Positions 1-60,102 of a DNA stretch of 60,102 bases are shown piece by piece; the first letter of the stretch is position 1; every line of letters starts with the position of its first letter. Origin of the DNA: Archaeoglobaceae archaeon (GTDB taxonomy: Archaea > Halobacteriota > Archaeoglobi > Archaeoglobales > Archaeoglobaceae); contig JALWDS010000002.1 in the NCBI GenBank assembly GCA_027036775.1, positions 1 through 60,102 of the forward strand. Reading direction: 5' to 3'. A model generated the notes under the pieces. It searched no databases. It saw only the letters and a program-made list of their open reading frames with translations, and was not told the origin of the DNA. The translations under genes were made by a program, and so were the position numbers.

Positions 1-394
1 AAGAGTCTATTATATACTCGTCAACCCTAACGGCCATCTGAGCAAATTTCCTCGCCTCCTCTACGTCTTTCGCCATCTTCCACTTCATCTCAGCCTCCTC
101 CCTTATCTTCCTCCTCCTCTCTATCTCTCTCTTTTTGAACTCCGGTGGTTCTCCGTCGAAAACGAATATGGGTTTTATCCCCACTTCCACCATGTTGGAA
201 ACTCTGTAAAGAATTCCAGAGAGATGAGAGGTGATCCTTCCCTGAGAGTCCCTCAAGGGTGTTCCATCTGGCTGTCTTATTGTGGATAGAAACTGATAGA
301 GTGTGTTAAAGGCGTCAATTGCAATCTTTTTTCCAGCAAAGAACTCTATTTCCACCTCCTCTCTATCCAAAAGATCACCTATGTCCGCTCCCAT
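1..394 (-). CDS. fen: Flap endonuclease 1 (FEN-1), C-terminal part outside window
   Basis: Structure-specific 5' nuclease that removes 5' flaps during Okazaki fragment maturation and repair. Reading leftwards from the ATG at 394 gives 131 residues beginning MGADIGDLL, with the N-terminal XPG domain motifs: Asp27 in AIDAFN and Asp80 in FVFDGEPP, which are metal-binding positions in archaeal FEN-1. The basic helix after [10 protein letters not shown] is also present. The reading frame runs off the left edge of the window, so the internal XPG domain, helix-hairpin-helix and PCNA-binding tail are not seen. It is divergent from methionine aminopeptidase with a 43 bp gap. Confidence 0.93.
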
Positions 395-437
395 AACCCT
401 ACTTTATCGCAACGTATTTTTAACTTCTCTCTAAGCC

Positions 438-1301
438 ATGGCAATGCTTGAAAAATATGAGAGGGCTGGAGAGATCGTTAAGAAGGTTAAAGAGGAGGTT
501 GTAAAGCTTGTGAAACCTGGAGTAAAACTCCTGGAAGTTGCGGAGTTCGTTGAAAATAGAATAGTCGAATTGGGTGGAAAACCCGCATTTCCTTGCAACA
601 TTTCGATCAACAGCGATGCAGCTCACTTCACTCCAAAGAGAAACGACGAGAGGGTTTTTAAAGAAGGAGATATCGTGAAAATCGATATCGGTGCTCATAT
701 TGATGGCTACATAGCGGATTCCGCAATAACGATCGATTTGGGGGATCACGAGGATTTGGTGAAGTGTGCAGAGAGGGCTTTAGAAAAAGCCATAGAAGTA
801 GTTCATGCTGGAGTTAATACCGCTGAGATAGGTGAAGTCATAGAGAAAACCATAAGGGAGTTCGGATTTAGGCCAATAGTTAACCTAACTGGACACGGAC
901 TGGATAGATACGTTGCCCATGCACCTCCAACAATTTACAACGTTAAGGTGGATAAGGGTGTGGAGTTGAAAGAGGGTATGGTTATAGCCATAGAGCCGTT
1001 TGCAACGGACGGTGCTGGTAAGGTTGTTGAGAGGGGGGAGTGCGAGATATTCTCCCTTATAGCGGTCAAAAAGCTGAGATTGAAGCAGGAGAGAGAGTTC
1101 GTTAGATATATAGCCGAGAATTACAGAACCCTTCCGTTTGCAAGGAGATGGGTGAACGTTTCCGATGTAGTTCTGGCAAGGTTGGTTAAACAGGGAGTTC
1201 TTAGGGCATATCCGGTTTTGACAGAAGTCAACAACGGTTTGGTTAGTCAGTTTGAGCATACCTTAATTGTGGAAGAGGACGGCTGTAAGGTTATAACATG
1301 A
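438..1301 (+). CDS. map: Methionine aminopeptidase, type II
   Basis: Removes the initiator Met from nascent proteins using a dinuclear metal centre. The 287 aa length and the insert near the C-terminus fit the archaeal type II enzyme. The five metal ligands are visible as Asp83 (KIDIGAH), Asp94 (YIADSA), His153 (TGHGLDRY), Glu186 (AIEPFA) and Glu273 (SQFEHT); His161 (VAHAPP) matches the substrate-binding His. Start is the ATG at 438. It is divergent from fen and followed after about 60 bp by the restriction-modification pair. Confidence 0.95.
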   Translation: MAMLEKYERAGEIVKKVKEEVVKLVKPGVKLLEVAEFVENRIVELGGKPAFPCNISINSDAAHFTPKRNDERVFKEGDIVKIDIGAHIDGYIADSAITIDLGDHEDLVKCAERALEKAIEVVHAGVNTAEIGEVIEKTIREFGFRPIVNLTGHGLDRYVAHAPPTIYNVKVDKGVELKEGMVIAIEPFATDGAGKVVERGECEIFSLIAVKKLRLKQEREFVRYIAENYRTLPFARRWVNVSDVVLARLVKQGVLRAYPVLTEVNNGLVSQFEHTLIVEEDGCKVIT

Positions 1302-1360
1302 GACAGAACATGAGATAACAACTTAAACATTTTATATATCCTCAAGTTACACTTTTGCTA

Positions 1361-2569
1361 ATGGTTGAAATGGTCATCAGTTTTAGAAAGCTTGTAAGGG
1401 ATTTCCCTTCTACGACTTACGCCACTTTCTCAATATACAGATATCCCGCTAAATTCATTCCTCAAATCATTGCTTACATCCTAAAAAATTACTGTAAACC
1501 AAATATGGCGGTATTTGATCCATTTGCGGGTTACGGAACCGTGGGGATCGTTTCAAGACTATTTGGATGCGATTATGAACTTTGGGATCTCAATCCAATG
1601 CTTAAAGTTATCCATGATACCGCGGTAATGAGACCTATATATGTAGATGTTAACAAACTAATCCAAGAACTAAAAAGTTCCAACGAAATATTCATTCCAA
1701 AATGGTCAAATTTGAAATATTGGCATCCAGAAGAGTTTTTAGACATATTGACTAAGGTTTGGGGATACTATCACAGTTTAGAGGACAATGAGTTAAAGAA
1801 ACTACTTGTGATTCCACTCTTAAAAGTTACAAGGTATTTCTCCTACAGTGATGAAAAAATTCATAAATTGTATAAGTCCAAGTATGCAAAAAAGAAGGTT
1901 GAAGATTTGTTGAAGAAAGATTGGAAGACTTTATTCTTTACAATGTTATTTAATGAAATTCGAGAACTCTTAAAAAAGATAGAAGATTACAATTCTCTTA
2001 GACCTAAACCTGTGAAATATAAGATCAAGGCGGGAATAGATACGCTAAATACAAAACTCGATCAGGATGTGGATGTACTCATAACATCTCCTCCATATCT
2101 TCAAGCTCAGGAATATATCAGATCAACAAAGCTTGAACTATTTTGGCTTGGATATAGTGAAAATTATATTCGGCAGTTAAGCAAAAAGGAGATTCCCTAT
2201 GTAAATGTTAGAAAGATAGAAGTTTATTCTAAGACTTACGAGGAATTTAGGAGCAAAATCAAGGATGATCACCTATTAAAACTATATGACAACTACTTTT
2301 TCGCAATCTTAAGAGCTTTTACGAGTTTAGGCGAGAATGTCAAATCATATATGTTTATATTTGTTGGACCAGCAAAAGTTAGAGGTATGCCTGTTCCGAT
2401 AGATCAGATAATAGTCGAACATTTGAAAGAATTTGGATGGAAACATGAAGCGACACTGATAGACAGGATAGTTTCTCATTCAATGTTTAAAGTCAATGTT
2501 AATCCCGCCTCTGGATTAAAGGAAAATAGAATGGAAACGGAACATCTCGTAATTCTCAGGAGGGAATAA
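1361..2569 (+). CDS. DNA methyltransferase of a type II-like restriction-modification system
   Basis: SAM-dependent DNA amino-methyltransferase (N4-cytosine or N6-adenine). Motif I DPFAGYGTV lies at residues 53-61 and the catalytic motif IV TSPPY at 242-246, with the YPAKFIPQ element at 28-35 seen in this group. TSPPY suggests N4-cytosine, but the base is not certain. The start chosen is the ATG at 1361, because a TATA-like box (TTTATATAT, 1331-1339) lies about 25 nt upstream. The next gene starts 2 nt after the stop and is probably the matching nuclease. The pair is more AT-rich than the flanking genes and is wedged between map and cofD, which suggests horizontal acquisition. Confidence 0.85.
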   Translation: MVEMVISFRKLVRDFPSTTYATFSIYRYPAKFIPQIIAYILKNYCKPNMAVFDPFAGYGTVGIVSRLFGCDYELWDLNPMLKVIHDTAVMRPIYVDVNKLIQELKSSNEIFIPKWSNLKYWHPEEFLDILTKVWGYYHSLEDNELKKLLVIPLLKVTRYFSYSDEKIHKLYKSKYAKKKVEDLLKKDWKTLFFTMLFNEIRELLKKIEDYNSLRPKPVKYKIKAGIDTLNTKLDQDVDVLITSPPYLQAQEYIRSTKLELFWLGYSENYIRQLSKKEIPYVNVRKIEVYSKTYEEFRSKIKDDHLLKLYDNYFFAILRAFTSLGENVKSYMFIFVGPAKVRGMPVPIDQIIVEHLKEFGWKHEATLIDRIVSHSMFKVNVNPASGLKENRMETEHLVILRRE

Positions 2570-2570
2570 A

Positions 2571-3572
2571 ATGGAAGAAGAAATAGTTCCAATTAATAAA
2601 CGACTATTGAAAAGCCCAAGTGAATTCAAAAAGACAGGATACGTTCAAAAGTTAGTTTCGGAGATTAGAGAAAAAATTGAGAAAAAGGGGCAAAAAATAG
2701 TTTACAATGATGAAGAATTGACGGAGCTAATTCTATCGGTGTGTAGATGCAACGATTTTGATGTTGTCGTAAAAGATGCAGGAAGACACATCGTCGTTGA
2801 TAAGAACAAGCTGTCAGATTGGGTAAGGGATAAGCTATTACCGAATACAGTTCTATTAAAGATCGATGAAGAGGATATCGTGAGGTTATTTATATTTTCA
2901 ACTGAGATAACTTACAGGATGTTTTTCGGGGGGACGAGAGCTACTGTAACTCAAAAAGGATTCAGAGAAAGAAGGAGAACATTTGAAAGCATATTAGTTG
3001 ATCAATTTACTGGTAAATTGGGTGAAGTTGCGGTAAAGAAGTTCTTGGAAAATTGTTTCTCGGCAAATATTGAACTTGATTGGAAGATCTCGGAAGACAT
3101 TACAAAATACAGATCTGACATACTCAATGCCAAGAAAATTGTAAGCATAAAGACTTCTCCAACTTTAGCAGGTATTTGGGCGGAAGCGGATATAGGTTTC
3201 GATTACGGTATATTCGTTAAGTGTTCGGTTCCCTTGCATCCGATTCTACAGTTTTTCATAGAGGTCTGTGGATTTTCGAGTTTGCTAAATTTTGCTGAAA
3301 AGAGAATACCACCGGATGATGAGGTATTTAGAGGATATCTCCAAGCCATAAGAGATAGAGTTAAAGATTACAAATGTGGCGAATTTAAAACCGCAATAAA
3401 ATGCTTTGTTTGCGGATACTTTGAAACTTCTAATTATGAGCCAGTTGATGAAGGAAAAGAATTACCATATTTTGGAAAGGTTAGAGAAAGAAGATACATT
3501 ATTCCAATTTCAGAATTGAAATGGACTGAAGAGGATTGGAAGATGTTTTTAGAGGATAACAATTTAATTTAA
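2571..3572 (+). CDS. Probable restriction endonuclease paired with the methyltransferase
   Basis: I recognise no named family, but position and sequence suggest the restriction enzyme of the pair: it starts 2 nt after the methyltransferase stop and shares its AT-rich composition. A plausible PD-(D/E)xK core is visible: Glu152 in GKLGEVAVKKFL, Asp183 in KYRSDIL and Lys194 in VSIKTSP. A Cys pair (CFVCGYF) in the last quarter may bind metal. Length is 333 aa. The catalytic assignment is inferred from motif spacing, and the recognition site cannot be read from sequence. Confidence 0.6.
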   Translation: MEEEIVPINKRLLKSPSEFKKTGYVQKLVSEIREKIEKKGQKIVYNDEELTELILSVCRCNDFDVVVKDAGRHIVVDKNKLSDWVRDKLLPNTVLLKIDEEDIVRLFIFSTEITYRMFFGGTRATVTQKGFRERRRTFESILVDQFTGKLGEVAVKKFLENCFSANIELDWKISEDITKYRSDILNAKKIVSIKTSPTLAGIWAEADIGFDYGIFVKCSVPLHPILQFFIEVCGFSSLLNFAEKRIPPDDEVFRGYLQAIRDRVKDYKCGEFKTAIKCFVCGYFETSNYEPVDEGKELPYFGKVRERRYIIPISELKWTEEDWKMFLEDNNLI

Positions 3573-3587
3573 TTAGGAGTGTATATT

Positions 3588-4484
3588 ATGATTGCGGTTC
3601 TATCTGGTGGGACGGGAACTCCTAAACTCTTAAGGGGTTTAAAAGAGTTGACCGATTTCGTTGTTATAGTGAACACAGCTGAAGACATTTGGATTTCTGG
3701 AAACAAGGTTTGTCCGGATATAGATGCTGTTCTCTACACCCTCGCTGGAATAATAGACGATGAGAGGTGGTGGGGTATTAAGGGAGATAGCTTTAGAACT
3801 CATGAGATGCTGTTGAAACTTGGATACGATGAGTTCATGGCAATAGGTGATTTGGATAGGGCGATACACATATTCAGGTCTGAACTTCTTAGAAAGGGTT
3901 ACACCTTAACTGAAGCTACGAGAGCTTTGAGGAGAGCTTTGAAAGTTGAGCAAGAGGTTTTACCGATGTGCGATGACGACGTTGAAACGAGGGTGGTTAC
4001 AGATGTTGGAGATTTGCACTTTCAGGAGTTCTGGGTCAAACACAAGGGTAAACCCAAAGTTTTTGACGTTTACTTTAGGGGGATTGAAAAAGCTAAAGCC
4101 ACAAGAGATGTTCTAAGAGCTTTGAAGAATGCAGAATTGGTTTTGATTGGTCCAAGCAATCCGATAACGAGCATTATGCCAATAATTTTAGTTAAAGGTG
4201 TTAAAGAAGTCTTAAAGGTTAAGAGGGTTGTAGCAATTTCACCTATTGTTGGTAAAAGTCCAGTCAGCGGGCCGGCTGGGAAGTTCATGAGAGCCAAAGG
4301 CTACGAAGTTTCTCCATTGGGGGTTGCAGACGTTTATTTGGAATTCTTAGACGTTTTGGTCGTTGACGATGCGGATAGGCATCTTGTCGGAAAATACAAA
4401 TCCATTGAAATCGTTGCCACAAACACGATAATGAAAACCGTTGAGGATTCGAAAAGGCTGGCGGAGTTCGTATTGAGCTTGTAA
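3588..4484 (+). CDS. cofD: 2-phospho-L-lactate transferase (F420 biosynthesis)
   Basis: Transfers the phospholactyl group to Fo (7,8-didemethyl-8-hydroxy-5-deazariboflavin) to make F420-0. The N-terminus [14 protein letters not shown] and the segments NTAEDIW and [10 protein letters not shown] are characteristic of CofD. Start is ATG 3588 with GGAG (3576-3579) in front. The product is 298 aa, normal for the family. The partner guanylyltransferase CofC is encoded far away at 51044-51649. The gene follows the restriction-modification pair by 15 nt and may share its transcript, although function links it to central coenzyme metabolism. Confidence 0.93.
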
Positions 4485-4578
4485 GTCCTCAGACAGCCAT
4501 CCTCTCCTCATCAATCGGAAGCTCACCAGCTTCATCATCGGTTAAACGTAATTGACGTTTCTGAATAAAACTTCAACT

Positions 4579-4592
4579 TTAGGTTAGCCTAA
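4579..4592. promoter_or_regulatory. DtxR/IdeR-like iron box
   Basis: The palindrome TTAGGTTAGCCTAA lies directly upstream of an AT-rich TATA-like stretch (4592-4602) and about 32 nt before the ATG at 4624. It matches the left and centre of the known DtxR/IdeR iron-box consensus. Placement over the BRE/TATA region would let a metalloregulator block the promoter of the downstream three-gene Fe-S operon. The regulator itself is not in the window. Confidence 0.6.
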
Positions 4593-4623
4593 AATTTAAA
4601 TAGTCAGTGCTGTAATTTTGTTC

Positions 4624-5004
4624 ATGAAGGTTGCAATTTCTACAACGAGCGGTGGATTGGATGACAAGGTTTCCGAAGTTTTTGGAAGGGCGGTGAGCTT
4701 CACGATCGTGGATATTGAGAACGGAGAAGTTAAGAACGTTGAGGTCGTTAGAAACGACTTCGCTGTGAGAGGGGGAGGTGCTGGAGTTGCGGTGTCTCAA
4801 TTCTTGGTTGATAAGGGTGTCAATGCGGTCATAACTGGAAACGTAGGGCCAAACGCCTTAGCGGTTTTGAGTTCTGCAGGGGTGAAGGTTTACAGGGGAG
4901 GAGGTTTGAAGGTTAAAGAGGCTATTGAGAAATTGGTTAGGGGTGAACTTGAAGAAATTACAACTCCTTCACAGCCCAAGATGGGTAGGTGGAGGAGACA
5001 ATGA
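4624..5004 (+). CDS. NifX/NifB-like dinitrogenase iron-molybdenum cofactor family protein
   Basis: Small protein (126 aa) of the family that includes NifX and the C-terminal domain of NifB, which bind Fe-S or Fe-Mo cofactor precursors. It starts MKVAISTTSGGLDDKVSEVFGR and keeps the GNVGPNAL turn typical of the fold. ATG 4624 is chosen because a TATA-like box lies about 25 nt upstream. It is first in an operon with two MinD-type ATPases: its stop overlaps the next start as ATGA at 5001. There are no other nitrogenase genes here, so a role in Fe-S cluster or cofactor handling is more likely than nitrogen fixation. Probably iron-regulated (box at 4579-4592). Confidence 0.85.
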   Translation: MKVAISTTSGGLDDKVSEVFGRAVSFTIVDIENGEVKNVEVVRNDFAVRGGGAGVAVSQFLVDKGVNAVITGNVGPNALAVLSSAGVKVYRGGGLKVKEAIEKLVRGELEEITTPSQPKMGRWRRQ

Positions 5005-5789
5005 GGATTGCGGTTGCGAGCGGTAAGGGTGGGACTGGAAAGACAACCTTGGCTGTTAACTTGGCTTACTTCAACCACATAGATCTGTTCGATTTGGACG
5101 TTGAAGAACCGAACTGCCACATATTTGTAAAGGGTAGAAGGGAGGAGAGAACTGTTTACAGGAAGGTTCCGAAGGTTGAAGAAAGCAAATGCGATTACTG
5201 TGGAGTTTGTAAGGATGTATGCGAATACAACGCCATAGTGGTTCTTAAGGACAAGATATACGTGTTTCAAGAGCTTTGCCACAGTTGCGGGGCTTGCAGC
5301 TACTTCTGTCCAAGAGAGGCCATAGAGGAAGTTGATAAACCCATTGGGAAAGTCGTGAAGGTTAGATCGGATATAAATTTGACCTACGGAATTCTTGAGG
5401 TTGGTGAAGCTACGCCGGTTCCATTGATAAGGGAGGTTAAGAGGGAAATCGGTAGTAAAGCTATAATAGACTGCCCACCCGGTAACTCATGCCCGATGGT
5501 TGAGAGCGTTAGAGATTCGGATTTCTGCATACTGGTTTGCGAACCAACCCCATTCAGTTACCACGACGTTAAGATTGCCATGGATGTCGTTAAAAGCTTG
5601 GATGTGAAGTTTGGAGTTGTAATAAACAAGTATGGGCTACCTTTCAACATCGAAGACAGGTTGGATGCCCCAATATTGGGTAAGATTCCCTTCAAAAAGG
5701 AGATTGCGGAAAAGTATTCAAGAGGGGAAATTTTGAAGGGTTACGAGGAGACGTTTAGGGATATTTACGAGAGGGTGATCTCTTTATGA
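5001..5789 (+). CDS. MinD/Mrp-family P-loop ATPase with inserted 2[4Fe-4S] ferredoxin domain
   Basis: Predicted Fe-S cluster carrier or assembly ATPase of 262 aa. A deviant Walker A, GKGGTGKT, is at residues 8-15. A two-cluster ferredoxin insertion follows, with Cys64/67/70/74 (CDYCGVCKDVC) and Cys93/96/99/103 (CHSCGACSYFC). The DCPPGNSCP Walker B-like segment comes after it. ATG 5001 overlaps the previous stop, and GGAGGAG at 4991 serves as ribosome site. Its stop overlaps the next start (ATGA at 5786). Pairs of such ATPases beside a NifX-like protein occur in archaea and sulfate reducers; the client protein is not known from the sequence. Confidence 0.85.
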   Translation: MRIAVASGKGGTGKTTLAVNLAYFNHIDLFDLDVEEPNCHIFVKGRREERTVYRKVPKVEESKCDYCGVCKDVCEYNAIVVLKDKIYVFQELCHSCGACSYFCPREAIEEVDKPIGKVVKVRSDINLTYGILEVGEATPVPLIREVKREIGSKAIIDCPPGNSCPMVESVRDSDFCILVCEPTPFSYHDVKIAMDVVKSLDVKFGVVINKYGLPFNIEDRLDAPILGKIPFKKEIAEKYSRGEILKGYEETFRDIYERVISL

Positions 5790-6640
5790 AGCAAATAACG
5801 GTTATAAGCGGTAAGGGTGGTGCTGGGAAGACAACTGTAACAGCTATGTTCTCCACGTTAGCGAAAGCTGTAGTTGCGGATTGCGATGTAGATGCCCCCA
5901 ACCTTCACATACTACTTCAGCCAAAGGTAGTCGAAACGATTCCGTTCTACGGAATGAAGAGGGCGAGGATAATAGAGGAGAAGTGTAGTCAGTGTGGATT
6001 GTGCGAGGAGCTTTGCAGGTTTGAGGCTATAAAGGACTTCAAAGTCGATGAAATTAGGTGTGAAGGCTGTGCTTTGTGCTACAGAGCTTGTCCAGAAAGG
6101 GCGATAGAGATGGTTGAGGAGAAGAGGGGAGAGATTTACATTTGCGAAACCAAGTTCTGCGACTTCGTCTACGCTCTTCTTAGTCCGGGTGAGGAAAACA
6201 GCGGAAAACTCGTTTCGGAGGTGAGAAATACGGCCAAAAGTTTGGCCGAGAGCAAGGGAGTTGATTTGTTAATAGTCGATGGTGCTCCGGGAATAGGATG
6301 TCCAGTTATAGCCTCTCTGGCTGGAGCGAACGTAGCTTTGGTAGTTGCAGAGCCCACGTTGTCTGGATTGAACGACATGATCCGTGTGATCGAGCTTGCA
6401 AATCACTTCAAGATAAAGCCGATGGTGGTTGTAAACAAGTTCGACCTGAACTTGGAAGTTACGGAAAAGATAGAAGGTTTTTGCAGGAACAACGGAATAG
6501 AGATCGTTGGAAAGATTCCATTCGATGAAGAGTTACCGAAACAGATTTCACTGCTAAAGCTACCTTTCGAGTGCAAAGCTGGAGATGCCATAAGGGAGGT
6601 TTGGGAGAGGGTTAGAGAAGAGCTTAAGGGTAATACTTGA
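5786..6640 (+). CDS. Second MinD/Mrp-family ATPase with ferredoxin domain
   Basis: Paralogue of the preceding gene, 284 aa. Walker A GKGGAGKT lies at residues 9-16. Cluster ligands are Cys67/70/73/77 (CSQCGLCEELC) and Cys92/95/98/102 (CEGCALCYRAC). The DGAPGIGCP segment is the Walker B region. Translationally coupled to the upstream ATPase by a 4 nt overlap, so the two probably form a heterodimer acting with the NifX-like protein. Its 3' end overlaps the convergent helicase gene by 17 bp. The partnership is inferred from order and similarity. Confidence 0.85.
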   Translation: MKQITVISGKGGAGKTTVTAMFSTLAKAVVADCDVDAPNLHILLQPKVVETIPFYGMKRARIIEEKCSQCGLCEELCRFEAIKDFKVDEIRCEGCALCYRACPERAIEMVEEKRGEIYICETKFCDFVYALLSPGEENSGKLVSEVRNTAKSLAESKGVDLLIVDGAPGIGCPVIASLAGANVALVVAEPTLSGLNDMIRVIELANHFKIKPMVVVNKFDLNLEVTEKIEGFCRNNGIEIVGKIPFDEELPKQISLLKLPFECKAGDAIREVWERVREELKGNT

Positions 6641-8927
6641 ACTCCACAACCTCCCTAAACCTATCCACATCCAGCTTTCCTCTCTCCCCTTTCAAAAGCT
6701 TTTCGAGTATGTTTATAGCCCCCAACCTGTTTAAGGGCTGGTTGTTGTTACCGCACTGATAGCTGTAAGTGCAACGGGGACAGCCATCAACCCTATTGCA
6801 TTCGCAGTTCTTCAAAACCTCGTAAGCGATTTCGAAAGCCCTTTCTATCCTTTTGAAGAGTAGCTTGCTCAAACCGCTCCCCCCTATAACAGCATCGTAA
6901 ACGAATATATCGCCGTCCGGTGTGGAAATACCACCCATGTATTGACTTCCCCCTCCAGTTAGGGCGTCGCTCGATTCTATCAAAACGTGCTCCAAAGCGT
7001 GGAAACTTCCAGCGTAGTAATCTTCGTAATCCATGTAGTCTGGGAAGGGAGCCTTCAGTATGAATCCCTTAGTTGGGAAAGAGTATCTTACAGGCTCTTC
7101 AAGCTCGACAACTCCAAGCTTTTCCCTTGTGAATACATCCCTAACAACGTAAGCGTAAACTTCGATCGTAATCTCGAAGGAACAGTAGGCACATCCATCC
7201 TTAGTTTCTTCAACGTCTTTAACTATCGGAATAGATATATATAATGGATCTGTTATCTCGTTGCCGTATGGATAATCTTCCAAAATCGCTTTCTTCTCTT
7301 CCAAGTCCAAATCGACGCATCTCAACCTCTCTCCGTTGTGAATGATAATGCTACCAGGGAAGAGCTCCTTTATGGCTATCGGCAGATTTCTCTCCCCTAT
7401 CAGCTTATCCCCCTTGAACATCCTTACGCTCTCTCCAATTCCCCTCATGTTGAATTTCCTTAAAATTTCTCCGACGTTCGATGAAACCATGTAGATGTCT
7501 CCCATCTTCGTTATCAACCTCATCTCCTCAAGCCTTTTGACTACGTTCCACCACTCCTCCCTTATCTCGTTATCCTCCAAAGGTTTCTCCAAACACATCG
7601 AAAGTATCTGGTAGAACATTACCTCCTCGTTCATCTTTTCCGCATAGCAGTGGAAGTCGTCCTTGAAGTAGTCCTCTGGCTTTAACCTGTAGTAGTTGCT
7701 TATAGCATCTTCATCTCTCAATAGAAGTATTCCTATGCTCTCCTGCCCTTTCCTTCCAGCCCTTCCAACCCTCTGCAAGAACTGGGAGTAGCTGACCAAC
7801 TCGGAAATGACCACATCAACGTCACCAACATCTATCCCCAATTCGAGCGTTGGAGTGGATATCACGGTTCTAATTTTTCCCTCCCTAAAGGCCTTCTCAA
7901 CTTCCATCCTAACGTCCTTGGGCAAACCTCCCTTGTGAATTGCAACGTTCAATCCTTCCCTCTTCAAAATCCAGCCGACGGTTTCAACCGTCTTGTAGGA
8001 ATTCCCGAATACGATGATCTTTCTCCCCCAAAGGGCCTTTACCAAATCCTTTATAGCTGAATATATTGAGTATGTGTATCTCATTATGAAGTGTAAGGGG
8101 GATTTCCTGTGATTGCCTTTAACAACTTCGAACTCCCTCTCGAATAGATATTCAGCAAACTCCTTGGCGTTTCCTATAGTTGCAGAGGCACACGCAATTT
8201 GAAAATCTCCAAACCTCTCAAGTCTCTTTACGAGGTAGTGCATGTTCGAACCCAAAAGTCCGACGTAGCTGTGTAGCTCATCAACGACCAAGAAAACGAC
8301 ATCTCTAACAACCCTTCTGAATTCGGGGGTATTCCTCAGATGGTAATCGACCATATCTGGATTTGTAAGTATTATATCCGCTCTACCGCTTAAAACATCC
8401 CTCTTCTCCCTCCAAGTTGAATCTCCATCAAACCTCACGGCCTTCAATCCCAAAGAGTTTGCGTAGTTCTTTATCTTTAACTCCTGATCTTTCGCTAAAG
8501 CTTTTGTAGGGTAAAATATTAATCCAATTCCCTCCTTAGCGATTTTCTCTATCAGTGGAACTGCAAACGCCTCCGTCTTTCCGAAACCCGTGGGTGCGGT
8601 GATAACAACGTTTTTACCCTCTCTCAACTTCTCTATTGCCTCCAATTGAAACGGATAGAGTTTCACAATTCCTTTCCTCTTCAAAGCTTCCTCAAGGGGT
8701 TTTACAATCTTTGCGTTCTCTACGGGTATCGTCGGATTTGGATTGAGAGGCTCAAATATCCTGTAGTAAACTATCTCGTCCTCGCAGTCGAATATAGGTT
8801 TCAAATCCTCTCTATCCCCAGCTACTTTCCTTAGGATTTCCAAATTTCTCCTTCTAACCTCGCTCTTGCACGTGCACTTCTTTTTCAACTTCCCGCAGTG
8901 TGGACAGAACAAATCCTCGTAATCCAC
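6624..8927 (-). CDS. DEAD/DEAH-box helicase with C-terminal DUF1998 domain
   Basis: Superfamily 2 helicase of 767 aa. A zinc-finger-like N-terminus (CPHCGKLKKKCTC) is followed by Walker A APTGFGKTEA, Walker B DELHSYVG, motif III SATIG, and the second RecA domain with STPTLELGIDVGDV and QRVGRAGRKGQ. The C-terminus carries the DUF1998 four-Cys signature (CNRVDGCPRCTYSYQCG). This architecture is shared with MrfA/Hrq1-type repair helicases, so a DNA repair role is likely but inferred. It is convergent with the Fe-S ATPase operon, overlapping by 17 bp. Confidence 0.9.
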   Translation of the reverse strand: MDYEDLFCPHCGKLKKKCTCKSEVRRRNLEILRKVAGDREDLKPIFDCEDEIVYYRIFEPLNPNPTIPVENAKIVKPLEEALKRKGIVKLYPFQLEAIEKLREGKNVVITAPTGFGKTEAFAVPLIEKIAKEGIGLIFYPTKALAKDQELKIKNYANSLGLKAVRFDGDSTWREKRDVLSGRADIILTNPDMVDYHLRNTPEFRRVVRDVVFLVVDELHSYVGLLGSNMHYLVKRLERFGDFQIACASATIGNAKEFAEYLFEREFEVVKGNHRKSPLHFIMRYTYSIYSAIKDLVKALWGRKIIVFGNSYKTVETVGWILKREGLNVAIHKGGLPKDVRMEVEKAFREGKIRTVISTPTLELGIDVGDVDVVISELVSYSQFLQRVGRAGRKGQESIGILLLRDEDAISNYYRLKPEDYFKDDFHCYAEKMNEEVMFYQILSMCLEKPLEDNEIREEWWNVVKRLEEMRLITKMGDIYMVSSNVGEILRKFNMRGIGESVRMFKGDKLIGERNLPIAIKELFPGSIIIHNGERLRCVDLDLEEKKAILEDYPYGNEITDPLYISIPIVKDVEETKDGCAYCSFEITIEVYAYVVRDVFTREKLGVVELEEPVRYSFPTKGFILKAPFPDYMDYEDYYAGSFHALEHVLIESSDALTGGGSQYMGGISTPDGDIFVYDAVIGGSGLSKLLFKRIERAFEIAYEVLKNCECNRVDGCPRCTYSYQCGNNNQPLNRLGAINILEKLLKGERGKLDVDRFREVVEFKYYP

Positions 8928-8972
8928 TTCTTAAGTTTTGGGCGGTGTTTAAAAAAGTTTAAGACTTGACCG

Positions 8973-9491
8973 TTAAATTCTATCGAGAGTTCTATAAAAG
9001 AGGTTAACAACTTCAGCGTTTACCCAAAAACCCTTCTTAACGATGCTTTCAAAAGTTTCAATGCAATCCTTTTTGCTCAGAATTCCCTCCTTGCACGACT
9101 TTAAGAGTATGTAAATCGTCCCCTTTCCAACAATTCCGTAGGTTTTGGCAAATCTCTTTGCATCATCGTCGTCCGAAATGAGTGTTTTATCGTCAGTGTC
9201 CAAGCACAGCGCTATGCATTCGATTTCCCCTAAACTCAATCGAAAATCTAAATTCTTTAAACGCTTTTTAATATCATTTACGGTTTCTGCTTTAGGGCCA
9301 TGCACGAATAAGAATTTACCAACCTTCGCTTTTACTCTCAGAGCATCTTCAAATCCCTTTTCCTCCCCTTTTATTACGACTTCATGATAAACCGCTTTTG
9401 GAATTTTTAGAGAGCCGTAGAGTTCCCTTAACAGATAAAGCTTTCCGACCTTTCCAAGATAGATGAGTGGGGATGAGTTTACGACGGGCAT
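8973..9491 (-). CDS. PIN-domain toxin (DUF3368-like)
   Basis: Predicted RNase toxin of a type II toxin-antitoxin pair, 172 aa. The N-terminus VVNSSPLIYLGK is the DUF3368 variant of a PIN domain, in which the first acidic residue is often Asn. Further acidic positions appear in GEIECIAL and in ISDDDDAKRF. ATG 9491 is used: it overlaps the antitoxin stop by 1 nt (TGATG), indicating coupled translation. The target RNA is unknown. Confidence 0.85.
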   Translation of the reverse strand: MPVVNSSPLIYLGKVGKLYLLRELYGSLKIPKAVYHEVVIKGEEKGFEDALRVKAKVGKFLFVHGPKAETVNDIKKRLKNLDFRLSLGEIECIALCLDTDDKTLISDDDDAKRFAKTYGIVGKGTIYILLKSCKEGILSKKDCIETFESIVKKGFWVNAEVVNLFYRTLDRI

Positions 9492-9784
9492 CAAAGATCC
9501 TTCAATTCTTCCTTAATGAGTTCCAGATCTGTTCTAAGTGTATAACCTCTCCTCTTCAACTCTTGATGAAATTCTTGAATCGTTAATCCCGCCTCTTCAG
9601 CAGCAGCTCCTTGTGAGAGCAAACCCCTTTGATACCTTTCTATTGCTCTCTCAATTTTATACTCTCTAAGTCCCCTATCAATTATCTCTCGTAAAACCTC
9701 TGAAACTTGCTTACCCTCCTCTTTAGCTATCCTTTCTATCTCTCGAATCTTGTTCTCTCTTAATCTGATCGTTTTGACCTTCAT
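9491..9784 (-). CDS. Antitoxin: ribbon-helix-helix N-terminus with UPF0175-like C-terminus
   Basis: Partner of the PIN toxin, 97 aa, translated first. The N-terminal VKTIRLRENKIREIERIA looks like a ribbon-helix-helix DNA-binding segment. The C-terminal part (LLSQGAAAEEAGLTIQEFHQ) resembles UPF0175 antitoxins. Such proteins neutralise the toxin and repress their own promoter. The upstream gap at 9785-9889 is AT-rich and separates it from the divergent HEAT-like gene. Confidence 0.83.
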   Translation of the reverse strand: MKVKTIRLRENKIREIERIAKEEGKQVSEVLREIIDRGLREYKIERAIERYQRGLLSQGAAAEEAGLTIQEFHQELKRRGYTLRTDLELIKEELKDL

Positions 9785-9889
9785 ACTACTCGTATGCTAT
9801 CAGAATACATAAACGTTGTGCACTTACTTTCCTTTATAAATCTGCACTAAAAAATTAAAAACATTTATCTCTCAAAGCTGAGGTTGGTT

Positions 9890-10504
9890 ATGGACGACGA
9901 AAAGTGGATGAGGATTTACGAAGTTTTGAATTCGAACCTTAAAGGAGTTGAGGACGTTTTAGATGAGGCCATAGAAACCTTAAAGGAGAAAAGCTTTAAC
10001 AGAAGAATTGCCTTCGATCTACTTCTCAAAGTTGCGGAGGAAAAACCGGAGATTTTGCTGAGATATACGGATAAGTTGAAGAAGTTGATTGGAGGGGGAT
10101 TTGAATCGGTTTACGTATCAATGGTTTTGGGAAGACTGTCCTTGAGGTATCCGAGAGTTGTGGATGAAGAAACGGTATCGAAGATATTCGACCTTTTGAA
10201 TAGAGATGAGATGAAGTGCTACATACTTCTGGCTCTATCCGATATAGCCATATCGAATCCAAAACTGCTGTCAAACCACATTCAAGATTTGATAAACCTC
10301 ATAAAGGATAGAAGTTGGGAGGTTAGGTGGAACACCGCAAGGGTTTTCGTGAACCTGATCGAGTCGGATTTAAGCTTGGTGAAATCTTGCATCGATAGGA
10401 TAGAGGGTATAGCTAAAAACGAAAGGTTCAAACCCTCAGTTAGGGTCGTAGCTCAGGTGATATTGAACGAATTTAAAAAATTCAACCGAGAACAGCCTTC
10501 CTGA
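9890..10504 (+). CDS. HEAT-repeat-like helical protein
   Basis: A 204 aa all-helical protein without Cys clusters or membrane segments. Repeated helix pairs such as NRRIAFDLLLKVAEEKPEIL, EMKCYILLALSDIAISNPKLL and SWEVRWNTARVFVNLIE have the spacing of HEAT/ARM repeats, used as scaffolds for protein binding. The ATG at 9890 is preferred over upstream TTG and GTT codons. It is convergent with the siroheme-type gene, overlapping its end by about 23 bp. The partner is unknown. Confidence 0.65.
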   Translation: MDDEKWMRIYEVLNSNLKGVEDVLDEAIETLKEKSFNRRIAFDLLLKVAEEKPEILLRYTDKLKKLIGGGFESVYVSMVLGRLSLRYPRVVDEETVSKIFDLLNRDEMKCYILLALSDIAISNPKLLSNHIQDLINLIKDRSWEVRWNTARVFVNLIESDLSLVKSCIDRIEGIAKNERFKPSVRVVAQVILNEFKKFNREQPS

Positions 10505-11108
10505 ACTCCTCAAACCCGATAGACTCTATGAAATCACCCAACCTCTGCCCCCTCTTGGCGTTGTTCTTGTAGAACTCTAAAATCTTCTCAACGATCTCAA
10601 CGGCTTTATCTGGTTCGACCTTCTCAGCCAAAACCCAACCGATTCTCGGCTTTCTACCTGCGGAACCACCTACAAATATCGTGAAGCCTTCCTTAGTTCC
10701 CATTAAACCTATGTCCCTCACAGCTGGCTCAGTGCACGAGTTCGGACATCCAGAAATTGCTATCTTCATCTTGTCCGGTAGCTCCATTCCGTGAAACTTG
10801 TTCAACTTTTCAGCCAAGCTCAACGTATCTTGATTTCCGAGTGTGCATAGGGCACTACCCGGGCAGAACTTTACACTCCTAACAACCCTACCCACGGCTG
10901 GTGCGAGTTTAACACCAGCATCCCTACAAAGCTCTTCAACCCTTTCTGGATCGACACCAACAACGACCATCCTCTGCGATTCGCTGAACTTTACGAGCTT
11001 AACCCCGTGTCTATCCAAAGCCTCAGCTATCCTCTTCAAGTCTTGAGGTGTAAAGATCACCCCGTCGAATACCACAGCGTAGCTTCCATCCCTCTGCTTC
11101 AGAGCCAT
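10482..11108 (-). CDS. Small sulfite/nitrite reductase-like siroheme-[4Fe-4S] protein
   Basis: A 208 aa protein with the paired Cys signature of siroheme reductases: Cys82 and Cys88 in CPGSALC, then Cys121 and Cys125 in GCPNSCTEP. These bind a [4Fe-4S] cluster coupled to siroheme in sulfite and nitrite reductases. It is far shorter than DsrA/B and resembles the small dissimilatory-reductase-like proteins of methanogens and Archaeoglobales. ATG 11108 (MALKQRDG) is preferred over the longer frame because the divergent gene's promoter occupies the upstream DNA. Substrate is unknown; low-potential sulfite or nitrite reduction is inference. Confidence 0.8.
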   Translation of the reverse strand: MALKQRDGSYAVVFDGVIFTPQDLKRIAEALDRHGVKLVKFSESQRMVVVGVDPERVEELCRDAGVKLAPAVGRVVRSVKFCPGSALCTLGNQDTLSLAEKLNKFHGMELPDKMKIAISGCPNSCTEPAVRDIGLMGTKEGFTIFVGGSAGRKPRIGWVLAEKVEPDKAVEIVEKILEFYKNNAKRGQRLGDFIESIGFEEFRKAVLG

Positions 11109-11198
11109 AGCCCGATCGAGCAAAGATTGGTAAATAAAGCTTTTGGGGAATTGAAAGGTTTGCAAAAAGACTTTTATCGCTATTTCGCAGTTTGCGGT

Positions 11199-11744
11199 AT
11201 GGATGTTAGGGCTGTGGTTATGACGATACTACTCGTTGGATACGCTCCATCGATCGTGTTGTGTGGGATGGCTTTGCTATCCTACTCGTTTCTACTAAGG
11301 TTTAGTTACAGGATTAGGTTGATGGCACCGATTGCCTTAACCGCCACCGCATTCGGGTCTGTTGTTGTTATAGCCTACGTAATTAAAGGCTTCGCAAACG
11401 AACCTTTTCACCCTATAGTTTTAATAGCAGGTTTGGTCTTGCAAGTTCTCCACTTCATACCGATGGTTTTAGCTGTTTTAACTCCTATACCGTTTATAGA
11501 GAAGTTTACAACTGTCAAGCAGAGATACGTAATAGCCATAGCGTATTCGCTGACGGTTTTGCCAATAGTTCTCGCTTACAAGTTCTTAGGTCTTTTCACG
11601 GGTGAAGATGTCATGAGGTTACTTCCAAAGGGATACTACTTTGATTTGGCGGATCTCTATCTAACAGTTCTGTTGCCAGCCATACCGTTCTACGTCGGAG
11701 CTTTACTTCTTAAGGTCTTGAGTCTCAACCGATCAAATCCCTGA
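11199..11744 (+). CDS. Integral membrane protein, unknown function
   Basis: A 181 aa protein with about five predicted hydrophobic helices and no recognised family. The start at ATG 11199 is set by a TATA-like CTTTTATCG (11171-11179) about 25 nt upstream; the longer open frame to 11007 is shadow coding over the divergent siroheme gene. The 3' end overlaps nadE by 20 bp in the convergent direction. Divergent pairing with the siroheme protein does not prove a link. Confidence 0.7.
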   Translation: MDVRAVVMTILLVGYAPSIVLCGMALLSYSFLLRFSYRIRLMAPIALTATAFGSVVVIAYVIKGFANEPFHPIVLIAGLVLQVLHFIPMVLAVLTPIPFIEKFTTVKQRYVIAIAYSLTVLPIVLAYKFLGLFTGEDVMRLLPKGYYFDLADLYLTVLLPAIPFYVGALLLKVLSLNRSNP

Positions 11745-12495
11745 CGTTTGCAATTGGAGGCAACTCCCTCTTGTGTTTACTTTTTTCTACCATCTCCAAA
11801 ACCCTTCTTACCTCCTCCTCGCTAACATCGAAAACCTTCGGAATCTCCTCTGGCCTGTATCCCTTTTCTAAAGCCTTCAAAATTGTGTCGAGCTTTACGT
11901 AGGTTATTCCCAACTCCCCCTCATCCGTCTGACCTATCCAAAGACCGGCTGAAGGTTTCTTTTCGATTATTCTTTTCGGAACTCCCAAAAACCTTGCGAG
12001 CTCCCAAACCTCCGTTTTGTAAAGATCACCTATGGGTAAAAAATCTACTCCCCCGTCTCCGTATTTCGTGAAGTAACCGGTCATCAACTCGCTCTTGTTT
12101 CCAGTTCCAGCAACGAGGTAGTTTAAGCTGTTTGCGTAGAAGTAGTTTATTATCATTCTAATGCGAGGCTTTAGGTTTGCCTTGGCAATATCGGTTCCGT
12201 CTTCGAGGTTCTTTAAAAATGCATCGACCATGGGGTTTATCTCGACGTATTTGTAACTTATTCCTAAAATCTTGCAGACGTTCAACGCATCTTCTATGTC
12301 TTCCTCCCTCGTAACACCTCTCTCCGGCATTATAAGGCCCAAAACTTTCTCCTTTCCCAAAGCTCTAACGCAAAGAAATGCCGTCGTCGCACTGTCAACC
12401 CCACCGCTTATCCCAACCACAACACCATTGGCGTTTGCGGATTTAACTGTCTCTTTTATGAAATTGACTATCCTCTCAACGACCCTCTCCCACAT
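11725..12495 (-). CDS. nadE: NAD+ synthase (ammonia-dependent)
   Basis: Amidates deamido-NAD+ to NAD+ with ATP and ammonia. The PP-loop motif SGGVDS sits at residues 30-35; AGTGNKSELMTGYFTKYGDGG is the diagnostic substrate-binding segment. The 256 aa length shows it lacks a glutaminase domain, so it uses free ammonia. It lies just downstream of the ammonium transporter/PII genes on the same strand, a fitting neighbour for an ammonia-consuming enzyme. It overlaps the convergent membrane protein gene. Confidence 0.94.
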   Translation of the reverse strand: MWERVVERIVNFIKETVKSANANGVVVGISGGVDSATTAFLCVRALGKEKVLGLIMPERGVTREEDIEDALNVCKILGISYKYVEINPMVDAFLKNLEDGTDIAKANLKPRIRMIINYFYANSLNYLVAGTGNKSELMTGYFTKYGDGGVDFLPIGDLYKTEVWELARFLGVPKRIIEKKPSAGLWIGQTDEGELGITYVKLDTILKALEKGYRPEEIPKVFDVSEEEVRRVLEMVEKSKHKRELPPIANVRDLIG

Positions 12496-12517
12496 AAAAA
12501 AAGGGTGTTGAAAGAGA

Positions 12518-12856
<339 letters not shown>

Positions 12857-14047
12857 TCACGAGTAGGCAACTTCTCCGTGCTGTGATATGTCCAATCCCA
12901 CGTATTCTTCCGCTTCGCTAACCCTCAATCCCATTGCAACGTCCACGATCTTCGCTATTACGTATGTAACAACGAAGGCGTAGATCACCGTTGCCACCAC
13001 CGCTACAACCTGAGCTTTAAGCAGTTCGAAGCCTCCGTAAAATAGCCCCCCTTTAACAGCAAACAAACCTACCGCTAAGCTACCCCAAGCTCCGCCGATA
13101 CCGTGTATCGCCCAAGCGTCTAAGCTCTCGTCGATCCCCCTTCTAACTCTGTAATCCAAAGCGATGTAGCAGAGGATTCCCGCAATCAGTCCAATTGCTA
13201 TGGCCCCCTTGACATCTACGAAGCCAGCTGCTGGTGTTATCGCAGCCAGTCCTGCTATTACACCGCTTATTATGCTCAGGCTTCCCGGTTTACCCTTCAA
13301 CCAGCTTGCGATCATCCAAACCGCACCGCCCACGCAAGAGGCGACGAATGTGGCAACTATCGCTTTGACGGCCAAACCGTTGGCACCCAACGCACTTCCC
13401 CCGTTGAAACCGAACCATCCGAACCAGAGCAGAGCGCCTCCTATGAGTGTCAGAGGGATGTTGTGCGGTTCAATGGAATACTCACCAAAGCCCATTCTTT
13501 TGCCAATTACAAAGGCCAAAGCCAGAGCTCCAAAACCAGAGCTAACGTGAACGACCATTCCACCTGCGAAATCCAAAGCTCCCAACTTCGCCAACCATCC
13601 CCCTCCCCAAAGCCAGTGAGCGAAGGGGCAGTAAACGAAGGTTATCCATAGAATCCCGAACACTATGAATGCGGAAACCTTTGCCCTCTCCGCTATCGCT
13701 GAGGTTATTATGGCCAACGTAATAACTGCGAACATCATCTGATAGATCATGAAGAGCATGTGTGGGATGGTCATTCCCTTCAAAGGTTCAACTCCAACGT
13801 TGTTCAGCATGAAGTAGCTCAAATCTCCTATGAATCCCGCAACGTCTTTGCCAAAGGCCAAAGAGTATGCGTAAACTATCCACTGGATTCCTACGACTAT
13901 CAGGCATATTATGCTCAGTGCGATCATTGCAATGGCGTTCTTCCTCCTGACCATTCCGGCGTAGAATAGTCCAACCCCGGGCGTCATCAGCATTACCAGA
14001 GCTGTTGCAACCAAAATCCAAGCGGTGTCTCCGGCATTTATCGGCAT
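12857..14047 (-). CDS. amt: Ammonium transporter (Amt family), copy 1
   Basis: Eleven-helix ammonium channel of 396 aa. Recognisable stretches are [16 protein letters not shown] near the N-terminus, [21 protein letters not shown], the conserved [23 protein letters not shown] region, and [14 protein letters not shown] with a pore His. The C-terminal tail ends [13 protein letters not shown], the segment contacting PII. It starts the amt-glnB operon, preceded by 10-bp-periodic repeats (14081-14110). Confidence 0.95.
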
Positions 14048-14080
14048 AGCCCGAAGAGACTAACAATGTTTTTAACAATT

Positions 14081-14110
14081 ACTCATAAAACTTCATAATT
14101 CTTCACAATT
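14081..14110 (-). promoter_or_regulatory. Three 10-bp repeats upstream of amt copy 1
   Basis: On the + strand three consecutive 10-bp units read actcataaaa, cttcataatt and cttcacaatt. They lie just upstream (in the gene's direction) of a TATA-like TTAAAAAC near 14069-14076. The same layout, with TTCACAAA-type units at the same 10-bp period, precedes amt copy 2, suggesting binding of one regulator on one face of the helix. Confidence 0.45.
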
Positions 14111-14133
14111 CGATTTCGAAGTCTAAAAATAAT

Positions 14134-15300
14134 TTAAGAGTAGGCAACCTCTCCGTGCTGTGATACGTCCAATCCCACGTATTCCTCCTCTTCTCTTACT
14201 CTCAAGCCAATCAACAGATCGACGATTTTTGCTATCATCAGGGTCATAGCGAAGGCGTAGGCTATGGCTGAAACCGCACCGATTATCTGAACGACCACTT
14301 GATGAACGTTGCCCAATATGAGTCCCTTTGCGTTTATCGTCGCAAATATACCAGTGGCGATCGCACCCCAAAGTCCCCCAATGCCGTGAACAGCCCAAGC
14401 GTCTAAGCTTTCGTCTATCCCCTTCTTAACTCTAAACAGCATTGCCAAGTAGCAGAGAACTCCTGCAACCGCACCGATTACAATAGACGAGAGCGGGTCA
14501 ACGTAGCCAGCTGCTGGAGTAATTGCCACCAATCCAGCAACCGCACCGCTTGCAATTCCCAAGCTACCCGGCTTGCCCTTAACCCAACTCGCGAACATCC
14601 ATGCAAGCGCTCCTGTAGCTGCAGCAGTGTTCGTTACGATGAAGGCGTTGCAAGCTATGCCGTTCGCTCTCAAAGCACTACCAGCGTTGAAACCGAACCA
14701 TCCAAACCAAAGCAGTGCGGTGCCGAGTAACGTCATCGGAATGTTGTGCGGTTCCATCTGATATTTTCCGTATCCCATCCTCTTTCCTATTAGCAAAGCC
14801 AATGCCAGAGCACTGAAACCCGAACTTATGTGAACGACCGTTCCTCCAGCGAAATCCAAGGCTCCCAACTTTGCAAGCCATCCGTTACCCCAAACCCAGT
14901 GTGCGAGTGGGTCGTAAACTAAGGTAGTCCAAAGTATGCCGAAGAGAAGAAACGATGACAGTTTAACCCTTTCAGCCATTGCTGAAGTGATTATAGCCAA
15001 TGTGATCGATGCAAATACGAGTTGGAATGCCACGAAAGCGTAGTCAACCATCTTCAAATTCTTCAGGCCCACGTATTCTAAGCCACCAATTATCCCGTTG
15101 ACGTCCCTTCCAAACGCGAGCGTGTAACCGATTATCACCCATTGAACGCTGACCAACGCCAGAGCGAGAAAGCACATCGATATAGTCGAAAGAACGTTCT
15201 TCGACCTGACCATTCCTCCGTAAAACATGCCCAATCCGGGGGTCATCAGCATAACTAAAGCCGTAGATGTTAGTAGCCAAGCTACGTCTCCGCTGTTCAT
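14134..15300 (-). CDS. amt: Ammonium transporter (Amt family), copy 2
   Basis: Paralogue of the preceding transporter, 388 aa from ATG 15300 (MNSGDVAWL). It shares [56 protein letters not shown] and a near-identical tail ([13 protein letters not shown]). It has no PII gene of its own, so it may share the single PII encoded at 12518-12847; the conserved tail supports this. The start is set by a TATA-like sequence about 25-30 nt upstream (15325-15335). An 86 bp gap separates it from amt copy 1. Confidence 0.94.
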
Positions 15301-15344
15301 GCCTTCAAGCAAAGAATGTATGTTCTTAAATCTATTTAACAAAG

Positions 15345-15374
15345 CGTCACAAATTTTCACAAACTTTCAGATTC
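15345..15374. promoter_or_regulatory. 10-bp-periodic TCACAAA repeats between amt copy 2 and a GATase
   Basis: TCACAAA occurs at 15347-15353 and again at 15357-15363, exactly one helical turn apart, with a weaker third unit (TTTCAGATTC) following. The block sits upstream of the TATA-like element of amt copy 2 and between its promoter and that of the divergent amidotransferase (TATA-like 15381-15391). The amt copy 1 promoter has similar units. Confidence 0.45.
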
Positions 15375-15412
15375 ATGCAAAAACTTTTAAAGAGACCTCA
15401 AGACCGAATGGC

Positions 15413-16072
15413 ATGAAGGTTTTGGCCATTCAGCATTCACCCAAGGAGCCGATGGGTTACATTGAGGAGGTTTTGGAGGATTTGGGTGTTAACTACGAAT
15501 ACGTCAAAGTTTACGAGACCAACGAGGTTCCCGTTAAGTTTGCGACGCACATCATAATAATGGGAGGGCCGATGGGTGCCTACGAAGATGACAAGTATCC
15601 CTTTCTTTCTCAAGAGAAGGATTTGATAAGGGAAGCTCTAAAGAGCAAAATTCCAATACTTGGCGTGTGCTTGGGTGCACAGCTCATAGCGAGTGCCTTG
15701 AACTGCAAGGTCTATCCTTATAAAAGGGAGCTGGGTTGGTTCGAGGTCGAGAAGGTCGAAGAGGACGAAGTTGTGAGGGGTTTACCGAATAGGATGGTAG
15801 TTTTCCAGTGGCACAACGACACCTTCGACTTACCGAACGGTGCAAAGCTACTCTACGCTGGTAGGGAGGTGAGAAATCAGGCTTTCAGAGTTGGAAAGGC
15901 AATAGGATTGCAGTTCCACTTGGAGATGACGAAAGAGCTGATTAAGGATTGGCTTGAGGACGAGGATTTGAGCGAGGAAGAAAAGAGGAGGATAGTTGAA
16001 GACTGCGAGAGGTTCTTGAAGGATTTAAACGAGAACTGCAGAAAACTCATCGAGAACTTTTTAAGGTTGTGA
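15413..16072 (+). CDS. Class I glutamine amidotransferase (GMP synthase-like)
   Basis: A stand-alone glutaminase-fold protein of 219 aa. The nucleophile Cys86 lies in GVCLGAQ, and the catalytic His/Glu pair in LQFHLEMT. The N-terminus IIIMGGPMGAYEDDKYPF is typical of the COG0518 group. No synthase domain is fused or adjacent, so the acceptor is unknown. ATG 15413 is chosen from a TATA-like box at 15381-15391. It is divergent from amt copy 2, placing glutamine hydrolysis beside ammonium uptake. Confidence 0.85.
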   Translation: MKVLAIQHSPKEPMGYIEEVLEDLGVNYEYVKVYETNEVPVKFATHIIIMGGPMGAYEDDKYPFLSQEKDLIREALKSKIPILGVCLGAQLIASALNCKVYPYKRELGWFEVEKVEEDEVVRGLPNRMVVFQWHNDTFDLPNGAKLLYAGREVRNQAFRVGKAIGLQFHLEMTKELIKDWLEDEDLSEEEKRRIVEDCERFLKDLNENCRKLIENFLRL

Positions 16073-16194
16073 TCAGTCGCAGGAAATCTCATCACCTTTC
16101 AGAGCGACCGAAAATCATCATCCCACCCTTTGAACGTTCGATTGATAAACCAATCGCTTAAAATTTAATAAATTTTAATAAAAATACTTAATTT

Positions 16195-16211
16195 TTGAGA
16201 AACGTTCTCAA
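16195..16211. promoter_or_regulatory. Inverted repeat TTGAGAA-ACG-TTCTCAA, possible operator
   Basis: Perfect 7-bp inverted repeat with a 3-bp centre in the AT-rich intergenic gap (16073-16262), 52 bp before the regulator gene at 16263. Compact palindromes like this are bound by dimeric ribbon-helix-helix proteins, so autoregulation is a reasonable guess. Confidence 0.4.
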
Positions 16212-16262
16212 GATTTGTGAAATCCTCGTAAATTTTTTAAGCACTGTGAAAAATTTTTATGG

Positions 16263-16787
16263 GTGAAGAATCCCATCAGAATAACGGTGGCTTTGGATGA
16301 GGAAAGCTACAGGATTTTCAACGAGCTTAAAAAGAGGACAGGTTCTCAAAGTGAAACGGTCAGGAGGGCTTTGAAGTTCTACAACGACTTCAAGGAGCTT
16401 GAGAAGTTCGACAGGTTCAAGATTTTAACCTACGTGGAGATGCTTGCGGAAGGTGAGCACGTCATATTGGATATAGACCACTGGATAGCCTTTTTGAAGT
16501 TCATAGAGAGTCATCCAGAGAGGGAAAAGTTCTGGGAGATACACAGAGATATTGCAAAGGCACACGCGGATGAGTTTAAGGGTAGGGACGTCAGATACGT
16601 CTTGGAGAGGCTTGAGGCATGCAACTTCTTCAGAATAAACGAGAAGAACGGCGAATTTACACTCGTTTTGAACAACGAGGCGGTAAAGAACTTCGTAAAG
16701 ACATTTCTGGAAGAGGTTTTGAAGGGGATGGGATACGACTTCGAGATCAAGGAGGATCTCATGAAGATAAGGTTGAGGGTCAAATGA
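16263..16787 (+). CDS. Ribbon-helix-helix transcriptional regulator with C-terminal sensor-like domain
   Basis: A 174 aa protein. Residues 1-40 (RITVALDEESYRIFNELKK, then SQSETVRRALKFY) form a CopG/MetJ-like DNA-binding unit. Residues 50-174 form an alpha/beta domain with no motif I recognise, presumably ligand- or partner-binding. The start is GTG 16263, since the ATG at 16260 is out of frame. An inverted repeat and two TGTGAAA motifs lie upstream. It follows the ammonium/amidotransferase cluster, so a nitrogen role is possible but unproven. Confidence 0.75.
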   Translation: MKNPIRITVALDEESYRIFNELKKRTGSQSETVRRALKFYNDFKELEKFDRFKILTYVEMLAEGEHVILDIDHWIAFLKFIESHPEREKFWEIHRDIAKAHADEFKGRDVRYVLERLEACNFFRINEKNGEFTLVLNNEAVKNFVKTFLEEVLKGMGYDFEIKEDLMKIRLRVK

Positions 16788-18333
16788 TAACGTGCTCCTC
16801 CCTCACGAAGTCCTTTCTCCTAACGAAGTGAAGGTCTATAGGATGGTGTGGGTAAATTTCCTTCAACCTCCTCTTGAAATCCTCTATCTCCTCCCTCTTC
16901 GGTATCTCGTCCAAAACGACAACAATATCTACATCGTTGGACTTCTCAATCTCTCCCCTCGCAATGCTTCCAGCCAGATAAACGTCACACTTCCACTCCT
17001 CCTTCAAAAGCTTAGTAACGTCCCCTACCCATTCTCTCCAACTTCTTATGCTCTCCTCCCTCTTCCTCAACCTATCGCTAACGAAATCCGAAATCCTCCT
17101 TCCGCTAACGAGTCTGTATGCAACTTCGGCCAGAAAGGATGCCAAAACTATTGACAAGAATACGATGAGGTTGCCAAAATTCATCCTCAAAATCAGTATA
17201 ACCAAGGACGTCGCAGTTAAGATTACTCCCAACGCTGGAACAACCAATTTGACCTTCAAACTCTTCCTCAACTTCAAAACAGCCAGATTTATCGCCAAGA
17301 AAACTATTAAAAATCCACCGCTCCCAGATACCGAAATAGATTCGAGGTTCGAGAACGTCGTTAGAATTACGGATAGAAGGCTTACGACTATCAAACCCTC
17401 GTAGCACTCCCTCCAAATTCTCCTCTCGACAACTTCAGGTATCTGCCCATACTTCGCCACCATGTAGCTGATCCTCGCGGTTCCGTAAAGGGTTGCGTTT
17501 ATGGCTGAACTCGTCGAAGCTAAGGCGGAAAGGCTTACCAAGATGAATCCCGCGTTACCCAGAATAGGTTTCGCCACCATAGCCAAAGCGTAGTCCCTCG
17601 CCTTCATTATCTCTTCAAAACTCAGAGTTCCGACCGTAACTATCGCTATACCAACGTAAACCGCTATCACGATTAAAACGGATGCGTAAAAAGCCTTTGG
17701 AAGAATCTTAGGATTTTCAACATCCTCTCCAGCGTTTGCTATCAGTTCGAAACCCTCGTAAGCCAAAAATATGACCATACCACCGGCGATCAAACTTACG
17801 GGATCGCTCCAGTTTTCAAACGAAAACCTGCTCGGTTTGACGTAAAGGAAACCGACGAAGCATACCGCTAATAGAATCGCCAACTTGAAGGCAACGAGCA
17901 TCTCCTCCGTTTTCCCGCTCACGATTGCCCCCAAGGCGTTTACAATCGTGAAAATAGATATCACTGCCAAAAACAGAATCTGCCTGTTGATTCCGAGTAA
18001 AACCTCCCCGTAGCTACCGAAGGCGTAAGCGTAGAGGGAGATCATGACGACGTAGCTCAAAAGCAACAGTATGTTCAATCCACCCGAAATTACTCCCGTT
18101 CCGTAAGCCCTGACGAGATACTCTACAGTTCCACCCCTACTCGGATACCTAACGCTAAGTTTTGCGTAGCTGTAAGCTGTGGTTAAGGCCACGACACCGG
18201 CTATTGCAAAAGCCAAAGGTGCTCCTGCCTTTGAAAGTTGAACGCTCAAGCCTAAGACGGCAAAAATCCCTCCTCCAATCATTCCGCCAACTCCTATACT
18301 GAAAACCTCCCAGAAACCGATCTTTCCCCTCAC
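16780..18333 (-). CDS. APC-family amino acid permease fused to a nucleotidyltransferase domain
   Basis: A 517 aa fusion. Residues 1 to about 410 form an APC amino acid transporter of about twelve helices, starting with the helix-1 glycine motif GVGGMIGGGIFAVLG. The cytoplasmic tail (about 415-517) is a minimal nucleotidyltransferase: GSIARGE at 455-461, the DVD metal pair at Asp467/Asp469, and a third acidic residue Asp500 in HPIDLHF. This is the MNT/kanamycin-type core. The frame is open without interruption, so the fusion is real in this sequence. No HEPN partner is adjacent. Substrate of either half is unknown. Confidence 0.88.
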   Translation of the reverse strand: MRGKIGFWEVFSIGVGGMIGGGIFAVLGLSVQLSKAGAPLAFAIAGVVALTTAYSYAKLSVRYPSRGGTVEYLVRAYGTGVISGGLNILLLLSYVVMISLYAYAFGSYGEVLLGINRQILFLAVISIFTIVNALGAIVSGKTEEMLVAFKLAILLAVCFVGFLYVKPSRFSFENWSDPVSLIAGGMVIFLAYEGFELIANAGEDVENPKILPKAFYASVLIVIAVYVGIAIVTVGTLSFEEIMKARDYALAMVAKPILGNAGFILVSLSALASTSSAINATLYGTARISYMVAKYGQIPEVVERRIWRECYEGLIVVSLLSVILTTFSNLESISVSGSGGFLIVFLAINLAVLKLRKSLKVKLVVPALGVILTATSLVILILRMNFGNLIVFLSIVLASFLAEVAYRLVSGRRISDFVSDRLRKREESIRSWREWVGDVTKLLKEEWKCDVYLAGSIARGEIEKSNDVDIVVVLDEIPKREEIEDFKRRLKEIYPHHPIDLHFVRRKDFVREEHVII

Positions 18334-18382
18334 GTTCTCTAATCGACTAAAGGTTTAAATACAATTCACCAAGCTTTGGTTC

Positions 18383-18907
18383 ATGGCAAGGAAACCAGCG
18401 AGGATGTGGAGGAGGTTGGAGAGACCTTACACGAGAAAGGAATACATAGATGGAGCCCCGGGAACGAGGATAAGGATGTTCGAGATGGGTAACAGGTCTG
18501 CGGATTTTCCAGTCATGCTCACTTTGGTTGCTGAAGAAGGTGTTCAAATTAGAGATAACGCTTTAGAGTCTGCGAGGCTTGCAGCTGGTAAGTATCTGAC
18601 GAAGACGATAGGTGGTATGAGCTTCAAGTTGAAGATAAGGCAATACCCGCATCACGTTCTGAGGGAGCACAAGATGGCCGTAGGTGCTGGAGCGGACAGA
18701 ATTTCTCAGGGTATGAGAAAGGCCTTTGGAAAGCCCGTAGGGTTGGCTGCACAGATACATCCGGGAGACAAGATAATGAGCGTTTGGGTAAAACCAGAGC
18801 ACTTTGAATACGCCAAGGAGGCCTTGAAGAGGGCTAACCAAAAGCTACCCACTCCGACGAGGATTATCGTTGAAAAAGGTGCTGAACTTCTTAAGGGTAA
18901 GATTTAA
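18383..18907 (+). CDS. rpl10e: Large-subunit ribosomal protein L10e (uL16)
   Basis: Ribosomal protein near the peptidyl transferase centre, 174 aa. The N-terminus MARKPARMWRRLERPYTRKE and the segment KIRQYPHHVLREHKMAVGAGADR are diagnostic. A TATA-like GTTTAAATAC lies near 18353-18362, about 25 nt before the start. It is divergent from the permease fusion. Its stop TAA shares bases with the stop of a tiny convergent gene (18904-19020). Confidence 0.95.
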   Translation: MARKPARMWRRLERPYTRKEYIDGAPGTRIRMFEMGNRSADFPVMLTLVAEEGVQIRDNALESARLAAGKYLTKTIGGMSFKLKIRQYPHHVLREHKMAVGAGADRISQGMRKAFGKPVGLAAQIHPGDKIMSVWVKPEHFEYAKEALKRANQKLPTPTRIIVEKGAELLKGKI

Positions 18908-19020
18908 CCTTCGTCAACGTCCTCCTCGTAGTCCAAACAACTTTTTCCGAGACAAACGTAGTAGTCCTTCCAAGGAAAAACGCAGACGTTTCTATCCTTG
19001 TCCCACCAGTAACAGCCCAT
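18904..19020 (-). CDS. 38-residue Cys/Trp-rich small protein
   Basis: Short reading frame MGCYWWDKDRNVCVFPWKDY, then YVCLGKSCLDYEEDVDEG, with four Cys (3, 13, 23, 28) and three Trp. A strong ribosome site (GAGGTGA, 6 nt before the ATG) and an upstream TATA-like CTTTAAATAG support real expression. The four Cys suggest a single metal or Fe-S site, and the acidic tail is striking. It ends tail-to-tail with L10e, sharing the TTAA. No family is recognised. Confidence 0.65.
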   Translation of the reverse strand: MGCYWWDKDRNVCVFPWKDYYVCLGKSCLDYEEDVDEG

Positions 19021-19104
19021 CCCACTCACCTCTAATTATGATTACCATCACGAAACTATTTAAAGCTTACGTTAACTTCATCTATCGCACTTCTAACCCC
19101 CTTA

Positions 19105-20262
19105 GTGTTGGCGATAACCGTTTACGGTAGAGATAAACCCGGTATAATCTACGGAATCTCGAACGTTTTGGCAAACGCAAACGTGAACATTATCGACATA
19201 GAGCAGAGGGTCTCTCACGGAATATTCCTGATGTATGTGGTTGCGGACGATTCAAAATCCAAGCTGGGTTTCGAAGAACTCAAGGAGCGTTTGATGGAGG
19301 AGGGAAAAAAGCTCGGAGTTTGCGTCAACGTTTCAAGGTTTGAGGAAAGAGGGGTTTCGAAGAAGAACCTCTACATCATAACGGTTTTGGGTAGGGATAG
19401 GGTGGGTATAGTTAGAGACATATCGAAGATTCTGCTCGATCACGGCGTTAACATAGAGAGCACGAGCCTGATTGCAAGGGACAAGTTGATATCGATAGAG
19501 TTCGTAGTTGACATAAGAGATGCGAATCCAGAGGAGTTGAGGAGGAAGTTGAGGAGGGATGTGGAGAAGGTCAACCTCGATGTGGTCTTTCAGCCCTACG
19601 ACGAGTTCAAGAGGGAGAAGAGGTTGGTCGTTTTCGACATGGACTCGACCTTGGTCGATGCTGAAATAATTGACGAGTTGGCCAAGTTCGCCGGAGTTGA
19701 GGAGGAGGTTAAGAGGATAACCGAGAAGGCCATGAGGGGGGAGATGGACTTCAAGAGGGCCTTGGAGGAGAGGGTTAAACTTCTCAAGGGTTTGCCTGTC
19801 GAAGTTTTGGAGAAGATTTACAGGAACATAAAACTTACGGAAGGAGCGAAGGAGTTGATTCAGGCTTTGAAGAGGGCGGGATACAAAGTTGCGGTAGTTA
19901 GCGGGGGTTTCACATACTTCACGGATAGGTTGAAGGAGGAGCTGAACTTGGACTACGCATTTGGGAACGAGCTTGAGATTAAGGACGGGAAGCTCACGGG
20001 GAGGATAAAGGGTAGGATTATAGATGCGAAGGAGAAGGCGAGGATAATAGAGGAGATAGCGAGAAAGGAAGGTATAAGCAAGGAAAACGTCGTTGCGGTT
20101 GGGGATGGGGCAAACGACAGGATAATGATCGAAAACGCCGGATTGGGGATTGCTTTTAACGCTAAAGATGTTTTAAAGGATGTGGCGGACGGAACTCTAT
20201 CGAAAGAGAACTTGATCGGACTCGCATGCGTTCTCGGACTTTTCAAAAGGAAAGATATTTAA
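19105..20262 (+). CDS. serB: Phosphoserine phosphatase with two N-terminal ACT domains
   Basis: Last step of serine synthesis. Residues about 1-85 and 90-165 are tandem ACT domains (ITVYGRDKPGIIYGIS and ITVLGRDRVGIVRDIS), which in such proteins bind amino acids for feedback control. The HAD phosphatase domain follows with motif I FDMDSTLVD, motif II VVSGGF and motif IV GDGANDRIM. It is 385 aa. The start is taken as GTG 19105; TTG 19108 is an alternative. Confidence 0.93.
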   Translation: MLAITVYGRDKPGIIYGISNVLANANVNIIDIEQRVSHGIFLMYVVADDSKSKLGFEELKERLMEEGKKLGVCVNVSRFEERGVSKKNLYIITVLGRDRVGIVRDISKILLDHGVNIESTSLIARDKLISIEFVVDIRDANPEELRRKLRRDVEKVNLDVVFQPYDEFKREKRLVVFDMDSTLVDAEIIDELAKFAGVEEEVKRITEKAMRGEMDFKRALEERVKLLKGLPVEVLEKIYRNIKLTEGAKELIQALKRAGYKVAVVSGGFTYFTDRLKEELNLDYAFGNELEIKDGKLTGRIKGRIIDAKEKARIIEEIARKEGISKENVVAVGDGANDRIMIENAGLGIAFNAKDVLKDVADGTLSKENLIGLACVLGLFKRKDI

Positions 20263-20284
20263 ATTTTAAAATTAAATCGAATCG

Positions 20285-20974
20285 ATGCTGATCGAAATAC
20301 TGGGTCTAATCCTGATGACTCTTTCAACGCTCGTTTACTCATCGATTCACGTTGCAGGCCACGAGGACGTTGACCTCAGGAAGTTCATGGAGTATGGAAT
20401 TCTCGTAGTTTTCGCTCTATCTATTCAGGGGATAACGGGTTTGCTCGTCAGGTTTGGAGCGGATTTGAGTCTGCACACGTTTTACGGATACGCTATCTTT
20501 TTGTCAATTCTGATATACGTAACCTCCAGTTTTCTTAAAAAGCTTTGGAGTATGGGAAAGTTTAAGATAGGTAAGGAGGCATTCGATTTGCTCATTTACG
20601 TCTTGGTTTTGACTTCCTTCTGCGAACGCGTTTTGGATCACCTACTTCGATACTTCGAGATAGAAACGGTTAGGATGTTTACGATAACGTTGGTCGTATC
20701 GATAACGTTTATACTTCTCGGTTTGAGCGTCTACGGGCTTAAGATTTACAGAGAGCTCATAGCTCTTGCGGAGCCCGTAAACCTGATACCTCCCATAAAG
20801 ACATCCTGTCTCGCCTTCGCACTTTACGGAGCCTTGGGAATATTTATACCCGTATCGGAATGTCCCTGCATTCTCGCCCTTGTCGGGCACGTAGCCCTCT
20901 TCGTTTCCGCCCTTCAGGTTCTCTACGAGATAACGAGCAAATACTACATTCCTTCAAAAACCGTCAAGATATAG
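20285..20974 (+). CDS. Polytopic membrane protein with conserved Cys-Pro-Cys
   Basis: A 229 aa protein with about seven hydrophobic helices. A motif SECPCILALVGH in the next-to-last helix places two Cys around a Pro, and TSCLAFALYG precedes it; paired intramembrane Cys could handle metal or redox change. I do not recognise the family with confidence. It starts 22 nt after serB on the same strand and overlaps the convergent amidohydrolase by 21 bp. Confidence 0.7.
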   Translation: MLIEILGLILMTLSTLVYSSIHVAGHEDVDLRKFMEYGILVVFALSIQGITGLLVRFGADLSLHTFYGYAIFLSILIYVTSSFLKKLWSMGKFKIGKEAFDLLIYVLVLTSFCERVLDHLLRYFEIETVRMFTITLVVSITFILLGLSVYGLKIYRELIALAEPVNLIPPIKTSCLAFALYGALGIFIPVSECPCILALVGHVALFVSALQVLYEITSKYYIPSKTVKI

Positions 20975-21916
20975 AATTCTCTCGACATCTATCGTTTCCG
21001 CCCTCCTCACAACTGCCTTCAGTGTATCCTTGCACGAACGCAGATTGAACCTCTTGTGAAAGACCGTCCATCCCCTCCTCCCGCCGAAGATATCGAAACC
21101 CCTTATACACGCTTTGAAAACCTCCAGATCCTTTCCGATTACGTATGTGGCGAACCTCATCTCCTCTATCATGGAGGGCTTGCAGACCATGGCGTTGTCT
21201 GTTCCAATCAACCATCTCTCGTATTCCGATAAAATTTCGTAGTTCCTCCTGTTCAGCAAACCGAAGAATGCATTTGACCTCGTGCACGTAACGATCGGTA
21301 TATCCTCGTCCATAGCTCTCCTTAGATTTCTCTCGCTCGCCATGTTCATGTGAACTATCAAGTCTGGTTCTAAAGCCAGAGCCTTTTCAACGTCTCCATC
21401 GTCAATCTCCCCAGCGTGAATTGCAAAAACCTTTCCTTTCCTTTTGGCGATATCCCTTAACTCCTCCAAAAACTTGTAGTCGTGATCCCTAACGGAACTC
21501 ATCCCGAATCCGTAGGATATCTCAATCAGATACTCCGCCTCGTCCAAATTCGAGGGTCTCGTTAGGTATAGAACGTCGAAATCCTTGATGATCTCGTATC
21601 CCCTGATTCCCATCTCCGTGAAGTTTAAAATTGCGGAAGTTCCGCTCTTTTTTGCAATCTCAACCGATTTCTTAACACCCTCTCTAATCTCATCGTCCTT
21701 AGCTTCGCTCAAAATCTTGAACTTGAAATCTATGGCACTTAGCAGATCGGTGTTCGGAACCTCCGCTATGGAGTCCAAGAGGTGTGTATGGGCGTTAAAA
21801 AATGTCGGAATTGCTATGTATTCAGCCCTAACCTCGCACTCTTCGAATTCGCCGTTCTCGTGCAAAACTCCCTTAAGTATCTCTCCTTCCTCGTTGATCA
21901 GTTCGACAGGATACAT
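20954..21916 (-). CDS. Amidohydrolase-family metal-dependent hydrolase (deaminase-like)
   Basis: A 320 aa TIM-barrel hydrolase. Visible metal-site motifs are [10 protein letters not shown] (HxH), [20 protein letters not shown] and GTDNAM with the late Asp, as in cytosine/guanine deaminase-type amidohydrolases. The substrate cannot be told from sequence. The ATG at 21916 overlaps the end of ilvD by 19 nt, so the two are likely co-transcribed with the Yip1-like gene. Confidence 0.83.
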
Positions 21917-23541
21917 CCCTCGTCAGCCTGACTGACCAACTTGGAATACCTCGCGAGGAATCCCTTGTGCCTTATCTCTATCGGTTTCCACTTTTCTCTC
22001 CTCTCCTCAAGCTCTTCATTGCTAACTTTAAGCTCAAGCCTTCTCTTCGGAATGTCTATGCTTATCAGATCGCCGTTTTCAACCAAAGCTATCGTTCCTC
22101 CAACGAAAGCTTCGGGTGCAACGTGACCTATGCATGGTCCCCTCGTAGCACCGCTGAACCTTCCGTCCGTTATCAGTGCAACTCTCTTCAAACCCATCCC
22201 GGCAATAGTTGCGGTTGGTAAAAGCATCTCTGGCATTCCCCTCGCCTTGGGACCCATGTATCTTATAACGACAACATCTCCCTCCTCGACCTCGTTGTTC
22301 AATATGGACTTCAAAGCCTCCTGCTCGGAATCGTAAACCTTCGCGTAACCCTCAAATTTAAGCATTTCCTCGTCAATTGCTGACGTTTTCACGACCGCCC
22401 CCCTCTCGGCCAAGTTACCCCTAAGTATCGCTATCCCTCCCTCCTCCCTATACGGATTGTCCAAATCCCTTATTATGTCCCTCCCTCTGACGAAGGCTCT
22501 CTCCGCTATCTCGTATATGGTTAAACCGCTGACTGTCATCTCGTCGTTCAGAATGTCCTTTGCCTTCTTCAAGAGCATGGGAACTCCTCCACTTTCATCG
22601 AAATCCGCAACGGTGTATTCTCCTGCTGGGTCTATCCTAACAACGTTCGGAGTCCTTCTGCCTATCTCGTCGAACAAATCTAAATCTATCTTCATTCCCC
22701 CTTCTCTCGCTATAGCTGGTAGATGAAGGACCGTATTAGTTGAACCACCCATGAGCATGTCAACCGTTATGGCATTCTCGAACGAGTTCTCGTTGACGAA
22801 GTCTAAGGGCTTTACGTCCTGCTTAACCAATTCGACAACCCTCCTCCCGCTCTCCTTGGCAATTCTCAGCTTCCTCGAACTCACCGCCGGGGAAGTTGAG
22901 CAGTATGGCAGACACAGGCCTAAAACCTCTGTCAAAATCTGCATGGTGTTGGCTGTGTAGAGTCCTTGGCAACTTCCGAAGTAGCACGCTGAGAAGTCCT
23001 CGTAGATCTTGTAGGTCCTTTCGTCTATCTTACCGGACTTGTAAAGCCCAGCTGATTCGAACGCTGTTTTTATCGTTGCTGGCTTACCGAAGACGTTCTC
23101 GGCCAACATAGGGCCACCGCAAACGACTATCGAGGGTATGTTGAGCCTTAGAACGGCCATAAGCATTCCCGGTATTATCTTGTCGCACGCACCCACAACG
23201 ACCAATCCGTCGAAGCTGTGAGCCCTTACCATCGCCTCTATGCTGTCCGCTATGAGTTCTCTCGTAGGTAAAGAGTAGCTCATCCCCTCGTGTCCCATGG
23301 CTATTCCGTCGCAAACACCTATAACGCCGAACTCAAATGCTACACCACCCGCCGAGTGTATCCCCTCCTTAACAGCTTGGGTAACCTTGTCCAAGTTCGC
23401 GTGCCCGGGAACTATCGTGCTGTAGGCGTTTGCAATACCTATGAAGGGCTTATCGAAGTCCTCATCCGTAACACCCAAGGCTTTGAACAAAGCTCTGTGT
23501 GCGGACCTATCTATACCCCTCTTAACGACATCGCTCCTCAT
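21898..23541 (-). CDS. ilvD: Dihydroxy-acid dehydratase
   Basis: Dehydrates 2,3-dihydroxy acids to 2-oxo acids in valine, leucine and isoleucine synthesis using an Fe-S cluster. 547 aa. Hallmarks are [26 protein letters not shown] with cluster Cys, [15 protein letters not shown] and [10 protein letters not shown]. The ATG at 23541 overlaps the upstream gene's stop (TGATG), so the longer upstream frame to 23613 is not used. Confidence 0.95.
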
Positions 23542-24104
23542 CAAACCACCCCGTAAAAAGTAATCAAACCCACGCTTATCAGATACGATGCAACGTAAGG
23601 TATGGCCACGCATATAACCGCTTTGCTCGTTTCAACGTTCCTCGCGTGCTTCAGGGCGAACACCATTATGAAGGCCTGCCAAAGGTTTTCCGCCAAACCC
23701 AACACATACGATTCTATTCTCGGTGGAAAGGATGCGTAGAGGCCCTTTACGGGCGCGATTATTATGGAGGGAAGGTATGCGTATGCGGTAAACCTGAGGG
23801 TCTTCGTAAAGTCCCCACTTCCATTGAAGAGGGCGGACAGTCCGTGAACTATTGCCGTAATGATTATCCAACCTATGAAGGCTCCGAGAAAGGACATCAC
23901 AATAGCTTGAATTCTCAACATCGTGATTAGGAGTTCCTTCTGCACGTGCATGTTTTTTGCGAGGTTTTCTGCAATCGTTGGCACAGCTTGATAGTATATC
24001 ATGGCACTCACGAAACCGTTCAAAGCGACGATAACTATTGGAACAATCCAACCGTCCCTCAACTCTCTAAAGAATCTGTCCGGGTCGTATAGGACTTCGA
24101 GCAT
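23541..24104 (-). CDS. Yip1-domain-like membrane protein
   Basis: A 187 aa protein with about five hydrophobic helices. The start [14 protein letters not shown] and the middle [16 protein letters not shown] match the Yip1/YIPF-type family found in archaea and bacteria, function unknown. ATG 24104 is used; TTG 24122 is a weaker alternative. Coupled to ilvD by a 1 nt overlap. Confidence 0.72.
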
Positions 24105-24127
24105 GAACCGACGTATTTTCAAAAAAT

Positions 24128-24361
24128 TTATAGTTTACTCAAGCGGATATCGTAACCCTTTCTGACTCTACCAGATCTGAGATAAATCTTCAAGGCACAG
24201 ATCTTATCGCAAAAGGGTGGGCAGTTGGTTATACCCATAGACGCACACCTCTCTCTGTTGGAGCAGTTCAAAACCTTCAAACCCTCATCGGAAACTGCTA
24301 TCTCCGCCCAACTCCTCTTACTCCTAACGACGAATCGAACGGACCTCTCGGTAATAATCAT
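24128..24361 (-). CDS. Small Cys-rich protein, unknown function
   Basis: A 77 aa basic protein with five Cys: NCSNRERC, then NCPPFCDKIC. The CPPFC-x3-C cluster is likely a metal or Fe-S site. ATG 24361 is preferred; the longer frame to 24418 would overlap the divergent Trm14 start. It lies 23 nt upstream of the Yip1-like gene on the same strand. Confidence 0.65.
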   Translation of the reverse strand: MIITERSVRFVVRSKRSWAEIAVSDEGLKVLNCSNRERCASMGITNCPPFCDKICALKIYLRSGRVRKGYDIRLSKL

Positions 24362-24417
24362 GACGATAATAATTAGATTGCCAACAGATATAAACTTTTT
24401 GAACGTCGAATTTCGCA

Positions 24418-25524
24418 ATGATAATATACGTCACGACCGCCCCGGGATTGGAGGACGTTTCCGCTGAAGAGGTGGAGTCCTTCGGTTTCAAAGTTAAGGA
24501 GGTTAGAAGAGGTAAGGGTAGGGTCTTCTTGGAAGGAGACGAGTTGACGGTTGTTAAGCTGAACTACCTTGCAAGAACGGTCGAGAGGGTTTTGATCCTT
24601 TTGAGGTTCGAAAGGTTTGAGAGTTTGGACGATGTATACAGGATAGTTAGGGATATAGACTTCAGCTTTATAAAACCGGATCAGAGCTTTGCAATAAGGC
24701 CCTCAAGGGTTGGTGAGCATGACTTCACCTCCTTGGACGTTGGTAGGATTGCTGGTCAGGCTGTTATTGACAGTTACATGGAGAGTAGGGGGGTTAGGCT
24801 CAAGGTGAATTTGGATGAACCGGATGTCATAATAAGGGTTGACGTCATAAACGACGAAATCTACGTTGGACTTGACACCACCGGCGATTACGCACTGCAC
24901 AGAAGGGGATACAGGATTTACGACCATCCCGCTCCGTTGAATCCAGTCATAGCTTCCGCCTTGGTTATGCTTTCCCAATGGAAGTGCGATGAAATCTTAA
25001 TCGATCCAATGTGCGGTAGCGGGACTATATTGATAGAATCCGCGATGATGTACAGAAACATCCCACCTCAAAAGCTGAGAGAGGACTTTCAGTTTACGAG
25101 GATTTGGGGCTACGAGCTCCTCGAAAGGGTCAAGAGGGAGGTGTTTGAAAACGACGTTGATTTGAACTTGGTTGGAATAGAGAGGTTCAGAAAGCATTTG
25201 ATTGGAGCAAGAATGAATTCCGATAGGGCTGGAGTTCTGGATACGATAGATTACGTTCAAGGAGACGCTACGAGGTTGTGCTTAAAGAAGGGGGACGTTA
25301 TAGTAACGAATCCGCCCTACGGCTTGAGAATTGCGAGGAAGGGAATTATAGAGAGACTTTACGAGGGATTTCTCGAATCCGCGAGTTTTGCGAGTAGGTT
25401 GGTTGTGATAACCGCGGAGCACAAGATTCTGAGGGAGAAGGCGGAAAGGCTTGGCTACAGAATCGAGGAGGAGAGGTGGGTCAGATACGGAGGTTTGAAT
25501 ACTAAGGTCTTCGTCCTGATTTAG
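24418..25524 (+). CDS. trm14: tRNA (guanine-N2)-methyltransferase with THUMP domain (Trm14-like)
   Basis: Makes m2G in tRNA. The N-terminal THUMP region (about residues 1-155) is followed by a Rossmann methyltransferase with DPMCGSGTILIE (SAM site) and catalytic TNPPYGLRI. At 368 aa it fits Trm14 (m2G6); TrmG10 is shorter and less likely. The stop overlaps the convergent prenyl synthase stop by 4 nt (TTAG). Confidence 0.87.
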   Translation: MIIYVTTAPGLEDVSAEEVESFGFKVKEVRRGKGRVFLEGDELTVVKLNYLARTVERVLILLRFERFESLDDVYRIVRDIDFSFIKPDQSFAIRPSRVGEHDFTSLDVGRIAGQAVIDSYMESRGVRLKVNLDEPDVIIRVDVINDEIYVGLDTTGDYALHRRGYRIYDHPAPLNPVIASALVMLSQWKCDEILIDPMCGSGTILIESAMMYRNIPPQKLREDFQFTRIWGYELLERVKREVFENDVDLNLVGIERFRKHLIGARMNSDRAGVLDTIDYVQGDATRLCLKKGDVIVTNPPYGLRIARKGIIERLYEGFLESASFASRLVVITAEHKILREKAERLGYRIEEERWVRYGGLNTKVFVLI

Positions 25525-26378
25525 ATTCTGTTCTTTACGAGGTTCGTCGTCATGTAGTCTATAAGGTAGTCCAACTTCTCCTTAGCCTCGCAGTCGTCGA
25601 AGTATTCCAAAGCCCTTCTGCTCCTTTCCGCGTAGTGCTCTATTAAGTCCATTGTTCTGTCTATAGCCTCATCCCCATACTTCCCCTCGTATATCATAGG
25701 CAGAGTTACGGACTCCACCTCTGAAACCTTCTCTATGTGGGAGTTCACGTATTCCAAGAGATCGTCCACGAGCTGATAGGCGATTCCCAAGTTCAAACCG
25801 TATTCGAACATCTTCTCCCAAGCCATCTCGTCGTCGCACACCACCCTTGCAGAGTTTTTAGCTCCGTAGGCGAAGAGAAGTGCGGTTTTGTATTTCACGC
25901 ATTTGAAGTAATCCTCTTCATCGAAAGGTTCGTATGGACTGTAAACGTCGAGTAGTTCCCCTTCGGACATCCTCATTCCAGTCTTTGCAAATTCGGATAT
26001 GACGTCGCTCGGATAACAGGAAACCAACTCCACGGATTTAGAAATCAACCAATCACCAACGAGTATAGCCAAAGAAATGTCGTATTCGACGTGCAAGGCC
26101 TTAACGTTCCTCCTCATGACACCCCTATCAATTATGTCGTCGTGAACGAGACTTGCGGTGTGTATAAGCTCAACCGCAAGAGCCATGTTCATAACGTCTC
26201 CGTAATCTCCTCCACATAGCTTTCCAGAGAGGAGAACTATTAGAGGTCTCGTCCTCTTACCTCCAGCGTTTATAACGTGCCTTAAAGCCTTCTTTACCTT
26301 CGGTATCGTTTTCGCATTCTCCACGAGTTGCACGAGTTTCTCGTTGATGACCCTGTATTCCCTCCAGCTTTCTATCAT
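25521..26378 (-). CDS. idsA: Isoprenyl diphosphate synthase (GGPP synthase-like)
   Basis: Elongates allylic diphosphates with IPP, supplying chains for archaeal ether lipids. 285 aa. First Asp-rich motif LVHDDIIDRG and second LVDDLLEY are present; GGKRTRP is the IPP-binding segment. The second motif reads DDLLE rather than the usual DDxxD. Chain length cannot be fixed by eye. It is divergent from PEP synthase. Confidence 0.88.
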   Translation of the reverse strand: MIESWREYRVINEKLVQLVENAKTIPKVKKALRHVINAGGKRTRPLIVLLSGKLCGGDYGDVMNMALAVELIHTASLVHDDIIDRGVMRRNVKALHVEYDISLAILVGDWLISKSVELVSCYPSDVISEFAKTGMRMSEGELLDVYSPYEPFDEEDYFKCVKYKTALLFAYGAKNSARVVCDDEMAWEKMFEYGLNLGIAYQLVDDLLEYVNSHIEKVSEVESVTLPMIYEGKYGDEAIDRTMDLIEHYAERSRRALEYFDDCEAKEKLDYLIDYMTTNLVKNRI

Positions 26379-26442
26379 GGTAACAAAAACTCGTCTTCAA
26401 AAGCCTTTTAAATTTACCGCTTTAATAGAATTTGGTGGTAAC

Positions 26443-29400
26443 ATGGGCGTGTTGTGGTTGTATGAGATAGACAAGGACGACGTTCCAATCGCTGGAGGTA
26501 AGGGAGCGAACTTGGGAGAACTGATGCGTTTGGGTATTCCAGTTCCTGAGGGTTTTGTTGTCGATGCGAACACCTTCAGGGAGTTTATAGAGAGCACGGG
26601 TTTGAAGGATAAAATTCTCGAAATATTAAATAAAATTGACGTTAACAATACGAAGGAGCTCGAAAACGCATCCAAAACTATAAGGAAGATGATCGAAGAA
26701 ACTCCCATGCCTAAGGAGATTGAGGAGGAGATTAGAAACGCTTACAGGCAACTGTGTGAAGAGTTGGGTGAGGAGGTTTACGTTGCGGTAAGGAGTTCCG
26801 CTACAGCTGAGGATCTTCCCTCGGCGAGCTTTGCTGGCCAGCAGGAGACCTATCTGAACGTCAAAGGAGAAGATGAGGTTGTAGAGAAGGTTAAAAAGTG
26901 TTGGAGCTCCCTATACACTCCGAGGGCAATATTCTACAGGGTTCAGCAGGGTTTTAGGCACGAGGACGTAAGTATTGCGGTCGTAGTTCAAAAGATGGTG
27001 AACAGCGAGAAGAGCGGAGTGATGTTCACCTCCCATCCTGTTACGGGTGAAAAGATAGCGATTATCGAGGCTGTTTTCGGTTTGGGTGAGGCCATTGTAA
27101 GCGGTGAGGTCACTCCAGACCATTACGAATACGACAGGGTTCAGAGGAAGCTGATAAAGGTTCAAATTGCGGAAAAGAAGTTCATGATCACGAGAAAGGA
27201 CGGTGAGACCGTTAAGGTTGAGCTTGGGGAGAAGGGAAGGGAGAGGGTTTTAAGCGACAACGAAATTGAAGAGCTCGTCAAGCTGGGTGAAATAATTGAG
27301 GAACATTACGGTCACCCGCAAGATGTGGAGTGGGCCATAGAGAAGGGTAAGATATACATCGTCCAGTCCAGACCTATAACGACCATAAAGGGCGAGGTCG
27401 AGGAGAAAGAAGTAGAAGAGGGAGAAATTCTCGTTAAGGGTTTAGGTGCTTCACCGGGCATAGGTGTGGGTAGAGTTAAGATCGTTTTGAGTCCCGACGA
27501 GATAGACAAGGTCGAAGAGGGGGACGTTCTGGTTACCACGATGACCACTCCAGATATGGTCCCAGCCATGAGAAGGGCTTCCGCGATAGTTACCGACGAA
27601 GGTGGATTGACGTGCTTAGCTGGAGATACGCTACTCTTAACCGATAGGGGATTCATGAAAGCCAAGGAAATCTACGAGAGAGTTGAGAGAGGAGAGATCA
27701 TACATCTGCTGGGATTGGATTGCTCTAAGCTTCAACCCACGTGGAAGAGGGTGGTTAGAGCTATGAAGAGGAGGGCTGAGGTGATAAGGGTATCGGTATC
27801 TCAAACTGGAAGAGTTGAAGACAATCACTTGGATGTCACACCCGATCACAGATTCTACATAATAAACGGTAGGGATTTGGCTAAGAAGCCACTTGAAGAC
27901 GTTTTGAGAGATAAGAATTTCTGCTTGGTGATGGGTAAGATCAACAACTTCAACAGATACTCGAATCCAAAGCTGTCCTACCTCCTCGGTCTCATACTTT
28001 CAGACGGTTACGTTAGGCTTGATATGGGTGTCAGGAAGTTCAGAAGGGGGACAATCGTATTCACGCAAAAGAATGACGAAATAGCGTCAAGATTTTTAGA
28101 GTGCTTTGAAGACGTTTTCGGCAAAACCAAAGTTCTCGTCAGTAGCAAGGTCAGCGATGGAGTGATAAGGGGTGAGGCGAAGGATTACATAGTGAGCAGT
28201 TTAAACGTGGCACTTCAGATTTCAAAGATAGTTCAAAACTTGGACGAGTTCGTCCTTGGGTTAGATGAGGAATCTCTCATAGCGTTCGTTTCCGGCCTTA
28301 TAGACGGTGACGGTTGTGTTCACAACGGAAGGATTCAGATATACGTTTCAAAGGAGAACGTTCTAAGGGGATTGGTCATAGCACTGCTGTCCCTTGGAAT
28401 AGTCCCGCAGGTAACGAGAAACAGAAACATACTGAACGTTCAGATAGTTGAGGATGTAGAAATATTCAGCAAGTATTCCTTGAAGGTGAGAAATGCGGAG
28501 TTAAAAGAGAGAAAGAGATTCGGTTGCAGATTCGTATCCGCCAAAGAACTGCTTAGAGATATAGTGGATTCCGTAAACTGGAAGGGAAGGATAAAACCAT
28601 ACGTTGAGAACAATCTACTCATAGACAAGGAGAAGGTTAGGGAGAGAATTCTGCCGTTGATAAACGATGAGAAGCTGAAGAAGATAATCGATTCTCCACT
28701 GCAGAGCATGAGAATAAGGTTCGTAAAGAGCTTGGGGATCATGGACGTTTACAACTTCGAAGTTGAATCTCAGGAGGAGATGGAGAAAAACTACGTCGTA
28801 TTTACAAGCAAACTGACACCTGTAGTCGTTTCAAATTGCCATGCGGCCATAGTTTCGAGGGAGCTGGGAGTTCCCGCTGTTGTTGGAACTGGGAACGCTA
28901 CGAAGGTTTTGAAGGAGGGGATGATAGTTACCGTTGATGGAGATAAGGGTGTGGTTTACAAAGGAGCCCTTAAGGAGAGAAAGAAGGAGGAGAAGGTAGT
29001 TGCGGTTGCACCTCAAATAGTGACAGCTACGGAGGTTAAAGTAAACATTTCAATTCCAGACGTTGCTGAAAAGGTTGCAAAGGAAACTAACGCCGATGGT
29101 GTTGGGCTTTTGAGGATAGAACACATGGTCTTGAGCCTTAAGAAGCATCCCATGAAATACATAAAGGACGGAGAAATAGACGTTTACATAAACGAGCTCT
29201 ACAAGGGGTTGAAGAAGGTTGTAAAGGCCTTCTATCCAAAGCCCGTATGGATAAGAACGCTGGATGCACCAACGGACGAATTCAGGTCTATGGAGGGTGG
29301 AGAAGACGAGCCTATCGAGTCGAACCCAATGTTGGGTTACAGAGGCATTAGGAGGGACTTGAGGGAGGAGGAGCATTTCAGGGCTGAGATGAGGGCTATA

Positions 29401-29916
29401 AAGAGGTTGATCGATGAGGGATACGACAACGTCGGAATAATGCTACCCCTCGTCACGAGGGTTGAGGAGGTTAAAAGGGCGAGAAGGATTGCAGAAGAGG
29501 AGGGGATACCTTTGGATAGGATAGACTTCGGTATAATGGTCGAAACTCCCGCAAGTGCTCTGATAATCGAGGACATAATTAGGGAGTGTGGAATAACCTT
29601 TATCAGTTTCGGAACGAACGATCTAACGCAATACACCTTGGCGGTTGACAGAAACAACGAGCACGTAGCTTACCTCTACAACGAGAAGCATCCAGCGGTT
29701 TTGAAGCTGATCGAGCACGTCATAAAGGTCTGTAAGAAGCACGGTGTGAAAACGTCCATCTGCGGTCAGGCTGGAAGCGATCCGAAGTTTGCGGAGATAC
29801 TCGTTAGAATGGGAATAGATTCAATTTCCGCAAATCCTGACGCTGTTCACAGGGTTAGAGAGACTGTTGCAAGGATAGAAAAGAAGATAATGCTCGAAAA
29901 GCTGAGAGACCTATAA
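26443..29916 (+). CDS. ppsA: Phosphoenolpyruvate synthase precursor containing an intein
   Basis: Converts pyruvate to PEP for gluconeogenesis. The 1157 aa precursor becomes 749 aa after removal of a 408-residue intein. Order: ATP-grasp domain (residues 1 to about 345), the swivelling phosphohistidine domain, intein at codons 391-798, rest of the His domain, then the PEP/pyruvate barrel with GTNDLTQ and catalytic Cys in SICGQAGSD. The intein splits GGLT/CHAAIVSRE directly before the Cys-His pair that carries the phosphoryl group. ATG 26443 is chosen: MGVLWLYEIDKDDV matches family N-termini and GGTGGT lies ahead; the frame to 26344 overlaps the divergent gene. Confidence 0.95.
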   Translation: MGVLWLYEIDKDDVPIAGGKGANLGELMRLGIPVPEGFVVDANTFREFIESTGLKDKILEILNKIDVNNTKELENASKTIRKMIEETPMPKEIEEEIRNAYRQLCEELGEEVYVAVRSSATAEDLPSASFAGQQETYLNVKGEDEVVEKVKKCWSSLYTPRAIFYRVQQGFRHEDVSIAVVVQKMVNSEKSGVMFTSHPVTGEKIAIIEAVFGLGEAIVSGEVTPDHYEYDRVQRKLIKVQIAEKKFMITRKDGETVKVELGEKGRERVLSDNEIEELVKLGEIIEEHYGHPQDVEWAIEKGKIYIVQSRPITTIKGEVEEKEVEEGEILVKGLGASPGIGVGRVKIVLSPDEIDKVEEGDVLVTTMTTPDMVPAMRRASAIVTDEGGLTCLAGDTLLLTDRGFMKAKEIYERVERGEIIHLLGLDCSKLQPTWKRVVRAMKRRAEVIRVSVSQTGRVEDNHLDVTPDHRFYIINGRDLAKKPLEDVLRDKNFCLVMGKINNFNRYSNPKLSYLLGLILSDGYVRLDMGVRKFRRGTIVFTQKNDEIASRFLECFEDVFGKTKVLVSSKVSDGVIRGEAKDYIVSSLNVALQISKIVQNLDEFVLGLDEESLIAFVSGLIDGDGCVHNGRIQIYVSKENVLRGLVIALLSLGIVPQVTRNRNILNVQIVEDVEIFSKYSLKVRNAELKERKRFGCRFVSAKELLRDIVDSVNWKGRIKPYVENNLLIDKEKVRERILPLINDEKLKKIIDSPLQSMRIRFVKSLGIMDVYNFEVESQEEMEKNYVVFTSKLTPVVVSNCHAAIVSRELGVPAVVGTGNATKVLKEGMIVTVDGDKGVVYKGALKERKKEEKVVAVAPQIVTATEVKVNISIPDVAEKVAKETNADGVGLLRIEHMVLSLKKHPMKYIKDGEIDVYINELYKGLKKVVKAFYPKPVWIRTLDAPTDEFRSMEGGEDEPIESNPMLGYRGIRRDLREEEHFRAEMRAIKRLIDEGYDNVGIMLPLVTRVEEVKRARRIAEEEGIPLDRIDFGIMVETPASALIIEDIIRECGITFISFGTNDLTQYTLAVDRNNEHVAYLYNEKHPAVLKLIEHVIKVCKKHGVKTSICGQAGSDPKFAEILVRMGIDSISANPDAVHRVRETVARIEKKIMLEKLRDL
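27613..28836 (+). mobile_element. Intein with LAGLIDADG homing endonuclease in PEP synthase
   Basis: A 408-residue in-frame insertion. It begins CLAGDTLLLTDRG (block A), has block B TPDHRF, two endonuclease helices (LLGLILSDGYV and FVSGLIDGDG), and ends VVVSN before the +1 Cys. The penultimate residue is Ser, not the usual His, which normally assists Asn cyclisation. Both endonuclease helices keep their acidic residues, so the homing enzyme may be active. Boundaries follow from restoring the family motif GGLTCHAAIVSRE. Confidence 0.92.
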
Positions 29917-31071
29917 CACCTTTAAAATTTTTGATACACTCCTTTTTTCCCTCACAAGTATCGGTATGGATAGGACTACGTATATCGCACTCAAAATCAA
30001 CCTCATTTCCACACCCTCGTAAACGAATTGTGCCAAGAACAAAGTTAGAAGTGCCAGAGCCTCCCAAAGGGATATTCTGAGGTTCGATATAACCGCCAAA
30101 CCGAAGAGAGATTGAGAGGAAGTTAGAATTAGTTCCTCCTTTTGCCTTGGGTCCAAAGGTAGAGGGGATATCGAGTTTAGGGCCAAGCTGTAAACTAACG
30201 GTAGGGTTCCAATCAGAAGTGTCCACTGGTTGACCTTCGAGGACACGAGGGCGTTTATACTTGCTGAAACCCTCAGCCTTCTGACCAAGTAGATGGCTAC
30301 GACCAACTCCGGTGACTCACTCGCCAGTGGGGCGATCCACTGAACCATAAGATACTCGTCGAACCCAAACGCCTTTGCAGTCGATATCAAACCCTCCGCG
30401 AATGCGTCAACGCTTAGGAATATAACGAAGCCCGAGTATACGAAGAGGACTATCAGAATCGTTCTCCTAAGGCTCTTCGGAAATCTCGAAAGGTATCTGG
30501 GAACTCCTTCGAGGGGAAACTCCTCCCTGCATCCCTTGGTTGCCATGTAGAGGTAGAGTGCGTAAAGAGAGAGTAGTATAACGCTGTCTATCGGATGAAT
30601 GCTCGATTTTAAGGGTATCGTGAAGCTGTATAGGGTTGCAACGAGTAGAACGAAAATCTCCAATCTCAAACCCTCGTCGAGCTCGACCTGCGTTTTCCTC
30701 GTTTTGAACATGGCTGTAAGTGCTACCAAGCTCCATCCCACGCCTATGAGCAGTCTGTTTGCTCCCGTCATGTTTGCGGTTGCGAAGTGAACGTAGCTTC
30801 CGTTTAACTTCCCCGCCATCCACGCAAAATAAATATCTACAGCATACTCCGGCAATACCGCCAGAAAAGCCACCAGAGCCAAGCTTAGGGAACGGGGAAT
30901 GTCCATTTCGGCGGTTTCCGCACACCAAGAAATTATGAAGGCGGACGAAATTATAGCTATACCAGAGAGAAGGGCTTCAAAGTGGGGAGGGAGTTTGACG
31001 TTTAAAAACAAGACTAAAAGCCAAGGAACCGTTAGGGAGATGGCGAAGGCCATCGACAACTTCTCTCTCAT
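29911..31071 (-). CDS. Cation exchanger of the CaCA (Na+/Ca2+ exchanger-like) superfamily
   Basis: A 386 aa membrane protein with about eleven helices. Two alpha-repeat signatures are visible: LPEYAVDIY with ATANMTGANRLLIG, and ASESPELVVAIY with SSKVNQWTLLIG. The acidic residues in PEY and SPE would bind the cation. Ion specificity is not evident. It overlaps the convergent ppsA end by 6 bp and is divergent from the Mrp gene. Confidence 0.82.
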   Translation of the reverse strand: MREKLSMAFAISLTVPWLLVLFLNVKLPPHFEALLSGIAIISSAFIISWCAETAEMDIPRSLSLALVAFLAVLPEYAVDIYFAWMAGKLNGSYVHFATANMTGANRLLIGVGWSLVALTAMFKTRKTQVELDEGLRLEIFVLLVATLYSFTIPLKSSIHPIDSVILLSLYALYLYMATKGCREEFPLEGVPRYLSRFPKSLRRTILIVLFVYSGFVIFLSVDAFAEGLISTAKAFGFDEYLMVQWIAPLASESPELVVAIYLVRRLRVSASINALVSSKVNQWTLLIGTLPLVYSLALNSISPLPLDPRQKEELILTSSQSLFGLAVISNLRISLWEALALLTLFLAQFVYEGVEMRLILSAIYVVLSIPILVREKRSVSKILKVL

Positions 31072-31161
31072 CCCTTCCGAAAAACCTTCGAGATATTTAA
31101 ATTTTGTAGGAACGGTCTAAATTTCGGATAGTTTCTTATGCAGTAACGTCCGCGTTTGCAC

Positions 31162-31899
31162 ATGAAGAAGATAATCGTGATGAGCGGTAAGGGAGGTGTG
31201 GGTAAGAGCACGGTAGCGGTAAATCTCGCCTTTGCCTTGGCGAAGAAGGGTTACAAGGTTGGTTTGTTGGATGCGGACATACACGGCCCGAGCATTCCGA
31301 AGCTTTTGGGGATAGACAAGGTTGGAGGTTTGGAGGTTGAGGGAGATAAGCTCAAACCTCTCGAGATAAACGGCGTTAAGGTCATATCAATTGGTTTCTT
31401 CCTTCCCTCCAAGGACACTCCAGTTGTTTGGAGAGGGCCGATGAAGCACAAGTTCATAGAGCAGATAACCAAAGATGTCAGTTGGGGAGATTTAGACTTC
31501 CTCGTGATAGACTGCCCGCCCGGAACGGGTGACGAGGTCATAAGCATAGCCCAGCTTTTGGATCCGGAGATAGCTGTAATAGTAACGACCCCTCAAACCG
31601 TAGCCTTGGAGGACGTGACCAAAGCTGTGAACTTCGCAAAGAAGAGCAACATGAAGACATTCGTGATAGAGAACATGAGCGGTTTCAGATGCCCGCACTG
31701 TGGCAAGGTCGTCTACATATTCGGCAAGGGCGGTGGCGAAACTCTGGCGAAGAACTACGGCGTGAAGTTTTTGGGGTCTATTCCCCTCGACGAGAAGGTC
31801 GTTGAAAGTGGTGAGAGGGGAAATCCGTTTGTGAGGGAGGAAAACGAAACCACCAAGGTGTTTATGGAGATAGTGGACAAACTCCTGAAGGAGATATGA
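31162..31899 (+). CDS. mrp: Mrp/NBP35-family Fe-S cluster carrier ATPase
   Basis: A 245 aa P-loop ATPase that carries and delivers [4Fe-4S] clusters. Walker [35 protein letters not shown] and the C-terminal cluster site CPHCGKVV are present. ATG 31162 is used, with TTG 31156 rejected. The last codons overlap the PHP gene start. It differs from the two ATPases at 5001-6640 in lacking a ferredoxin domain. Confidence 0.92.
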
Positions 31900-32543
31900 T
31901 GGACCTACACGTTCACTCCGTTTATTCGGACGGAAGTGCAAGCGTTGAGGAAATTGCAAGGAAGGCTAAGGAGAGGGGTTTAAAGGCTATAGCGATAGTC
32001 GATCACTCCTTGGAGCATAAGAAAGGTGTAACGGAGGAGAAACTTAGAAGGAGACAGGTTGAGATTGAAACTGCAAGGGACAGATACGATTTGGAAATTT
32101 TGAGCGGTGTTGAGTGCGGTATATTGCCAGACGGTGATATTGCCCTTCCAAACTTCGATTTCGACATCGTTGTAGCGTCTATCCACGACATCTTGTCCAC
32201 GCGGGAGTATTACCACAGGATAAAGGAGTGCTTGAGGAAAAACGGAGATAAGATAGACGTTCTGGGACATCTGCATTCGGAGATGTTCAACTGCGGTAGG
32301 GACTTTTCCCAAGACGTTGAGATAATAGACCTTCTGATCGAGTGCGACGTCGCTTTGGAGATAAACTCCCTCCACAGAGCTCCACCCATAGACTTCCTCG
32401 AGATGTGCTCCAACAAATCGGTAAAGTATTCGGTAGGTAGCGACGCCCACACCTTGGATAGGGTTGGAGACGTTAAGTGGTGTTTCGAGATGGCGAGGAG
32501 GTTTTTGAAGGGGGGTAAATTTATACTTTCTCAACTTTTATAG
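31896..32543 (+). CDS. PHP-domain phosphoesterase
   Basis: A 215 aa protein of the PHP superfamily. Metal-binding motifs HVHSVYSDG at the N-terminus, [28 protein letters not shown] and GSDAHTLD follow the family order. Substrate unknown; histidinol phosphatase and nucleic-acid roles occur in this superfamily. Start ATG 31896 or 31899; coupled to mrp by overlap. Confidence 0.85.
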
Positions 32544-32589
32544 AAAACTTAGAAAACACCGTTAAATACTATCGAGACTAAAATCGTCT

Positions 32590-34723
<2,134 letters not shown>

Positions 34724-34757
34724 ATGCAAATATAAAAATGTGTTGTTGAAGTTTAAG

Positions 34758-35513
34758 TTACGTAGTTGGTCCTCTCTCCATACCGCTCGAAATTATGGAC
34801 TCAAACTCCTCCTTGCTCAAATACACGGGTTCATAATTAACACCCAACATTTTCAACTGAGATACGAATGCTCTTAAGTGGTTTCTCGAACCTTTCATGA
34901 GATTTTGGTAAACCGTTCTTATATCCACTTTGTCGGTATGATTTAAACAGTTCTTTAAATCAACTATGTCCAGCTCCTCAATCATGGCTCCAACTTTTAG
35001 AGCGTCTTCAAGTGAATTCGATCCCTCATTTATGAGTTTTTTGTAGAGTTCCCCAAATTTTGGATTCGTAAACTCCCCTATACCCTTACCTTCAGTTGGA
35101 TCCGATAGGTTATACTTCTCTATGAGCAATCTAACGGCATCGAGGTGTGTCTGTTCACTCTGTGCTATGTTGTAGAATATTCTGTTTTTCCACTTTTCAT
35201 ACAAAGTTAAGTAAACGTCTCTTGCCAGTTTTTCTTCTTCAACCATGTGCATCAAATCCTCCTTTTCAGTTTCAGTTAAGTTTCCAGCCTTTACTGAGTA
35301 AACAAACTCTTTAAGGTTTTGAACGTTTATAGCCCCACTACTGTTGATTAAAGTTCTACCTCTGCCCATTCTACCCTGCCCCACTTGCCCCATCACTGGA
35401 GTCCACTTTGTTTGTGTCGATGTCGGTGTGGGTTTAATAATGGATTTTTGAGTTTGAACACACCCCGCAAGTGCTACAACCATCACCAACAGTAAAACGC
35501 AAAGTCTTCTCAT
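34758..35513 (-). CDS. DUF2202 ferritin-like lipoprotein
   Basis: A 251 aa exported protein. A hydrophobic N-terminus ends in the lipobox LAGC (Cys near residue 18), and a Thr/Ser/Pro-rich linker follows. The remainder is a DUF2202 domain with EEEKLARDVYLTLYEKW, AQSEQTHLDAVRLL, IEELDIVDL and GSRNHLRAFV; the Glu and His positions resemble a ferritin-like di-iron helix bundle. It likely sits on the outer face of the membrane. Downstream of and codirectional with the membrane protein at 35562-36161. Confidence 0.85.
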   Translation of the reverse strand: MRRLCVLLLVMVVALAGCVQTQKSIIKPTPTSTQTKWTPVMGQVGQGRMGRGRTLINSSGAINVQNLKEFVYSVKAGNLTETEKEDLMHMVEEEKLARDVYLTLYEKWKNRIFYNIAQSEQTHLDAVRLLIEKYNLSDPTEGKGIGEFTNPKFGELYKKLINEGSNSLEDALKVGAMIEELDIVDLKNCLNHTDKVDIRTVYQNLMKGSRNHLRAFVSQLKMLGVNYEPVYLSKEEFESIISSGMERGPTT

Positions 35514-35522
35514 CAAGACACC

Positions 35523-35562
35523 TCTGAATTTTTCACATTTATTCTGAATTTTTCACATTTAT
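35523..35562. repeat. Two exact 20-bp tandem copies
   Basis: The unit tctgaatttttcacatttat occurs twice in a row, filling the gap between the two exported-protein genes; the second copy runs into the stop codon of the upstream gene. It is probably a recent slippage duplication. Confidence 0.85.
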
Positions 35563-36161
35563 TAAGTTTTTGGAACTTTAACGAAGTGCTTGTACCTCTT
35601 CAGTATGTGATACAGACACAGCACGCTTGCAACTATTGAAAACTCCACATGCCAAAAGAGTAGGTCGTAGTCCCTGATTGTCCTAAAGTCGAGGAACAAC
35701 AGTAGAAACCCTATCAATGCAGACGGTATGGCGGTTACCAAGAGAAGGATGTTCCACCAGTATCTCGCAAACCTCTTGCTAATCTTTCTCTCGACAATTT
35801 CAGCTAAAGTTATCAACACTACACCTAAAGCTATCAGCTGAAAAACGTTATACCTTTCCAACCTATTTGGATAAAAACTGTGGTTAATTCGAGAGACCGT
35901 TAGCCTTTCCCAAGGTGGTGGTTCGGAATGGTCGCAGTAACCGTCCCCATCCGTATCGATGTAGTTACTACACTGTCCAGGATACGGATCGTAAACCAAT
36001 CCCTTCGGACAGTCGTTCCAAGTTACGGTTGTTTCGTTCAAAAAGGTGTTTTCATTGGATTCACCCCTCTTCTGCTTTCCAAACCATCTTGCATTTGTAA
36101 GAACTGATAAAGCCGAAATTATCAACATCGCCACCAGCACTGCGACTATTATCTTACGCAT
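35562..36161 (-). CDS. Membrane protein with extracytoplasmic Asp-rich loop and Cys
   Basis: A 199 aa protein with an N-terminal signal/anchor helix (residues about 4-22). The exposed region contains CPKGLVYDPYPGQC followed by DTDGDGYCDHSEPP, an EF-hand/dockerin-like calcium loop with embedded Cys. Three membrane helices follow, with His in FWHVEFS and LYHIL that could bind heme. Such Cys-Asp modules occur next to redox membrane domains in anaerobes. Function unknown. Confidence 0.65.
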   Translation of the reverse strand: MRKIIVAVLVAMLIISALSVLTNARWFGKQKRGESNENTFLNETTVTWNDCPKGLVYDPYPGQCSNYIDTDGDGYCDHSEPPPWERLTVSRINHSFYPNRLERYNVFQLIALGVVLITLAEIVERKISKRFARYWWNILLLVTAIPSALIGFLLLFLDFRTIRDYDLLFWHVEFSIVASVLCLYHILKRYKHFVKVPKT

Positions 36162-36212
36162 GTAAGTTTCTTTTTACACGTTGTTTAAATACGTTTTCGA
36201 GTCTATGAAATG

Positions 36213-37454
36213 TCAAGTTCCGTGTCTCCAATCGCTCAAATATCTGATCTGTTCATCCGTAAGCCTATCTATTTCTACGCCCATGCTCTCAAGCTTCAGC
36301 CTTGCTACCTTTCTGTCGAGCTCCTCTGGCAACTTGTAAACCTTTCTCTCAAGCTTCTCGTGATTTTCCGCTATGTATCTCACTGCCAAAGCCTGATCGG
36401 AAAAGCTCATGTCCATGACTTCAATCGGATGTCCATCGCCTACAACCAAGTTTACAAGCCTACCTTCAGCAATTAGGTAGAGCTTTTTGTCCCCCAAGTC
36501 GTATTCGGTCAGGTATGGTCTTATCTCCCTCTTCCCCTTGCTCAGCCTTTCCAAGTCTGGAATCGATATCTCCACGTTGAAGTGTCCTGCGTTTGCCAAA
36601 ATAGCACCGTCTTTCATGAGCTTGAAGTGCTCCTCCCTTATCACGTTTATGTTACCAGTTGCGGTTATAAAGATGTCTCCGTATTTGCAGGCCTCCTTCA
36701 TCGGCATAACCCTAAAACCGTCCATTACCGCCTCTAAAGCCCTTATTTCGTCAACCTCCGTAACTATCACGTTTGCACCCAATCCCTTGGCCCTCATCGC
36801 AATTCCCCTTCCACACCATCCGTATCCTGCAACGACAACCGTTTTTCCAGCTATAAGCGTGTTCGTAGCCCTGAAAATACCGTCCCACGTCGATTGTCCC
36901 GTGCCATAGCGATTGTCGAAGAGGAACTTCGTGTAGGCATCATTCACAGCAATAACTGGAAACCTCAAAACCCCCTCCCTCTCCATAGCCCTCAACCTTA
37001 TGACACCCGTAGTTGTTTCCTCACTCGCCCCCAGAACTTTATCAGCCCAGTCCGTTCTTTCCTTGTGAAGGAGGAAGATCAGATCCGCTCCATCGTCAAC
37101 GACGATGTCGGGTTTGAAGTCTATCACCCTGTTCAAGGCTTCGTAGTATTCCTCTCTGCTCATACCCCTTTTGGCAAAGCACCTTATGCCCATCTCCCTC
37201 AGAGCGTTTGCGACGTCATCCTGCGTGCTCAGTGGGTTGCAACCCGTTATAGCAACTTCCGCACCACCCTCAATTAGAGTTAAAACGAGCACAGCTGTTT
37301 TGGCCTCAACGTGGAGTGCCATTCCAATCCTGTAACCCTCCAACGGCTTTTCCCTCTTGAACTCCTCCCTTATTTTAGCTATAGTTTTCATGTTTCTCTT
37401 TGCCCACTCTATCTTTCTGTATCCGCTCTCCATGCTCCAAGAACTTCGAGCCAT
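36213..37454 (-). CDS. ahcY: S-adenosylhomocysteine hydrolase
   Basis: Splits S-adenosylhomocysteine to homocysteine and adenosine (or inosine in some archaea), supporting the methyltransferases. 413 aa. NAD site [10 protein letters not shown], substrate segments [30 protein letters not shown] and [10 protein letters not shown] are family hallmarks. Divergent from a short unknown gene with overlapping promoter sequence around 37454-37486. Confidence 0.94.
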
Positions 37455-37485
37455 CTATAAATGTTGTGAACACCTACGTTGCGGT

Positions 37486-37881
37486 ATGATAGAGGAAGTG
37501 AAGAGGGTTTTGGAGGAGATGGGTTTCAAGTGCTACGTGAAGGAGGGCGAGCTTGTTGTCCCTCTAAGAATTGACGAGGACTTTGCAGAATTCTTCGTCG
37601 ATGAGGAAGGGAACGCCATCGGAATAATTTACGATGCGGAGAGGTTTTTGAGTGAAGAACTGATGAGGGAGATTTTGAGGATTCCCACGAAGTTCAAGGT
37701 TTCGATAGGGATAGATGATGAGGGTGACTTGATATTCGACGCTTGGCACGTTAAAATAAAGAAGATTCCAGAAACTGCATTGGGTTCATTTATCATTTTC
37801 GCAAACTTCGTGAGGTGGTTGAGGGAGCAATCGAAAGAAGGTAGGGTCGAGCCTTTCAGATTAGAAGAAGGGAAAAGATGA
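37486..37881 (+). CDS. Small hypothetical protein
   Basis: A 131 aa soluble acidic alpha/beta protein starting MIEEVKRVLEEMGFKCYV. Its pattern of a first helix followed by strands (GELVVPLRIDEDFAEFFVDE) recalls YbjN-type folds, but I cannot confirm this. ATG 37486 is chosen with a TATA-like TCTATAAATG at 37454-37463. It overlaps the convergent DUF1614 gene by 26 bp. Confidence 0.6.
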   Translation: MIEEVKRVLEEMGFKCYVKEGELVVPLRIDEDFAEFFVDEEGNAIGIIYDAERFLSEELMREILRIPTKFKVSIGIDDEGDLIFDAWHVKIKKIPETALGSFIIFANFVRWLREQSKEGRVEPFRLEEGKR

Positions 37882-38530
37882 CGGAAAATAACCCGGTTAA
37901 AAATATTCCGTCAAACGTTCCCGCACCTCCAATGCTTACGACTCCACTTCCAATCTTCTCAACGTCCTTCAGGTGAAGAACGTCCGCACCGAAGAGTGCG
38001 GATAAAACCCCTGAGGAGAATGCAAGCTTTGGCAGGAGTGTTAATGGCAATCCCATAGAAGTTACGACCACATAACTCGTAAGGCTTGAAATGGCTGGTG
38101 GGATGAACATGGGAACCGCTATACCCACTCCCGGAACGGGTTTTGCAACGCGGTATATTATTGCGGTGCACACGACGAATGTTACGAGGAACGCGTTGAG
38201 TGGTATTTCCGTAAGCAACTTCAGAGAGAGTATGGTTGGAATTACGCAACCACCCAAATTTACCGCTATCACGATGTCCCTCCTTTCGACCACTTGATAC
38301 ATAACGCCGAAGAAGCTGTAAGTTCCGACTACGAATTTTCCCTCTTTTTTATACAAGGGGATATTTATAAAGCTACCGAGAACTATGAGAAGGAAGAGAA
38401 TTAAAGCCTCTTCGTAACTCAAGCCGAACGTGATTTGAAAGACTTGAGGGGTCGCAATTGCAAATATCAGAGCGAAGGGAATTAGAACGAAGAGAACGAA
38501 GAACGGTAGGAGGAGGGGAGGGACTATCAT
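37856..38530 (-). CDS. DUF1614 membrane protein
   Basis: A 224 aa protein with about seven helices. The segments PGVGIAVPMFIPPAIS, FGADVLHLKDV and VSIGGAGTFDGIFLTG are characteristic of DUF1614, an archaeal/bacterial membrane family of unknown function. ATG 38530 overlaps the PRC-barrel stop (ATGA), so the two genes are coupled. Confidence 0.83.
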   Translation of the reverse strand: MIVPPLLLPFFVLFVLIPFALIFAIATPQVFQITFGLSYEEALILFLLIVLGSFINIPLYKKEGKFVVGTYSFFGVMYQVVERRDIVIAVNLGGCVIPTILSLKLLTEIPLNAFLVTFVVCTAIIYRVAKPVPGVGIAVPMFIPPAISSLTSYVVVTSMGLPLTLLPKLAFSSGVLSALFGADVLHLKDVEKIGSGVVSIGGAGTFDGIFLTGLFSVIFSLLLI

Positions 38531-38757
38531 CTTCTCCTGTCAACAACTATGTAATCGCTTATAGCCCTAACGTATTCGAAGGGAATGACGTAAAGCCCGT
38601 CTTGCATTTCGAAGTCCTCTATTTTCTTGTTGGGCTTTACGAGCAGACTTATAAGAGTTCCCGTCTTGAAATCAACCAAGATGTTGTATAGCTCACCGAT
38701 CACCGTTCCGTCCGAAAGGGTGACGATCTTTCTGACAAGCGACCTTGCGGTTATCAT
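38527..38757 (-). CDS. PRC-barrel domain protein
   Basis: A 76 aa single PRC-barrel domain: IVTLSDGTVIGELYNILVDF followed by LISLLVKP and YVIPFEYVRAISDYIVV. Short archaeal PRC-barrel proteins act in RNA processing, cell division (CdpB-like) or complex assembly; which applies here is unknown. Translationally coupled to the DUF1614 gene. Confidence 0.85.
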   Translation of the reverse strand: MITARSLVRKIVTLSDGTVIGELYNILVDFKTGTLISLLVKPNKKIEDFEMQDGLYVIPFEYVRAISDYIVVDRRR

Positions 38758-38783
38758 TTTAATCGGGATTTTTCGGAAACTAT

Positions 38784-40112
38784 TTAAATCTTTTTGCCTT
38801 TCTTGATCATCCTAATCACGTCTTCCTTCTTTTTCAAAGCCTTCTCTACCGCGATGTCTATCTTTCTCATCATCTCCTCAATATTCTTGGGTTTCTCCTC
38901 TCCTACGACCTTCTTTATTGGCGTGTATGCTGACTCCCTAAACCTCGGCTTTAAAGGCCTTTTTTCTCCGTCGAAGATGTAAGCCCCTCTTCCCTTCTCA
39001 ACCCATCCGACCTCCTCAATCCTAACTCCGACGGATTTTACTACCCCCTTAACTTCCTCAGCGGTTTCCTCATCGCATATCACCATGAGAGAATCTATGG
39101 ACACTCCCATGAAGTCTATCTCAAGTTCATCGAGCATCTTCAAAACCCTCGGATTTACCATACTTCTACACTTCTCGTAATCGAAAACCAAGGCCTTTCC
39201 CGAGACGTGTGATATCTCTTCAGCGTCCCCCCTTATACCCCCATTCGTGACGTCGCTCATCGAATGTATCCTTTTAACCAAGTCGTTTTCAATTACAGCG
39301 TTGCATGCAATCAGGAAATCGATGTTTAAAGTTTCCTCAACAACCTCATGCATCCCGTAGTATATTGCGGTTGTAGCTATAGTCCCTCCTCCAGCCCCTT
39401 CGGTTAAAAGTATAACGTCCCCCTCCTTGACGTTCTTCCTCGGAGTTATGTGCTTCGAAACTCCAACGCATCCAACGCCACCCGTCATTCTCTCTCCAAT
39501 GACCATGTCACCCCCTATCCTTAGGGTTGAACCGCTCACCAATGGAACGTTCATTAACTCGCAGACTGTCAAAATTCCGGCGATGTGATCGAAAATCTTC
39601 GAAACGTCTCCGTCGTCAGCAATATGTATGTCCGAAAAAACCGCAATTGGTTTTGCACCCATAACCATAACGTCCCTCATGCAAGCCCTCGTAACGTGAA
39701 AACCGGCAATGAACGGAAACTCGCTCAACCTCGAGTGAATTCCGTCTATGGATACGGATACGTAGTAATCCCCAACTTTGACAACTCCAGCGTCGTCCAA
39801 ATCCGCGGACGAAATTACCGATCTGACGGACTTCGAAATCATCTCTCCTATCTTTCTGTGAACGTAGAAATCTCCCAAACCACGAGAACCAACACCAAAT
39901 TCCCCCATCTTAACCCCGCTCTTGTAGTAATCTAATACGGGATTCGTTTTCGAATACGCGTTCTTTACTTCGGTGATAACCGCTTTAGCCCATCTCTCTG
40001 CCATCTCATAGCTGAAGTCCTTGATCTCCATAATCCTCTCTATCAGCATCTCCTTGACTTTATCCTCGTCGAACCTTTCGAGCATCTTCCTCGCGTAGCC
40101 TTCTAAGTCCAT
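38784..40112 (-). CDS. AIR synthase-related protein (PurM/HypE/SelD superfamily)
   Basis: A 442 aa protein with an added helical N-terminus (about 60 residues) before the PurM-like ATP-binding fold: GVGSRGLGDFYVHR, DDAGVVKVGDYYVSVSIDG, VMGAKPIAVFSDIH, TEGAGGGT and MSDVTNGGIRGDAEEI. It lacks the C-terminal Cys of HypE, so it is not the hydrogenase maturation enzyme. ATG 40112 is used, 1 nt after the upstream stop. Substrate unknown. Confidence 0.78.
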   Translation of the reverse strand: MDLEGYARKMLERFDEDKVKEMLIERIMEIKDFSYEMAERWAKAVITEVKNAYSKTNPVLDYYKSGVKMGEFGVGSRGLGDFYVHRKIGEMISKSVRSVISSADLDDAGVVKVGDYYVSVSIDGIHSRLSEFPFIAGFHVTRACMRDVMVMGAKPIAVFSDIHIADDGDVSKIFDHIAGILTVCELMNVPLVSGSTLRIGGDMVIGERMTGGVGCVGVSKHITPRKNVKEGDVILLTEGAGGGTIATTAIYYGMHEVVEETLNIDFLIACNAVIENDLVKRIHSMSDVTNGGIRGDAEEISHVSGKALVFDYEKCRSMVNPRVLKMLDELEIDFMGVSIDSLMVICDEETAEEVKGVVKSVGVRIEEVGWVEKGRGAYIFDGEKRPLKPRFRESAYTPIKKVVGEEKPKNIEEMMRKIDIAVEKALKKKEDVIRMIKKGKKI

Positions 40113-40113
40113 A

Positions 40114-40536
40114 TCAACCACCGCTGACCAAAGATAGACCAACGACTATTAAAATTGCACCAACGACAACCTTGGGACTCACGTTCTCTCCGAGTATCAA
40201 GGCGGAAAAGATTACGGTGAATAGCGGGTAAATGGAAGTTATTGGAACAACTTTGGATGCCTGAGAAAGCCTTAGAGCTTGGAAGTAAACGACCATTGCT
40301 ATACCGCTCGCAATTATTCCAGCTATTAAAAGGAGGGCTACGCTTTTGAAGGTGAGCTTGGCCGAGGAGAAGTCCCTCGTAACGACTGTCACAACAGCTA
40401 AGAAAAGGAAGGCTCCGGCAATTCTTACGAGATTTGCGAGGATTGGTGAAACTCCGGTGCTCACGACGTATTTGTCCATAAGCGGGGCGATTCCCCAGAG
40501 CAGAGCGGAAATCAAAGCTAATAGCTCACCCTTCAT
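40114..40536 (-). CDS. Half-size EamA/DMT-family transporter
   Basis: A 140 aa, five-helix single EamA unit (starts ELLALISALLWGIAPLMDKYVV; ends GAILIVVGLSLVSGG), resembling the second half of a ten-helix drug/metabolite transporter. Such single units must dimerise. It overlaps the end of the SpoU gene by 11 nt and precedes the AIR synthase relative by 1 nt. Confidence 0.8.
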   Translation of the reverse strand: MKGELLALISALLWGIAPLMDKYVVSTGVSPILANLVRIAGAFLFLAVVTVVTRDFSSAKLTFKSVALLLIAGIIASGIAMVVYFQALRLSQASKVVPITSIYPLFTVIFSALILGENVSPKVVVGAILIVVGLSLVSGG

Positions 40537-41224
40537 ACAACCTCCTCCTGAACTCGAACATGATTATCGCTCCGGCAACCGACAGGTTTAGGCTGTTTAC
40601 ATTTCCGTATCCCTCTATCCTTGCAATGAAGTCGCACTGCTTTTTGACAGGCTTGGAAATACCCTTGTCTTCTCCCCCCACAACTATTGCCAAAGGCGGT
40701 GATAGATCGACGTTCTTAAGGGGTTCTCCATCCAAATCCGCACCGACAACATTTATTCCAAACTTCTTCAACTTCTTGAGGGTGTTTGCCAAGTTTTCGA
40801 CCCTCGCAATGTCCACGTGAAAGATTGCACCAGCTGAAACTTTCGCTACCGTCTCGTTTATCTGAACGCACCTTCTCTTCGGTATAACAACACCGGCACA
40901 ACCGAAAAATTCGGCCGATCTTATTATCGCCCCCATGTTCTGCGGGTCTTCAATCGAATCCAAGAAGAGTATGAAAGACCCTTCTCTAACGCACTTCTCA
41001 ACTATCTTTTCAACGTCCTTGTAATCTATGGGTGAGATTTCTGCCATAACCCCCCTCGAATCCTTAGGGAGTTCCGGTGTGTATATTACTGGAACTTTCC
41101 TTTTCTTAGCTAAAGAAACTATCTCTGCTATACGAGGATTTTTGTAATCCTTTAAAACGAATATCTTGTTTACCCTTCCAGCTTTCAAAGCTTCCTTGAC
41201 GCTGTTTATACCCTTGACCTTCAT
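40526..41224 (-). CDS. SpoU-family rRNA/tRNA 2'-O-methyltransferase (TrmH/RlmB-like)
   Basis: A 232 aa SPOUT methyltransferase. The N-terminal substrate-binding region (GINSVKEALKAGRVNKIFVL) is followed by the trefoil-knot motifs DSIEDPQNMGAIIRSAEFF, VVGGEDKGIS and NVNSLNLSVAGAI. This matches RlmB-type 23S rRNA Gm methylases, though the archaeal target is unknown. First gene of a three-gene run with EamA and the AIR synthase relative. Confidence 0.87.
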   Translation of the reverse strand: MKVKGINSVKEALKAGRVNKIFVLKDYKNPRIAEIVSLAKKRKVPVIYTPELPKDSRGVMAEISPIDYKDVEKIVEKCVREGSFILFLDSIEDPQNMGAIIRSAEFFGCAGVVIPKRRCVQINETVAKVSAGAIFHVDIARVENLANTLKKLKKFGINVVGADLDGEPLKNVDLSPPLAIVVGGEDKGISKPVKKQCDFIARIEGYGNVNSLNLSVAGAIIMFEFRRRLYEG

Positions 41225-41289
41225 CTCATTAAGAGAGTTGTTTCGGTATTAATCGTTAGCCTTTTTACCATTAAAATCCAAATTTAAAC

Positions 41290-41502
41290 ATGCACAGAAT
41301 CAGAATACTCGAATTTTTGAGTAAAAGGGAGAAGGCAAGCGTTAGAGAGATATCGAAGAACCTCCACATTCCGATGAGCGTGGTGAAGTCGGAGGTAGAG
41401 AACCTTACCAAGGATGGTCTCGTAAGTGTTGAGGACGACAACGTTAAAATAAGTGAGAGGGGAGTTAAGAAATTGCAAGATGCTAAGAGAATACGAGGAT
41501 GA
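41290..41502 (+). CDS. Small winged-helix DNA-binding protein
   Basis: A 70 aa protein that is almost entirely one winged helix: RILEFLSKREKASVREISKN, then IPMSVVKSEVENLTKDGLVS with a wing VEDDNVKISERG. The C-terminus overlaps the start of the radical SAM gene by 23 nt, so it is translated together with it and may regulate it. Confidence 0.72.
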   Translation: MHRIRILEFLSKREKASVREISKNLHIPMSVVKSEVENLTKDGLVSVEDDNVKISERGVKKLQDAKRIRG

Positions 41503-42628
41503 GAACGACAAGGTATTCTTAATAAGAAACCTCATAGAGGTTAGGATTCCGAAGGAAGTTTACAGAAGGCTTGAAAGGAGGTATTCAAAGGAATACATAA
41601 TATCCTTTGCCGACGAAAAGATCGTTCTGAACCACGTCACAAAGAGACCGCTCTACTACGTAACAAAGGAGAGCGGAATACCCCTCATGGGCTACAACGC
41701 CTTCGGCTTGATAGATAGGGGAACGAACCTAATTCAAGTCAGACCAATAACGGGTTGCAACTTGAACTGCATCTTTTGCAGTGTAGATGAAGGCAAGTTC
41801 AGCAAAACTCGTTTGGTTGATTACATAGTCGATGTGGATTACCTTTTGGAGGAGTTTAAGGCTGTTGCGAAGTTCAAGGGGAGAGGTGTTGAGGCACACA
41901 TAGATGGGCAAGGAGAACCAACTCTCTATCCCTATCTGACAGAACTCGTTAAGGGATTGAGAGAGATTAAGGAGGTTGAGATAATTTCGATGCAAACGAA
42001 CGGAGTGCTTTTGAACGAGAATGTAATAGACGAACTCGAAGGATACATGGACAGGATAAACCTATCGGTAAGTGCCTTGGATCGAGATACCGCGAACAAA
42101 CTTTACGGAGTTAGGTATCCGTTAAAGAAAGTTTTAGAGATAGCGGAGTTAATAGCTAACAGCAAGATAGATTTGCACATCGCACCGGTCTGGGTTCCCG
42201 GTTACAACGATGAGGAAATCCCTAAGATAATAGAGTGGGCTTTAGAGATAGGAGCCGGTAAGAGGTTTCCACCTCTGGGCATTCAGAAATACATACCTCA
42301 CAAGCACGGCAGAAAGCCCAAGGTGAAAGTCATGTCATTCAAGGAGTTTTACGATAGGCTTAGGGATTTGGAGAGGGAGTATGGGGTAAAGCTCGTTTTG
42401 AGTCCCGAGGATTTCGGAATTGAGAAGAGAAAGAGATTTCCCCAACCCATAAGGAGGGGAGAAATCTGCAACGCTAAAATAGTTCTACCGGGTAGGATGA
42501 AAGGAGAAAAGCTCTGTGTATGCAAGGGAAGGTTGATTTCCGTATTCACCGAGAAAAACGTTGGAGAATTCGTTAGGGTTAAGATAGTGAGGGACAAGGA
42601 CGGGATATTTTCTGGAGTTGAAGTTTGA
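41480..42628 (+). CDS. Radical SAM protein with C-terminal TRAM domain
   Basis: A 382 aa protein. The cluster-binding Cys triad is CNLNCIFC near residue 96, followed by SVDEG; HIDGQGEPTLYPYL and MQTNGVLLN are SAM-binding segments. The last 60 residues (ICNAKIVLPGRMKGEKLCVCKGR onwards) look like a TRAM RNA-binding domain. ATG 41480 is used. An RNA-modifying role is plausible; the substrate is unknown. Confidence 0.83.
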   Translation: MLREYEDENDKVFLIRNLIEVRIPKEVYRRLERRYSKEYIISFADEKIVLNHVTKRPLYYVTKESGIPLMGYNAFGLIDRGTNLIQVRPITGCNLNCIFCSVDEGKFSKTRLVDYIVDVDYLLEEFKAVAKFKGRGVEAHIDGQGEPTLYPYLTELVKGLREIKEVEIISMQTNGVLLNENVIDELEGYMDRINLSVSALDRDTANKLYGVRYPLKKVLEIAELIANSKIDLHIAPVWVPGYNDEEIPKIIEWALEIGAGKRFPPLGIQKYIPHKHGRKPKVKVMSFKEFYDRLRDLEREYGVKLVLSPEDFGIEKRKRFPQPIRRGEICNAKIVLPGRMKGEKLCVCKGRLISVFTEKNVGEFVRVKIVRDKDGIFSGVEV

Positions 42629-42772
42629 TAAGGAATTAATAGTCAAGCCTACTCGACTTTGCAGATAGCTTTATCACTGAGCGAGAAATTTAAAAAGTTT
42701 GAATTTCGATTAAGCCCCTCAATAGCAAGATTAGAAATTATACTTAAGAGCTTTACATCCTAAGTCGGCACA

Positions 42773-43510
42773 ATGAGAGTTACAGTATGCGAGCTATCTG
42801 ACAAGAAGTTTTGGAAGGAGTGGGATGAATTGTCTCAACACGTTAAAGATGAGAGAAGTGATTTGGTGGTTTTACCCGAGATGCCCGCTTATCCGTGGTT
42901 TGCCTCACTTCCACAGTTCAACGAAAAGGTTTGGAGAAATGCAATAAAAGCTCACGACGAATTTATTTCCAATCTCAACGACTTTCCAGCTGTGATAATA
43001 TCGACGAGACCGATTGAGAAGTGTAAAAAGAGATTAAACCAAGCGTTCTTCTGGGATAGAGGCATTTATCATCCGATTCGATGCAAGTTCTATCTCCCAG
43101 AAGAGGAAGGCTTTTACGAGGTTACGTGGTTTCACAGAGGGACTAAGGACTTTCGCACAGTTAAAATCCGCAACGCTGTGGTTGGCGTTCTAATCTGTAG
43201 CGAACTTATGTTTAACGAGTGGGCACGGTTTTACGGTAGGCAAGGAGCACACATCATCGCGGTCCCACGTGCCACCTTTACGATAGATCGTTGGCTTGTA
43301 GCTTCGAGAATGGCTTCCATAGTTTCAGGCTCTTTTGTCCTCTCATCTAATCGAGTGGGTGGAAATTTCAGTGGTCGTGGGTGGATAATCTCTCCAGAAG
43401 GAGAGGTTATAGCTGAAACTTCAAGAGATGAACCGTTCGTTACCTTAACCATAGATTTGAAGGAGGCGGAGTTGGCAAAGAAAACTTACCCTCGATACAT
43501 CCCAGAGTGA
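42773..43510 (+). CDS. Carbon-nitrogen hydrolase (nitrilase superfamily) with unusual codon use
   Basis: A 245 aa amidase/nitrilase-fold enzyme with the catalytic triad Glu36 (LPEMP), Lys105 (CKFYLPEE) and Cys142 (LICSELMF). Substrate unknown. The gene uses CGA, CGC, CGT and CGG arginine codons repeatedly, while neighbours use AGA/AGG almost only, which suggests recent transfer. It lies alone between the radical SAM gene (144 bp away) and gyrA. Confidence 0.82.
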   Translation: MRVTVCELSDKKFWKEWDELSQHVKDERSDLVVLPEMPAYPWFASLPQFNEKVWRNAIKAHDEFISNLNDFPAVIISTRPIEKCKKRLNQAFFWDRGIYHPIRCKFYLPEEEGFYEVTWFHRGTKDFRTVKIRNAVVGVLICSELMFNEWARFYGRQGAHIIAVPRATFTIDRWLVASRMASIVSGSFVLSSNRVGGNFSGRGWIISPEGEVIAETSRDEPFVTLTIDLKEAELAKKTYPRYIPE

Positions 43511-43543
43511 ATTTTCTAAAACGTAAAAATAAGTAAGGTCTAA

Positions 43544-46500
43544 ATGCCAAGCTACAAAGATTTGGCGATGGCCGAAGTTCTGATTAGAGACATTGCCGAG
43601 GAGCTTAAGGATGCCTATTTAGACTACGCGATGAGCGTTATAGTTGGTAGAGCTATACCAGACGTCAGAGATGGACTTAAGCCAGTTCAAAGGAGAATTC
43701 TCTACTCCATGTATGAAATGAATCTAACGCACGATAAACCCCACGTTAAGTGTGCGAGAGTGGTAGGTCACGTTTTGGGTCACTATCACCCTCACGGAGA
43801 TGCTCCGGTTTACGAAGCTCTCGTTAGAATGGCTCAGGATTTCAGCATGCGTTATCCCCTAATCGATGGACAAGGCAATTTTGGGAGCATAGATGGAGAT
43901 GAGCCAGCTGCAATGAGATACTGCGTGACATTTGATACCCTAATCTTGACGGACATGGGGATCGTAAAGATCGGAGAGATAGTTGATGCTAAACCGAACT
44001 CCGACAATCCCGTAAAACTGAAGGTTTTGTCTGCAAACGGAAGGATAAACGAATCGGATAGACTCTTCCATTCTGGAAAACGTAAGGTAATCAAAGTCGT
44101 TACGAAGTTCGGTTACGAGATTGAAGGAAGTTTGAACCATCCTATCGTTGTTCTCGAGAGAGACAACGACGGCAGGCCGAAACTTAAGTGGAAGATGCTC
44201 TCTCAAATTAAGAAAGGCGACTACGTAGCCATAAACAGAAACGTCCCGATGGATTGGAAAGATTACGAGTTCAGGTTGAATGGGAAGGCCTTTAAGATAA
44301 ACAGGGACTGGGCTATAATACTCGGTGCATTCGTCAGCGAAGGCTACGTCGAATTGAATAGGGAAAAAGGTAGATACAGAGCTTTGTTCGTAAACTCGGA
44401 TAAGTCTTTCGTGGATACGGTCGTAAGATGCGTAAGAAACGTCGGATTCGACGTTAGCATATACGTTAGAAAGCTTAAAAGCGGTAAAGATTTGTATGAG
44501 GTTTACGTTTTGAACAAGGAATTCTGCGAAATACTCGAAAAGCTGGGAGTTTGCAGGAGATCGGGTGAAGTGGAAATTCCCCAAGCGATTTTAAGAAGCA
44601 GTAAAGAATCTCAGAAATGGTTTTTGAAGGCTTTGTTTGAGGGAGACGGGAGTGTAAACGTTAGGAAGGATGGAATGAGTATATACTATCATTCGAGCAG
44701 TCTCAAGCTCTTGAAACAGATACAGATTCTCCTACTGAACTTCGGCATAGTTTCATCTCTAAAGAGGGATGGAAGTAAGTATAGACTAATCATATACACT
44801 CAAGATGCCAAGAAGTTCGCTGAGGAGATCGGTTTCCTCTGCACGAAGAACGAGAAACTCAAAAAGGCACTATCGAAGTTCAAGTTCAACGCCTTAAACT
44901 ACGACAAAATACCCTACCTTTCCGAATACTTGAGATGCAAATACAACTGCAAGTGGATTAAGAAGAACAACGTAAGCAACTACAGCAGGTTGAGAAGGAA
45001 CCTTGAAAAGTTGTCTGAAATTTTAGATGAGAATGACATGAAACTTGTAGATTTCTTCCTAAGAACGAACTACTTCTTCGATAAGGTTGTCGATGTTAAA
45101 GAGTGTGGAGTTAAGGACGTTTACTCGATTAGGGTTCTATCCAATTGCCACTCCTTCATTGGAAACGGATTCGTAAATCACAATACGGAATGCAGATTAA
45201 CGGAATTGGCTGAAAAGATGCTCGAAGACATCGATAAGAATACCGTTGATTTTCAACCGAACTTCGATGCATCGAGGCTTGAACCTGTCGTTTTGCCAGC
45301 GAAGGTTCCGAATCTGTTGATAAACGGTTGCACTGGGATAGCTGTAGGAATGATGACAAACATACCCCCACACAACCTGAGGGAGATCTGCGACGGGATT
45401 ATAGCGTATATAAAAAATCCGGATATAAGCGTTGAGGAACTGATGGAACACGTAAAGGGGCCAGACTTTCCAACTGGCGGTGTGATAGTTGGAAGGGAGG
45501 GAATTTTGTCCGTTTACAAAACTGGTAAGGGTAGAATCGTTTTGAGGGGGAAGGTTGAGATTGAAGGGGACAGAATAATAATAAGGGAAATACCCTACAT
45601 GGTAAACAAGGCAAAACTCGTCGAGAAGATTGCGGATTTGATAAGAAAGGACAAGCTTTTGGCTAAAACCGTTAGGGACGAATCGGATAGGGAGGGAATT
45701 AGAATCGTTATAGAGTTGAAGGAGGACCCCTACATCGCTTTGAAGAAGTTGTTCGATCACACACCCTTGAAGGTAACCTTCAACGTTATCTGCTTGGCTT
45801 TGGTTGAAAACGAACCCAAACTGCTGAACCTAAAGGAGATGATCGCCCACTATGTGGATCACAGAAGGGAGGTTGTAAAGAGAAAGGCAAGTTATGAACT
45901 CGAAAAAGCTAAAGAAAGATTTCACGTCGTTGAGGGTTTGGTTAAGGCGATAGAAAGGTTGGATGACATAGTTAACATAATAAAATCCGCCAAGGACACT
46001 CAAAGAGCTAAGGAGGAACTTAAAACCGTTTTGGGAATAACGGATAAACAGGCTGAGGCCATTCTGAATTTAAGATTGCAAATGTTAACGAAGCTTGAGT
46101 ATGAGAAGTTAATGAACGAGTTGGAAGATTTGAAGGTGAAGATATCCGATTTGGAGGAGATTTTGAGGAATCCCAAGAAGGTTAACGATATAATAATAGA
46201 AGAACTCGAAGATTTGAAAAACAGATTTGGAGACGATAGAAGAACCGAGATAATTGATGAGGAGGTCGTTTTTGAGAGGGTTGAGGAGTTTGGCGTTGTG
46301 ATATCCAACGGAAGTATAAAGAGGTTTGAGATAGGGAAGGCCTTGAGGGTTAAACCGAAGATAGCAATTAGGGTTAGAAGTGATTCGAAGATTCTGCTGT
46401 TTTCGAGCGATAAGGCATTTTGCATAGATGCGAAAGATGTTCCATTGGATTTAACTCCGTTAAGCAAGTTCATTTCAAGCGAAGATGTAAGAACTGCAGT

Positions 46501-47047
46501 CCCTTACGTTGGGGAGTGGGTAGTTTTGCTTTCAAGGGATGGATACATCAAGAAGGTCAAGCTTGAAGAGTTTGCAAACGCTAAAAGGGCTGGGATAATA
46601 GCTGGGGAAAACGTAGCATTTGCAAGGATATACGAAGAAGGAGACGTCATAGTTGCAACGAAAAAAGGTTACGTTGTGAGGTTTAGCTCTAAGGAGATTC
46701 CAGAATACGGCAGGAATGCCAAAGGGGTTAAAGCCGTAAGTTTGAGGGAGGGAGACGAGATAACTTGGATTTCGATTGGAAAGGGTGATTTCGTCTTGAT
46801 ATTGACAAAGGATGGTTACGCTAAGAAGGTTCCGATAGACGAGTTCAGAGTTACGAGTAGGGGGGCTATGGGCGTTATAGGGGTTAGAGGTGAGATAGCT
46901 GTGGCGGAGATAGTTAAAGGTGAGGAGTACTACGCCTACACAGATAACGGTAATGCGGTAAAGATAAACTTGAAGAAAATTCCTAAGGAGGACAGATACA
47001 AGAAGGGTAAGAAGGTTGCCGAAAACATCGCAACTATCGTAATCTGA
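43544..47047 (+). CDS. gyrA: DNA gyrase subunit A precursor containing an intein
   Basis: Breakage-reunion subunit of a bacterial-type gyrase, as found in Archaeoglobales. The precursor is 1167 aa; 746 aa remain after loss of a 421-residue intein (codons 127-547). The N-terminal winged-helix/tower region ([44 protein letters not shown]) ends at catalytic Tyr126. Then come the coiled coil and a six-bladed beta-pinwheel with repeats such as [20 protein letters not shown] and [10 protein letters not shown]. gyrB is not in the window. ATG 43544 is taken; ATG 43568 is possible. Confidence 0.95.
43922..45184 (+). mobile_element. Intein with LAGLIDADG endonuclease in gyrase A
   Basis: A 421-residue in-frame insertion directly after the catalytic Tyr. 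It starts [13 protein letters not shown] (block A), has block B SLNHPI, two endonuclease helices ([11 protein letters not shown] and [11 protein letters not shown]), and ends FVNHN before +1 Thr. The His-Asn ending is the standard one. The insertion point equals the one known for mycobacterial GyrA inteins. The second endonuclease helix keeps an acidic residue in GDG; the first has Glu in SEG. Confidence 0.93.
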
Positions 47048-47606
47048 GTTGGAGCAGGTAGTAATATTTCCTTCCAAAATGCTTTTGTGTGAAAGTGCTT
47101 TCCAGCATCCTCTTTATCTCAAAACCCCTTTCAATGCATAGGTCAACGAAATCGCTCTCCACCGGCAACCAGACTGAGATAACACTTTTTCCCTTCTCCA
47201 AAGCGAAATCTATGGCTTTGTCCAACAAAGTTCCTCCCAAATCCTCAACGTTTAATCTCGGATGAGCGCAAAGGTGTTTTACGTAAACCTCGTTTCTCTT
47301 GGGCTTTTTGTCGAAGTAGCTTAAGAGTAGTCTAACCTTCAACCCCTTCGTAATTCCCATTATTAGGAAGGGTTTTAGTGGAAAATTCCTCTTGATCTCA
47401 GATGTTTTTAGCTCTACGAAACCTAAAATCCTCTCACCCTTCAAAACGAATATGCCTTCAAAGCTCTCAAACGATTTGTAACAGTTCTCCATTATCTCCC
47501 TTCCCAGATACTCGTCTCCGAAAATTCTCTTTAATTCCTCGTTGCATTCGAACATCAGTTTAACGAAATCCCTAACTTCGTGTTTCTCAAGCTCCTTCAG
47601 CAACAT
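47034..47606 (-). CDS. GNAT-family N-acetyltransferase-like protein
   Basis: A 190 aa protein with GNAT features: central strand [15 protein letters not shown], then [29 protein letters not shown], which fits motif A (acetyl-CoA site), though the usual Q/RxxGxG/A is degenerate (RLNVEDLGG). Its start overlaps the upstream aminotransferase by 20 nt; its end overlaps gyrA in the convergent direction by 14 bp. Substrate unknown. Confidence 0.72.
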
Positions 47607-48705
47607 ACTCCTCTATCCTCTTCATAGCTTTCTCAAGGTTGTCCAAAGAGTTCGCAAACGAAATTCTAACGTAGTTTTCGTTTCCACTTCCGAAGGCCTT
47701 TCCCGGGGTTAAACACACACCCTTCTTGATCAGCAAATCCTCGCAGAACTTTTCGCAGTCGATTCCAACGTTCGGAAATATGTAGAATGCACCCTCTGGC
47801 TTAACTACCTCAAACAACCTCTTCAACCTCGAATAGACGAAGTCCCTTCTCCTTCTGAACTCCTTGACCATTCTACCCACTATCTCGTCGAAGATTCCCT
47901 CGTTTAAGATGTCAGCAACGGCCTTTTGTGCGAAAGATGGGGCACAAACCCCATTAACCTGATGAACCTTCAGCATCTCGTTCAGCAAATCTTTTTGGGC
48001 TATAACGAAACCAATTCTCCAACCGGTCATCGCCAGAGATTTCGAAAAGCCGTTCACGACAACCACGTTCTCTTCTCCAGCCAAACTCGTCGGTTTCTTG
48101 TCGTAGTAGATTTTGTCGTAGATTTCGTCGCTTATGACTATTGCATCGTAATCCTTGGCTATCTCCACAACACCTTTGAGGGTTTTTCCATCCAACACCA
48201 CACCAGTGGGATTGTTCGGGTAGTTTAGGAATACTGCGGAAACTTTTTTGCTCATCGACTCGTTTAGAACATCTAAGTCCATCTCGAAGTTTGGATGGGT
48301 TTTTATCTCCCTTACCTTAGCCCTACATATCTTCGCGTAGGTGAAGTAGCTCAAGAAGTTCGGAGTTGGTATTACTACCTCGCTGTTTTCCTCTATAAAA
48401 GCTAAGCTTGCATTCAAAAGTGCCTCACTCCCCCCAGTTGTAACCATAACGTTCTCTTGGGAAACCTTGTAAATATCAGCTATTGCAATCCTAAGCTCTT
48501 CGATTCCAAGATTCGAAGTGTAGTGTGTGTAGCCAGATTTCATGTATTTGCAGGCCCTTTCAACGACCTCGATTGGAGTGTCAAAATCGGGCTCTCCTAT
48601 CGAGAGGTTTACTATATCTCTCCCTTCCCTTTTAGCCCTCTCAACGATCTCGAACATCCTTCTTATGAGGGACGTGGATATCCCCTTTACCCTCTCAGCT
48701 GTCAT
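47587..48705 (-). CDS. Class I/II aminotransferase (AspC-like)
   Basis: PLP-dependent aminotransferase, 372 aa. Hallmarks are LSIGEPDFDTP, YTHYTSNLGIEELR, NYPNNPTG, DEIYDKIYYD and the PLP lysine in GFSKSLAMTGWRIG. Aspartate or aromatic amino acids are likely substrates; sequence alone does not decide. Coupled to the GNAT gene by a 20 nt overlap. Confidence 0.9.
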   Translation of the reverse strand: MTAERVKGISTSLIRRMFEIVERAKREGRDIVNLSIGEPDFDTPIEVVERACKYMKSGYTHYTSNLGIEELRIAIADIYKVSQENVMVTTGGSEALLNASLAFIEENSEVVIPTPNFLSYFTYAKICRAKVREIKTHPNFEMDLDVLNESMSKKVSAVFLNYPNNPTGVVLDGKTLKGVVEIAKDYDAIVISDEIYDKIYYDKKPTSLAGEENVVVVNGFSKSLAMTGWRIGFVIAQKDLLNEMLKVHQVNGVCAPSFAQKAVADILNEGIFDEIVGRMVKEFRRRRDFVYSRLKRLFEVVKPEGAFYIFPNVGIDCEKFCEDLLIKKGVCLTPGKAFGSGNENYVRISFANSLDNLEKAMKRIEEYVAEGA

Positions 48706-48763
48706 CGATCGAAGTTGTGAATAAAATTAAAGAGTTTTGCTTAAATTCTTTATGCGGTTAAAG

Positions 48764-49018
48764 ATGTCAGATAGGATGAAGAGACTTGGGATTGAAGATG
48801 GAACGTATTGGGGTAGAATCGACGAGGCGGAGTTTAGCATAGAGGTTTCAAAATCGAAAGATGGCAAGGATATTCCGATTATCGTTAAGGATGGTTACAT
48901 ACACATCCCAGACGACGTCGTTAGCAAGGTGCGTTTAAACTTTGATCAGGAAAGAGAGTTAGCCCCAGCTGACGATTACGAGAAGAGGTATAGCAAAGAT
49001 CGGTTTGTAATGAAGTGA
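48764..49018 (+). CDS. Small hypothetical protein beside the CRISPR trailer
   Basis: An 84 aa protein, MSDRMKRLGIEDGTYWGRID and on, with a beta-rich centre (PIIVKDGYIHIPDDVVSKVRL) that looks somewhat like an AbrB/SpoVT-type swapped hairpin. ATG 48764 fits a TATA-like GCTTAAATTC (48740-48749). It has weak similarity to the degenerate frame that follows at 49041-49266. Family not recognised. Confidence 0.5.
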   Translation: MSDRMKRLGIEDGTYWGRIDEAEFSIEVSKSKDGKDIPIIVKDGYIHIPDDVVSKVRLNFDQERELAPADDYEKRYSKDRFVMK

Positions 49019-49040
49019 GAAGCTGAAGCTAAGAGTTTGA

Positions 49041-49266
49041 AGAGGTGAGTTTGAGAGAGCGGGACTTAAGGAATGGGTCTATTCTGTTAAGGTCGTTGAA
49101 GACATCGACGAGCTTAGAATCGTGGATAAATCTGAGATTTCAATTAAATTCTACTTCGAAAACGGGAGGATTTTTGCCGACGTTCCCGATGATGTTTTTC
49201 AAAAGCACAGATTATTCAACGGAGAGGAGCTTGAGATAGCCCTGTCCGATAGCAGAACAGTAAACT
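49041..49266 (+). pseudogene. Degenerate small-protein remnant
   Basis: The frame is open from the stop at 49038 but has no ATG. It encodes ERAGLKEWVYSVKVVEDIDE, then ISIKFYFENGRIFADVPDDV and FNGEELEIAL, which looks like a genuine small beta-rich protein. The only in-frame start (GTG 49122) removes the first third. It resembles the upstream gene (IPDDVVSKVRL versus VPDDVFQKHRL). A lost start or frameshift near 49045 is likely. Confidence 0.4.
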
Positions 49267-49479
49267 TCATTCAAGACCAAGCTCTTTTTTCGCCTCTTCA
49301 AGAGTATAAACCTTCATCTTTCCGCTCTCGCAAGCTTCTGCTATTTCTTCGATTTCTTTAAGCTCCTCATCCGTCAGTTCTTCCTCCTCAAAAAGCTCCT
49401 CCTCTATCCTCCTAAGCCTATTGTCCATCTCCTCAAGCTTGTTTTCAATCCTCTTCAAAACTTCAAGAACTTCGCTCAT
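49267..49479 (-). CDS. Orphan antitoxin-like coiled-coil protein
   Basis: A 70 aa very acidic protein: MSEVLEVLKRIENKLEEMDN (coiled coil), then TDEELKEIEEIAEACESGKM and a TLEEAKKEL tail typical of archaeal antitoxins that pair with RelE/PIN toxins. No toxin follows downstream. ATG 49479 lies in a promoter element repeated at 49851-49884. Confidence 0.55.
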   Translation of the reverse strand: MSEVLEVLKRIENKLEEMDNRLRRIEEELFEEEELTDEELKEIEEIAEACESGKMKVYTLEEAKKELGLE

Positions 49480-49509
49480 TACTTTCAAATTTGTAAAGTT
49501 GGATAAAAA
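49479..49509 (-). repeat. Repeated promoter element, copy 1
   Basis: TTACTTTCAAATTTGTAAA followed by AGTTGGATAAAAA on the + strand. Read leftwards it supplies a TATA-like TTTTTATCC ahead of the antitoxin-like gene. Copy 2 lies at 49851-49884 and differs by a short A insertion. Confidence 0.7.
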
Positions 49510-49510
49510 G

Positions 49511-49702
49511 TTACCTAATTGAGAGGGAAAGCTTCTTTACGATCTCGGATTTCGGAAGGAGGACTTCAATTCCAAGAACATCCCCCTTTTCGTCTAAATC
49601 GACTATTATATCGTCCGAAAGGGGTTCCGAAACTTCAACCTTCCCCTCTTTGATCTTTATATAGATCGCATTCGCTTTAGGATCAAACTCCACCGAAACC
49701 AT
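49511..49702 (-). CDS. DUF2283 family protein
   Basis: A 63 aa protein, VEFDPKANAIYIKIKEGKVE, then EPLSDDIIVDLDEKGDVLGIE, the DUF2283 signature. DUF2283 genes commonly follow DUF4258 genes in archaea and cyanobacteria, and a toxin-antitoxin-like role is suspected. Here the ATG at 49702 overlaps the end of a shortened DUF4258-like gene by 20 nt. Confidence 0.82.
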   Translation of the reverse strand: MVSVEFDPKANAIYIKIKEGKVEVSEPLSDDIIVDLDEKGDVLGIEVLLPKSEIVKKLSLSIR

Positions 49703-49841
49703 ACCTCCTCAACCTCCTTTCATCAACCTTTAAGGCGGTAATAACCAAAACATTTTCTCCCTCTTCCTCGTAGATCACAACGACAAACGTTATTCCTCTT
49801 TCTTCCATTCTCTTCCTTGCATGAGGTGTTATTTCGATCAT
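49683..49841 (-). CDS. Internally shortened DUF4258-like protein
   Basis: A 52 aa frame: ITPHARKRMEERGIT at the start and VVIYEEEGENVLVITAL near the end match the two ends of DUF4258 (normally about 80-90 aa). Roughly 30 central residues appear to be missing, in frame, between RGIT and FVVVIYEEE. It may be inactive. It overlaps the DUF2283 start and is driven by the repeated promoter element at 49851-49884. Confidence 0.55.
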   Translation of the reverse strand: MIEITPHARKRMEERGITFVVVIYEEEGENVLVITALKVDERRLRRYGFGGV

Positions 49842-49850
49842 TTTTCAACC

Positions 49851-49884
49851 TTACTTTCAAATTTGTAAAAAAGTTGGATAAAAA
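49851..49884 (-). repeat. Repeated promoter element, copy 2
   Basis: Same sequence as 49479-49509 with a small A-run expansion, located just upstream (leftward direction) of the DUF4258-like gene. Two identical promoters 372 bp apart in front of two small antitoxin-type units indicate local duplication. Confidence 0.7.
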
Positions 49885-49948
49885 CATTGCTACACCTTTT
49901 CATCTCCGATCGCAAATCTTTCAATTCTGAAATAGGTTTCATCGCCAT

Positions 49949-50743
49949 CAATCAATCCTAACATAGTCTGATTTTATCGGAACGTTCCAAAATCAAGCCA
50001 TAAAAATACTTGATTCTTTCAATCCTAATATAGTCTGATTTTATCTATGAGCAAGGTTGAAGACGTAATGCTCGATTTGGCACTTTCAATCCTAATATAG
50101 TCTGATTTTATCCCGCACTTGCATGCGATATGTCTTGCACGACGTGTGATCTTTCAATCCTAATATAGTCTGATTTTATCCTTACAGAATGACAGAGGAA
50201 GAAGTAAATCTATTAATGCTTTCAATCCTAATATAGTCTGATTTTATCAGCGAGGCAATCCCTTTAAGTATTAGCTGGACTGGAGTCTTTCAATCCTAAT
50301 ATAGTCTGATTTTATCACGCTACCTCATCGGCAAAATCGGAATCTCTCGTAATCCTTTCAATCCTAATATAGTCTGATTTTATCCTATGAGCTTTTGCTC
50401 AACGGAATGTCCGATGGCCTGCTTTCAATCCTAATATAGTCTGATTTTATCCAGCTGAACATAAGCGAAGTAGCTGACAAGGTGCTTGATCCTTATGCAA
50501 TAATAACTACTTTCAATCCTAATATAGTCTGATTTTATCTTAACTTTACAGAAGATACTAAAGTTTGCACTATTCGAACTTTCAATCCTAATATAGTCTG
50601 ATTTTATCAGAGGAGGGCGATTCTGATGCTTGAAGACATACACCTCTTTCAATCCTAATATAGTCTGATTTTATCTAGTGGTAACTATAGAGTAGCATCT
50701 CTTGTGATTCTAACTTTCAATCCTAATATAGTCTGATTTTATC
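49949..50743 (-). CRISPR. CRISPR array 1: 12 repeats, 11 spacers
   Basis: The 30-bp repeat begins CTTTCAATCC and ends TGATTTTATC on the + strand. Repeats start at 49949, 50016, 50083, 50151, 50219, 50287, 50355, 50422, 50510, 50579, 50646 and 50714. Read leftwards the repeat ends in ATTGAAAG, the usual archaeal 3' end, so transcription is leftward and the leader is at the right. The leftmost repeat is degenerate (AA for TT at positions 2-3, C for T at position 14), as expected for the old end. Spacers are 37-39 bp except the eighth (50452-50509), which is 58 bp. No cas genes are nearby. Confidence 0.97.
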
Positions 50744-51043
50744 TGTGTAGTTGTTGAGGAGATTTTTGAATAAAAAGGTTTCGGAGTGTTTTGATTATTT
50801 AAATACGGTCTGGCAAGTCTGATAATGTGCTTCATTTATAAAGATGCCAGACTTTTATCCCTCCCTTCTTTTCAAAATTGGCGACCCGTCAACCGATTAA
50901 ATCAAATTTAAAACCCTGTCCCCTTGACTATCCCGAAAAATAATTTCCTCCTACCCCCTTTCCCCCATCCGAGAAAATGTAAATTATAAACCTATACTAT
51001 CCAAAACCCTTATTTTAAAACGCCAGATCGTCGGAGACGCATT
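50744..51043 (-). promoter_or_regulatory. CRISPR leader 1 (no gene in this 300-bp stretch)
   Basis: AT-rich leader almost identical to the one at 59890-60102. Read leftwards it contains a TATA-like CTTTATAAATG (complement of 50833-50843). A perfect 8-bp inverted repeat flanks it: GTCTGGCA at 50808-50815 and TGCCAGAC at 50845-50852. No open frame of note. The rightmost part (about 50960-51043) is spacer DNA before cofC. Confidence 0.85.
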
Positions 51044-51649
51044 CTAAACCCTAACCAGCTTAGGTTCTCTCTCGAATTCTACTTTGAACCCGATAGATTT
51101 CAGATAATCGTATGAAATCTTACCCTCTCCGTGTATCATTATCTCAAGCAGGTCCTCCGGTCTGTCCACATCGACGCTCGCGAAGAAGGAGTCGAAGGTC
51201 GAAAGTCTCAATTTCAAGTCCTTCGCCCTCTTTGAGTGTTTGACGTAACTGCAGTAGTGATAGCTCACCCTAAAGACGTCCTTCCTTATCAGAATCATGT
51301 TGGTTCCTCCCCTCCTACCCGGAGCTATCACGACATCCCCTTCAGTGCCGAAAAACCTCTCCAAGACCTTTTCGTTTATGAGCGGTATGTCGGGCATAAT
51401 AACTGCAGTCTCTCCTTCGATTCGCGAATTGATTGCTTCATCAAGCTCCCTTGAATCCACCTCAACCTCGTAGCCCTCCAAACTCATGGGATGAGTGGAG
51501 ATTATCCTCACATCGCAATCGAAGTTTTCCAAAGCTCTTAAAACGTCTAAAAGCATGCAGAAAGCAAACCTTTCTCTTTCCTCTCTGCTCATAACTTCAC
51601 TTAATCTCGTTTTGGGATTTACAGGTCTAAACGGGATCAACACACGCAT
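51044..51649 (-). CDS. cofC: 2-phospho-L-lactate guanylyltransferase (F420 biosynthesis)
   Basis: Activates 2-phospholactate (or PEP) with GTP for CofD. 201 aa from ATG 51649 (MRVLIPFRPVNPKTRLS), the standard CofC N-terminus; VIMPDIPLIN and APGRRGGTNMILIR are nucleotide-binding segments, and SVDVDRPEDL is near the end. The ATG at 51664 is rejected because family members start at the second Met. Its cofD partner is at 3588. Confidence 0.92.
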   Translation of the reverse strand: MRVLIPFRPVNPKTRLSEVMSREERERFAFCMLLDVLRALENFDCDVRIISTHPMSLEGYEVEVDSRELDEAINSRIEGETAVIMPDIPLINEKVLERFFGTEGDVVIAPGRRGGTNMILIRKDVFRVSYHYCSYVKHSKRAKDLKLRLSTFDSFFASVDVDRPEDLLEIMIHGEGKISYDYLKSIGFKVEFEREPKLVRV

Positions 51650-51695
51650 GCGTAGAATTGGCAAAGGTCTATAAAACCTTGATCTATTTCAGATC

Positions 51696-52244
51696 ATGAT
51701 ATACTTCGTAACCTCCAACGAGGGGAAGTTCAGAGAGGTGAAGGAGATAGCCAAGAGTTACGGCATAGAAGTGGAGTGGCTGAAGAGGGAGTATCTCGAA
51801 CCTCAGGGGAACGATTTGGAGGAGATTGCAAGGATAAGTGCGGAAATTCTGGCCAAAGAGGTGAGAGAGAAATTCTTTTTGGAGGACAGCGGTCTCTTCA
51901 TACCCGCCCTCAACGGTTTTCCGGGCCCATACTCCTCCTACGTTTTCAAAACCGTAGGCAACGAGGGAATTTTAAAGCTGATGGAGGGAGTTGAAGATAG
52001 GAGGGCTTACTTCTTGGCGGTAATAGCCTTCTGGGACGGTGAAAGGGTTTTAACTTTCAAGGGGAGGGTTGACGGTAGGATAGCACACGAGATGAGAGGT
52101 GAAAGGGGCTTCGGATTCGATCCGATATTCGAATACGACGGCAGGACGTTTGCGGAAATGGGTGAAGAGAAGAACGAAGTTTCCCACAGGAGGAGGGCCT
52201 TGGAAGGCTTTTTTAAGTATTTAAAGGGCCTTGAGAATCTGTAG
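51696..52244 (+). CDS. rdgB: XTP/dITP diphosphatase (RdgB/HAM1 family)
   Basis: Removes deaminated purine nucleotides from the pool. 182 aa; [52 protein letters not shown] and [12 protein letters not shown] are family signatures. TATA-like TCTATAAAA (51668-51676) is about 25 nt before ATG 51696. Convergent overlap of 24 bp with the YjbQ gene. Confidence 0.94.
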
Positions 52245-52631
52245 TATCACCTCCCTCCTTCTCTTCCTCGTATCGAAGTTTATCACGACTATCTGTTGCC
52301 AAGTTCCGAGTAGAAGTTCACCGTTTTTGAAGGGAACGACCAAACTCGTTCCCACTATTGCGGATTTGACGTGGCTCGATCCGTTGTCGTCACCCCAAGT
52401 CTTGTGGTGCTCGTAGTGTTCGTCGTGCGGTGCTATTCTCTCCATAATTCTTGGGAAGTCCTTCTTCAACCCCGGTTCGTATTCTATCGTCGTCACAGCA
52501 CCCGTTGAGCCTTTAGAGAAAATCAGAATCGCCCCTTCTTCAACTCCGCTTTCCCTGACGAACTTCCTCACCTCGTCGGTTATGTCCGCCATCTCGTTTG
52601 TTTCGAGCTCGACCGTTACGACCTTAATCAT
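52221..52631 (-). CDS. YjbQ/UPF0047 family protein
   Basis: A 136 aa compact beta protein. [20 protein letters not shown], then the His-rich [19 protein letters not shown] and [15 protein letters not shown] identify the UPF0047 family, some members of which show thiamine-phosphate synthase activity. Physiological role unsettled. Confidence 0.9.
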
Positions 52632-52661
52632 GTTACGAATGGGTTTTCAGGGATATAAAAT

Positions 52662-53639
52662 TTAACGCTTTCTTTTCCACTCCTCATACCTCTTCCTCGC
52701 CTCTTCAGCCTTACCCTTCATCCCCAACTTTTCGTAAGCTTCGGCTACGTGTTTCCACCAAGATGGATCCTTTTCCGCCTCTCTTTCGCAGTATTCCGCA
52801 AACTTCAGCCAGGCGGATCTTGCCCTATCTTTTTCTCCCAGCCTCTCGTATATCTTCGCAACGTCCTCCCAGAAAACTCCCTCCTCCTCGGCCTCCTTTA
52901 AGTAGTATTCCAGGGCCTTCCTCCAAGCCTTCTCTGCCCTCTCTTTATCTCCGACTTCCTCCCAGAGCTTTGCGACATCCTCCCAGAACCATGGCTCATC
53001 CTTTGCGTAGTTTTCCAAGCACTCTCCAGCTTTCCTCAAATTCCCAGCTTTCTTGTAGAACTCGTATGCCTCCTTCCAGTAGTAACTCTCACCCTTTTCT
53101 TTCGCTATTCTCTCGTAGATCTCAGCGGATTTATCGTATTTCTCAGCCTTCTCGTAACACCAAGCTGCGGATTCGAGCATTCCAGCCTTCAAGTAGCATT
53201 CCGCAGCCTTAACGTAGTCTCCCTTCTTCTCATACTTCCTCCCAGCGGATCTGTAATTTCCAGATTTTTCGAGCGATTTTGCACTTCTCAACCTCTCAAG
53301 GATTCCCATGTCCGGTTCGCTTATGAACCACAATCCGAACGCTACCGCCAAGACGTATGCCACTATTATGTAAACGATGTGCATTGGATTCCTCCAAGTG
53401 TAGCACTGATACAGAGCGTAGGCGGAGCTTAGAAGTGCAATAAAAGAGACTACAGAATACTTGGATTTTGCGTAGAGAGTTATTCCGAAGAGAACAGCAA
53501 AAACAATCGTCGCCAGCAGAAAGGCCAACCCGAGTATCAAACGGATTAGGAAGGTCAAACCGAAGTGGTAGGCTATGAAACCGCAGATGGCGAGAACTCC
53601 CACCACGAAGGCCACTATTAGTGCGGTCACCCTGTCCAT
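52662..53639 (-). CDS. Membrane-anchored TPR protein
   Basis: A 325 aa protein with about four N-terminal membrane helices (residues about 5-105) followed by a cytoplasmic array of 34-residue-type repeats: GNYRSAGRKYEKKGDYVKAA, ESAAWCYEKAEKYDKSAEIY, and several Trp-containing units with WEDVAKLWEEVGDKERAEKA. It presumably scaffolds a membrane complex. Divergent from hypA. Confidence 0.85.
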   Translation of the reverse strand: MDRVTALIVAFVVGVLAICGFIAYHFGLTFLIRLILGLAFLLATIVFAVLFGITLYAKSKYSVVSFIALLSSAYALYQCYTWRNPMHIVYIIVAYVLAVAFGLWFISEPDMGILERLRSAKSLEKSGNYRSAGRKYEKKGDYVKAAECYLKAGMLESAAWCYEKAEKYDKSAEIYERIAKEKGESYYWKEAYEFYKKAGNLRKAGECLENYAKDEPWFWEDVAKLWEEVGDKERAEKAWRKALEYYLKEAEEEGVFWEDVAKIYERLGEKDRARSAWLKFAEYCEREAEKDPSWWKHVAEAYEKLGMKGKAEEARKRYEEWKRKR

Positions 53640-53717
53640 GTTTCAAGCTAAGTTTTTTATAAATAAGCTTTGCTATTCAACCGTAAACGTTTTCTCCACT
53701 CTATGAGTTTAGATTTT

Positions 53718-54053
53718 GTGCACGAGATGAGTTTCGCTTCAGCAATACTCGATGCGGTCATGAAGGTTGCGAGGGAAAACAACGCTAAGAGGGTCAAATC
53801 CGTTCACGTCGTTATAGGTAATTTGCTCATGCTGAATCCCGAGCAGTTGAAGTTCTGCTACGATGTCGTGACTAAGGGAACCATTGCGGAAAACTCAAAG
53901 CTTGAGATAGAGGTAGTTAAGGCCAAAATAGAGTGCACGAACTGCGGTAAGGTCTTCGACGAATACGTAGGTATCTGTGACGAGTGCGGGGGTATTTTAA
54001 AGGTTGAAGGTGGAAAGGAGATGTTTTTAAAGAAGGTCGAAATGGAGGTGTGA
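53718..54053 (+). CDS. hypA: Hydrogenase nickel-insertion protein HypA
   Basis: Nickel metallochaperone, 111 aa. GTG 53718 is chosen over ATG 53703 because it yields MHEMSFA: Met1-His2-Glu3 form the nickel site and require that exact N-terminus. The zinc ribbon CTNCGK and CDECGG is near the C-terminus. First of the hypABCD run; hypB starts 3 nt after its stop. Confidence 0.93.
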   Translation: MHEMSFASAILDAVMKVARENNAKRVKSVHVVIGNLLMLNPEQLKFCYDVVTKGTIAENSKLEIEVVKAKIECTNCGKVFDEYVGICDECGGILKVEGGKEMFLKKVEMEV

Positions 54054-54055
54054 TC

Positions 54056-54718
54056 ATGCACAGGATAGAGGTGGATGCGGAGATGGACTTACTTGAGGAG
54101 AACAGGAGGTTGGCGGAAAAGAACAGAGAGCTTCTGAGGAAAAAGAACGTTGTGGCAATAAACGTCATGGGTGCGATCGGATCGGGGAAAACACTTCTGA
54201 TTGAGAAGACCGTGGAGTCTTTGAAGGGTTACAGGGTCGGTGCAATACTCGGAGACGTGATCGCCAAAGACGATTACGAGAGGGTTGCAAAGCATGGCGT
54301 TAAAGCCATGCCCTTGAACACCGGAAAGGAGTGCCACTTAGACGCCCATCTCGTCCATCACGCTTTGGAGGATTTCGATTTGGATGGTATAGACGTTCTT
54401 TTCATAGAGAACGTCGGAAACCTTATTTGTCCAGTGGACTTCGATTTGGGTGAGAATTACAGAGTAGTTATGGTGAGCGTTACAGAGGGAGATGACGTCG
54501 TAGGCAAACATCCAGAGATTTTCAGGTTGGCGGACGTGATAATAATCAACAAGGTCGCCTTGGCGGATGCCGTCGATGCGAACGTTGACAAGATGGTTGA
54601 AGACGCCAAGAGGTTGAACCCAAAGGCAAAGGTAATAAAGATGGATTTGAAGAAGGGGATAGGTTTCGACGAGTGGATGGAGTGGTTGAGATGTGTATTG
54701 CAATCCCGGGAAGGGTAG
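54056..54718 (+). CDS. hypB: Hydrogenase maturation GTPase HypB
   Basis: GTPase driving nickel delivery, 220 aa. P-loop MGAIGSGKT (residues 38-46), KECHLDAHLV with metal-binding Cys-His, ENVGNLICP and INKVALAD (base specificity) are present. No poly-His nickel-storage tail. ATG 54056 is used rather than the GTG at 54050. Overlaps hypC by 28 nt. Confidence 0.94.
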   Translation: MHRIEVDAEMDLLEENRRLAEKNRELLRKKNVVAINVMGAIGSGKTLLIEKTVESLKGYRVGAILGDVIAKDDYERVAKHGVKAMPLNTGKECHLDAHLVHHALEDFDLDGIDVLFIENVGNLICPVDFDLGENYRVVMVSVTEGDDVVGKHPEIFRLADVIIINKVALADAVDANVDKMVEDAKRLNPKAKVIKMDLKKGIGFDEWMEWLRCVLQSREG

Positions 54719-54906
54719 TTGAAGTCGATTACCCCTTTGCGATCGTCGATTTCAAGGGAACTAAGAGGAAGGTTAGAGTGGACCTACTTGATGACCTGAA
54801 GGAAGGGGACTGGGTTTTGGTTCACGTTGGAATAGCAATTCAGAAGGTCGATGAGGAGGAGGCAAAGAGAACGGTGAAACTCCTCGAGCAGATCGGCTTA
54901 GGGTGA
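54691..54906 (+). CDS. hypC: Hydrogenase maturation chaperone HypC
   Basis: A 71 aa chaperone that hands the Fe(CN)2CO unit to the large subunit. It begins MCIAIPGRVVEVD: Cys2 is the essential residue. The OB-type core VLVHVGIAIQKVDEEEA follows. ATG 54691 lies inside the end of hypB. Confidence 0.94.
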   Translation: MCIAIPGRVVEVDYPFAIVDFKGTKRKVRVDLLDDLKEGDWVLVHVGIAIQKVDEEEAKRTVKLLEQIGLG

Positions 54907-54911
54907 TTTCA

Positions 54912-55985
54912 ATGCTCAAGCTGAGGGACAGAAGGAGAACGATCAAAAGTTTGTCCGAGGAGTTGAGAAGGCTGATGCAGGGTGGGGGGGAAGTTACCGT
55001 AATGCATCTCTGCGGAACTCACGAGGATACTATTTCGAGATACAACTTGAGGAGTCTGCTTCCAGAAAATCTGAAAGTCGTTTCAGGCCCGGGGTGTCCG
55101 GTCTGCATAACCCCCGATGAAGACCTGCAAAGGGCGTTTCACCTTCTCGAGAAGGAAAAGGTAACTCTGACGACGTTCGGTGACATGGCCAGAGTTCCGT
55201 TTGAGGGAAGATCCTTCTTCTACTACAAGTCGAAGGGTTACGATGTCAGGATAGTTTACAGCGTTTTCGACGCCTTGGAAATTGCAAAAGAGAGCGATAA
55301 GCCCGTCGTGTTCTTCGCCATAGGTTTTGAAACCACGATGCCCTCAACCGCTTTAGCAGTTTTGGACGGTGTTGAGAATTTTTACGTCTTGTCCGCACAC
55401 AGATACTTCATTCCAGCGATGGAACATCTTCTCTCTTTCGAAGACGTTAGGATAGACGGATTCATATGCCCCGGACACGTTTCGACGATTGTCGGTGTTA
55501 AGGCCTACGAGCACATAAAGGTCCCTCAGGTTATAGCGGGATTTGAACCTGAGGACGTTCTACTCGCTTTGTGCATGCTCGTAAAGGCTATAAAGAACGG
55601 TGAGGTTTGTTTGATGAACGAATACACCAGAGCTGTAAAATACGAGGGAAACTTGAAGGCCCAGAGGGTGATGGAGGAGGTTTTTGGGAGAGACGATTGG
55701 GAGTGGAGGGGTTTGGGAGTCGTTAAAAACTCCGGAGCACCTTTGAATAAAAAATACGAGGACTTCGACGCTTTGAAGGTTTTTGAGGACAGTTTTAAGG
55801 ACTTCGAACCCAAGGAGGATAGAAGGAAGAGACTCTGCAGGTGCGGTGAGGTTTTGAGGGGTGTTATAACGCCCTTGGATTGCCCCCTATTCATGAAGGC
55901 CTGCACGCCGAAGAATCCGATAGGGGCTTGTATGGTCAGCTTTGAGGGGACGTGCAACATATGGGCTAAGTATTGGAGGTGTTGA
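54912..55985 (+). CDS. hypD: Hydrogenase maturation protein HypD
   Basis: Fe-S protein that assembles the Fe(CN)2CO group with HypC. 357 aa; CGTHE, GPGCPVC, FAIGFETTMPS and C-terminal Cys segments (LCRCGEVL, LDCPLFMKACTPKNPIGACMVS, GTCNIWAKY) are diagnostic. ATG 54912 is used; GTG 54903 overlaps hypC. hypE and hypF are not in the window. Confidence 0.95.
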   Translation: MLKLRDRRRTIKSLSEELRRLMQGGGEVTVMHLCGTHEDTISRYNLRSLLPENLKVVSGPGCPVCITPDEDLQRAFHLLEKEKVTLTTFGDMARVPFEGRSFFYYKSKGYDVRIVYSVFDALEIAKESDKPVVFFAIGFETTMPSTALAVLDGVENFYVLSAHRYFIPAMEHLLSFEDVRIDGFICPGHVSTIVGVKAYEHIKVPQVIAGFEPEDVLLALCMLVKAIKNGEVCLMNEYTRAVKYEGNLKAQRVMEEVFGRDDWEWRGLGVVKNSGAPLNKKYEDFDALKVFEDSFKDFEPKEDRRKRLCRCGEVLRGVITPLDCPLFMKACTPKNPIGACMVSFEGTCNIWAKYWRC

Positions 55986-55986
55986 G

Positions 55987-56229
55987 GTGGACATCAGTTT
56001 CGACTTGGAATACATAGGCGAGATTCCCGTTTTGGATAGGATAATAAGGAGGATAGCGGAAAAGACCGGGAAGGGTGCGAAGGATGTTTTGGCGGAGATA
56101 AACAGAAAACACGAAGAGCTCGATTTTCTCGCCATAGAGGTCGTCGCTTTGATAGTTGCCAAGGATTACGGGGTGGACGTAAGCGATTTGATAGACGAAG
56201 TAGAAAGGATCATCCTAAAAACCTCCTGA
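55987..56229 (+). CDS. Small hypothetical protein at the end of the hyp operon
   Basis: An 80 aa protein from GTG 55987, 1 nt after the hypD stop: MDISFDLEYIGEIPVLDRII and DFLAIEVVALIVAKDYGVDV. Helical, no Cys. Position suggests cotranscription with hypABCD, but no family is recognised. Convergent overlap of 20 bp with ppcA. Confidence 0.6.
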   Translation: MDISFDLEYIGEIPVLDRIIRRIAEKTGKGAKDVLAEINRKHEELDFLAIEVVALIVAKDYGVDVSDLIDEVERIILKTS

Positions 56230-57652
56230 AGTAGGCACACCTCGTTAAGATCTCCTCGTTCAGGTTTCCCAACGAATCTATGACCTCATCCGTCAAAACC
56301 TTGTAGTTTTCGTCTATCTCGAAATCCAAGAAATCCAAAGTCTTTCTAACCTTCTCCGCAACAGAGTTTGGTATTATCTCGAGAACTCTGGGATTGAAGA
56401 ACCGCAAAGCGTCTTTTAAATCTCTCTCGCAAAGTTCCAAAACGAACTCCATTTCCCTCTCGTTCAAACAGCTCAAACCCAGAACGTCTGGCGGAAGTCC
56501 GATGGAATAGAGGGCACAGCATAGCGGTATCGCCCTCGGCAGAGTCTTTCCGTTTATCTCCCTCGAATATCCGAAAAGGCCTATGTGCAGTTTTCTCTCC
56601 CTCCTCTTCGGTGTATGCTTTGCAACTTCGTTTATCAGAGGGATCAAAGAGATTATACATCCTCTATACTCCTCGGAAGTCTTTTTTATTATCTCCAAAG
56701 CCCTTTCGAAATCTTGAAATTCCGCTTTTCCCCTTTTCGATGAGTTTATTTTATCTATGGCCTTCACTACCTCTCTCTCTGGATAATCGTATTTAAAGGC
56801 CGATTGAATCGTGAAGGTTTGAACACCCCTCCAACTCTTGAGTATGTAATCGACGTTGTCCGGCCTCAAGTTACCCCTGAAGGGTGCGGATCCGAAACCC
56901 ACTATTGGATATACGGGAGTCGAAATCTCCTCTTCAAGCTCTTGGAGCTTTACCAGAGCGATCTTAAGGGCTAAAGTAGATGCAACCGCTCCGTAGTTCA
57001 TGGCCAAATCCGATTTCGCCAGGAAGACCCTCTGATACTCGACGAACTTGTCCGATAGGTAACTCCTGACTATCTCGTCGCACCTGAGGATGTAGGGCAA
57101 ATCCTCTATTAGGGGGATGACGTTTATCTCGTATGGTTTGAACTCCCCGATCCATTCCGCAATGGTTATATCACCGTAGAAGAAGGATTTGTTCTGCTTT
57201 CCGACGACGAAGTTCTTGTAGTAGTAGTAAACCCTGTTGAGCTCTACGTGTGAGGTCGTCATGGGAAATATGACCTCAAATATGGGTGCAAAGTCCTCAC
57301 CGTAAAATATCTTTGCAACGTCGAAGCTACGGGGTATGCTTTCAAGGGTTTCGAGCAGAACCTTAGCTTCAGCCCTCTCCCAACTCGGATTCGGAACCCT
57401 CAGAGTTAACCTGACGTCCCTACCCAAAACGACGTCTCTGAAGAAGTGACCGTATCTCGAAAGTAACTTTCTGACGACGAAGTTGTCAACCTCCTTTCCC
57501 TCGTAGTCCCACATCTGCTCTTGGCAGTTCAAATGGGAAAAAGCATAGAAAGCTTCTTTTATCTCGTCGTCTCCCTTTATGACCGGGGATTCGGCGAAGA
57601 AAGGCGTTAGGACGTTGTCCGGATGTTGGGTGCTCATGGTTCTCGGAATCAT
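56210..57652 (-). CDS. ppcA: Phosphoenolpyruvate carboxylase, archaeal type
   Basis: Makes oxaloacetate from PEP and bicarbonate. The N-terminus IPRTMSTQHPDNVLTPFF, HLNCQEQMWDYEGKEVD and FPMTTSHVELNRVYYYY are diagnostic for the short archaeal enzyme; 480 aa is the normal length. Divergent from cobT. Together with ppsA it supports carbon supply to the C4 pool. Confidence 0.95.
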   Translation of the reverse strand: MIPRTMSTQHPDNVLTPFFAESPVIKGDDEIKEAFYAFSHLNCQEQMWDYEGKEVDNFVVRKLLSRYGHFFRDVVLGRDVRLTLRVPNPSWERAEAKVLLETLESIPRSFDVAKIFYGEDFAPIFEVIFPMTTSHVELNRVYYYYKNFVVGKQNKSFFYGDITIAEWIGEFKPYEINVIPLIEDLPYILRCDEIVRSYLSDKFVEYQRVFLAKSDLAMNYGAVASTLALKIALVKLQELEEEISTPVYPIVGFGSAPFRGNLRPDNVDYILKSWRGVQTFTIQSAFKYDYPEREVVKAIDKINSSKRGKAEFQDFERALEIIKKTSEEYRGCIISLIPLINEVAKHTPKRRERKLHIGLFGYSREINGKTLPRAIPLCCALYSIGLPPDVLGLSCLNEREMEFVLELCERDLKDALRFFNPRVLEIIPNSVAEKVRKTLDFLDFEIDENYKVLTDEVIDSLGNLNEEILTRCAYFRRFLG

Positions 57653-57743
57653 AACGTTCGTCTTCGTTTAAGGTAAAAAGCGTAGCGATTTAAATTTACT
57701 TTAATTGCGATAAAGTTAAATTGACCAAGTTAAACCAACTCGC

Positions 57744-58730
57744 ATGATGCTGATAGTTCTCGGAAACACCGAAATATCTCTGATAGAGGGAATAAGCATA
57801 GCTGGTGCGAATCCCGAACTTACGAAGTTCACACCACCTGCCGATGTCGAATACATCTTCTACGGTAGGCCGAAGGTTATTGATGCCGTTCCCGTAACTC
57901 CTCAGGGACATCCTACGCCAGCGATAATAACGAAAGCCTGTTACGAACTCGCAAAGTTTCCGATAACGGTTGTCAGGGCGGGAACGTTTTTGGAACCGAT
58001 GTTGCCCCACGTTCACGTGAGCGGTAGCGTGGGTAGGGATTTCAGAAGATTTACCGCCCTACCCAACGTAGATGAGATAGTTGAGAGGGGCAGGATTTTA
58101 GGTGGGGAGCTTTCAAAGGTCGTTGACGAGATCGTCGTGGGCGAATCCACGCCCGGTGGGACTACGACTGCTCAAGCAATCCTCTGGGCCTTGGGTTACG
58201 ACTCAAAAACGTCATCCGCCTCTCCAAACAACCCCCAAGAGCTCAAGGGGAGGGTTATTAGGGAGGGGTTCGATAGGATTGGCATCGATTTCGGTGACCT
58301 CTCCGAAAAACCAGTTGAAGCTCTGAGGGAGTTCGGCGATCCCACTTTGGCCTGCATCTTGGGGATATCTTTGGGTTTTAAGGGGAAAGTCGTTTTGGCT
58401 GGAGGAACCCAGATGCTGGCAGTTTCAGCTATTTTGAAGGCTTTGGGCGAGGACTTAAAGAGGTTCATGATCGCAACGACTCGATGGGTAGTTGAGGATA
58501 GGAGTGCGACGTTTGAAAAAACAGCGGAGGAGATAGGCGTGGAATACTACGTTGCGAAGTTGGACTTCTCCCAAAGCAGGTTCAAGGGACTGAGGGATTA
58601 CGAGAGAGGTTTCGTTAAGGAGGGTGTCGGTGCGGGAGGTTCAGTCTATCTGGCTGAGAAGACGGGAGTGAGAGTTGAGGAGGTATTTGAAAAGGTCGAG
58701 GAGCTTTACTCGAAGCTTTATGAGGGGTAG
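57744..58730 (+). CDS. cobT: Archaeal CobT-type nicotinate-nucleotide:base phosphoribosyltransferase
   Basis: Activates the lower-ligand base of cobamides. 328 aa; [41 protein letters not shown] and [14 protein letters not shown] match the archaeal CobT-related family. Start at ATG 57744 or 57747. Its stop overlaps the cbiZ start, linking the two in cobamide assembly and salvage. Confidence 0.87.
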
Positions 58731-59304
58731 GTTTATAGGAGATCACTTCGTCTTCGAATTTCGAGACCACATGATCTCCCTTAGCAACGCACCGCACAAC
58801 TCCGGAGTTTTCAAAGCTAAGGGGTTCTTCTTCATGCATGTCGATGAAAACTACGACGGAGATTACAAAGCGGACTGCCTCAAATTCGAACGCGAAAACA
58901 ATTTAAAGGATTTCGTTGGATTCATGACCGCAACTTCCATAAGGAAGACGCTGAGTTACGCAAGAGAGGGTTGCGTTGAAGTTTTTGTGACGGTTGGACT
59001 GAAGAACAAGGCTATCGTTGGTGAAAGGGCGGACAACAGGTTTGGAACTGTTAACATAGTTGTTTTAATTGAGGAGGGCGTTACATTGGGCTGTCTCGTG
59101 AATGCAATAATGACCGCAACTGAAGCTAAGACTTATACCCTTCTAAAGCTCGTCAAAGCTACCGGAACCACGAGCGATTCCATAGGCGTGTTCGGATTTG
59201 AAGGCGAAACGGAATGGGCGGGAACCGCAACGAGATTGGGATTCTGTATAGGTAGGGCCGTAAGGAGGGCATTGGAGAAGAGCGTCCTTTCAATCCTAAC
59301 ATAG
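58720..59304 (+). CDS. cbiZ: Adenosylcobinamide amidohydrolase
   Basis: Converts adenosylcobinamide to adenosylcobyric acid for salvage. 194 aa from ATG 58720; [27 protein letters not shown] and [16 protein letters not shown] with [10 protein letters not shown] are family hallmarks. The last codons (VLSILT and the stop TAG 59302-59304) are encoded by a CRISPR repeat, so the natural C-terminus may have been replaced or the repeat formed there. Confidence 0.9.
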
Positions 59305-59889
59305 TCTGATTTTATCTCTCAACTGTTCGAGCTCATCGAGGAGGTTTTCCCACATTAGTGAATCTTCGAGGACTTCACCGAGATTAAAACCTCTATCGAG
59401 CAACTTACCTATATTTGATTCAACTAACTCAAAAAACTCATCGAAATCCATCCCATACTTCCTTCTAAGTTCGTTTATCTTTCTTTCGATCTCCTTTATT
59501 CTTCTTTCTAAATTTTCTCTTAATAGCTTTTCCGAAATCTGTAATGACATACTTGATATACTTCGCATCGAGAGGTATAAGAAATTTTGCAACTTTCAAT
59601 CCTAATATAGTCTGATTTTATCCTCTCTTTGTGACTGGGTAGCCATAGACCTTCAGCGCTTTCAATCTTAATATAGTCTGATTTTATCCTCTGCCTCTCT
59701 TTCCAGAATCTCAAGAACATCCTCCTTTCAATCTTAATATAGTCTGATTTTATCAAGGTAATTATTCTTTCGAGGGGGGGTTCCGTGTAAACCTTTCAAT
59801 CTTAATATAGTCTGATTTTATCGATCACGACTGGTGTCAACACAGCCTTAGTGAATACCCTTTCAATCTTAATATAGTCTGATTTTATC
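59287..59889 (-). CRISPR. CRISPR array 2: 6 repeats, with a 276-bp gene-bearing gap after the terminal repeat
   Basis: Same 30-bp repeat family as array 1. Repeats start at 59287, 59593, 59659, 59725, 59793 and 59860. The first is separated from the second by 276 bp carrying an antitoxin-like gene; the remaining spacers are 36-38 bp. The terminal repeat has C at position 14, as in array 1's terminal repeat. The four leader-side repeats carry T instead of C at position 10. The leader is at the right, so transcription is leftward. Confidence 0.95.
59296..59568 (-). CDS. Antitoxin-like protein encoded inside CRISPR array 2
   Basis: A 90 aa highly charged helical protein (from ATG 59568; ATG 59550 starting MSLQISEKL is equally likely). 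ERRIKEIERKINELRRKYGM, then DFDEFFELVE and a C-terminal helix ENLLDELEQL resemble archaeal antitoxins that pair with RelE/PIN-type toxins. Its final residues DKIRLC and stop are the CRISPR repeat read leftwards. No toxin gene follows; cbiZ lies there on the other strand. Family assignment is tentative. Confidence 0.55.
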   Translation of the reverse strand: MRSISSMSLQISEKLLRENLERRIKEIERKINELRRKYGMDFDEFFELVESNIGKLLDRGFNLGEVLEDSLMWENLLDELEQLRDKIRLC

Positions 59890-60102
59890 TGTGTAGTTGT
59901 TGAGGAGATTTTTGAATAAAAAAGTTTCGGAGTGTTTTGATTATTTAAATACGGTCTGGCAAGTCTGATAATGCACTTCATTTATAAAGATGCCAGACTT
60001 TTATCCCTCCCTTCTCTTCAAAATTGACGACCCGTCAACCGATTAAATCAAATTTAAAACCCTGTCCCCTTGGCAATCCCGAAAAATAATTTCCTTCTAC
60101 CC
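59890..60102 (-). promoter_or_regulatory. CRISPR leader 2 (continues to the window edge)
   Basis: Differs from leader 1 at only a few positions (about 8 by eye over 213 bp). The inverted repeat GTCTGGCA/TGCCAGAC and the leftward TATA-like CTTTATAAATG are fully kept, pointing to selection on these elements. Confidence 0.85.

Follow-up and report, generated by a model that had tools for sequence, protein, structure and literature searches.

CRISPR array 2 of an Archaeoglobaceae archaeon probably carries a single over-long spacer of 276 bp that was acquired from a virus. The array lies at the right-hand end of the 60,102-nucleotide stretch of DNA analyzed here (the window), and its leader-distal interval measures 276 bp compared to 36 to 38 bp in its other four intervals. 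One over-long spacer is the best reading of this interval because it is an ungapped block of viral sequence, ends at both flanking repeats, and appears to have been cut without regard to genes.

Organization of array 2

Array 2 consists of six 30-nt repeats, CTTTCAATCYTAAYATAGTCTGATTTTATC (Table 1). The leader lies to the right of the array and is alike in four other arrays with the same repeat; thus, transcription runs from right to left, in the same direction as the small open reading frame (ORF) that was captured in the array. With the leader on this side, the 276-bp interval, which has array repeats on both of its flanks, is the oldest surviving unit of array 2. An earlier note on this DNA had described 276 bp between the first two repeats filled by a small ORF, and the repeat coordinates and interval lengths agree with that layout. 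It had also placed the gene where a spacer would be, which is borne out; yet the interval itself is probably the spacer, viral and oversized.

Table 1. Features at the right-hand end of the window
Feature	Position	Strand	Remarks
cbiZ (adenosylcobinamide amidohydrolase)	58720..59304	+	Pfam PF01955, E=8.6e-42
Terminal (leader-distal) repeat	59287..59316	-	Variant AACATAG
Captured viral ORF	59296..59592	-	98 codons from TTG (table 11); C terminus replaced by repeat codons
Probable giant spacer, 276 bp	59317..59592	-	Ungapped 94.6% match to virus-like element G037:C10:963-1238
Truncated 3' end of upstream overlapping viral gene	59465..59590	-	41 codons plus stop, AKFLIPLDAKYIKYVITD...
Second repeat, leader-side boundary of the 276-bp interval	59593..59622	-	
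Normal part of array 2	59623..59859	-	Four spacers of 36-38 nt; repeats 59659-59688, 59725-59754, 59793-59822
Leader-proximal repeat	59860..59889	-	
Leader, 213 bp	59890..60102	-	94-98% identity to leaders of the genome's four other arrays

Viral origin of the 276-bp interval

A donor search of 55 Archaeoglobaceae genomes returned one very close match, in a metagenome-assembled genome of a different genus (G037, Archaeoglobaceae archaeon, JALVJV010000010.1; loci L053 and L016). There, 261 of the 276 positions were identical in a gapless alignment over the whole length. Inside the flanking repeats, only 12 of 30 and 10 of 30 positions matched the donor, and the breakpoint posteriors peaked at 59319 (most weight on 59317-59321) and 59592 (most weight on 59590-59594), so that homology breaks at most ~3 bp from both repeat boundaries. 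The interval is contiguous DNA derived from a virus-like mobile element: the G037 block encodes a DnaA-like initiator of phage families, large membrane proteins, and a ParE toxin. The donor found, which is 5% diverged, is a relative of the true donor.

In G037, no CRISPR repeats lie near the gene, no direct repeats of at least 22 nt were detected around it, and the counterpart of the captured ORF has its own C terminus (LEQLKLKIKSI and a stop). According to the earlier note, the same gene located away from CRISPR with a different native C terminus would make this locus a chance junction. Such a gene does exist in G037; however, a chance junction is not the right conclusion, since the sharp breaks at the two repeats resemble those of spacer acquisition.

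More distant relatives (~50 to 55% identity) were found in G004 and in a provirus resident in the genome of the window (G000:C31 ~90.6 kb), which carries a phage-type primase, while a 66% relative in G001 lies near genes that look like an integrase and a primase, as judged by sequence. A host-gene origin was rejected: wherever the context of the closest relatives could be read, they lay in virus-like or integrated elements. A scan of IMG/VR with the captured protein returned no relatives, nor did a phage collection compared with this protein and most of the genome's other spacers. Thus, the donor group is known here from genome assemblies alone.

Content of the interval and the captured ORF

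The interval contains the last 41 codons of the upstream overlapping gene and the captured ORF short of its last few codons, and nothing else. The upstream gene is 104 amino acids in full length in G037, and its N-terminal side is cut off in the array. Because only the tail of this gene was taken, the cuts appear to ignore gene ends, and the interval resembles, by its sequence, a random DNA fragment rather than a gene moved as a unit. The viral start of the captured ORF is likely the in-frame ATG of MSLQISEK. Compared to the donor, the ORF shows nine synonymous and three nonsynonymous differences (pN/pS 0.08). These mainly synonymous differences are consistent with viral lineages that diverged before capture, and the pN/pS value alone would also allow for selection in the host.

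The ORF had been described as antitoxin-like, a label that found no backing in protein families: the captured ORF had no Pfam match above the cut-off and chance-level matches only in PADLOC, and its 98-amino-acid viral counterpart had no PHROGs match. Like type II protein antitoxins, the ORF is small, charged, and helical-looking, and in two viruses its relatives lie near a ParE-type pair; unlike them, it matches no antitoxin family, and the ParE-like genes are already paired with a small neighbor of their own. No toxin partner gene sits beside the ORF in the array. In both viruses, the ParE-like toxin gene and its small partner gene are close to the captured gene (L053 327-774 and L009 1513-2105). 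We infer that the captured ORF is not a working host gene.

The terminal repeat and cbiZ

On the plus strand, the terminal repeat supplies the final five codons of cbiZ (LSILT) and its stop; on the minus strand, it supplies the final codons of the captured ORF (DKIRLC), again with the stop. Both stops, the cbiZ TAG at 59302-59304 and that of the ORF at 59296-59298, fall inside the repeat, which is in agreement with the proposal that it forms a shared coding end of the two genes. They end there because the repeat has stops in nearly every frame: translation of the terminal, second, and consensus repeats gave stops in all three plus-strand frames and in two of the three minus-strand frames. The coincidence of two stops is therefore unremarkable, and almost any frame entering a repeat ends there. 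In G001, a same-genus relative with no array at cbiZ, the native cbiZ tail is RAVRTALEEGVRRWFSLKTF followed by a stop. Homology of the window cbiZ to this copy ends at about the start of the terminal repeat, and the repeat-supplied LSILT and stop replace the native tail. Thus, the array adjoins cbiZ and has supplied its new C-terminal end.

Other arrays, flanking motifs, and cas genes

The genome's other 38 spacers range from 35 to 58 nt, and the 276-bp interval is ~7 times the normal length (~37). In two related genomes, 140 repeat spacings, among those listed, measured 64 to 103. Array 1 contains an over-long spacer of 58 nt (window 50452-50509); apart from this one and the giant one, spacers are 35 to 41 nt long. 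When the ordinary spacers were compared with the 55 Archaeoglobaceae genomes, with few candidates scored per genome, matches occurred only in the genome's own arrays.

The 5' donor flank of the 276-bp protospacer is CAT, and the flanks at the provirus matches of two other spacers are GGA (37/37 match) and AAA (29/37 match); the comparison is based on just these two clear provirus matches, whose flanks are inconsistent with each other. One of the two is a self-targeting spacer in array 4 (G000:C31:16877-16913), identical at 37 of 37 positions to the resident provirus (L054 7257-7293), with GGA on the 5' side and TGG on the 3' side. The leader-distal spacer of array 1 (window 49979-50015) shares 29 of 37 positions with this resident provirus.

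Repeat variants are layered over the five arrays. Arrays 4 and 5 and the trailer end of array 3 mostly have GTATAG. The rest of array 3 has ACATAG, as do the terminal repeats of arrays 1 and 2, whose remaining repeats have ATATAG. This layering may record the order in which the arrays were seeded from one another.

The genome carries a type I-B locus encoding Cas4, Cas1b, Cas3, Cas5, Cas7, and Cas6. An 87-amino-acid cas2-like ORF directly follows cas1, completing a cas4-cas1-cas2-like module, and one array adjoins these adaptation genes. A second cas1 lies elsewhere (G000:C44:2055-2873) and is full length relative to the Pfam model. Between the adaptation genes and cas3 of the I-B locus is a HepT/MntA-like toxin-antitoxin pair (L055 9478-10057), which scores below the NCBIfam cut-offs and whose second gene matches PADLOC PDC-S09.

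Origin of the interval

We propose that a fragment of an Archaeoglobaceae virus-like element entered array 2 at its leader-proximal repeat, without having been trimmed to ~37 bp, while the array was very short. The Cas1-Cas2 integrase would have acted in one step without trimming, although the cited passages describe nothing as long as 276 bp. In type II-A, Cas1-Cas2 alone, without a trimming partner, integrates unprocessed longer substrates in vitro (PMC8034620); in type V-A, loss of Cas4 causes a shift to longer spacers (PMC9419969). As in normal spacer acquisition, the repeat would have been duplicated on the far side of the fragment. Ordinary spacers added later would have pushed the giant unit to the leader-distal position, or older neighbors would have been lost. 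The fragment would have happened to hold nearly all of a small viral ORF, including its start, and would thus look like a gene sitting in the array. If the unit were transcribed and cut by Cas6, the RNA would carry the usual 5' handle and a greatly extended guide, with an expected crRNA, for a working giant spacer, of 5' ATTGAAAG-TTGCAAAATTTC; its first ~37 nt, TTGCAAAATTTCTTATACC..., could guide interference if the 3' side were trimmed.

Some observations sit uneasily with acquisition as a single spacer. A prespacer of 276 bp greatly exceeds the usual size, the flanks CAT, GGA, and AAA yielded no PAM, and the terminal and second repeats differ by one base, which calls for a later mutation or another history; the 5% divergence of the donor found also counts here. 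The main rival, which we consider unlikely, is recombination between the array and viral DNA. Two normal spacers derived from sites ~200 bp apart in the virus would have been followed by gene conversion that replaced the repeat between them with viral sequence. Such an event would likewise leave uninterrupted viral sequence bounded exactly by two repeats, and the prespacers would have been of normal length. Nonetheless, it requires that both spacers came from one strand of one gene and that a double crossover took place within homologies of ~37 bp, and none of the remaining array 2 spacers is a convincing match to these viruses.

It is very unlikely that the ORF is a domesticated antitoxin or another useful gene kept in the array, with loss of the array being punished. 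The ORF is intact, has its own ATG and a repeat-supplied stop, is codirectional with the array, and differs from the viral copy mainly by synonymous substitutions; a synonymous excess, however, is expected from divergence within viruses. Moreover, the gene lies within an array in no other family genome searched, it matches no toxin-antitoxin family, and the gene overlapping it upstream is truncated. Cutting of the array transcript by Cas6 would also split the ORF from a leader-driven mRNA. The functional antitoxin link discouraging array loss that the earlier note put forward fits poorly on the first two of these grounds, namely that no relative searched has the gene within an array and that the gene has no antitoxin match. 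Its other two options fared no better: insertion of a gene into an old spacer would fit poorly with a homologous viral block that fills the interval from repeat to repeat with no old-spacer remnant, and recombination that trapped a host gene does not fit a segment from a virus-like element whose breaks match repeat ends, not gene ends.

Arrival of the segment with repeats already attached, for instance by repeat-repeat recombination with a viral mini-array or a different CRISPR array, is highly improbable: viruses carrying mini-CRISPR arrays reportedly exist, and the terminal repeat variants are common to arrays 1 and 2, but repeats are absent around the gene in the donor relative, and the origin of the oversized unit would be left unexplained. 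Least credible is an assembly chimera at a 30-bp repeat, for which the draft state of the genome (48 contigs) and the contig end at 60102, just past the repeated leader, provide an opening, but both repeat-virus junctions would need to exist in the reads, and no second 95% donor copy available for misjoining was found in the genome.

Relation to known systems and implications

Taken as one oversized spacer, the interval resembles ordinary acquisition in type I-B systems with Cas4 in that mobile-element DNA lies between two repeats, ends at their boundaries, and occurs alongside I-B cas genes including cas4; it differs in being seven times the normal length and in having a donor flank to which no PAM is assigned. 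The longer spacers seen after loss of Cas4 or trimming in types V-A and II-A are alike in that Cas1-Cas2 integrates untrimmed substrates (PMC9419969 and PMC8034620). Those cases are laboratory systems with a modest excess in length, whereas here ~240 bp extra is found in nature with cas4 present. The idea that the captured gene discourages array loss recalls CreTA, the CRISPR-regulated toxin-antitoxin addiction modules, which likewise have a degenerate repeat and an extra element near CRISPR repeats (PMC9458426); CreTA, however, is an RNA pair with ectopic repeats, and the element here is a protein-coding viral fragment. A literature search on giant or oversized spacers found nothing relevant, a weak absence given coverage mostly outside subscription journals. 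The giant spacer is an unusual form of an already known process.

In the current view, trimming and the fixed reach of the Cas1-Cas2 complex set the length of spacers. A spacer of 276 bp found in nature, with its viral DNA ending at both repeats, suggests that a type I-B archaeon bearing Cas4 can exceed this limit. We regard it as very improbable that a nearly complete viral gene was captured by CRISPR adaptation in a single step and is now expressed by the host from the array with a repeat-encoded C terminus; if this were true, adaptation could act as a route of gene acquisition. For annotation, what looks like a "gene inside a CRISPR array" may turn out to be an oversized spacer, and such oversized units preserve much more viral sequence than ordinary spacers do.
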